Shown: positions 1 to 34,571 of the stretch, piece by piece
How positions within the stretch are numbered: position 1 is the first letter of the stretch
Layout of the letters: every line of letters begins with the position of its first letter
The notes under the pieces: model-generated
The model's input: the letters and a program-made list of their open reading frames with translations, nothing else
Database searches by the model: none
What the model was told of the DNA's origin: nothing
DNA from: Gemmatimonadota bacterium
GTDB taxonomy: Bacteria > Gemmatimonadota > Gemmatimonadetes > Gemmatimonadales > Gemmatimonadaceae
Length of the DNA stretch: 34,571 nucleotides
Assembly: GCA_019510405.1 (NCBI GenBank)
Contig: JAEKKK010000118.1
Span: 1 to 34,571, forward strand
Direction: 5' to 3'
Translations under genes and position numbers: made by a program

Positions 1-624
1 CACGAGCGACATCGGGATGCTGAGCAGGAACAGGTACAGCATCTGGCCCGGATACGAGAGCCTCGGCAGCTCGGGGAGCGGCGAGAGCACCGGCCACCAC
101 ATCAGCACGGCCGCCGTCATGAAGCAGAGGTGCTGGACGATGTGGACCGGGTGATGTGCCATCGCGTACTCGTACATCGGCGGCAGATGCCACGCCGCGA
201 GCACGACGTTGAAGATGATGAAGCAGTGCGACGGCGCCGTGAGCCAGCGCGCCACGGGCCCGACGCCGCGCCAGCGCAGCGCCGGCCGCAGCATCCAGCC
301 CGGCGTGCCCATGATCAGCATCGGCGGCGCGACGAGGGTGAGCACGAGGTGCTGCACCATGTGGGCGCTGAACAGGTAGCCGTCGCTCAAGTCGTGCAGC
401 CAGCCGTTGAGCGAGAGGAAGATCAGCGTGAGCGCGCCGAAGAAGGTCGCGCGCTGGCCCAAGGTCGGCGTGGGGCTCGCCGCGTTGGCCGGACGCTGGC
501 GGGCGCGCCAGTGGTACAGCGCGCCCAGGCCAGCCAGTCCGATCACGGTGCTCGCATGGACCGTGAACTCGGTTGGAGCGATGCGCGCCGCCGGATGCAG
601 CAGCAGCGCGACCGGCGGGTGCAT
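1..624 (-). CDS. ctaG: Cytochrome c oxidase assembly protein CtaG (caa3 type), partial
   Basis: Polytopic inner-membrane protein of the caa3_CtaG family, linked to maturation of caa3-type oxidases. 208 residues are in the window; the C-terminus lies beyond the left edge. My translation shows the family hallmarks: DLSDGYLFSAHMVQHLVL around residues 85-105, then APPMLIMGTPGW, and a later AAWHLPPMYEYAMAHHPVHIVQH with several conserved histidines. Hydrophobic helices repeat throughout. The start ATG (624-622) shares one base with the TGA of the upstream COX4-like gene (TGATG), indicating translational coupling at the end of the oxidase operon. The caa3 CtaG family is distinct from the Cox11-type copper chaperone also called CtaG. 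Family call is firm; exact biochemical role is not established by sequence. Confidence 0.9.
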   Translation of the reverse strand, partial: MHPPVALLLHPAARIAPTEFTVHASTVIGLAGLGALYHWRARQRPANAASPTPTLGQRATFFGALTLIFLSLNGWLHDLSDGYLFSAHMVQHLVLTLVAPPMLIMGTPGWMLRPALRWRGVGPVARWLTAPSHCFIIFNVVLAAWHLPPMYEYAMAHHPVHIVQHLCFMTAAVLMWWPVLSPLPELPRLSYPGQMLYLFLLSIPMSLV

Positions 625-989
625 CAGCCCAGCGCTCCCGTCCGCGCCGAGAGCTTACCGAACAGGAAGAGCAGCGCGACGATGGTCGTCATCGCGATGA
701 TCAGCGGCGCGGTGAACAGCACACGGAACAGCTTGTGGTCGTAGCGCAGGTGCATGTAGAACGCGACGACCGTGAAGAACTTCACCGCCGACATGATCAG
801 CAGCGAGGGGACGAACGCCCGCGATGCCACGATGCTCGGGATGTAGTAGATCCAGACTTCGACGACGGTGATGAGCGTGAGGATCGTCGCGACCTTCCAG
901 TAGGTGGACCAGGTCGGATGCTCCTTCTCGATGCCCATCGCCGCGTGATCGACGTTGGCGTGGTGCTCGTGGGAGGGATCGTGTGCCAT
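624..989 (-). CDS. ctaF: Cytochrome c oxidase subunit IV (COX4_pro-like, CtaF/CoxD)
   Basis: Small 121-residue membrane subunit of the heme-copper oxidase. A short His-rich, charged N-terminus (MAHDPSHEHH) is followed by three predicted helices: about 33-52 (ATILTLITVVEVWIYYI), 59-80 (FVPSLLIMSAVKFFTVVAFYMH) and 90-111 (LFTAPLIIAMTTIVALLFLF). The motif KFFTVVAFYMHL is typical of bacterial subunit IV proteins. It sits 11 nt after ctaE and overlaps ctaG by one base, so it belongs to the same transcript. The ribosome site is weak. An upstream in-frame extension exists but overlaps ctaE and looks non-coding, so the internal ATG at 989 is chosen. Confidence 0.87.
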   Translation of the reverse strand: MAHDPSHEHHANVDHAAMGIEKEHPTWSTYWKVATILTLITVVEVWIYYIPSIVASRAFVPSLLIMSAVKFFTVVAFYMHLRYDHKLFRVLFTAPLIIAMTTIVALLFLFGKLSARTGALG

Positions 990-1000
990 GATCGGTCGCT

Positions 1001-1684
1001 CTACTTGATGAGGTAGACGAGTGTGAAGATCGCGATCCAGACGACGTCGACGAAGTGCCAGTACAGTGCGGCGAGGTCGACGTTGATGGCGTCCTTGGGG
1101 CCGAGCCCGCGGCGATAGTCGATCGCGAGCAGGGTGAGCAGCCACAGCACACCCGCCGTCACGTGTGCGCCATGAAATCCGGTCAGCGTGAAGAACGAGC
1201 TCCCGAACAGGTTCGTCCGGATCGTGAGCCCTTCGTGCACGAACGAGGTGAACTCGAACGCCTGGAAACCGAGGAACGTCGTGCCCAGGATCGCCGTCAT
1301 CCACAGCCACAGCTTGGACGACCCGAGGATCTTCTCGCCGGTGGTCGTCTTGGGCTGGTCCTTGGTCTCGACGGCCGCGAGGGCGAGCACCATCGCGAGC
1401 GACGACATGAGCAGCACGAAGGTCGACGCCGACGTGACGGGGATGTTGAGGATCGCCTTGAGCGGCGTGCTGCAGCCGGGCGGAAGGCAGGCCTCGTGCG
1501 GGTACGGTCCGACGACGCTCCGACCCTTGTAGATCAGATACGTCGAGATGAGGGAAGCGAAGAGCATGCACTCCGAGCCGATGAAGGCCCAGATCGCGAT
1601 CTTCTTGTTGTCGAGCCCCGTGGACGTCGGGGGATGGCCATGGGTGTCGTCGTGCGCGCTGTGCGCGGCGGCGGCGTGAGTCAC
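1001..1684 (-). CDS. ctaE: Cytochrome c oxidase subunit III
   Basis: 227-residue integral-membrane subunit III of the aa3/caa3 oxidase. After a His-rich soluble N-terminus it shows the subunit III pattern: KKIAIWAFIGSECMLFASLI (helix 1), a helix near residues 85-105, a GFQAFEFTSFVHEG segment, GSSFFTLTGFHGAHVTAGVLW with the family FHGxHV motif, and YWHFVDVVWIAIFTLVYL at the C-terminus. It has five helices, as usual for the short prokaryotic form. The start is GTG (1684-1682), supported by GGAGA six bases upstream. The gene lies 18 nt downstream of ctaD. Confidence 0.95.
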   Translation of the reverse strand: MTHAAAAHSAHDDTHGHPPTSTGLDNKKIAIWAFIGSECMLFASLISTYLIYKGRSVVGPYPHEACLPPGCSTPLKAILNIPVTSASTFVLLMSSLAMVLALAAVETKDQPKTTTGEKILGSSKLWLWMTAILGTTFLGFQAFEFTSFVHEGLTIRTNLFGSSFFTLTGFHGAHVTAGVLWLLTLLAIDYRRGLGPKDAINVDLAALYWHFVDVVWIAIFTLVYLIK

Positions 1685-1702
1685 AGGTATCTCCGCGGGG
1701 GC

Positions 1703-3694
1703 TTAGTGATGATCCTCGAGCGGGGTCAGGACCCACGCATAGAGTGACATCGTCATGATCAGGGCACCGGTGAGGATCGTCGCGATCGCCAGCGAGTGCT
1801 TGTCTTCGTGGATGAACAGCAGCCCGGTGAACATGATCGTCAGGCCGGCGGCGCAGATCAGCGGCTTGATCGTCTGGTTCGGCATCGGGATGCCGAGGTC
1901 CTTCGCGGACTTGCCCGTCGCTTCCTCGATGTGCATCCCCGACTCGGTCGCCTGCTGCGGATAGCTGTTGGCCGGATTGGGATGGCTATGTCCCGTGTGC
2001 TTCGTCCCGACGTCGACGTCGAGGCGACGGTCGCCGCGGTCCGTGTGCGGCACCTCGGCATTGAGCGTGGGCGTCTTCACGTCCCACAGCGGCAGCCGCG
2101 ACGTCACGCGCGGGATGCGCGCGAAGTTGTACTCCGGCGGCGGCGAGGGGATCGACCACTCGAGCGTGCCCGCGCCCCACGGATCGTTACCGGCGATCGC
2201 ACCGCGGCGGCCGGCGATGAGGAAGTTGTACACGAAGATCAACAGCCCGATGAACAGGACCGCCGTGCCGATCGAGCTCGTGAGGTTGAAGCGCTCCCAG
2301 CCCTGGCCCGCATCGTACGTGTAGATGCGGCGCGGCATGCCGTACAGCCCCGAGAAGTGCATCGGGAAGAAGGTGAGATTCATGCCGATGAACATCAGCC
2401 AGAAGTGCCAGTTGCCGAGCTTCTCGCTCAGCATGCGGCCGGTCATCTTCGGGTAGTAGTAGTAGATCCCGCCGAAGATGCCCATCATCGACCCACCGAA
2501 CAGCACGTAGTGGAAGTGGGCGACGATGAAGTAGGTGTCCGTCTGCTGCAGGTCGGCCGGCGGCGACGCGTGCATCACGCCGGAGATGCCGCCGATGGTG
2601 AACAGTGCCACGAGGGCGATGGCGAACTTCATCGCCGTCGTGAACTGCAGCGAGCCGCCCCACATCGTGAAGACCCAGTTGAAGATCTTCACCCCCGTCG
2701 GGATCGCGATGAGCATCGTCGTCACGCCGAACACGGTATCGGCGATCGGGCCCATGCCCACGGCGAACATGTGGTGCGCCCACACGCCGAAGCCGAGGAA
2801 GGCGATCAGCATCGTGGCGTAGGCCATCACGGGATACCCGAAGATCGGCTTCCGCGAGAAGGTCGGGATGATCTCCGACGTCAGCCCGAACGCGGGCAGG
2901 ACGAGGATGTAGACCTCGGGGTGGCCGAAGATCCAGAACAGATGCTGCCAGAGGAGCGGATCGGCACCCGCCGCGATCGTGTAGAAGTTCGTCCCGAAGA
3001 AGCGGTCGAACTGCAGGAACACGAGTGCGATCGTGATGACCGGGAAGGCGAGGATCAGCAGGAACTGCACGACGAACGCATTCCACGTGAACATCGGCAT
3101 GCGCATCAGGTTCATCCCCGGCGCGCGCATGTTGATGATCGTCGTGATGAAGTTGAACGCCGCCGCGAGCGAGCTGACGCCGAGGATCTGCAGGCCGAGC
3201 ACCCAGAAGTCGATGTTCAGGCCGGGCGAGAACTGCAGCGTGGTGAGCGGCGCGTAGCCGAACCATCCGCCGTTCGGCGCCGCCCCGACGAACCACGAGG
3301 CGTTCATGAAGATGCCGCCGAACAGGAACACCCAGTAGCTGAACGCGTTGAGTCGCGGGAACGCGACGTCGCGTGCGCCGATCTGAAGCGGGATCAGGTA
3401 GTTGAAGAACGCAGCGGACAACGGCATGATCGCGAGGAAGACCATGGTCGTGCCGTGCATCGTGAACATCTGGTTGTACGCCTCGGCCGACAACACGTGG
3501 TTGTTCGGCACGGCGAGCTGCCAGCGAATCATCCCCGCCTCGAGACCGCCGAGGAGGAAGAAGAAGAGTGAAGTGAAGAGGTACAGCGTGCCGATCCGCT
3601 TGTGATCGACCGTCGTGAGCCAGCTCCAGACGCCGCTCGTACCGACATAGCTGTCGGTCGCGGGAATGGCCGGGGCGGCAGCGGTGGTTGCCAT
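1703..3694 (-). CDS. ctaD: Cytochrome c oxidase subunit I with C-terminal two-helix extension
   Basis: Catalytic subunit I of an A-type heme-copper oxidase, 663 residues with about 12 core helices. Visible ligands and pathway residues: low-spin heme His in FTMHGTTM (His80); D-channel Asp in GARDVAFPRLNAFSYW (about 109); GHPEVY at 257-262 with CuB His, the key Glu and the cross-linked Tyr; CuB HH at 307-308; K-channel Lys in PTGVKIFNW (about 336); and heme ligands in VAHFHYVLFG (393 and 395). Past the core, a hydrophilic His-rich stretch leads to two additional helices at about residues 607-628 and 635-655, ending in LTPLEDHH. Subunit I in caa3 operons is often extended, sometimes by fusion to subunit III, but here ctaE is a separate intact gene. 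Start ATG 3694 has GGAGAA about 10 nt upstream. Confidence 0.97.
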   Translation of the reverse strand: MATTAAAPAIPATDSYVGTSGVWSWLTTVDHKRIGTLYLFTSLFFFLLGGLEAGMIRWQLAVPNNHVLSAEAYNQMFTMHGTTMVFLAIMPLSAAFFNYLIPLQIGARDVAFPRLNAFSYWVFLFGGIFMNASWFVGAAPNGGWFGYAPLTTLQFSPGLNIDFWVLGLQILGVSSLAAAFNFITTIINMRAPGMNLMRMPMFTWNAFVVQFLLILAFPVITIALVFLQFDRFFGTNFYTIAAGADPLLWQHLFWIFGHPEVYILVLPAFGLTSEIIPTFSRKPIFGYPVMAYATMLIAFLGFGVWAHHMFAVGMGPIADTVFGVTTMLIAIPTGVKIFNWVFTMWGGSLQFTTAMKFAIALVALFTIGGISGVMHASPPADLQQTDTYFIVAHFHYVLFGGSMMGIFGGIYYYYPKMTGRMLSEKLGNWHFWLMFIGMNLTFFPMHFSGLYGMPRRIYTYDAGQGWERFNLTSSIGTAVLFIGLLIFVYNFLIAGRRGAIAGNDPWGAGTLEWSIPSPPPEYNFARIPRVTSRLPLWDVKTPTLNAEVPHTDRGDRRLDVDVGTKHTGHSHPNPANSYPQQATESGMHIEEATGKSAKDLGIPMPNQTIKPLICAAGLTIMFTGLLFIHEDKHSLAIATILTGALIMTMSLYAWVLTPLEDHH

Positions 3695-3720
3695 CAGTCC
3701 GTATTCTCCGGGTCTCTGCG

Positions 3721-5067
3721 TTACTTCAGTGCCTGCAGGTAGGCCACGATGTCGGCGATCTGCTCATCGGTCAGTCCCATCGGAACGACCGCTTTCGTCA
3801 CGGGGTCGTACTGGCCCTTGCCCAGCGTCGGCATGATGACGCCTGGCTTCATCATCCGCGCGTTCTTGATCCAGAGCGCGAGGTGCTTCGCGTCGTTCGG
3901 ATAGAGACCGGCGGCGATCGTCGTGCGGCTGGCGACGTGCGTGAGGTTCGGGCCGATCACGCCCATCATCACCGGGTTGCCCGCGATCATGTGGCAGCCC
4001 ACGCAGCCCCCCTGACCGGTCGACAGCAGTTTGAGCCCCCGGTCGGCGTTCCCGACGAGCGCGGTGTTGAAGGTCAGGCCGGCCGGCGTCGGAGTCTTCG
4101 GGATCGTCCATGCCGGGAGCTTCTCACGCGGATACGAGACGTAGCCCGCCTGCTGCACGGTTGCCGCCGCCGCGCCCGTGTCGGCCGCCACCTGCGCGGG
4201 TGCCCCTGGTGCCGCCGATACCGAGGCGCCGCGCTTCGTGGTGTCGGCCGTCGCGACGGCCGGTGTCGCCGCCGGAGCCGCGCCCGTTGCCGGAGCGGCG
4301 CCCGCGGGGGCAGCGGGGGCAATGGCGCCATACGCCGCCGGCGACGCCTGATGCGCCGCCCACTGCTCGAACTCGGCCGGCGTCACCGTGAACGTCTTGA
4401 AGCGCATGTTCGCGTGCGACGCACCGCAGTACTCCACGCACATGCCGTTCAACGCCGCCACGCCGATCGAGTCCGGCGTGAACCACAGGAAATTCGTGTG
4501 ATTCGTGATCAGGTCGCGCTTGCCGCCGAGCTGGGGAACCCAGAACGAGTGCAGCACGTCCTGCGTCTTCAGCGAGAAGTTCACCGTGCGGCCGACCGGC
4601 AGGTACAGCTCGTCCGCCGTCGTGACCTTGTACTGGGGATAGCGGAACTCCCACCACCACTGGTGGCCGATCACCTCGACCTGTAGAGCGTCGCCCCGTG
4701 CTTTCGCCTGCGTGCTGAAGATCGTGCGGACGGTGGGGACGGCGATGAACGCCAGGATGAGGGCCGGAATGGCCGTCCACAGGATCTCGAGCGTCGTGTT
4801 GCCGTGCACGTGCTCCGGCCGATCGCTCTCGCTCCGCCGCCGATAGCGGAAGAGCACATAGAGCAGGAGCCCCTCGACGAAGATGAAGACGGCGGTCCCG
4901 AGATAGATCAGGATCTTGAACAGGGTGCCGACTTCGCGATTGAACTCCGTGTGATTGTGGAAGATGGAGTTCGGGTACGCAGCGTTGTTGCACGCGGTGA
5001 GCGCGACCGCGGCGAGGACCGGCAGCGCGGCGGTCGTCAGCCGGCGCAGTCGGGGAGGCACGGGCAT
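3721..5067 (-). CDS. ctaC: Cytochrome c oxidase subunit II fused to cytochrome c (caa3 type), lipoprotein
   Basis: 448-residue subunit II that receives electrons from cytochrome c and carries the CuA centre outside the inner membrane. A lipoprotein signal ends in LTAC (Cys26). Two helices follow (about 50-73 and 94-117), then HQWWWEFRYP (135-144) and the CuA ligands His173, Cys210, Glu212, Cys214, His218 and Met221. An Ala/Pro-rich linker of roughly 80 residues (about 240-320) leads to a C-terminal class I cytochrome c with CVGCH (355-359) and a probable axial Met at 412 in KPGVIMPTL. This fusion defines the caa3 arrangement. The longer reading frame upstream is rejected because the signal peptide begins at ATG 5067, preceded by AAAGGA at proper spacing. 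First gene of the operon. Confidence 0.96.
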   Translation of the reverse strand: MPVPPRLRRLTTAALPVLAAVALTACNNAAYPNSIFHNHTEFNREVGTLFKILIYLGTAVFIFVEGLLLYVLFRYRRRSESDRPEHVHGNTTLEILWTAIPALILAFIAVPTVRTIFSTQAKARGDALQVEVIGHQWWWEFRYPQYKVTTADELYLPVGRTVNFSLKTQDVLHSFWVPQLGGKRDLITNHTNFLWFTPDSIGVAALNGMCVEYCGASHANMRFKTFTVTPAEFEQWAAHQASPAAYGAIAPAAPAGAAPATGAAPAATPAVATADTTKRGASVSAAPGAPAQVAADTGAAAATVQQAGYVSYPREKLPAWTIPKTPTPAGLTFNTALVGNADRGLKLLSTGQGGCVGCHMIAGNPVMMGVIGPNLTHVASRTTIAAGLYPNDAKHLALWIKNARMMKPGVIMPTLGKGQYDPVTKAVVPMGLTDEQIADIVAYLQALK

Positions 5068-5148
5068 GCGGTATCCTTTTTCCGGCAGTGTCGGAGAAGA
5101 GCGCGCGGCTCCGAGCCGTAGCGCTCTCATTAGTGGTCCAGCCTCGGA

Positions 5149-5177
5149 AAAGTACGGCGCGCGAGAGGGTGACGCAA
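5149..5177 (-). promoter_or_regulatory. Candidate promoter for the oxidase operon
   Basis: On the minus strand, TTGCGT (5177-5172) and TACTTT (5154-5149) are separated by 17 nt, about 80 nt before the ctaC start. The -35 match is only partial, so this is a weak candidate. No operator-like palindrome was recognised beside it. Confidence 0.3.
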
Positions 5178-5229
5178 CGCGCGGGCCCGCGGCTTTCACA
5201 CTGTAGGACTTTCCCCGACACGGATTTAC

Positions 5230-5247
5230 GCGACGCGTTCGCGTCGC
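5230..5247. terminator. Short GC hairpin after the small helical-protein gene
   Basis: An 8-bp perfect stem GCGACGCG/CGCGTCGC with a two-base loop sits about 10 nt past the stop of the 5258-5647 gene. It lacks a real U-tract (GTAAATCC follows on the minus strand), so termination is only possible, not clear. Confidence 0.35.
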
Positions 5248-5257
5248 ACCGCGATCG

Positions 5258-5647
5258 TCAGCCGGCCGCGCTCGGCGTGCCGGCTGCCTTCTTTTCCTCG
5301 GCGTGGTTCTCCTTCACACGCACGATGGCGACGTCGATCGCCTGGCGCAGCGCACCGATCCCCTCGCGCAGCATGCGCACACGTACCTGCTCGTTCGACC
5401 CGCGCGACACGCCCATGTTCAGCGCCATCGCCTGATCGGAGATCAACCCGAACTGCCACTTGAGCAGTGAGGCGAGCGTCGGCAGCGCCCGCCTGATCGG
5501 CATCAGATAGGTCGCAGGGGGCTGCGAGCGCTTGATCGCGAGCGCGTAGGTCTCGACGAGGCCATGGACGCGGTGCAGCTGCATCAGGGCCTCGTCCAGC
5601 GTCTTCATCTTCTCGGTGCCCGCGCCGTCGAGCTTGGGGCCTGCCAT
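5258..5647 (-). CDS. Small all-helical protein of unknown function
   Basis: 129 residues, not recognised as any named family. It looks soluble: no signal peptide or membrane helix. Predicted long amphipathic helices are at about 14-42 (KMKTLDEALMQLHRVHGLVETYALAIKRSQ), 50-80 and 85-115, with an Ala/Lys-rich tail. A KRSQPPATYLMP segment breaks the first two helices. The composition suggests a helical bundle, perhaps a small adaptor or scaffold, but no catalytic motif is visible. It is co-oriented with pncB and aspA upstream but separated from pncB by a 141-nt interval holding an imperfect inverted repeat, so it may be its own unit. No Shine-Dalgarno precedes the ATG; the upstream sequence is C-rich. 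Coding status rests on frame length and protein-like composition. Confidence 0.65.
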   Translation of the reverse strand: MAGPKLDGAGTEKMKTLDEALMQLHRVHGLVETYALAIKRSQPPATYLMPIRRALPTLASLLKWQFGLISDQAMALNMGVSRGSNEQVRVRMLREGIGALRQAIDVAIVRVKENHAEEKKAAGTPSAAG

Positions 5648-5705
5648 GGGGGACTCGGTGGAGGGCGGGCACCAGCGCGCCGCCGAGAGGAAGACGAGTG
5701 AACCG

Positions 5706-5782
5706 GTGATCAGTTTTAGGCGATCGGCGATCGGTTACTGCCGTGTCGCAGTTACCGATGACCGTTCACCGAAACCGATCAC
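5706..5782. repeat. Imperfect inverted repeat (CGGTTCACCG-type arms)
   Basis: Two arms of about 35 nt flank the six-base loop CGTGTC. The left arm begins GTGATCAGTTTTAGG and ends GATCGGTTACTGC. The reverse complement of the right arm begins GTGATCGGTTTCGG and ends ATCGGTAACTGC. Similarity is high with scattered mismatches, so the whole could fold as a long irregular hairpin. It sits immediately 3' of pncB and could serve as a transcript end. A related element lies at 31911-32008. Confidence 0.6.
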
Positions 5783-5788
5783 CTGTCC

Positions 5789-6853
5789 CTATTTCACCCG
5801 CTCCAGCTTCACGTTCGTGCGATACTCGCGCCCCGCCTTCGCCTGGGGGCGGCCGTCCAGCTGGACGACGTCGGCGGTGAAGTCCCAGCGGCCCTCGTGC
5901 ACGCTCGCATCCACGCCGTACGCGTCCACGGGGACGCCATCCTCCTCGAACGCACGGATCCGCGCGAGATCGAACCCTCCGGAGACGACGATCTTCACGT
6001 CGCCGAACCCCTCCGCATCGAGGGCGTTCCGCACGTTCCACACGAGCGGCGGGTTGACCCCCGTCGGTCGGAACGCGCCCATCTGCGGGATGACCGAGCG
6101 GTCCACCATGAGCTCCGCCGTGTCGAGCCGGACGCCCCACAGTCGCTCCTCGAGCGCGCGCGCCACGGCGAGGCTGGTCGCCACGCAGTCGTTCGCATAG
6201 TCCACGAGGGCGATGATCTGCGCCTCGGAGGGGGTCACGGCTGCGACCGCGCGCGTCGCTGCCACTGTGTCACCGTCATACGCCGCGATCAAACTATGCG
6301 GGACCGTGCCCACGCCGCGCTTGCCGGTGAGCGCGCCCAGCGCATCGGTGGAGACCGCCGCCGCCCCCGCGACGTGTGCGCTCAGCCCGTCGCCGGGCTG
6401 GAGCAGTGGGTAATCGTTCCGTGCGCCGAAGTAGAACACGGGCTTGGGGCGCGCCGCATCGACGAGCGTGCGGAGGTTGGTGCAGATGCGCGTGCGCCGA
6501 GCCACCGTGCCGAGGATCAGCGTCTCGAGGTGCGCGAAGCCCGCATAGTCGCCCTCGACGACCATCACGGTGTCCCACGGCTCGATCCGGTCACCCTCGT
6601 AGAGCGCGTGCACCTCGAGCGCGGCGAAATCGTCGCTGCACAGCTTGAGCAGCGCGACGGCTTCGTCGATCCCGCCGATCCAGCCGCCGCGCTTCGCCGA
6701 CAGCTGCCAGGTGACGCGCGCGGTGCGCCCCTCGGCGCGCAACGCGGCGCGGCTGCTGTTGAAGTAGGCGTCGCTGAAGAAGCCGGCGCGGATCTGCTCG
6801 ACCGGCAGCGCGAACTGGGCCGGATCGATCCGCTTGCGTCGTCGTGCGGCCAT
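5789..6853 (-). CDS. pncB: Nicotinate phosphoribosyltransferase
   Basis: 354-residue enzyme of the nicotinate/nicotinamide phosphoribosyltransferase superfamily, which joins nicotinate to PRPP to form nicotinate mononucleotide in NAD salvage (Preiss-Handler pathway). Supporting motifs are an N-terminal substrate-domain segment with YFNSSRAAL (about 30-38), a central GTVPHSLIAAYDGD with the family His, and the phosphate-binding C-terminal part KIVVSGGFDLARIRAFEEDG followed by VDAYGVD. The length fits the shorter bacterial/archaeal-type enzymes. It begins 12 nt after the aspA stop, so the two are probably cotranscribed; aspartate is also the precursor of de novo NAD, a suggestive but unproven link. 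A quinolinate phosphoribosyltransferase is a less likely alternative because of the GTVPHSL motif. Confidence 0.88.
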   Translation of the reverse strand: MAARRRKRIDPAQFALPVEQIRAGFFSDAYFNSSRAALRAEGRTARVTWQLSAKRGGWIGGIDEAVALLKLCSDDFAALEVHALYEGDRIEPWDTVMVVEGDYAGFAHLETLILGTVARRTRICTNLRTLVDAARPKPVFYFGARNDYPLLQPGDGLSAHVAGAAAVSTDALGALTGKRGVGTVPHSLIAAYDGDTVAATRAVAAVTPSEAQIIALVDYANDCVATSLAVARALEERLWGVRLDTAELMVDRSVIPQMGAFRPTGVNPPLVWNVRNALDAEGFGDVKIVVSGGFDLARIRAFEEDGVPVDAYGVDASVHEGRWDFTADVVQLDGRPQAKAGREYRTNVKLERVK

Positions 6854-6865
6854 CGGTGGCGGGCG

Positions 6866-8752
6866 CTATCGCGCGGCGGGCGCCGCGGCGGTGGACTGCG
6901 GCTGCGTCATCGTCTCGGGATTGAGCGCACGGTCCAGCTCCTCGCGCGTCATGAGGCCACGCGACAGGACGAGCTCGTACACGCCGCGGCCGCTCGCCAG
7001 CGCCTCGCGAGCGATCTCGGTGGCGGTGTCGTAGCCGAGCACCGGCACGAGCGCCGTGATGATCCCCACGGAACGCTCGACGAACTGACGCATCCGGTCG
7101 GGATTGGCCGAGATACCCTCGACACACCGCTCGCGGAGCACGACGCAGGCGTTGGTGAGCGAGAAGATGCCGGCGAGCAGCCGGAAAGCGATCACCGGCT
7201 CGAACACGTTGAGCTGCAGCTGGCCCGCTTCGGCGGCGATCGTCACGGTCAGGTCGCCCCCGATGACGTCGAAGCACACCTGGTTCACGACCTCGGGGAT
7301 CACCGGATTCACCTTGCCGGGCATGATCGACGAGCCGGGCTGCATGGCGGGGAGATCGATCTCGCCCAGGCCGGCGCGCGGCCCCGACGCCAGGAGCCGC
7401 AGGTCGTTGCAGATCTTGGAGAGCTTCACCGCACACCGTTTCAACACGCCGCTCAACTGCACGAACGCTCCGGTGTCGGCGGTCGCCTCGACAAGGTCGG
7501 GGGCGGTGATCAGCTCGAGCTTCGTGATGCGCGAGAGATGCTTGCGCACCGCTTCGGCGTAGCCGGCGGGCGCCGTGATCCCCGTGCCGATCGCCGTCGC
7601 ACCCATGTTGATCTCGCGGATCAGGGCCTGTGCCTCCTCGAGGCGCTGCACGTCCTCGAGCATGGTGTGCCCGAACGCGGTGAACTCCTGCCCGAGCGTC
7701 ATCGGCACCGCGTCCTGGAGCTGGGTGCGGCCCATCTTGATGAACGGCGAGAACTCGTCGCCCTTGGCGAGGAACGCGGCGGCGAGCTCGCTCATCGCGC
7801 GGCGGAGCTCCTCGATCTGCGAGTGCAGCGCCAGCTTCATCGCCGTCGGGTAGACGTCGTTGGTGGACTGGCTGAGGTTGACGTGGTTGTTCGGGTGGAC
7901 GAACTGATACTCGCCGCGCGCGCGCCCCGAGAGCTCGAGCGCGCGGTTGGCGATGACCTCGTTCGCGTTCATGTTCGTCGACGTACCGGCACCGCCCTGG
8001 ATCATGTCGACGATGAAGTGCTCGTGGTGCCGGCCGCCGCGGATCTCGCGCGCCGCGCGCGCGATGAGATCGGCGGTCTCCTGGGGAAGGAGCCCGAGCT
8101 CGGCGTTCGCCAGCGCGGCGGCCTCCTTCACCGCGGCGAGCGCCTCGATGAGCGAGGTGAACTCGCGCAGCGGCACGCCGGTGATCGGGAAGTTCTCGAG
8201 CGCGCGAAGCGTCTGCACGCCGTAGAGCGCGTCGTCGGGCACCTCGCGCTCGCCGAGGAGGTCGTGCTCCACGCGCACGTGCCGGCCCCCGAACCCCAGC
8301 GCGCGTCCGCGGCCGACCATCGTGGCGTCCACCGCGGAGAGCCGCTGCGAGATCGCACGCGCCGCGCGGCCGACGAGCGCCGCATACAGCGTCGGCGTCT
8401 CGCGGATCATCTCGGCGACCTGCTCGCGCGAGATCTCCAGCACCGAGGTGTCGGTGAGCGCCCGCGCGGTCGTTCCGTGCGTCGAGTCGTCGAGGAGGAG
8501 CCCTTCGCCCACGCCCTCGCCGGCGCCAAGGGTGGCGAGTCGGATGGGCCGGCCGTTGATCTGTTTCTCGATCGCCACCGCACCACTCACGACGATCGCG
8601 AGGAGCGTTCGCTCGGTGCCCTCGGTGAAGAGCAGGGCATCGCACTCGTACTCCGCCGGCTTGACGAGCCGTGACAGCTGATGGAGGGCGGTGTCGGTGA
8701 GACCTTCGAGGAAGGAAAGGCTGCGGAGCTGTTCGCGGATCGTCGTGGACAT
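6866..8752 (-). CDS. aspA: Aspartate ammonia-lyase with N-terminal cyclic-nucleotide-binding domain
   Basis: 628-residue fusion. Residues about 10-135 form a CNB/CAP-effector-like domain (SLSFLEGLTDTALHQLSRLV, then LLAIVVSGAVAIEK, and a GEGVGEGLLLDD phosphate-cassette-like turn). Residues about 160-612 are a class II fumarase/aspartase lyase with all signatures: GGAGTSTNMNANEV (253-266), NLSQSTNDVYPT (292-303), MGRTQLQDAVPM (340-351) and the GSSIMPGKVNP loop (473-483). The downstream PEVVNQVCFDVIGG and AAEAGQLQLNVFEPVI resemble aspartase more than fumarase, so the expected reaction is L-aspartate to fumarate plus ammonia. The CNB half suggests control by a nucleotide ligand, but binding is not shown. 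The tail is Ala/Gln-rich. No Shine-Dalgarno is seen before the ATG. Upstream of pncB in a likely operon. Confidence 0.92.
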   Translation of the reverse strand: MSTTIREQLRSLSFLEGLTDTALHQLSRLVKPAEYECDALLFTEGTERTLLAIVVSGAVAIEKQINGRPIRLATLGAGEGVGEGLLLDDSTHGTTARALTDTSVLEISREQVAEMIRETPTLYAALVGRAARAISQRLSAVDATMVGRGRALGFGGRHVRVEHDLLGEREVPDDALYGVQTLRALENFPITGVPLREFTSLIEALAAVKEAAALANAELGLLPQETADLIARAAREIRGGRHHEHFIVDMIQGGAGTSTNMNANEVIANRALELSGRARGEYQFVHPNNHVNLSQSTNDVYPTAMKLALHSQIEELRRAMSELAAAFLAKGDEFSPFIKMGRTQLQDAVPMTLGQEFTAFGHTMLEDVQRLEEAQALIREINMGATAIGTGITAPAGYAEAVRKHLSRITKLELITAPDLVEATADTGAFVQLSGVLKRCAVKLSKICNDLRLLASGPRAGLGEIDLPAMQPGSSIMPGKVNPVIPEVVNQVCFDVIGGDLTVTIAAEAGQLQLNVFEPVIAFRLLAGIFSLTNACVVLRERCVEGISANPDRMRQFVERSVGIITALVPVLGYDTATEIAREALASGRGVYELVLSRGLMTREELDRALNPETMTQPQSTAAAPAAR

Positions 8753-8783
8753 GGGGAGCGAAAACTAACCGCGGGGAAAAGAA

Positions 8784-8822
8784 GAGCGGGGCGTCCCAGG
8801 CTGAGCCCGGTACGCCCCGCTC
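8784..8822 (-). terminator. Rho-independent terminator after the cupredoxin gene
   Basis: A perfect 11-bp stem GAGCGGGGCGT/ACGCCCCGCTC has a 17-nt loop. Read on the minus strand it is followed by TTCTTTTCCCC, a pyrimidine-rich, partly U tract. It lies 18 nt past the cupredoxin stop and before aspA, insulating the two. Confidence 0.75.
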
Positions 8823-8840
8823 CCGAAGTGCGGCGCTGCC

Positions 8841-9230
8841 CTATTGGACCTGCACGGAGCCGGTCATGGTGGGGTGGAACCCGCAGTGATACGTGTACGT
8901 GCCGGCGGCGGTGGGCATGACGAGCCCCTGCGCGGCGCCCGCCGCGACGGTGTTCGAAGGAGGCACGGCCGAGTTGTCAAAGATGACGCTGTGATTGGTC
9001 GCGTCCTGATTGGTCCAGGTCACGGTCGCTCCCGAGCTCACTTTGATCGCCGCCGGAGTAAACGCCAGGTTCTTCATGTCGACCGCGGTCGTGGCGACGG
9101 CCCCCGTCCCGCCCGGGTTGTTGCCACCCGTATTGGTGCCCCCCGTGGTGCCGGGACCCGTGGCGTCGGAACCGCCGCCGCCGCAGGCCAGCAGCGCGAC
9201 GAGGGGGAGGATGATCAGAGGTGAGCGCAT
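8841..9230 (-). CDS. Cupredoxin (plastocyanin-like) lipoprotein
   Basis: 129-residue exported blue-copper-type protein. The lipoprotein signal MRSPLIILPLVALLAC has its lipidated Cys at 16. A Gly/Thr/Asn-rich flexible linker (about 17-45) leads to a single cupredoxin domain. Type 1 copper ligands are visible: His80 in NHSVIFD, then Cys116, His119 and Met122 in YHCGFHPTM. Likely role is periplasmic or membrane-attached electron transfer, possibly to the nearby caa3 oxidase, but that partner is inference. A longer in-frame start exists, but ATG 9230 is favoured by AGGAG eight bases upstream and by the perfect signal peptide. Confidence 0.9.
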   Translation of the reverse strand: MRSPLIILPLVALLACGGGGSDATGPGTTGGTNTGGNNPGGTGAVATTAVDMKNLAFTPAAIKVSSGATVTWTNQDATNHSVIFDNSAVPPSNTVAAGAAQGLVMPTAAGTYTYHCGFHPTMTGSVQVQ

Positions 9231-9494
9231 CGTCGATACTCCTGAGGCTTGGGTCCACGCATGTCGCGCCACAGGGGCGAGGGACACGCGACGCTCGGCG
9301 CATGGCCGGCGAGGGTAGCTATGCAAGTCAATGATTGGCGCGTGCAGTATCTGGCGACACGGCGCCCGTCGAGCGGAGGCCGTTTCTCGCCACCTACTGC
9401 CTCCCGGAGCGGAGCCGGCTGCTGGTCGCGCCCTTCAGAAGGGCAGACGGTACGACAGCGCCGGCTATTCCCGCGATGGGGCGCCGGAAGACGA
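9231..9494. other. Intergenic stretch upstream of the cupredoxin gene
   Basis: No gene is supported in this interval between the cupredoxin start and the terminator of the chemoreceptor gene. It should hold the cupredoxin promoter; TTGACT occurs on the minus strand near 9330, but no good -10 partner at 16-18 nt was found. Short open frames across it have low-complexity, Arg-rich composition and no start signal. Confidence 0.5.
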
Positions 9495-9528
9495 CAGGGG
9501 CGCAGGCCGTGCTCGGCCTGCGCCCCTG
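9495..9528 (-). terminator. Strong terminator hairpin after the chemoreceptor gene
   Basis: A perfect 15-bp stem CAGGGGCGCAGGCCG with a four-base loop lies 28 nt past the stop of the chemoreceptor gene. On the minus strand TCGTCTTCC follows, so the U-tract is poor, but stem strength and position fit a terminator. Confidence 0.7.
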
Positions 9529-9556
9529 CGATCAGCGAAATCCGGCCGTCGCGTCG

Positions 9557-11725
9557 CTAGCTCGCTGTAGCCAGCGTGACGCCGTGCGTCCGCCCGGATG
9601 CCAGGCGGACGGGGGGTGGCGACGGCGGCGTGGGCCGCGCCTCGGCGCCGAGCTTCAGGTTCGCCACCAGCTTGGAGAGCCGGTCGGCGGCCGTAGCGAG
9701 GGTGCCCGCCGCCGCGGCGATCTCCTGCGTGCTGGCGCTCTGTTCCTGGCTCGATGCGGCGACCTGCTCCATCGCCGCCGCGAACGTTTCCGTGCCCGAC
9801 GCGAGCGATTCCAGGCGTTGGGTCATCTCGACGACCAGCTTCGCGGTGTCGGCCGAGGTCTGCTCGACCGTCGCCGTCCAGGCCTCGGCTTCGACCACGG
9901 CCATCTCGATCTCGGTGAACGAGTCGCCGGCGCGTGCCGTCGCGCCGCGCACTTCCTCGGCGGTGGAGACCGCGCGGGCGGCCGATTCGCGCGACTGCTG
10001 GATCGCCGAGAGCACGCCGGTCACGATCTCCTCGGTGCGCTCGGCCGCATCGGACGACATGGCCGCCAGGCGCCGCACTTCGCTCGCCACGACGGCGAAG
10101 CCTTCGCCGTGCTCGCCGGCGCGCGCTGCTTCCATCGCGGCGTTGAGCGCCAGCAGCTTGGACTGGCGGGCCAGCTTGCGAACGAGGCCGACGAAGGAGC
10201 GAATCTCCTCGGAGGCGGCGCCGAGCGATTCGATCGCCTGCGCGCTGGCGAGGACGTCGTTCCCGAGGACGCTCAGCGACTGGGCGCTGGCGTCCAGCCC
10301 AGCGCGATTCTCCAGCGCCAGCTCGCGCAGCGACGTGTTGCGCGCCGAGCCGCCGCGCGCGCCGTCGTCGAGCGTGGTGGCGAGCTCCTTCAGGGCCGAC
10401 GCCGTCTGCGCGAGGGAGCTGATGGATTCCGCCATGCTGGTCGCCTGGGCCGAGAGGTCGCTCGCGGTGTTCGCGATCTCCCCTGCCGTCGCCGCCATCT
10501 CCTCGGAGCCGGCAGTGATCTCCGACGACATCAGGCTCGTCTCGCTCGCCGAGGTGGCGAGCGCCTGGGCGAGGCGGCGGAGCTCAAGGAGCATCGCGCC
10601 GACGGCGCGCCCGAGCCGGCCGATCTCGTCGTCGGAGGACGAATGCACGATCTCGATCGAGAAGTCGCCAGCGGCCACCGCCTCTGCGGCGACGGCGAGC
10701 TCGGTGGCCGGTCCCGAGATGCGACGGGCGAGGAACTGGTGTACGGCGAGGAGCAGGCCGAGGAGGACGACCAGCAGCACCGCGACGACGCCGATGAGCG
10801 CCATCCGCGTCGTGCGATACGGGGAGGAGAGTGCGGCGGAGGATTGGTGGGCAACGACGCGCCACCGCCCGTGGTTGACGGCGGTGCCGACCACCCGTTC
10901 CGATCCGGCGTCGAAGATGGCGGAGAGGCCGTCCGATTCGCTCCGCTGGCTGTTGATGCCGCTGAGGACGTGCCCCAGGGCGGACGAATCGGAGCTGAGC
11001 ACGATGCGGTTCGTGCTGTCGACGACGTCGATGCGCATCCCGTCGGAGGCCTTCTCGAGCGCCGTCACGAGTGGAGTGGCGTGGAACGCGAGCGTGAGCA
11101 CGCCGAGGCGGGTGCTTCCGTCCTTCACGACGGCGGCGACGTTGATGATCGACTTGTGCAGGGTGGAGTCGTAGAGCGTGCTCGTGGCGAGACCGTCCTG
11201 CCACGCCGATTGCCAGAAGGTCGCGGCGCCCTGGGAGAAGTCGGCGGTGCGGCGGGTGGTCAGGACGTTGAAGCCATGCCCCTCGGTGATCGTGACTTCG
11301 GCGGCGTCGAGCCGCGGGAGCACGCCGACGAGGAACGCGCGCGCGGTGCCGCCCGCCTGGAGCGAGCGCTCGGCGGAGAAGCGCTGCTCGAGCTCGGGGG
11401 AGGGCGTCTCGGCAAGGTGTAGCGCTGCCGCGCGAGCTCCCCCCTCCTGGGCCGCCGCGACGACGGCGGGCGCGAGGGCGAGGACTTCCACCTGTCGCTC
11501 GCGGTCGGCCAGGGACTGATCGATGAGGATCTGGGCGCGCTGGGCGGCGCCATCGAGCCGTGCCTCGGCCTCGCGCCGCATGAAGCGGTCGAGGGCGAGG
11601 TCGGCGCCCCACGCCAGAACGAGGATGAGTGCCGTACCGCCGAGGCCCGCTCCGAGGAGGAATCGGCGCTGGAGGGACGAGGCCGAACGGACGACCGAGT
11701 TGTGCGCGTTGGAGATCGACGACAT
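9557..11725 (-). CDS. Methyl-accepting chemotaxis protein
   Basis: 722-residue membrane chemoreceptor. A short cytoplasmic N-terminus precedes helix 1 (about 22-44); an extracytoplasmic sensor of about 260 residues, probably Cache-like, follows; helix 2 lies about 307-332 (MALIGVVAVLLVVLLGLLLAV). A HAMP linker starts at RRISGPATELAVAAEAVAAGDF (about 333). A long Ala/Ser/Glu-rich coiled coil ends near the C-terminus. The hairpin tip, SKLLALNAAMEAARAGE then GFAVVASEVRRLA (about 518-552), contacts CheA/CheW in known receptors. The preceding ARQSKLL departs from the common QTNLL. No CheR-binding pentapeptide is seen at the C-terminus and no che gene is adjacent, so it is an orphan receptor. The longer upstream frame overlaps the leuS promoter and is rejected; ATG 11725 begins just before helix 1, with only a weak GGGA ahead. 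Confidence 0.9.
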   Translation of the reverse strand: MSSISNAHNSVVRSASSLQRRFLLGAGLGGTALILVLAWGADLALDRFMRREAEARLDGAAQRAQILIDQSLADRERQVEVLALAPAVVAAAQEGGARAAALHLAETPSPELEQRFSAERSLQAGGTARAFLVGVLPRLDAAEVTITEGHGFNVLTTRRTADFSQGAATFWQSAWQDGLATSTLYDSTLHKSIINVAAVVKDGSTRLGVLTLAFHATPLVTALEKASDGMRIDVVDSTNRIVLSSDSSALGHVLSGINSQRSESDGLSAIFDAGSERVVGTAVNHGRWRVVAHQSSAALSSPYRTTRMALIGVVAVLLVVLLGLLLAVHQFLARRISGPATELAVAAEAVAAGDFSIEIVHSSSDDEIGRLGRAVGAMLLELRRLAQALATSASETSLMSSEITAGSEEMAATAGEIANTASDLSAQATSMAESISSLAQTASALKELATTLDDGARGGSARNTSLRELALENRAGLDASAQSLSVLGNDVLASAQAIESLGAASEEIRSFVGLVRKLARQSKLLALNAAMEAARAGEHGEGFAVVASEVRRLAAMSSDAAERTEEIVTGVLSAIQQSRESAARAVSTAEEVRGATARAGDSFTEIEMAVVEAEAWTATVEQTSADTAKLVVEMTQRLESLASGTETFAAAMEQVAASSQEQSASTQEIAAAAGTLATAADRLSKLVANLKLGAEARPTPPSPPPVRLASGRTHGVTLATAS

Positions 11726-11787
11726 TGAGAATGTCCCGAGCCGGAGGAGCGACGAGAGTGGTCGAGGCGAGCGCGCGAGACGCGTGC

Positions 11788-11815
11788 TTGATAGCCCCTC
11801 CCACCCTGCTAAATT
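11788..11815 (+). promoter_or_regulatory. Candidate sigma-70 promoter of leuS
   Basis: TTGATA (11788-11793) and TAAATT (11810-11815) are separated by 16 nt, in the intergenic region between the divergent chemoreceptor and leuS genes. This would give a leader of about 70 nt for leuS. No T-box or leader peptide was recognised in that leader. Confidence 0.55.
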
Positions 11816-11892
11816 GCGATCACAGACCCACTTCCGCCTTGCAGGCGTCGAGCTTCGTCCTGCCCGAGGTCCGCACGCCGAGCCGTCACGAC

Positions 11893-14403
11893 ATGACCGA
11901 GTTTGCACCGACCCAGCCCGTTGGCGAGCAACCGGCTGGCTACGACCCTGCCGCCGTCGAGCGGCGGTGGCAGGCGCGCTGGGAGACCGAAGCCACCAAC
12001 GTGGCCGACCTGTCCTCCGGCGCGCGGCCCTTCTACGCGTTGATGATGTTCCCGTATCCGAGCGCGGAGGGGCTCCACGTGGGCAACCTCTTCGCGTTCA
12101 CCGGGAACGACATCTATGGACGATTCCAGCGGCTGAAGGGGCACACGGTCTTCGAGCCAATGGGCTACGACGCCTTTGGCATCCACTCGGAGAACTTCGC
12201 CCTCAAGGTGGGGGTGCATCCGAGTGAGCTGATTCCGCGGAACATCGACAACTTCCGGCGGCAGCTGAAGCGCGCCGGCCTGATGGTCGACTGGACGCAC
12301 GAGCTGTCGACCACGGATCCGCGCTACTACAAGTGGACGCAGTGGGTCTTTCTGCAGCTGTACAAGCAGAAGCTGGCCTACAAGAAGAAGGCGGCGGTGA
12401 ACTGGTGCCCGTTCGACAAGACCGTCCTCGCGAACGAGCAGGTCGTGGGCGGCGTCTGCGAGCGGTGCGGTACGGCAGTGGAGCAGCGCTTCCTGGAGCA
12501 GTGGTTCTTCCGGATCACCGACTACGCCGGGCGGCTGCTGGCCAACCTGGACAAGCTGGACTGGTCCGAGAGCACGCTGACGGCGCAGCGGAACTGGATC
12601 GGCAAGTCGGAAGGGGCAGAGATCGTCTTCCCGGTGCAGGACGTGATGGCGTACGCCGGCAGCGCGACGGTCAATGAAGGCATGTCCGGCGAGACCACGG
12701 CCTCGGCGCTCGAGATCAAGGTGTTCACGACGCGTCCGGATACGCTGTTCGGGGCGACGTACCTCGTGCTGGCGCCGGAGCATCCGCTGGTGTCGCAGAT
12801 CGTCGCCGACGAGCAGCGCCAGGCGGTGGAGGCGTACGTCGCGCGCGCGGCGAAACAGGATCTCGTGGCGCGGAAGACGTCGAAGGAGAAGACGGGCGCG
12901 TTCACGGGCGCGTACGCGACCAACCCAGCGACCGGGCAGCCGATCCCGATCTGGATCGCCGACTACGTGCTGATGGAGTACGGCACCGGGGCGATCATGG
13001 CGGTGCCCGGCCACGACGAGCGCGACTTCGAGTTCGCGCGCGAGTACGATCTCCCGATCGTTCGCGTGGTGGCGGGCGCCGGCCAGTCGGCCGACACGCC
13101 GCTCGACGCGGCGTTCGCCGAGACGGAAGGGTGCGTGCTGGTGAACTCGTCGCACTTCGACGGGCTCACCGTCGAGGACGCGCGCATGGCGATCGTCACG
13201 GAGCTCGCGGCGCACCATGCGGCGAAGCCGGTGGTGAACTACCGGCTGCACGACTGGTGCATCTCGCGCCAGCGCTACTGGGGGCCGCCGATCCCGATCA
13301 TCTACTGCGACACGTGCGGCGTGGTGCCCGTGCCGGAGTCGCAGCTGCCGGTCGTGCTGCCGGACATCGAGGACTTCCGGCCGGACGACTCAGGCGTGAG
13401 CCCGCTGGCGCGGCACGAGGAGTGGTACCACACGCCGTGCCCGCAGTGCGGCAAGCGCGCGCGGCGCGAGACGGACGTGAGCGACACCTTCCTCGACAGT
13501 GCGTGGTACTTCCTGCGCTACCCGAGCTCGGATCGTGACGACGTCCCGTTCGACGAGGAGCTGACGAAGCGCTGGCTACCGGTCACGAGCTACATCGGCG
13601 GGAACGAGCACGCCGTGCTGCACCTGCTGTACTCACGGTTCGTGACGATGGTGCTCAAGGACGCCGGGTTCATCGACTTCGAGGAGCCGTTCGCGCGCTT
13701 CCGCGCGCACGGCATGATCGTGCGCGAGGGCGCGAAGATGTCGAAGAGCCGCGGCAACGTCGTGAACCCCGACCAGTACATCGACGAGTGGGGCGCGGAT
13801 GCCTTCCGCACCTACCTGATGTTCCTGGGTCCGTTCGAGGAAGGGGGCGACTTCCGCGACAAGGGGATCTCTGGGGTAAAGCGGTTCCTCGACCGGCTCT
13901 GGAAGTCGGTGCACGACGCGCGGCGCGACGGCGCGGCGGACGCGGAGGTCGCGCGCAAGCTGCACCAGACCATCAAGAAGGTGGGCGAGGACGTCCCGCG
14001 GCTGAGCTACAACACGGCGATCGCGGCGATGATGGAGTACATGAACACGCTGCGCGCCGGAGAGCGCGTGCCGCACGTCGACGAGGTGCGTCCACTCGTG
14101 CAGCTCGCGAGCCCGTTCGCGCCGCACATCGCCGAGGAGCTCTGGTCCGTGCTCGGCGAGGGACGCAGCATCTTCGATTCGGGGTGGCCGAACTACGACG
14201 AGGCGCTCGTCGCGGAGGACAGTGTGACGATGGCCGTGCAGGTGAACGGCAAGACGCGCGGTACGATCAGCGTGTCGAAGACGGCGTCGCAGGACGAGGC
14301 GATGGCGGCCGCGCTCGCGGAGCCCAACGTCGCGAAGTTCGTGACGGGCGCGGTGAAGCGCGTGATCTTCGTGCCGGGAAGGATGCTGAACGTGCTGGTT
14401 TGA
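11893..14403 (+). CDS. leuS: Leucyl-tRNA synthetase
   Basis: 836-residue class Ia aminoacyl-tRNA synthetase that charges tRNA-Leu in the cytoplasm. The HIGH-type motif is HVGN (62-65) in PYPSAEGLHVGNL; KMSKS is at 615-619. The CP1 editing domain is intact, with TTRPDTLFGATYLVLAPEHPLV and GTGAIMAVPGHDERDFEFA. Zinc-like cysteine pairs appear in NWCPFDKTVLANEQ followed by CERCG, and in CDTCG and CPQCGKR. The C-terminal anticodon domain ends with a β-rich segment (MAVQVNGKTRGTISVS) and FVPGRMLNVLV. Length is normal. The frame is open further upstream, but ATG 11893 matches the usual N-terminus; no clear Shine-Dalgarno precedes it. It stands alone, with its own promoter candidate and an inverted-repeat terminator. 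Confidence 0.97.
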   Translation: MTEFAPTQPVGEQPAGYDPAAVERRWQARWETEATNVADLSSGARPFYALMMFPYPSAEGLHVGNLFAFTGNDIYGRFQRLKGHTVFEPMGYDAFGIHSENFALKVGVHPSELIPRNIDNFRRQLKRAGLMVDWTHELSTTDPRYYKWTQWVFLQLYKQKLAYKKKAAVNWCPFDKTVLANEQVVGGVCERCGTAVEQRFLEQWFFRITDYAGRLLANLDKLDWSESTLTAQRNWIGKSEGAEIVFPVQDVMAYAGSATVNEGMSGETTASALEIKVFTTRPDTLFGATYLVLAPEHPLVSQIVADEQRQAVEAYVARAAKQDLVARKTSKEKTGAFTGAYATNPATGQPIPIWIADYVLMEYGTGAIMAVPGHDERDFEFAREYDLPIVRVVAGAGQSADTPLDAAFAETEGCVLVNSSHFDGLTVEDARMAIVTELAAHHAAKPVVNYRLHDWCISRQRYWGPPIPIIYCDTCGVVPVPESQLPVVLPDIEDFRPDDSGVSPLARHEEWYHTPCPQCGKRARRETDVSDTFLDSAWYFLRYPSSDRDDVPFDEELTKRWLPVTSYIGGNEHAVLHLLYSRFVTMVLKDAGFIDFEEPFARFRAHGMIVREGAKMSKSRGNVVNPDQYIDEWGADAFRTYLMFLGPFEEGGDFRDKGISGVKRFLDRLWKSVHDARRDGAADAEVARKLHQTIKKVGEDVPRLSYNTAIAAMMEYMNTLRAGERVPHVDEVRPLVQLASPFAPHIAEELWSVLGEGRSIFDSGWPNYDEALVAEDSVTMAVQVNGKTRGTISVSKTASQDEAMAAALAEPNVAKFVTGAVKRVIFVPGRMLNVLV

Positions 14404-14500
14404 GCGGGGATGCGGGGATGGGGTGATGCGGAACGACACGGCCTCGGGAGGCGGAAGCTCCCCGAGGCCGTGCCGCATTCCCGCATCCCCGTATCCCCGC
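14404..14500. repeat. Long imperfect inverted repeat enclosing a terminator (GCGGGGATG-type arms)
   Basis: It begins one base after the leuS stop codon. Outer arms of 28 nt match at 24 positions; the left arm starts GCGGGGATGCGGGGATG, and the right arm is its near reverse complement ending at 14500. Inside is a terminator-like hairpin with CACGGCCTCGGG (14437-14448) pairing CCCGAGGCCGTG (14461-14472). It fills the whole space between convergent leuS and the outer-membrane protein gene, so it probably ends both transcripts. A homologous element is at 17507-17625. Confidence 0.75.
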
Positions 14501-14503
14501 AAA

Positions 14504-15061
14504 TCAGAACTTGACGCCCACGCTCAGCGGCAGCGTCAGCAACGGCTTTCCCGACGAGAGCATGACGTGCATGCGCGCTTCGGCGGTCGCCCAGAAGCCC
14601 GTGAGCGGGAATCCCAGTCCGCCGCCGAAGTTGAAGCCGGGATGGGTGCCTTCGCCGCTCGCGTTGTAGATCGCGATGCCGCCGGTGAGGTAGGTCTGCG
14701 TCGGCGCCTGCTGCACCTGATACATCACCGTGGGGCCGATGGCGAACAGGTTGACGCTCTTCCCCGCCGTGCGGCCGCTCTTGAGCGCGAAGCGCTGGAA
14801 CATCCCCTCGCCGCGCAGGGCGTAGGGCTGGTTCGGCACGGCGTACTCGACGAACCCCTCGAGCCCGTAGCCCGCCGTGTGATCGTCGGAGAGCCGGCCG
14901 GCCGGAACGACGATCCCCCCGGAGATGCCGTACAGCGGATAGTAGGTGGGGACCGACGCGGGCGTGGCGGGCGAGCTGGCGTTCGGGCCCGACTGGGCGG
15001 CCGCGGGCGCGGCGAGCGCGAGGGCGAGCGCGAGAGACGCGAGTGCAGAGCGGTGGCGCAT
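14504..15061 (-). CDS. Probable small outer-membrane β-barrel protein
   Basis: 185-residue exported protein not assigned to a named family. A classical signal peptide (MRHRSALASLALALALAAPAAAQ) is followed by a short Ser/Pro/Ala linker. From about residue 40, alternating hydrophobic and polar strands suggest an eight-strand barrel: GISGGIVVPAGRL, GYGLEGFVEYAV, ALRGEGMFQRFAL, LFAIGPTVMYQV, TYLTGGIAIYNA, GFNFGGGLGFPL, WATAEARMHVML. The protein ends LPLSVGVKF, with the terminal Phe typical of outer-membrane barrels. A structural or adhesion-like role is possible; no enzymatic motif is visible. It starts at the signal-peptide ATG; upstream sequence is CCCTCCCC rather than a purine-rich site. Confidence 0.78.
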   Translation of the reverse strand: MRHRSALASLALALALAAPAAAQSGPNASSPATPASVPTYYPLYGISGGIVVPAGRLSDDHTAGYGLEGFVEYAVPNQPYALRGEGMFQRFALKSGRTAGKSVNLFAIGPTVMYQVQQAPTQTYLTGGIAIYNASGEGTHPGFNFGGGLGFPLTGFWATAEARMHVMLSSGKPLLTLPLSVGVKF

Positions 15062-15138
15062 TGTGGGGAGGGTGTTGAGACGAGAGGCGGGAATCGGGCT
15101 GGAGCAGCCGATCGGAACGAGAGGCGGGGGATGGGCGG

Positions 15139-16278
15139 TTAGAGGAGCCGCCCGATCCATTCTCCAACGTAGTAGCCGACGACCGCTACGCCGAGTCCGA
15201 CGACGAACATGTCCATTCCGGAGCGGAAGACACTTCGGCCGGTGAAGACGGACCGAGCCGCGCCGACGAGCCAGTGCGAGAGCATCGAGACCACGAACGA
15301 CACGACGACCGCGGTCGGGCCGGACAGGAAGAAGAAGGGAAGAACCGGGATCAATGCGCCGATCGCCGTCGCGAGTCCCGTGATCCACGCTTCGCGGAAG
15401 GGCGAAGTACCCGACTCGGCGATCCCGAGTTCCTCCTGGACCTGTTCGGCAAGCATGCGTTCCGGATCGGCCATGACCTGCGTGGCGATGCGATGGGCCG
15501 AATCGCGGTCCATTCCCTTCGCCTCGTAGATGAGCGCGAGCTCATCGCGCTCGATCTCCGGCATGAGCGCGATCTCGTCGCGCTCCATCGCGATCTCGTG
15601 GGCGTTCACCTCGCGCTCGCTCTGCGCGGCGAGGTAGCCGCTGGAGCCCATGGAGAGCGCGTCGGCGATGAGGCCGGACACCCCGGCGACGATGACCGAG
15701 TGGTACTGCGCGGTCCCGGTCGCACCGAGCACGCCCGCGACGAGGCCGAAGTTGGCGGTGAGGCCGTCGTTGAAGCCGTAGACGACGTTCCGCAGGAATC
15801 CGCCGGCCCCGGTACGATGCCATGGTTCTCCGCTGCGGCCGGCGATCGCATTGAGCGTCGACGCGTGTTCCGCTGACTCGCGCGCAAGAGTGAGCGCCTC
15901 GTCGCGACCGTCCACGCCGGTGCGCATGGAACGGTGCATGTCGAGGTAGCCCTTCACCTCGCGCCCTTCCTCGGCGAGGAGCATGGGCAGGAGAAAGCCC
16001 GGCCCGAAGCGGTTGCCAAGGAAGGCGAGGAGGCGCGTGCGTGCGGTGGGCCGGTGCGGGCCGGGCCGCCGTCCGTGCTGCGCCAGCAGGTCGGCCCAGA
16101 CCTGCACGTGTCTGTCCTCGACTTCGGCGAGCCGCTGGTAGACGTCGCGCTTCGACAGGTCCTGCTCCGCCGCCGCAAGGAGGCGGTAGAGGAACGCGGC
16201 GTCTGCCTCGTCCTGCCAGTGATGCGTGAACTGGTCGAGATCGGGCGTGCCGGACGGCTCGGTGCTCGTGCGTGCCAT
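15139..16278 (-). CDS. Ferritin-like domain fused to VIT1/CCC1 transporter (MbfA-like)
   Basis: 379 residues. The N-terminal part (about 15-150) is a rubrerythrin-like helical domain with iron-ligand patterns: WQDEADAAFLYRLLAAAEQ, LAEVEDRHVQVWADLL, LLAEEGREVKGYLDMH and ESAEHASTLNAI. The C-terminal part (about 165-379) is a VIT1/CCC1 membrane domain, starting NVVYGFNDGLTANFGLVAGVLGA, then a helix with DALSMGSSGYLAAQSEREV, a charged Glu-rich loop (about 235-290), and three more helices ending VVGYYVGEWIGRLL. Proteins of this layout (Er-VIT1/MbfA) export iron or manganese and protect from iron and peroxide stress, so that role is the likely one. Start at ATG 16278; no Shine-Dalgarno is visible. 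It is divergent from the PDZ gene, with a 114-nt shared upstream region. Confidence 0.9.
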   Translation of the reverse strand: MARTSTEPSGTPDLDQFTHHWQDEADAAFLYRLLAAAEQDLSKRDVYQRLAEVEDRHVQVWADLLAQHGRRPGPHRPTARTRLLAFLGNRFGPGFLLPMLLAEEGREVKGYLDMHRSMRTGVDGRDEALTLARESAEHASTLNAIAGRSGEPWHRTGAGGFLRNVVYGFNDGLTANFGLVAGVLGATGTAQYHSVIVAGVSGLIADALSMGSSGYLAAQSEREVNAHEIAMERDEIALMPEIERDELALIYEAKGMDRDSAHRIATQVMADPERMLAEQVQEELGIAESGTSPFREAWITGLATAIGALIPVLPFFFLSGPTAVVVSFVVSMLSHWLVGAARSVFTGRSVFRSGMDMFVVGLGVAVVGYYVGEWIGRLL

Positions 16279-16392
16279 ACGGGGAAATATGACAGGTGCG
16301 GCGTCCGCATGGGGGCGGCCATGGCGTCGGAAACCCTTTGGCGAGGGTGCAGTGTCACAGGGATGTACCGACTCAACCGTATCGAGGATCAC

Positions 16393-17508
16393 ATGAGACA
16401 CCCACACCTGCTTGCGGCTGGCGCCGTGATGGCCGTTGCCGCGAGCGCCGGCGCACAGACGCGGACTCCGGCTCCGGATCCGAGCCCGCGCGCATACATC
16501 GCCGGTGACCGCTTCGACGTCGCGCCGCGCGCCGCGCTCGGCATCAACACGTCGTCGACCGGAACGCTGCGCGACACCCTCGGCCTGCTCGTGAGCTCCG
16601 TCGTACGTGGCGGCCCCGCCGAGAAGGCCGGGCTCGAGGAGGGCAACCGCATCGCGTCGATCAATGGCGTCAACCTGCGCTCGACGAAGGTGGATCTCGA
16701 GGATTACGAGAGCGCCGGCACGTTGAATCGCCGGCTGGTGCGCGAGCTGGAAAAGGTGAAGCCGGGCCAGGAGGTCGATCTGCGCGTGTATCGCGGTGGA
16801 CGCACCGAAGCGCTGAAGGTGCGCACGGTCAGCTCCGATTCACTCTTCCCGACCAGGATGGTGCGCCGGTTCTCGCGCTCGGACTTCGAGGATCGTCCCG
16901 CGCTCGGCATCGGGCTGGGGAGCACGGGAAGCCGGCGCGACACGCTGGGCGTGCTCGTGATGAGCGTGGTCGATTCCAGCCCGGCGGCGCGCGCGGGGCT
17001 GGAAGAGGGGAACCGCATCGCGGCGATCAACGGCGTGAACCTGCGCGTCGCGCACGAGGATGCGGATGATCCCGGCGTCGGCGGTGCGAAGGCGGAGCGG
17101 CTGCACCGCGAGGTATCGCAGCTCAAGGTCGGCGACAACGTGACGCTGCGCGTCTACGCGAGCGGACAGTGGCGCGACGTGACGATGAAGGTGGTGCGTG
17201 CGGGCGATCTCCCACGGTCGCGGCGCTCGATGTACTTCGGCGACATGATGATGCCTCCGATGCCGGCCATGCCCGCCATGCCGTCGATGCCCGCGGTTCC
17301 GCCGATGCCGCCGAGCGGGCGGATGTACCGCGCCGCACCGATCGAGTTCGAGCTCGGCCCGGAGATTCGGGAACAGCTGGAGGGTGTTCGGGTGAAGCTC
17401 GATGAGATGCGTCCCGAGATCGAGCGCATCAAGGGCGAGCTGCCTCGGTTGATGGAGAAGATTCCAGATGTGCGTGTGAAGCTGGATTGGGGGACGACGA
17501 CGATCTGA
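16393..17508 (+). CDS. Exported protein with two PDZ domains and a Met/Pro-rich linker
   Basis: 371 residues. The signal peptide is MRHPHLLAAGAVMAVAASAGAQ. Two PDZ domains repeat the same core: LGLLVSSVVRGGPAEKAGLEEGNRIASINGVNLR (about 64-97) and LGVLVMSVVDSSPAARAGLEEGNRIAAINGVNLR (about 195-228), each followed by a VDLRVYRGG/VTLRVYASG strand. There is no protease domain, so it is a binding or scaffold protein of the envelope rather than DegP. Between about 282 and 310 is a Met/Pro-rich stretch of MPAMP-type repeats, followed by an amphipathic helix with EIREQLEGVRVKLDEMRPEIERIK. ATG 16393 has GAGG seven bases upstream and gives a clean signal peptide; an earlier in-frame ATG at 16363 does not. 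Confidence 0.87.
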   Translation: MRHPHLLAAGAVMAVAASAGAQTRTPAPDPSPRAYIAGDRFDVAPRAALGINTSSTGTLRDTLGLLVSSVVRGGPAEKAGLEEGNRIASINGVNLRSTKVDLEDYESAGTLNRRLVRELEKVKPGQEVDLRVYRGGRTEALKVRTVSSDSLFPTRMVRRFSRSDFEDRPALGIGLGSTGSRRDTLGVLVMSVVDSSPAARAGLEEGNRIAAINGVNLRVAHEDADDPGVGGAKAERLHREVSQLKVGDNVTLRVYASGQWRDVTMKVVRAGDLPRSRRSMYFGDMMMPPMPAMPAMPSMPAVPPMPPSGRMYRAAPIEFELGPEIREQLEGVRVKLDEMRPEIERIKGELPRLMEKIPDVRVKLDWGTTTI

Positions 17509-17625
17509 GGGCGGAGATGAGGTGATGCGGGGATGAGGGGACGCGGACGTACGAACGGCCTCGGGAAGCTCATTGCTCCCGAGGCCGTTCCGCATCACCG
17601 CATCCCCGCATCTCCACATCCCCTC
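17507..17625. repeat. Second long imperfect inverted repeat enclosing a terminator (GCGGGGATG-type arms)
   Basis: It spans from the PDZ stop codon to the M14 stop codon, between convergent genes. Outer arms carry reiterated GATGCGGGGATG-like units on the left and their complement on the right (CCGCATCACCGCATCCCCGC); matching is imperfect and slightly out of register. The inner hairpin 17554-17589 pairs AACGGCCTCGGG with CCCGAGGCCGTT and is extended by AGC/GCT around a short loop. The inner CGGCCTCGGG/CCCGAGGCCG stem is the same as in 14404-14500. Confidence 0.75.
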
Positions 17626-20548
17626 AATAGGCCGCCCCCAACAACAGCGCATTCAGCACCAACCGGTCGAGCGAGCGCCACCAGCCGCGGAACATCGGCT
17701 CGTTCGTGAAGAGCACGACGTGGCCGCCGCCGGTGGGCTCGTCGATCAGAAGCGACGTGCCGCGCAGCAGGCGCTCGGTGTTGTTGGGCCAGGTGAAGCC
17801 GGCGCGGATCAGCGGACCGGTTGAGGGAAAGACCGCGACGTTCGCGCCCTCCTTCGAAGGGCGGAGGAAGAGATCGCCCTGCAGGAGCACGGTGAGGCGC
17901 GGTGCGTCGTAGCCCGCCGTCAGCCAGTGTGTCCGGTCGAGCAGGACATCGGCGTGAATGCCTGGCACCGACTCCGGGGTGTTCGGGCTCGTCGAGCTGC
18001 TCTGATACGGGACGAGCTCTTCGGCGAGACGATCGGCGGCGATGGAGTTGGCGGCCGCCGTGGTCGCCCTTCGCGGTGCTGTGGGGGTACTCGCCGCGGC
18101 GGGGGTCGCGGCGGGCGACTCCGGCCGCGGCTCGGCGTCGGCGACGCGGCGCGCCGTGGTGAGCCCGACGTTCTCGTCGGCTGCCCACTCCGTGGCGCCG
18201 CCCATGGTGACGAGCGTGCCGCCCGCGCGCACCCACGTCTTCAACCGCTCGACGGCCTCCTTCGACACGCGCGACGTGTAGCTCCCCGACGGAAGCAGGA
18301 TCGCGGTGAAGCGCGACAGGTCGCCGCCGAGCTGGCTCATGGCGATCGGTGTGAAGCGGATCCCGTAGCGGCGCTCGAGGGTGAACCAGATCGCGCCGTA
18401 CGACGTCTGCGACACCCCTTCGTCGGCGACGATCGCGATCTCCGGGGTGGGGATGGCCACCATCGATTCGGAGCCGATGCCGTACTGGCCCGCTCCCGCC
18501 TGCGCCGAGCTCACGCCGACGACGTCCACGCCGCTCTCGCGCGCGAGCGCGTCGATGCGGGAGCCGAGCGACGAGTCGTTGCGCGCGACGTGCGCGACGT
18601 AGGTTCCGCGTGGCCAGTGCCGTCCGCCGGCGTCGATCGATTCCGTCGACACCGAGACGCGATAGCCCTCGCTGAGCAGGTGGTAGAGCAGCCGAGGCGC
18701 GCCGTTGCGCTCGGGGCCGAAGAGGTAGGCCGAGGTGGCTCCGCGGCCGGCGACGATGCCGCCGCCGACGTCCACCGAGAGCAGCTCGCCGCCGACGCGA
18801 CGCGGTTGCTGGCGCGCCTGGGGCAGCGCCGGCTCTTCGGCCGGCAGCGAGAGCAGGTCTCCCGCCGGTGTGCCGGCGTCGTCGGTCCAGTAGCTCTCGA
18901 CGCCGAAGGCGACCGGAAGCGACCACGCGGTCACGTCGTAGAACTCGTAGCCCTCCGACTCGGCGCGCTTTCCGCGGCGGCGGTTCCGCTCGAACTTTTC
19001 TATTTGGGTACGGGTGAAGGTGGGGTCGAGGACGGACGCCGGCTCGAGGATCGCGCGCGCGACCTTGCCCTGCGGCTGCGCGAGATCGACGACGTAGGTG
19101 CCAGCGTCGAAGCGACGCGTGGAGACGGCGTCGTCGGCGTAGGCGTGCGCTCGCGACGCGGAGAAGGGCGCCGTCGCGCGGCGCACCTCGATGCCGGCGC
19201 GGAGCAGGGCGCTCACGAGCTCCGCGGCGCGCCCCGGATCGCGGCCCGGCACGATCACGATGCGCCGCATCGCGCCGGTGCTGCCGTCGCGAATCGCCTG
19301 GCGGCGAAAGGCGAGGTAGTCGCGCACGCGCTCACTCGCATGCGACGCGGTGGCGTCGATCGTGGCGAGCGAGGCGACGAAGTGCTTCGCGATGCCGTCG
19401 CGCAGCGAGACGAGCGTGCCGTCGGGGCGGCGCCAGAGCACGCCGCGGTGACCGCCGCCGTCGGTCTCGAACGTCATGCCGATCGCGCCGTTGAGCGACG
19501 GCCAGGTGTCGTAATAGCCCGGGTAGTACAGGTCGTAGACGTCGCGCGAGAAATAGAGCCACCCGTAGCGATCGAAGGCGGCGGCATTCGCGCGGCCGAA
19601 CAGGTCGAGCCACTTCCCGGGATCGCCGACGATGTTCGCGTTGACGGGGCGCGCCGCGGGTGGGAAGAAAAAGGTCGAGACGTGACCGTGCAGGTCGGCC
19701 GCGACCATCGGGTGCCACTCGAGCATCATCCGCATGATCCCCTGCACCTCGCGCTGTGTCGAGGCGATGAGATCGCGGTTCATGTCGAAGCGATAGTGAT
19801 TGAACCGGCCGTACACGCTCCACGGCTCGTCGTGCTCCTGGGCGCGCGGATCCGGTGAGCCGACGCTGACCGAGTTGTACCAGACGGTGAAGCGCTCGTG
19901 TCCGTCGGGATTGGAGCTCGGGTTGATGACGACGATGGTGTTGCGCAGCGTGGCGAGGGTGGCCGGCTCCTCGCTGGCGGCGAGCTGATAGAGGAGCTGC
20001 ATGCACGCCTCGAAGCCCGGCGACTCGTCGCCGTGCACCGAGCCGGAGATCCACACCACCGGCGGCGTGCGTGCCGCGATCGCGTCGAGCTCGGCGGGCG
20101 TGCCGGTGCGCGGATCGGCGAGCCGATCGAGGTCGCGGCGGATGTCGTCCAGCCGCGCGATGTTCTCCGGCGACGACACGATGTACAGCCGCATCGGGCG
20201 GCGCTCGTAGGTCGTCGTGAACTCCTCGACGCGCACGCGGTCCTTCGCCGCGTTGGCGATGGCGAGCAGTACGCGCTCCTGGGCCGCGTACTGCGTGTTC
20301 GCCTCGCCGATCGCATAGCCGAGGAGGGACTCGGGGCGTGGGACACCGGGGCGGTAGGGGCCGCGGTCGTAGAAGGAGAACCGTGCGTCGTCGCGCTGCG
20401 CGGCCCGCTGGGCCGGCGCGGTGACGGGTATCGCCGCCGCGAGCACCAGGGCGGCGGCGATGCGCCGGAACGCGGCCCGCGTGATTGTCGTGTTCAGCGT
20501 GCCTCCTCCATCAGGAAGCTGGGTCGTGTGCTCCAGCCGAATGCGCAT
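17624..20548 (-). CDS. Exported M14 zinc carboxypeptidase with C-terminal amidotransferase-like domain
   Basis: 974 residues from ATG 20548. A signal sequence around 28-47 (FRRIAAALVLAAAIPVTAPAQ) is followed by an M14 peptidase domain: zinc ligands His172 and Glu175 in SGSVHGDESPGFEA, NPSSNPDGHERF and the MNRDL substrate-site motif, probable third ligand His287 in ADLHGHV, and MTFETDGGGHRG near the catalytic Glu. The expected activity is removal of C-terminal or peptidoglycan-peptide residues outside the cytoplasm. The C-terminal third has a glutamine-amidotransferase/ThuA-like fold segment: AILLPSGSYTSRVSKEAVERL then WVRAGGTLVTMGGATEW; no catalytic Cys-His pair is obvious. A low-complexity Ala/Thr linker lies near 830-860. 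The start may instead be CTG 20497 (see that site). It is a monocistronic gene between an inverted repeat and a divergent gene. Confidence 0.85.
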   Translation of the reverse strand: MRIRLEHTTQLPDGGGTLNTTITRAAFRRIAAALVLAAAIPVTAPAQRAAQRDDARFSFYDRGPYRPGVPRPESLLGYAIGEANTQYAAQERVLLAIANAAKDRVRVEEFTTTYERRPMRLYIVSSPENIARLDDIRRDLDRLADPRTGTPAELDAIAARTPPVVWISGSVHGDESPGFEACMQLLYQLAASEEPATLATLRNTIVVINPSSNPDGHERFTVWYNSVSVGSPDPRAQEHDEPWSVYGRFNHYRFDMNRDLIASTQREVQGIMRMMLEWHPMVAADLHGHVSTFFFPPAARPVNANIVGDPGKWLDLFGRANAAAFDRYGWLYFSRDVYDLYYPGYYDTWPSLNGAIGMTFETDGGGHRGVLWRRPDGTLVSLRDGIAKHFVASLATIDATASHASERVRDYLAFRRQAIRDGSTGAMRRIVIVPGRDPGRAAELVSALLRAGIEVRRATAPFSASRAHAYADDAVSTRRFDAGTYVVDLAQPQGKVARAILEPASVLDPTFTRTQIEKFERNRRRGKRAESEGYEFYDVTAWSLPVAFGVESYWTDDAGTPAGDLLSLPAEEPALPQARQQPRRVGGELLSVDVGGGIVAGRGATSAYLFGPERNGAPRLLYHLLSEGYRVSVSTESIDAGGRHWPRGTYVAHVARNDSSLGSRIDALARESGVDVVGVSSAQAGAGQYGIGSESMVAIPTPEIAIVADEGVSQTSYGAIWFTLERRYGIRFTPIAMSQLGGDLSRFTAILLPSGSYTSRVSKEAVERLKTWVRAGGTLVTMGGATEWAADENVGLTTARRVADAEPRPESPAATPAAASTPTAPRRATTAAANSIAADRLAEELVPYQSSSTSPNTPESVPGIHADVLLDRTHWLTAGYDAPRLTVLLQGDLFLRPSKEGANVAVFPSTGPLIRAGFTWPNNTERLLRGTSLLIDEPTGGGHVVLFTNEPMFRGWWRSLDRLVLNALLLGAAY
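20495..20509 (-). promoter_or_regulatory. Strong ribosome site in front of an in-frame CTG, possible start of the M14 peptidase
   Basis: GGAGGAGG (20509-20502, minus strand) is followed by CACG and a CTG (20497-20495) in the M14 frame. Starting there gives a 30-residue signal peptide with the usual charged start (NTTITRAAFRR) and hydrophobic core. ATG 20548 adds 17 residues and has no such ribosome site. The purine stretch could be chance coding sequence. Confidence 0.45.
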
Positions 20549-20750
20549 GGATGCGCCTCCGACCGAACCTAGTGGCCGCCCCGGATGGGAGGAAGAAGTC
20601 GCGCGTGACGGTCGCAACGACACGCTCGAACCCGTCCAAACCATCGCCAAGCCCGCGGCTGTCTCATCGCAGCAGCGGCATCCGCGATCCCCTGAAACCG
20701 GCAAACGTCCGCGTCGCGCGCGTGCCGACCGGACGACAAGGAGACATCCG

Positions 20751-21548
20751 ATGAACCCCACGGCGGTATTTTTCCTGATCGCGTTCGGAATACCATGGAT
20801 CGGCTGGTCCGTGATCGCGGTGGCCGGGGATCATCTGACGGTCCTGCAGCGGACGATGCTCTTCTATACCGGCGACGCCTGTTCGATCGCCGGCGTCGTC
20901 GCCACCTATGTCCAGGGCGGAACGACTGGCCTGAAGCAGCTCTGGCAGCGTTGCCGCCAGCTGCAGGCACCGCCGTGGCTGTGGCTCTTCATGATCGTCG
21001 TGCCGCTGGCCATTGCTCTGGCGTCCGTCCAGGTCTGGGGACTCGAGCCGGGTCACGTCGTCGGCAGCCCGTCATTGCTCGCGTTCTTCACCACCCCCGC
21101 GCTCTTCAGGAGTCTGTTGAGCGGCCCATTGGGTGAGGAGGTGGGATGGCGCGGATTTCTGCTACCCAAATTGCTGACGAAGTTCAGTCCACTCGTCGCA
21201 AGCGTGGTGCTCGGCGTGATCTGGGGCTTCTGGCATCTGCCGCTCTACATTCACTCCATATTCGCCACGGTGCCCGGCGCGACGGGATTCATCCTCACGA
21301 CGATCTGCTACTCGATCATCATGACGATGCTCTACAACTACAGCCGCGGCAGTGTGTTCATCGCGGTCGCATTCCACTGGTTCGCCAACACGATTCCGAA
21401 TGCGGTATTCCACATGTACGGAAACGTCTACTGGCCGCTCGTCGCGAACCAGATCATCGTGGGCTACTGCATCGTGACGCTCATCGTCGTGCTCGTGTTC
21501 GGGAAAGAGCTGCGACGCGAGGCGCGGGCGGCACCAGCAATCGCGTGA
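20751..21548 (+). CDS. CPBP family intramembrane glutamic endopeptidase
   Basis: 265-residue polytopic membrane protein of the CAAX/Abi (CPBP) protease family. The three family motifs are present: GPLGEEVGWRGF with Glu129-Glu130 and Arg134, WGFWHLP with His162, and FHWFANT with His209. About eight helices are predicted. Substrate is unknown; members in other bacteria process prenylated proteins or peptides or give bacteriocin immunity. An AAGGAG (20738-20743) seven bases before ATG 20751 fixes the start, one of the best ribosome sites in the window; the longer upstream frame overlaps the M14 start region and is rejected. It stands alone, with a strong terminator downstream. Confidence 0.9.
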   Translation: MNPTAVFFLIAFGIPWIGWSVIAVAGDHLTVLQRTMLFYTGDACSIAGVVATYVQGGTTGLKQLWQRCRQLQAPPWLWLFMIVVPLAIALASVQVWGLEPGHVVGSPSLLAFFTTPALFRSLLSGPLGEEVGWRGFLLPKLLTKFSPLVASVVLGVIWGFWHLPLYIHSIFATVPGATGFILTTICYSIIMTMLYNYSRGSVFIAVAFHWFANTIPNAVFHMYGNVYWPLVANQIIVGYCIVTLIVVLVFGKELRREARAAPAIA

Positions 21549-21579
21549 GGGCAGGGACGATCCTGGTCGGTCCCGAATG

Positions 21580-21613
21580 CACGAACGCCCACCGGATCCG
21601 GTGGGCGTTCGTG
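21580..21613. terminator. Perfect palindromic bidirectional terminator
   Basis: A 34-nt perfect palindrome (arms CACGAACGCCCACCGGA on each strand) lies between convergent CPBP and gltD genes. On the plus strand TTTCTTC follows; on the minus strand CATTCGGG follows. It works best for the plus-strand gene and probably serves both. Confidence 0.8.
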
Positions 21614-22991
21614 TTTCTTCGCTGCGCGGTGTTACGCGCTGGCGACCGCCGAGTGCCGGCGCGTTCCGGTCGACGCCGCGTTGCGGAGGTGCCGGTCGAT
21701 CGACGCGGCCGCGTCGCGTCCCTCGCGGATCGCCCACACGATGAGCGAGGCGCCGCGGCGCATGTCGCCCGCCGCGAACACGCCGGGGATGTTCGTGCGG
21801 TACTGTGCGTCGGTCGACACCGCACCGCGCGGGGAGATCGTCACGCCGAGGTCGGAGAGCAACCCTTCCTCGCGCACCCCCGTGAATCCCATCGCCAGCA
21901 GCACGATGTCGGCATCGAGGGTGAATCCACTGCCGCTGACCTCGACGAACTGCGGGCCGTTGGCGCCCTGCTGGAGGTCGACACGCACCGCGTGCAGCTT
22001 CTGCACCCGGCGGCCTTCGCCCGACAACTCGGTCGTTGAGACGCTCCAGTCGCGCTGCGCGCCTTCCTCGTGCGCGTGGCTGGTGCGCAGCTTCATCGGC
22101 CACTGCGGCCACGGCGTGGACGCCGCGCGTTCCTTCGGCGGCTCCGGGAGCAGCTCGAACTGCGTCACCTCGGTCGCGCCCTGCCGATGGGCGGTGCCGA
22201 TGCAGTCGGAGCCGGTGTCGCCGCCGCCGATGACGACGACGCGCTTGCCACCGGCCCAGATCGCGCTCGCGTCGCCGATCGCGTCGCCGGCGACGCGGCG
22301 GTTCTGCTGGGTGAGGTAGTCCATGGCGAGGTGCACGCCGCCCAGCTCGCGGCCAGGCACGCGCAGGTCGCGCGCCTTCTGCGCGCCGCCGGCGAGCAGC
22401 ACGGCGTCGAACTCGTCGCGCAGCTGGGTGACGTGGAGATCGCGGCCGACCTCGACGTTCGTCTCGAAGTGCACGCCCTCGGCCTCCATCTGGCGGAGGC
22501 GGAGCTCGAGTACTTCCTTCTCCAGCTTGAAGTCGGGGATGCCGTAACGGAGCAATCCACCGATGCGATCGTCCTTCTCGAACACGACGACGGCGTGGCC
22601 AAGACGGCGCAGCTGCTGCGCCGCGGCGAGCCCCGCGGGGCCGGAGCCGATGATCGCGACGCGGAAGCCGGAGTCGGGCGCGCCGGCGGACGGCACGACC
22701 CAACCCTCGGAGAACGACTTGTCGGCGATCGCCTGCTCGATGTTGCGGATCGCGACGGGCTGCTCGATCAGGCCGAGCACGCACGCCGACTCACAGGGCG
22801 CCGGGCAGAGGCGCCCCGTCAGCTCGGGGAAGTTGTTCGTCGCGTGCAGCGCGAGCGACGCATCCTTCCAGCGACCCTGCTGGACGAACGCGTTCCACTC
22901 CGGGATGACGTTCTGGACGGGGCAGCCGGTGTCGCCCTGACAGAAGGGCACGCCGCAATCCATGCAGCGTGCACCCTGCGTCCGGAAATGC

Positions 22992-27620
<4,629 letters not shown>

Positions 27621-27665
27621 GTCCAGGCGCTCCCTGCGTCTGTGCGCGGCTCACTTACGAAGAAG

Positions 27666-27727
27666 CCCCTCCTAACCGCTGGTCAGGAGGGGCCGTTGCA
27701 CCATTCGGTACCCGCTAGCTCCTAACC
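27666..27727 (-). promoter_or_regulatory. Terminator/antiterminator pair in the gltB leader (putative attenuator)
   Basis: On the minus strand, CCCCTCCTGACC (27692-27681) pairs with GGTTAGGAGGGG (27677-27666) across a three-base loop, giving a 12-bp hairpin with one G-U pair followed by CTTCTTCG. An earlier GGTTAGGAG (27727-27719) can instead pair with CTCCTGACC from the first arm: nine pairs, one of them G-U. The two foldings exclude each other. The loop of the alternative fold can itself form GTACC/GGTGC. The earlier arm contains the TAG stop of the leader peptide. The hairpin lies 46 nt before the gltB ATG. The U-tract is imperfect. Confidence 0.55.
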
Positions 27728-27814
27728 CCTCGATTCCTCGCGCGAAATGGCGGCCTTGCGATTCGGCAAGGTCGTCGGAATGGCGGCGATAATCGATACC
27801 AGGGAAGAGCGCAT
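27722..27814 (-). CDS. Putative 30-residue leader peptide of gltBD
   Basis: ATG (27814-27812) to TAG (27724-27722), 30 codons, inside the gltB leader about 50 nt after the predicted transcript start. The peptide is rich in branched-chain residues early (LVSIIAAIPTTL, positions 5-16) and has adjacent Glu26-Glu27 a few codons before the stop. The stop codon lies within the antiterminator arm, so a ribosome that finishes the peptide would block that arm and favour the terminator, while one stalled earlier would leave it free. No clear Shine-Dalgarno is seen before the ATG (CGACCGAAAATG), which is the main weakness. Whether it is translated is unknown. Confidence 0.4.
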   Translation of the reverse strand: MRSSLVSIIAAIPTTLPNRKAAISREESRG

Positions 27815-27872
27815 TTTCGGTCGGTCGTGGCGGATCGCTCGCGGACGAAACTGCGAGGTGGCGCGCTCACTC

Positions 27873-27901
27873 AGAGTATGACCTCCGGGGGGCGCTGTCA
27901 A
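27873..27901 (-). promoter_or_regulatory. Consensus-like sigma-70 promoter of gltBD
   Basis: A perfect -35 TTGACA (27901-27896) and a -10 TACTCT (27878-27873) are separated by 17 nt. It is the best housekeeping promoter match in the window. Predicted transcription starts near 27866, giving a leader of roughly 245 nt before gltB, which is unusually long for this window. Confidence 0.8.
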
Positions 27902-27930
27902 GGATTTCTCGGGCTCGGTTGGGTAACGCG

Positions 27931-27962
27931 GCGATGCGAGGGTGCGGGGATGAGGGGATGCG
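27931..27962. repeat. Solo arm of the GCGGGGATG-type repeat
   Basis: GCGATGCGAGGGTGCGGGG followed by ATGAGGGGATGCG resembles one outer arm of the elements at 14404-14500 and 17507-17625, here without a partner arm or central hairpin. It sits directly 3' of the HAD gene stop and just upstream of the gltB promoter. Probably a decayed copy. Confidence 0.5.
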
Positions 27963-27964
27963 AA

Positions 27965-28609
27965 CTACCGGGGAGAGACCTCGAGTCGATTGCCAACGAC
28001 ACGAACAATGACGTGAGTGAGGTCGGCTACGATGAGCGCCGCCGGCTCCAGCTCCTCCGCCTGATGGGTCGTGGCGAGGCCGAGCAGCTGCATGCCGGCG
28101 GCGCGTGCCGCAGCGGCGCCGGCGGGGGCGTCCTCCACCACCAGGCAGTCGGCGGGGGCGAAGCCCAGTTCGGCCGCCCCTTTAAGGTAGGCCTCCGGGT
28201 CGGGCTTGCCCCGGCTGATCGACTCGGCGGTGACCATCACCCGCGGGATCGGGACGCCGGCGGCGACCAGACGAGCCGTCGCCACCGGCCGCAGCCCCGA
28301 GGTGACGATCGCCCACCGGTCGGCTGGGAGCGCGCTCACGAGTGCCCGTGCACCCGGGATCTCAACAACGTCGGCGTTGTCGGTCGTCTCGTCGGCGACG
28401 AGGGTGGCGAGCTCGGACTCGGCGTCCAGCTCGGGGCGGACCGACCGGATGGTGTCGATGGCCCGGCGGCCGTGGACGCGCGGCAGGAGCCACTCGGGCT
28501 CGAGGCCGACGCGCCGGGCCCAGGCGCTCCACGCTCGGTTGACGCTGGGAGTGGAGTCGGCGAGGACGCCGTCGAGGTCGAAGAGAATGGCAGCGGCGAT
28601 CAGCGGCAT
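27965..28609 (-). CDS. HAD-superfamily phosphatase (PGP/GPP-like)
   Basis: 214-residue haloacid-dehalogenase-type hydrolase. Motif I is FDLDG with nucleophile Asp11 and Asp13; motif II is VTSG; motif III/IV appears as SRGKPDPEAYLKGAAELG and VVEDAPAGAAAARAAGM. The inserted α-helical cap lies at about 20-80. Closest in style to phosphoglycolate, glycerol-3-phosphate or sugar phosphatases of subfamily IA; the substrate cannot be read from sequence. The start is placed at ATG 28609, 11 residues before the nucleophile. The longer frame upstream overlaps the preceding gene. It follows the lipoprotein gene by 23 nt and is the last gene of the kup cluster. Confidence 0.87.
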   Translation of the reverse strand: MPLIAAAILFDLDGVLADSTPSVNRAWSAWARRVGLEPEWLLPRVHGRRAIDTIRSVRPELDAESELATLVADETTDNADVVEIPGARALVSALPADRWAIVTSGLRPVATARLVAAGVPIPRVMVTAESISRGKPDPEAYLKGAAELGFAPADCLVVEDAPAGAAAARAAGMQLLGLATTHQAEELEPAALIVADLTHVIVRVVGNRLEVSPR

Positions 28610-28632
28610 GGCGCGCAATCTAGCGCCAGCCA

Positions 28633-29190
28633 CTAGTTGCTCTTCGGGATCCTCGCCTCGCTCATCACGCGCCACTCTCCGCGCACGCGCGCGACGCGAT
28701 AGGCCCGTTCGAACGAGAGCAGCTCCGCCGGCTCCTTCGGCGTGTGACGGTAGCGGGTTGCCGCGAGATAGACCTGAACGGAATCCTTCCCGGTGCCCAG
28801 GCCGAGGATCTCGGAGAAGCGGACGACGTAGCCCGACATCGGAGCAGGGCAGAGCGGCACCGACTTGGCGGCGTCGCGCGGCGTCTGGCAGGTGCCGCGA
28901 ATGGTGCCCTGCTGCTTCATGCGCGCGATCAGCGCCGGCGCGACCGACGCACCCCCCTCGCGGCCGGCCGATCGCGGCAGGTACACCGGATCGATCAGGA
29001 GCGAGAGGTCAGGACTCGGAGTGAACGCCGCGTTGACGGCGGCCGAGTTGATCGCCGCCTGTTGCGGCAACTCGAGGGGCGCGACGGTGAGGCCGGGACC
29101 CCGCACGGCGGGAACGCCGTCATCGGAGCCGCAGGCGAGCAGCGCGAGGGAGAGCAGCGCGCTCGGCGGACCCCGTCGTATGAGGGACAT
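28633..29190 (-). CDS. Lipoprotein of unknown function
   Basis: 185 residues. The lipoprotein signal MSLIRRGPPSALLSLALLAC has Cys at 20. The mature part has a Pro/Ala-rich start, then PSPDLSLLIDPVYLPR, a segment with two cysteines (GTCQTP and VPLCPAP, possible disulfide), and a C-terminal β-rich portion: DSVQVYLAATRYRH, LLSFERAYRVARVRGEWRVMSEARI. That C-terminal pattern resembles small NTF2-like or ligand-binding folds, but the family is not recognised. No Shine-Dalgarno precedes ATG 29190. The large frame extending upstream is an out-of-register shadow of kup and is not coding. Located 23 nt after kup, so probably cotranscribed. Confidence 0.8.
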   Translation of the reverse strand: MSLIRRGPPSALLSLALLACGSDDGVPAVRGPGLTVAPLELPQQAAINSAAVNAAFTPSPDLSLLIDPVYLPRSAGREGGASVAPALIARMKQQGTIRGTCQTPRDAAKSVPLCPAPMSGYVVRFSEILGLGTGKDSVQVYLAATRYRHTPKEPAELLSFERAYRVARVRGEWRVMSEARIPKSN

Positions 29191-29213
29191 GGGCGAAGCT
29201 CGGTTGGCGGGAG

Positions 29214-31142
29214 TCAGAACTCGATCTGCGCGCCGAGCTCGACGACGCGATTCGACGGGATCTGGAAGAATTCCGTGGCGGAGCGCGCGTTGCGCGACAT
29301 GAGGGCGAACAGCTTCTTCCGCCACCGGTGCATCCTGGCGTGGCCGGTGAGGACGAGCCGCTCTCGGCCGAGGTAATACGACGTCTCCATCGGCGGGATG
29401 CGGACCCCCTGTGCCGCGACGCGGGCGAGCACTTCCGGAATGTTCGGCGACTGCATGAAGCCGAAGGTCGCCACGACGCGGACGAATCCGTGGCCAAGCT
29501 GCTCGAGGGTGACGCTGCGCTCGGCGGGAACCTCCGGAATGCCGCGCGTCGTCACGCTGAGCAGCACGACCGTCTCGTGAAGCACCTTGTTGTGCTTCAG
29601 GTGGTGCAGCAGGACGACGGGCACGCCTTCCTTGCTCGACGTCATGAACACGGCCGTCCCCTTCACGCGCACGGGGGGGTTGCGCTCGATGCCGCCGAGG
29701 AAGAGGTCGAGGGGAAGCGCGCCTGCATCCTGGATCGCGCCGAGCTGCATGCGGCCGCGCTTCCAGGTGCTCATGAGCACGTAGACCCCGATCGCCATCA
29801 GGATCGGCACCCACCCACCGTGCTCGATCTTGACGAGGTTCGCGAGTAGGAAGGACAGATCGATGATGAGGAATCCGACCACGATCGCCGCGACGTGGAC
29901 CCGCGACCAGCCCCAGCGTGAGCGCGCGACGACGGCGAAGAGGAGCGAGGTGATGGCCATCGTGCCCGTGACGGCGATGCCGTACGCGGCACTCAACGCG
30001 CTCGAGTTCCTGAAGTAGAGCACCAGCACCAGGCAGCCGACCATCAACGCCTTGTTGACCTCGGGAATGAAGATCTGCCCCGCCTCGTGCTTGGAGGTGT
30101 GGACGATCTGCATGCGCGGCGAGTAGCCGAGCTGCACGCTCTGCTGCGTGAGGGAGAACGCTCCCGAGATGAGCGCCTGCGACGCGACGACGGCGGCGGC
30201 GGTGGCGATGACGAGGAGCGCGACCTGGAACGCCGGCGGGGCGAGCAGATAGAATGGGTTGCTCGCCGCCGCGGAATTGCCGAGCAGCAGCGCACCCTGG
30301 CCGAAGTAGTTCAGGAGGAGCGCGGGGAGCACGACGCTGAACCACGCGAGGCGGATCGGGCGCTTCCCGAAGTGTCCCATGTCGGCATAGAGCGCTTCAC
30401 CTCCCGTGACGCAGAGGACGACCGCGCCGAGGGTGAGGAAGCCGGCGAGTCCATGCGCGGCGAAGAAGCTGACGCCGTGCAATGGATTGAGCGCCGCCAG
30501 CACCTCGGGATTCTGCGCAACGGCCCGCGTGCCGAGGGTGGCGATCGTGACGAACCAGGCGAGCATCAGCGGGCCGAACGCGGTGCCCACGCGCGCCGTC
30601 CCGAAGCGCTGCACCATGAACAGCGCGAACAGGATGATGACCGTGATCGGCACGACGATGTGGCTGAGCGCCGGCGTGCTGACCTGGAGACCTTCCACCG
30701 CGCTCAGCACGGAGATCGCCGGCGTGATGACTCCGTCGCCGTACAGCAGCGCGGCGCCGAAGAGTCCGAGCGAGATGAGCAACAGCCGGCGCTTGCGGTC
30801 CTCGGCGCGCTGCCGGTGCTGCAGCAGGAGAGCGAGGAGGGCCAGGATGCCGCCCTCGCCCCGGTTGTCCGCGCGCAGGATGAAGACGATGTACTTGACG
30901 CTGACGACGAGGATGAGCGACCAGGTGATCAGCGAGAGGACGCCGACGACGTTCTCGGGAGTCGGCGTGATGCCGTACTCCGGCCGGAAGCATTCGCGAA
31001 GGGCGTACAGCGGGCTCGTACCGATGTCGCCGTAGACGACGCCGAGCGCTGTCAGGGTGAGGACACCGAGGCGCCGGCCGGTCGGGGCGGGGTGCTGCGC
31101 CTCGTGATCGAGCTCGGTGACGGTTAACGAATGAACCGACAT
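29214..31142 (-). CDS. kup: Kup/TrkD-type potassium uptake protein
   Basis: 642-residue potassium transporter of the KUP/HAK/KT family. The N-terminal signature GVVYGDIGTSPLYALRE (34-50) is followed by about 12 predicted helices to around residue 440, including LLYGDGVITPAISVLSAVEGL and GGEALYADMGHFGKRPIRLAW, both family hallmarks. The hydrophilic C-terminal domain of roughly 180 residues contains GTAVFMTSSKEGVPVVLLHHLKHNKVLHE and TSYYLGRE, as in the cytosolic tail of E. coli Kup. Low-affinity, probably proton-coupled K+ uptake is expected. No Shine-Dalgarno is visible before ATG 31142. First gene of a kup-lipoprotein-HAD run. Confidence 0.96.
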   Translation of the reverse strand: MSVHSLTVTELDHEAQHPAPTGRRLGVLTLTALGVVYGDIGTSPLYALRECFRPEYGITPTPENVVGVLSLITWSLILVVSVKYIVFILRADNRGEGGILALLALLLQHRQRAEDRKRRLLLISLGLFGAALLYGDGVITPAISVLSAVEGLQVSTPALSHIVVPITVIILFALFMVQRFGTARVGTAFGPLMLAWFVTIATLGTRAVAQNPEVLAALNPLHGVSFFAAHGLAGFLTLGAVVLCVTGGEALYADMGHFGKRPIRLAWFSVVLPALLLNYFGQGALLLGNSAAASNPFYLLAPPAFQVALLVIATAAAVVASQALISGAFSLTQQSVQLGYSPRMQIVHTSKHEAGQIFIPEVNKALMVGCLVLVLYFRNSSALSAAYGIAVTGTMAITSLLFAVVARSRWGWSRVHVAAIVVGFLIIDLSFLLANLVKIEHGGWVPILMAIGVYVLMSTWKRGRMQLGAIQDAGALPLDLFLGGIERNPPVRVKGTAVFMTSSKEGVPVVLLHHLKHNKVLHETVVLLSVTTRGIPEVPAERSVTLEQLGHGFVRVVATFGFMQSPNIPEVLARVAAQGVRIPPMETSYYLGRERLVLTGHARMHRWRKKLFALMSRNARSATEFFQIPSNRVVELGAQIEF

Positions 31143-31163
31143 GCAGGTGGGTGGACGTACGGA

Positions 31164-31191
31164 AGGGCCGGAAAGAGATCTCTCCGGCCCT
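31164..31191 (-). terminator. Hairpin after the PadR gene
   Basis: A 9-bp stem AGGGCCGGA/TCCGGCCCT surrounds an internal palindrome AGAGATCTCT, in the 80 nt between padR stop and kup start. On the minus strand TCCGTACG follows, so there is no U-tract; termination is plausible from position and stem. Confidence 0.55.
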
Positions 31192-31222
31192 CCTCAAACA
31201 TACCCTGCCGCGCGTCGAGGGG

Positions 31223-31822
31223 TCAGCGGGGGAGGTCCTGGATCTCCTTGGCGGCCCGCTTCAGGATCTCGCTCACTTGCTTGAGCACTTCGGGCTTTCC
31301 GACCGATTCGGAGGCGAGCCGGTAGGTGGCTCGGCCGACGTCGCGAAAGGCGACGTGGATCTCGTTCATCGGCTCGTCGAGGAAGTGGCCGACCAGCTTG
31401 CCAATGCGGTCGAAGATGTTGTCGACCGTTTCCTGGTTCTCGGCGAGATGGGCGCGGCCGGCGTCGGTGATCTCGTAGACCTTCTTCCCCTCCTCGCCGG
31501 GGATGACCCGGGCGTAGCCGAGGTCCTCGAGGAGCTGGAGGGTCGGGTAGACCGCCCCGGGGCTCGGCGCGTAGGCGCCGCCGAACTTCTCTTCCAGCGC
31601 CTTGATGATCTCGTAGCCGTGACGGGGCTTCTCCTCGAGGAGGCGGAGGACGACGTAGCGCAGGTCGCCCTGCTCGAACATGCGTCCCGAGCGCCATCGA
31701 CCGCGTCCGCGTCCTTCGGCGCCGAAGACGCCGCTCATGAAGTTGGCGTCCCACCCCCACTTGGCGCGTGCGCCCGGTGGCATGTGCCCCTGCCAGGGCC
31801 GATCGTAGCAGTGTCCGAACAT
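31223..31822 (-). CDS. PadR-family transcriptional regulator
   Basis: 199-residue DNA-binding repressor. The N-terminal 46 residues are His/Gly/Arg-rich (MFGHCYDRPWQGHMPPG), an extension common in PadR proteins of this kind and possibly metal- or ligand-responsive. The winged helix-turn-helix is at about 50-125: DLRYVVLRLLEEKPRHGYEI, then SPGAVYPTLQLLEDLGYARV and GKKVYEITDAGRAHL. The C-terminal dimerisation helices run about 130-195. GGAGGA before ATG 31822 sets the start; an in-frame upstream extension through the operator is rejected. The palindromes just upstream suggest autoregulation. Target genes are not clear; kup downstream and csbD divergent are the neighbours. Confidence 0.9.
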   Translation of the reverse strand: MFGHCYDRPWQGHMPPGARAKWGWDANFMSGVFGAEGRGRGRWRSGRMFEQGDLRYVVLRLLEEKPRHGYEIIKALEEKFGGAYAPSPGAVYPTLQLLEDLGYARVIPGEEGKKVYEITDAGRAHLAENQETVDNIFDRIGKLVGHFLDEPMNEIHVAFRDVGRATYRLASESVGKPEVLKQVSEILKRAAKEIQDLPR

Positions 31823-31844
31823 GTAGTCCTCCGCTGCGGGGCAG

Positions 31845-31885
31845 CGATATATCGTGTGAAGCAAAGATATATCTAAGATGTATCT
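31845..31885. promoter_or_regulatory. Putative PadR operator: three TATA-rich palindromes
   Basis: CGATATATCG (31845-31854), AGATATATCT (31865-31874) and AGATGTATCT (31876-31885) lie 23-63 nt before the padR start; the last two are separated by one base and differ at one position. They are AT-rich islands in GC-rich DNA and probably overlap the padR promoter (TATCTT could be its -10). This is a typical autoregulatory layout; binding is inferred. Confidence 0.6.
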
Positions 31886-31910
31886 TTGGAAAGGGCGCGT
31901 GGGGCGTGAA

Positions 31911-32008
31911 GTTAGTCGGTTCACGGTTTGTCGGTTTCTACGGCCGGCCTCGGGTAGCTCCTGCGTCCCGAGGCCGGCCGTCAACCGTTCACCGAATAAC
32001 CGCTAACC
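31911..32008. repeat. Imperfect inverted repeat with central terminator (CGGTTCACCG-type arms)
   Basis: Outer arms GTTAGTCGGTTCACGG (left) and CCGTTCACCG then AATAACCGCTAACC (right) are imperfect complements. The centre is a perfect 15-bp hairpin ACGGCCGGCCTCGGG/CCCGAGGCCGGCCGT (31940-31981) with a 12-nt loop. Arms match the type seen at 5706-5782, while the inner GGCCTCGGG/CCCGAGGCC stem is shared with 14404-14500 and 17507-17625. It lies between divergent padR and csbD, not at a gene end, which is unusual for a terminator. Confidence 0.7.
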
Positions 32009-32108
32009 ATCAGTTCGCCATTGAGAACTTTCCTCAAAAACGGGCACATCGCTTGCTTTCCCTACGGTTCCCAGAACGACCTTCCTACTTCAACGAGGAT
32101 TTGACACC

Positions 32109-32309
32109 ATGGCGGACGATCTCGGCAGGGATGGCCTCGAGAACCAGGTCAAGGGTGCAGCCAAGGAAGCCGGTGGCAAGCTGCGCAACGCGGCCGGCGG
32201 CCTGACCGGCGACACGAGCGAACAGCTCAAGGGGAAGGCCAGGGAGATGGAGGGAAAAGCCCAACGGCACGTCGGCGAGGCCGAACAGGACCTCGATCCC
32301 GATACCTGA
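32109..32309 (+). CDS. CsbD-like small stress protein
   Basis: 66 residues, hydrophilic and charged, of the CsbD family: NQVKGAAKEAGGKLRNAAGG and SEQLKGKAREMEGKAQ show the repeated Lys/Gly/Ala amphipathic pattern. CsbD was named as a sigma-B general-stress gene in Bacillus; the molecular role is unknown. GAGGAT lies about nine bases before ATG 32109. Upstream, GAACTT (32025-32030) is like an ECF-type -35, but no clear matching -10 was found. A strong terminator follows, so it is a single-gene unit. Confidence 0.9.
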   Translation: MADDLGRDGLENQVKGAAKEAGGKLRNAAGGLTGDTSEQLKGKAREMEGKAQRHVGEAEQDLDPDT

Positions 32310-32330
32310 GCAGTCAGGACCTCCATCATG

Positions 32331-32367
32331 TGAACGGGGCGGGCGCCGATGGCGCCCGCCCCGTTCA
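32331..32367 (+). terminator. Strong terminator after csbD-like gene
   Basis: A perfect 17-bp stem, left arm TGAACGGGGCGGGCGCC, has a three-base loop GAT and is followed by TCATTTCTTC. It lies 21 nt after the stop codon. Confidence 0.85.
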
Positions 32368-32526
32368 TCATTTCTTCACGTCGCGATCAGGATTCCTTCA
32401 TGCGCCGTTGAGCGACTCTTCATGTCCCGGTTCACGAACGTTAATGCGGCCGTCACGAAGGGCTAAGAGTCGAGTGGTATCGTCGCCCGCGAAGTCGTTT
32501 TCACGACCAACCACGGGAGAGGCACC

Positions 32527-33228
32527 ATGCTCAACGTCCTGCTGGAATCGAAGGCGCAGCACACACGCCGGTTCGGCGGCACGCTCGCGAGCGCGCTGAT
32601 TCACGGAGCGATCATCACGGCGGCGGTACTGCTCACCGTGCAGCCGCCGCGAGTTCTCACCAAGGACGAGCCGCCTCACGGAGATCTCATCTTCCGGACG
32701 CCCGTCACTCACGCACCAACCGAACAGCGGCCGGCCACACCGCGGCAGCCCACGCAGCAGCCGGCCACGCCAACCATCAAGATCCCGCCGATGGACGCGA
32801 TTTCCACGACGACCCAGTCGGTGGAGACCCAGGTGGCGCCGATCGGACAAGGCGATCTGGCAGTCGGACCGGTAACTCAGATCGTGACTGAGGGGCCCCC
32901 AGGCACGGGCGCTCCCGCCGGCAACAACGAGGCGATCGACGTGCGCCTCGTCGAGAAGCCGCCGCGGGTGCTCCACTCCGAGAATCCGCACTTCCCCGAG
33001 GCACTCCGCGCGCGCGGTCAGGGCGGGCGCATCGTCGTCCAGTTCGTCGTCGACACACTTGGCCGCGCCGAGATGAGCGAGTTCAAGGTCGTGGACGCGA
33101 CCGATGCGCAGCTCGCCGACCCCGTGCGCGCCGTCCTGCCGCGATTCCGCTTCACGCCGGGCGAAGCCGGAGGTCGCAAGGTGCGCACGATGGTGGCGCT
33201 GCCGTTCGACTTCACGCTGGTGCGGTGA
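32527..33228 (+). CDS. TonB-family energy transducer
   Basis: 233-residue TonB-like protein carrying proton-motive-force energy from the inner membrane to outer-membrane receptors. A short cytoplasmic start and one membrane helix (about 19-38, LASALIHGAIITAAVLLTV) are followed by a Pro/Thr/Gln-rich spacer (about 40-135) and a C-terminal TonB domain: PHFPEALRARGQGGRIVVQFVVDTLG then AVLPRFRFTPGEAGGRKVRTMVALPFDF. The preceding sequence GGGAGAGG (32515-32522) is a good ribosome site for ATG 32527. It is followed by the exbD remnant with GTGA overlap, but no exbB lies beside it, so ExbB must come from elsewhere if the system works. The 159 nt upstream shows no convincing promoter. Confidence 0.87.
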   Translation: MLNVLLESKAQHTRRFGGTLASALIHGAIITAAVLLTVQPPRVLTKDEPPHGDLIFRTPVTHAPTEQRPATPRQPTQQPATPTIKIPPMDAISTTTQSVETQVAPIGQGDLAVGPVTQIVTEGPPGTGAPAGNNEAIDVRLVEKPPRVLHSENPHFPEALRARGQGGRIVVQFVVDTLGRAEMSEFKVVDATDAQLADPVRAVLPRFRFTPGEAGGRKVRTMVALPFDFTLVR

Positions 33229-33233
33229 GCGCC

Positions 33234-33571
33234 ATGGCGACCACTCCACGTCCGGTGCGATTCGCACCCGCGCTCAGCAACGAGATCAACGTCACGCCGA
33301 TGATCGACGTCCTGCTCGTGCTCCTGATTCAATCGTCCTCGAGATCTCGGCGGACGGGTCGTACGCGATCAATCAGAAGCAGCTGTCGCACGACGCGCTC
33401 GCTGCGCGCATCCACGAGATCTACGACGCGCGGCCGGAAAAGGTCTTGTTCGTGAAGGGCGACGGCCACGTACGCTACGGCGACATCGTGGCGGCGATGG
33501 ATGTGGCTCGCGGGGCGGGAGTTCGGGTGCTCGCCTTACCGGGGGCTCAGATTTCCGGGATGAGGCTGTGA
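33234..33571 (+). pseudogene. exbD: exbD broken by an internal frameshifting deletion
   Basis: The first 32 codons read correctly as ExbD: PALSNEINVTPMIDVLLVLLI, including the conserved Asp of the membrane helix. The frame then fails at about 33329. The C-terminal part resumes in another frame at about 33326 as DSIVLEISADGSYAINQ and continues with KVLFVKGDGHVRYGDIVAAMDVARGAGVRVLALPG to a TGA at 33571. The two pieces total about 113 residues, shorter than the usual 135-150, and the second half of the membrane helix with the following linker is missing. So this is a deletion not divisible by three, not a programmed shift. The start could also be GTG 33225, which overlaps the tonB stop. Confidence 0.8.
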
Positions 33572-33585
33572 GTTCGTGAAGCAAA

Positions 33586-33630
33586 GGGGTCAGAGTCGCG
33601 TTTGACTCTGACCCCGTGTACTCTGACCCC
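33586..33630. repeat. REP-like hairpin (GGGGTCAGAGTC family)
   Basis: GGGGTCAGAGTC (33586-33597) and GACTCTGACCCC (33604-33615) form a perfect 12-bp stem with a six-base loop; a third partial copy, ACTCTGACCCC, follows at 33620-33630. From memory, this motif recurs in many soil bacterial genomes and is often linked to REP-associated tyrosine transposases; no transposase lies here. It fills the gap between convergent exbD and the ABC permease gene and may act as a terminator. Confidence 0.65.
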
Positions 33631-33639
33631 GTTGGGGGG

Positions 33640-34571
33640 TTACTCGTAGCGCAGGGCGACGATGGGGTCGAGGCTGGCGGCGCGGCGCGCGGGCCAGACG
33701 CCGAACAGGACGCCAACGACGGCGGAGAACACGAACGCAGCGGCGATCGCCAGTGGGGAGATGATCGTGTTCCACTGGAAGAAGGCGCTCATCGCCGTCG
33801 CGCCTCCACTGCCGACGAGCGCACCGATGAGGCCACCGAGAAGGCAGAGCACCACGGCCTCGATGAGGAACTGGAGCAGGATGTTCGCCCTCGTCGCTCC
33901 GAGTGCTTTCCGGATGCCGATCTCGCGCGTCCGCTCCGTGACGGAGACGAGCATGATGTTCATGATCCCGATGCCGCCGACGAGGAGCGACACGGCGGCG
34001 ATGCCGCTGAGCAGGTAAGTGAAGACCTGCGTCGTCTCGCCGAGGGTGTTGAGGAAGTCGGCCTGGCTGCGGATCATGAAGTCGTCCGGCTTGTTCTGCG
34101 TCAGCCGATGCTCGCGACGCAGCACGCGCTGAATGTCGGCCATCGCGTCGGGAATCTTGTCCTCCGACTGGGCGAGGACGCTGACCGAGCGGAGGCGATC
34201 GGAGCCGAACAGGCGGAAGCGGCCCGTGGTGATCGGCACGAGGACCTGATCGTCGGGGTTGCCGAACGGCGTCGCCTGGCCCTTGGACTTGAGCACGCCG
34301 ACAACGAGGAACTGAATTCCGCGGATGCGGACGTTTTCTCCGACGATCGCGTCGGGTGAGTTGATGCCGAGCGCCTCGAGCACGGTCGGCCCGAGCACGG
34401 CGACGCGCTGACGGCCCTCGTCCTCGGCGCGCGAGAACATCCGCCCCGCCGCGAGCTCGTACTTCCGCACCTCGAGGTAGTTCGCCGTGGTGCCAACGAT
34501 CGAGGTGTTGGTATTGAGCGACTGATACTGCACCTGGAGCCGCGAGTTCATCTCGGGCTGCACGGCGGTGA
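33640..34571 (-). CDS. MacB/FtsX-type ABC transporter permease, partial
   Basis: At least 310 residues; the N-terminus lies beyond the right edge, so no start is assigned (a GTG near 34563 is an internal Val codon). The first two thirds are the periplasmic MacB_PCD domain: YLEVRKYELAAGRMFS, RQRVAVLGPTVLEAL, VVGVLKSKGQATPFGNPDDQVLVP. Three membrane helices of the FtsX domain follow: FTYLLSGIAAVSLLVGGIGI with NIMLVSVTERTREIGIRKALGA, ILLQFLIEAVVLCLLGGLIGAL, and PLAIAAAFVFSAVVGVLFGVWPA. It ends ARRAASLDPIVALRYE, the canonical family terminus. Probably part of a tripartite efflux or lipoprotein/peptide exporter; its ATPase partner is not in the window. The tail lies against the REP-like repeat. 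Confidence 0.93.
   Translation of the reverse strand, partial: TAVQPEMNSRLQVQYQSLNTNTSIVGTTANYLEVRKYELAAGRMFSRAEDEGRQRVAVLGPTVLEALGINSPDAIVGENVRIRGIQFLVVGVLKSKGQATPFGNPDDQVLVPITTGRFRLFGSDRLRSVSVLAQSEDKIPDAMADIQRVLRREHRLTQNKPDDFMIRSQADFLNTLGETTQVFTYLLSGIAAVSLLVGGIGIMNIMLVSVTERTREIGIRKALGATRANILLQFLIEAVVLCLLGGLIGALVGSGGATAMSAFFQWNTIISPLAIAAAFVFSAVVGVLFGVWPARRAASLDPIVALRYE

Follow-up and report, generated by a model that had tools for sequence, protein, structure and literature searches.

The stretch of DNA analysed here (the window, 34,571 nt) stems from a soil Gemmatimonadota bacterium whose assembly comprises 3.74 Mb in 327 contigs and is 77% complete; MAGs of Gemmatimonadetes/Gemmatimonadaceae are its nearest named relatives. 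On the minus strand it carries gltB, encoding the large subunit of glutamate synthase (22992-27620, ATG at 27620; NCBIfam NF008730, 1833 bits, and Pfam GOGAT domains), and gltD, encoding the small subunit (21632-23110; TIGR01317, 661 bits). The gltBD identity assigned to these genes in an earlier reading of the sequence alone (the sequence-only reading) is thus borne out by NCBIfam/TIGR and Pfam profile matches. The true start of gltD is probably located downstream of the annotated one, past the end of gltB. Upstream of the gltB leader, the minus strand also carries a HAD-family gene with its end at 27965. The segment 27918-27960, beginning with CATCCCCTCATCCCCGCACCCTCGCATCGCCG and lying directly upstream of the gltB promoter, is a dispersed repeat with 11 partial copies elsewhere in the genome (82-100% identity over 23-43 bases). 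Elsewhere in the window (6866-8752, minus strand) lies an unusual fusion: an aspartate ammonia-lyase extended at its N terminus by a segment (residues 5-132) with a match to part of the model for the family 2B encapsulin shell protein.

The gltB promoter consists of a -35 element TTGACA (27896-27901) and a -10 element TACTCT (27873-27878) separated by a 17-nt spacer, present on the minus strand as claimed in the sequence-only reading. A consensus promoter/terminator scan of the region gave no match at the scan thresholds; the promoter is unlisted there because TACTCT agrees with the sigma-70 -10 consensus at only three of six positions. The leader open reading frame, MRSSLVSIIAAIPTTLPNRKAAISREESRG, spans 30 codons from the ATG at 27814 to a TAG at 27722 (27722-27814, minus strand), and its stop codon indeed lies inside GGTTAGGAG. 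No Shine-Dalgarno-like sequence is found upstream of the window's leader ATG. With a 5' UTR of about 50 nt, this leader is not leaderless, unlike the apparent arrangement of his leaders. In several leaders of gltB in family f2 (L026, L033, L115, L225) and of his genes (L209, L211), the reading frame starts a few bases past the apparent -10 element (for the short distance, see e.g. GCATAATAAT...ATG), which suggests that many leader peptides of these two groups may be leaderless.

As in the trp attenuator, four arms can be drawn in the gltB leader, all on the minus strand. Arm 1 (GCTCTTCCCT, 27801-27810), not mentioned in the sequence-only reading, is located at the start of the reading frame and can pair with arm 2 at 27729-27718 in the minimum-energy fold of the ribosome-free leader. 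Arm 2 (GGTTAGGAG, 27719-27727) overlaps the TAG stop and forms the 5' arm of the putative antiterminator; arm 3 (GCCCCTCCTGACC, 27681-27693) can serve as partner of either arm 2 or arm 4; and arm 4 (GGTTAGGAGGGGC, 27665-27677) is the 3' arm of the predicted terminator. A second copy of GGTTAGGAG, expected 3' of GCCCCTCCTGACC, is present at 27677-27669 within arm 4. The antiterminator comprises 9 bp between GGTTAGGAG (27727-27719) and CTCCTGACC, with an energy of -22.6 kcal/mol for the segment from arm 2 to arm 3. The terminator hairpin, earlier described as a 12-bp structure, exists, with its stem corrected to 13 bp and a loop of 3 nt (-25.6 kcal/mol). An intrinsic terminator is accordingly predicted between leader frame and gltB, albeit with a weak U tract (TTCTTCGT, 27657-27664) that is interrupted (UUCUUCGU) and places the window's terminator outside a simple terminator scan; most leader-carrying relatives possess stronger U tracts than the window. 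The whole leader folds no more stably than shuffled sequences (z -1.38), and together with the empty scan this makes single-sequence statistics alone insufficient for claiming an attenuator.

The consequences of leader translation were modelled by ribosome occlusion with a downstream footprint of 13 nt. The probability of pairing between arms 2 and 3 is 0.97 or more as long as the A site falls on codons 6-25, drops to 0.89 at codon 26 and 0.54 at codon 27, and is about 0 from codon 28 through the stop, so that finished translation favours the terminator and an upstream stall favours read-through. The following mechanism is proposed. Transcription would start about 50 nt upstream of the leader ATG (27814), with a ribosome trailing the RNA polymerase along the 30-codon leader. 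A ribosome reaching the UAG would cover arm 2, leaving arms 3 and 4 to pair, and transcription would stop near 27660. If charged tRNA is short, a ribosome may stall at one of codons 6-25; arms 2 and 3 would then pair, allowing read-through into gltBD. Judged by the leaders of relatives, charged Asn-tRNA would be the likeliest signal; Ile/Leu(/Val) codons would add to it, and Glu and Gln would go unread.

The closest relative is QHVE01000039.1 (L009), whose GltB is 90% identical to that of the window. Both promoter hexamers and the spacer length are kept there (TTGACA identical), and the next 50 nt have diverged. From the ATG of the leader frame to the U tract, arm 4 included, the two sequences are nearly identical, with four substitutions, and divergence resumes beyond. 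This pattern of flanking divergence defines the conserved unit as exactly ATG to terminator.

Upstream regions of gltB were further gathered from the family, class and order. Ahead of gltB, 61 leaders representing 29 genus-level groups have a short reading frame comparable to that of the window and a terminator-like hairpin, most of them with a recognisable promoter. The layout is shared and the sequences differ among families, with terminators built on GGCCCGCTCC, CCTCTC, GCCCCTCCTGACC and others. Each leader fits its own terminator: the mean helix score is 21.75 compared to 17.42 +/- 0.58 once the terminators are permuted (0 of 20,000 permutations reached it, and likewise 0 of 20,000 without family f2), and inside f2, where terminators are alike, P is 0.013; these statistics, like those on Asn below, ignore phylogeny in part. 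Such self-specific leader-terminator pairing amounts to covariation between entire arms. A comparison of gltB upstream regions, of the kind proposed as a check in the sequence-only reading, shows that position of the reading frame, overlap with the stop codon and composition are kept and that the arms co-vary. The mutually exclusive antiterminator and terminator hairpins postulated in that reading are supported by this self-specific complementarity and by the occlusion model.

Individual loci deviate from this picture. Self-specific pairing is not seen individually in L039, L041, L042, L010 and L060, the antiterminator is weak or undetected by the automatic rule in L019, L039, L041 and L013, and no attenuator was found upstream of gltB in other lineages, e.g. 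g22, g24, g4 and f7/g81. All 11 loci added after the hypothesis had been formed display leader, terminator and Asn. A test of duplex energy between leader and terminator, with shuffled leaders as control, lacked discrimination, since the arms had been truncated and shuffles rich in G+C pair well; the helix test with permuted terminators took its place. Within genera, substitution rates by codon position (0.225, 0.212 and 0.259) show a slight third-position excess, which is weak evidence, and the comparison of gap lengths is partly trivial, as both sequences are whole reading frames.

Predicted attenuators of the same layout precede biosynthetic genes in the same genomes. In the window's genome, the hisG leader encodes MSITGVHHHAHAHHGQTGRGETRMHG, containing HHHAHAHH (L209, G000:C210), and the leuA leader encodes MQHQSVLLLSSALGRIIIIGRGISCMGGRTE with an LLL...IIII pattern (L264, G000:C80). 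Across the clade, hisG leaders combine the layout of the gltB leaders with His runs, the His codons lying mainly at -11 to -3 relative to the antiterminator arm, and leuA leaders carry Leu/Val/Ile runs. Since his and leu leaders share this layout, ribosome-mediated attenuation is very likely in regular use in the window's bacterium and its clade. No attenuator was detected in the clade genomes upstream of ilvB and trpE, nor upstream of asnS and asnB-like genes. A second leuA-like gene, with a weaker match to TIGR00973 and possibly encoding a citramalate synthase, is preceded by Ile-rich leaders (L268, L269 and L271 in G038, G048 and G326; e.g. MHRHAEPIRGCIRIIRPIRLPREAAC), which suggests that this paralogue may have a separate isoleucine attenuator.

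The computation thus provides the elements of an attenuator, their exclusive pairing, conservation, self-specific complementarity, an enrichment of Asn and his and leu counterparts in the genome. On this comparative basis, the gltBD leader probably functions as a ribosome-mediated (leader-peptide) transcription attenuator, with an estimated probability of about 0.8 to 0.85. Attenuation of the trp/ilv type, as put forward in the sequence-only reading, finds support in the comparative evidence and in the his and leu attenuators of the same design.

What sets gltB leaders apart is asparagine, a residue that the sequence-only reading had passed over. Leader bodies, trimmed of the start codon and the final eight codons, contain 9.0% Asn, versus 2.7% in the proteins of the window and 1.5% and 1.2% in the two alternative frames. 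Asn occurs in 45 of 48 leaders, where 18 would be expected. When each genus was represented by a single leader and the null followed position-specific base composition, 37 Asn were observed against 16.2 expected and 24 Lys against 11.4, and Ile, Leu and Val were near expectation. When the first three codons were dropped in addition to the trimming, Asn was found in 52 of 61 gltB leaders and made up 81 of 948 residues, compared to 3 of 413 in the leaders of his and leu genes (P 4e-10 by Fisher's test, which takes no account of phylogeny). Of the 28 leaders in family f2, 20 place Asn 5-9 codons ahead of the arm (shuffles, 10.6 +/- 2.4), inside the span of His control codons in his leaders (-11 to -3), and AAT:AAC is 20:4 at this control position versus 11:17 elsewhere in the leader. 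It is plausible, at somewhat short of even odds, that Asn represents the main signal across the clade. For this particular strain the same assignment is more tentative. The window's leader, devoid of any amino-acid run, contains one Asn, 12 codons before the arm; this is codon 18 (AAT, 27761-27763, minus strand), a candidate control codon in view of the occlusion model, in which a ribosome with its A site there leaves the antiterminator free (P 0.98), and of the Asn enrichment in relatives.

A branched-chain signal acting on the same attenuator, in this strain by stalling at the leader's Ile codons, had been one suggestion of the sequence-only reading; it is supported in part, and rather unlikely as the principal input. 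The window's leader contains four Ile codons, of which three are ATT, a rare codon in the background (ATT:ATC of 18:235), and codon 23 (ATT, 27746-27748, minus strand), seven codons before the antiterminator arm, is an alternative candidate for the control codon in view of the occlusion model and of the positional profile among relatives. All 28 leaders of f2 have Ile, Leu or Val 5-9 codons ahead of the arm (shuffles, 20.0 +/- 2.2), and these residues make up 50-57% of codons -9 to -7, with Asn at 14-36%; Asn often stands beside Ile, Leu or Val in gltB leaders. Clustering at the control position therefore speaks for the suggestion, as do the modest Ile-rich leaders of the leuA paralogue, whereas the overall content speaks against it: Ile/Leu/Val constitute 25.6% of gltB leader bodies versus 52.8% in the leuA leaders of the clade, exceed position-specific base composition only slightly, and leave the recurrent Asn unexplained. 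In the f2 genomes G038 (C5), G411 (C28) and G048 (C24), gltB and leuA are divergent and about 0.6 kb apart, with ilvB adjoining leuA in G038 and G048. This divergence in at least three f2 genomes fits some coupling to branched-chain synthesis.

A switch operated by a metabolite, a tRNA (T-box) or an RNA-binding protein, in which the reading frame would be incidental, is improbable. It would agree with a leader that lacks a Shine-Dalgarno sequence and with the glutamine riboswitches and gltD motif that precede glutamate synthase genes in other bacteria (PMC8632094). Among 4227 Rfam models, neither T-box nor any other curated RNA family matched at gathering score, and the search to E 10 returned one chance match, to a family other than T-box. 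The sequence varies too much among relatives for a common aptamer, while the reading frame maintains its position, stop-codon overlap and composition, and such a switch would leave the in-frame enrichment of Asn without explanation.

Still less probable is a reading of glutamate (or glutamine) through the Glu-Glu near the end of the peptide, as the sequence-only reading had alternatively considered. Glutamate is the direct product of glutamate synthase, the two Glu residues occupy codons 26-27, and a stall at codon 26 leaves the antiterminator mostly free (P 0.89). Both residues are nevertheless depleted in leader bodies, Glu about fourfold (12 observed, 48.6 expected) and Gln about twofold (11 observed, 26.7 expected), the second Glu of the window is replaced by Gly in L009, and no relative shows Glu runs, so that glutamate sensing is not supported. 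Finally, it is very hard to credit that the hairpin merely terminates upstream transcription, with reading frame and repeat coincidental: the HAD-family gene on the same strand does end at 27965, but a conserved promoter lies between it and the hairpin, the hairpin is situated between promoter and gltB, and the layout recurs with co-varying arms in 29 genus-level groups.

An attenuator of glutamate synthase that reads asparagine, assisted by branched-chain codons, would gauge nitrogen assimilation by tRNA charging for downstream nitrogen products instead of Glu or Gln; this more specific interpretation is tentative, with the odds somewhat against it. The rationale for controlling glutamate synthase by Asn is not obvious. 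As a speculation, glutamate may be so abundant that Glu-tRNA would be a poor alarm, and amino acids deriving their nitrogen from Glu or Gln might be better proxies. It was also considered that charging of Asn-tRNA could report on glutamine if Asn-tRNA were synthesized via GatCAB only. This idea is weakened by an asnS-family gene, whose score exceeds the curated cut-off in 46 of 51 genomes, that of the window among them; gatB is present as well. Given the asnS-family gene, tRNA-dependent amidation provides no simple link between Asn and gltB.

If true, the proposed attenuator would extend translation-coupled attenuation beyond the pathways of amino-acid end products to the point where nitrogen assimilation begins; for the phylum concerned, no attenuator literature was found. 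It would also constitute a case of indirect sensing, with almost no codons for Glu and Gln themselves and instead codons of amino acids derived from these two. For comparison, the genomes provide a ready set of his, leuA and gltB leaders. The literature searched on gltB attenuation, on leader peptides in Gemmatimonadetes and on asparagine in connection with glutamate synthase or attenuators, mostly open papers, so that absence is unproven, contained no precedent: neither an attenuator with Asn control codons nor a leader-peptide attenuator of gltB was encountered, in agreement with the sequence-only reading, which knew of no such description. The mechanism is that of a classical leader-peptide attenuator; its target gltB and the recurrent Asn codons are new to the literature searched.

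Known control systems of glutamate synthase resemble the gltB leader in part. The glutamine (glnA) riboswitch and the gltD motif, which precede glutamate synthase genes (PMC8632094), are likewise cis-regulatory RNAs, but of the aptamer type, whereas the gltB leader has no Rfam match. The E. coli gltBDF operon, under control of Lrp, IHF, Crp and ArgR (PMC1784095), is the same operon with amino-acid-linked control, yet it is governed by proteins that act at the promoter, and that paper uses neither "attenuation" nor "leader". The closest likeness is found in amino-acid biosynthesis. The his attenuators, both of hisG in the clade and of enterobacterial his, share with gltB the promoter, the short reading frame, its 3' part lying over the antiterminator arm, the terminator and similar distances between these elements; they differ in carrying a run of the pathway's own product, whereas those of gltB lack a long run and are poor in Glu and Gln codons. 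The leuA/ilv attenuators of this genome, of Actinobacteria (PMC1262725) and of M. tuberculosis ilvB1 (PMC13236596) follow the same architecture and logic, but half of the residues in leuA leaders are Ile, Leu or Val compared to a quarter of those in gltB leaders, in which Asn is the distinctive residue.
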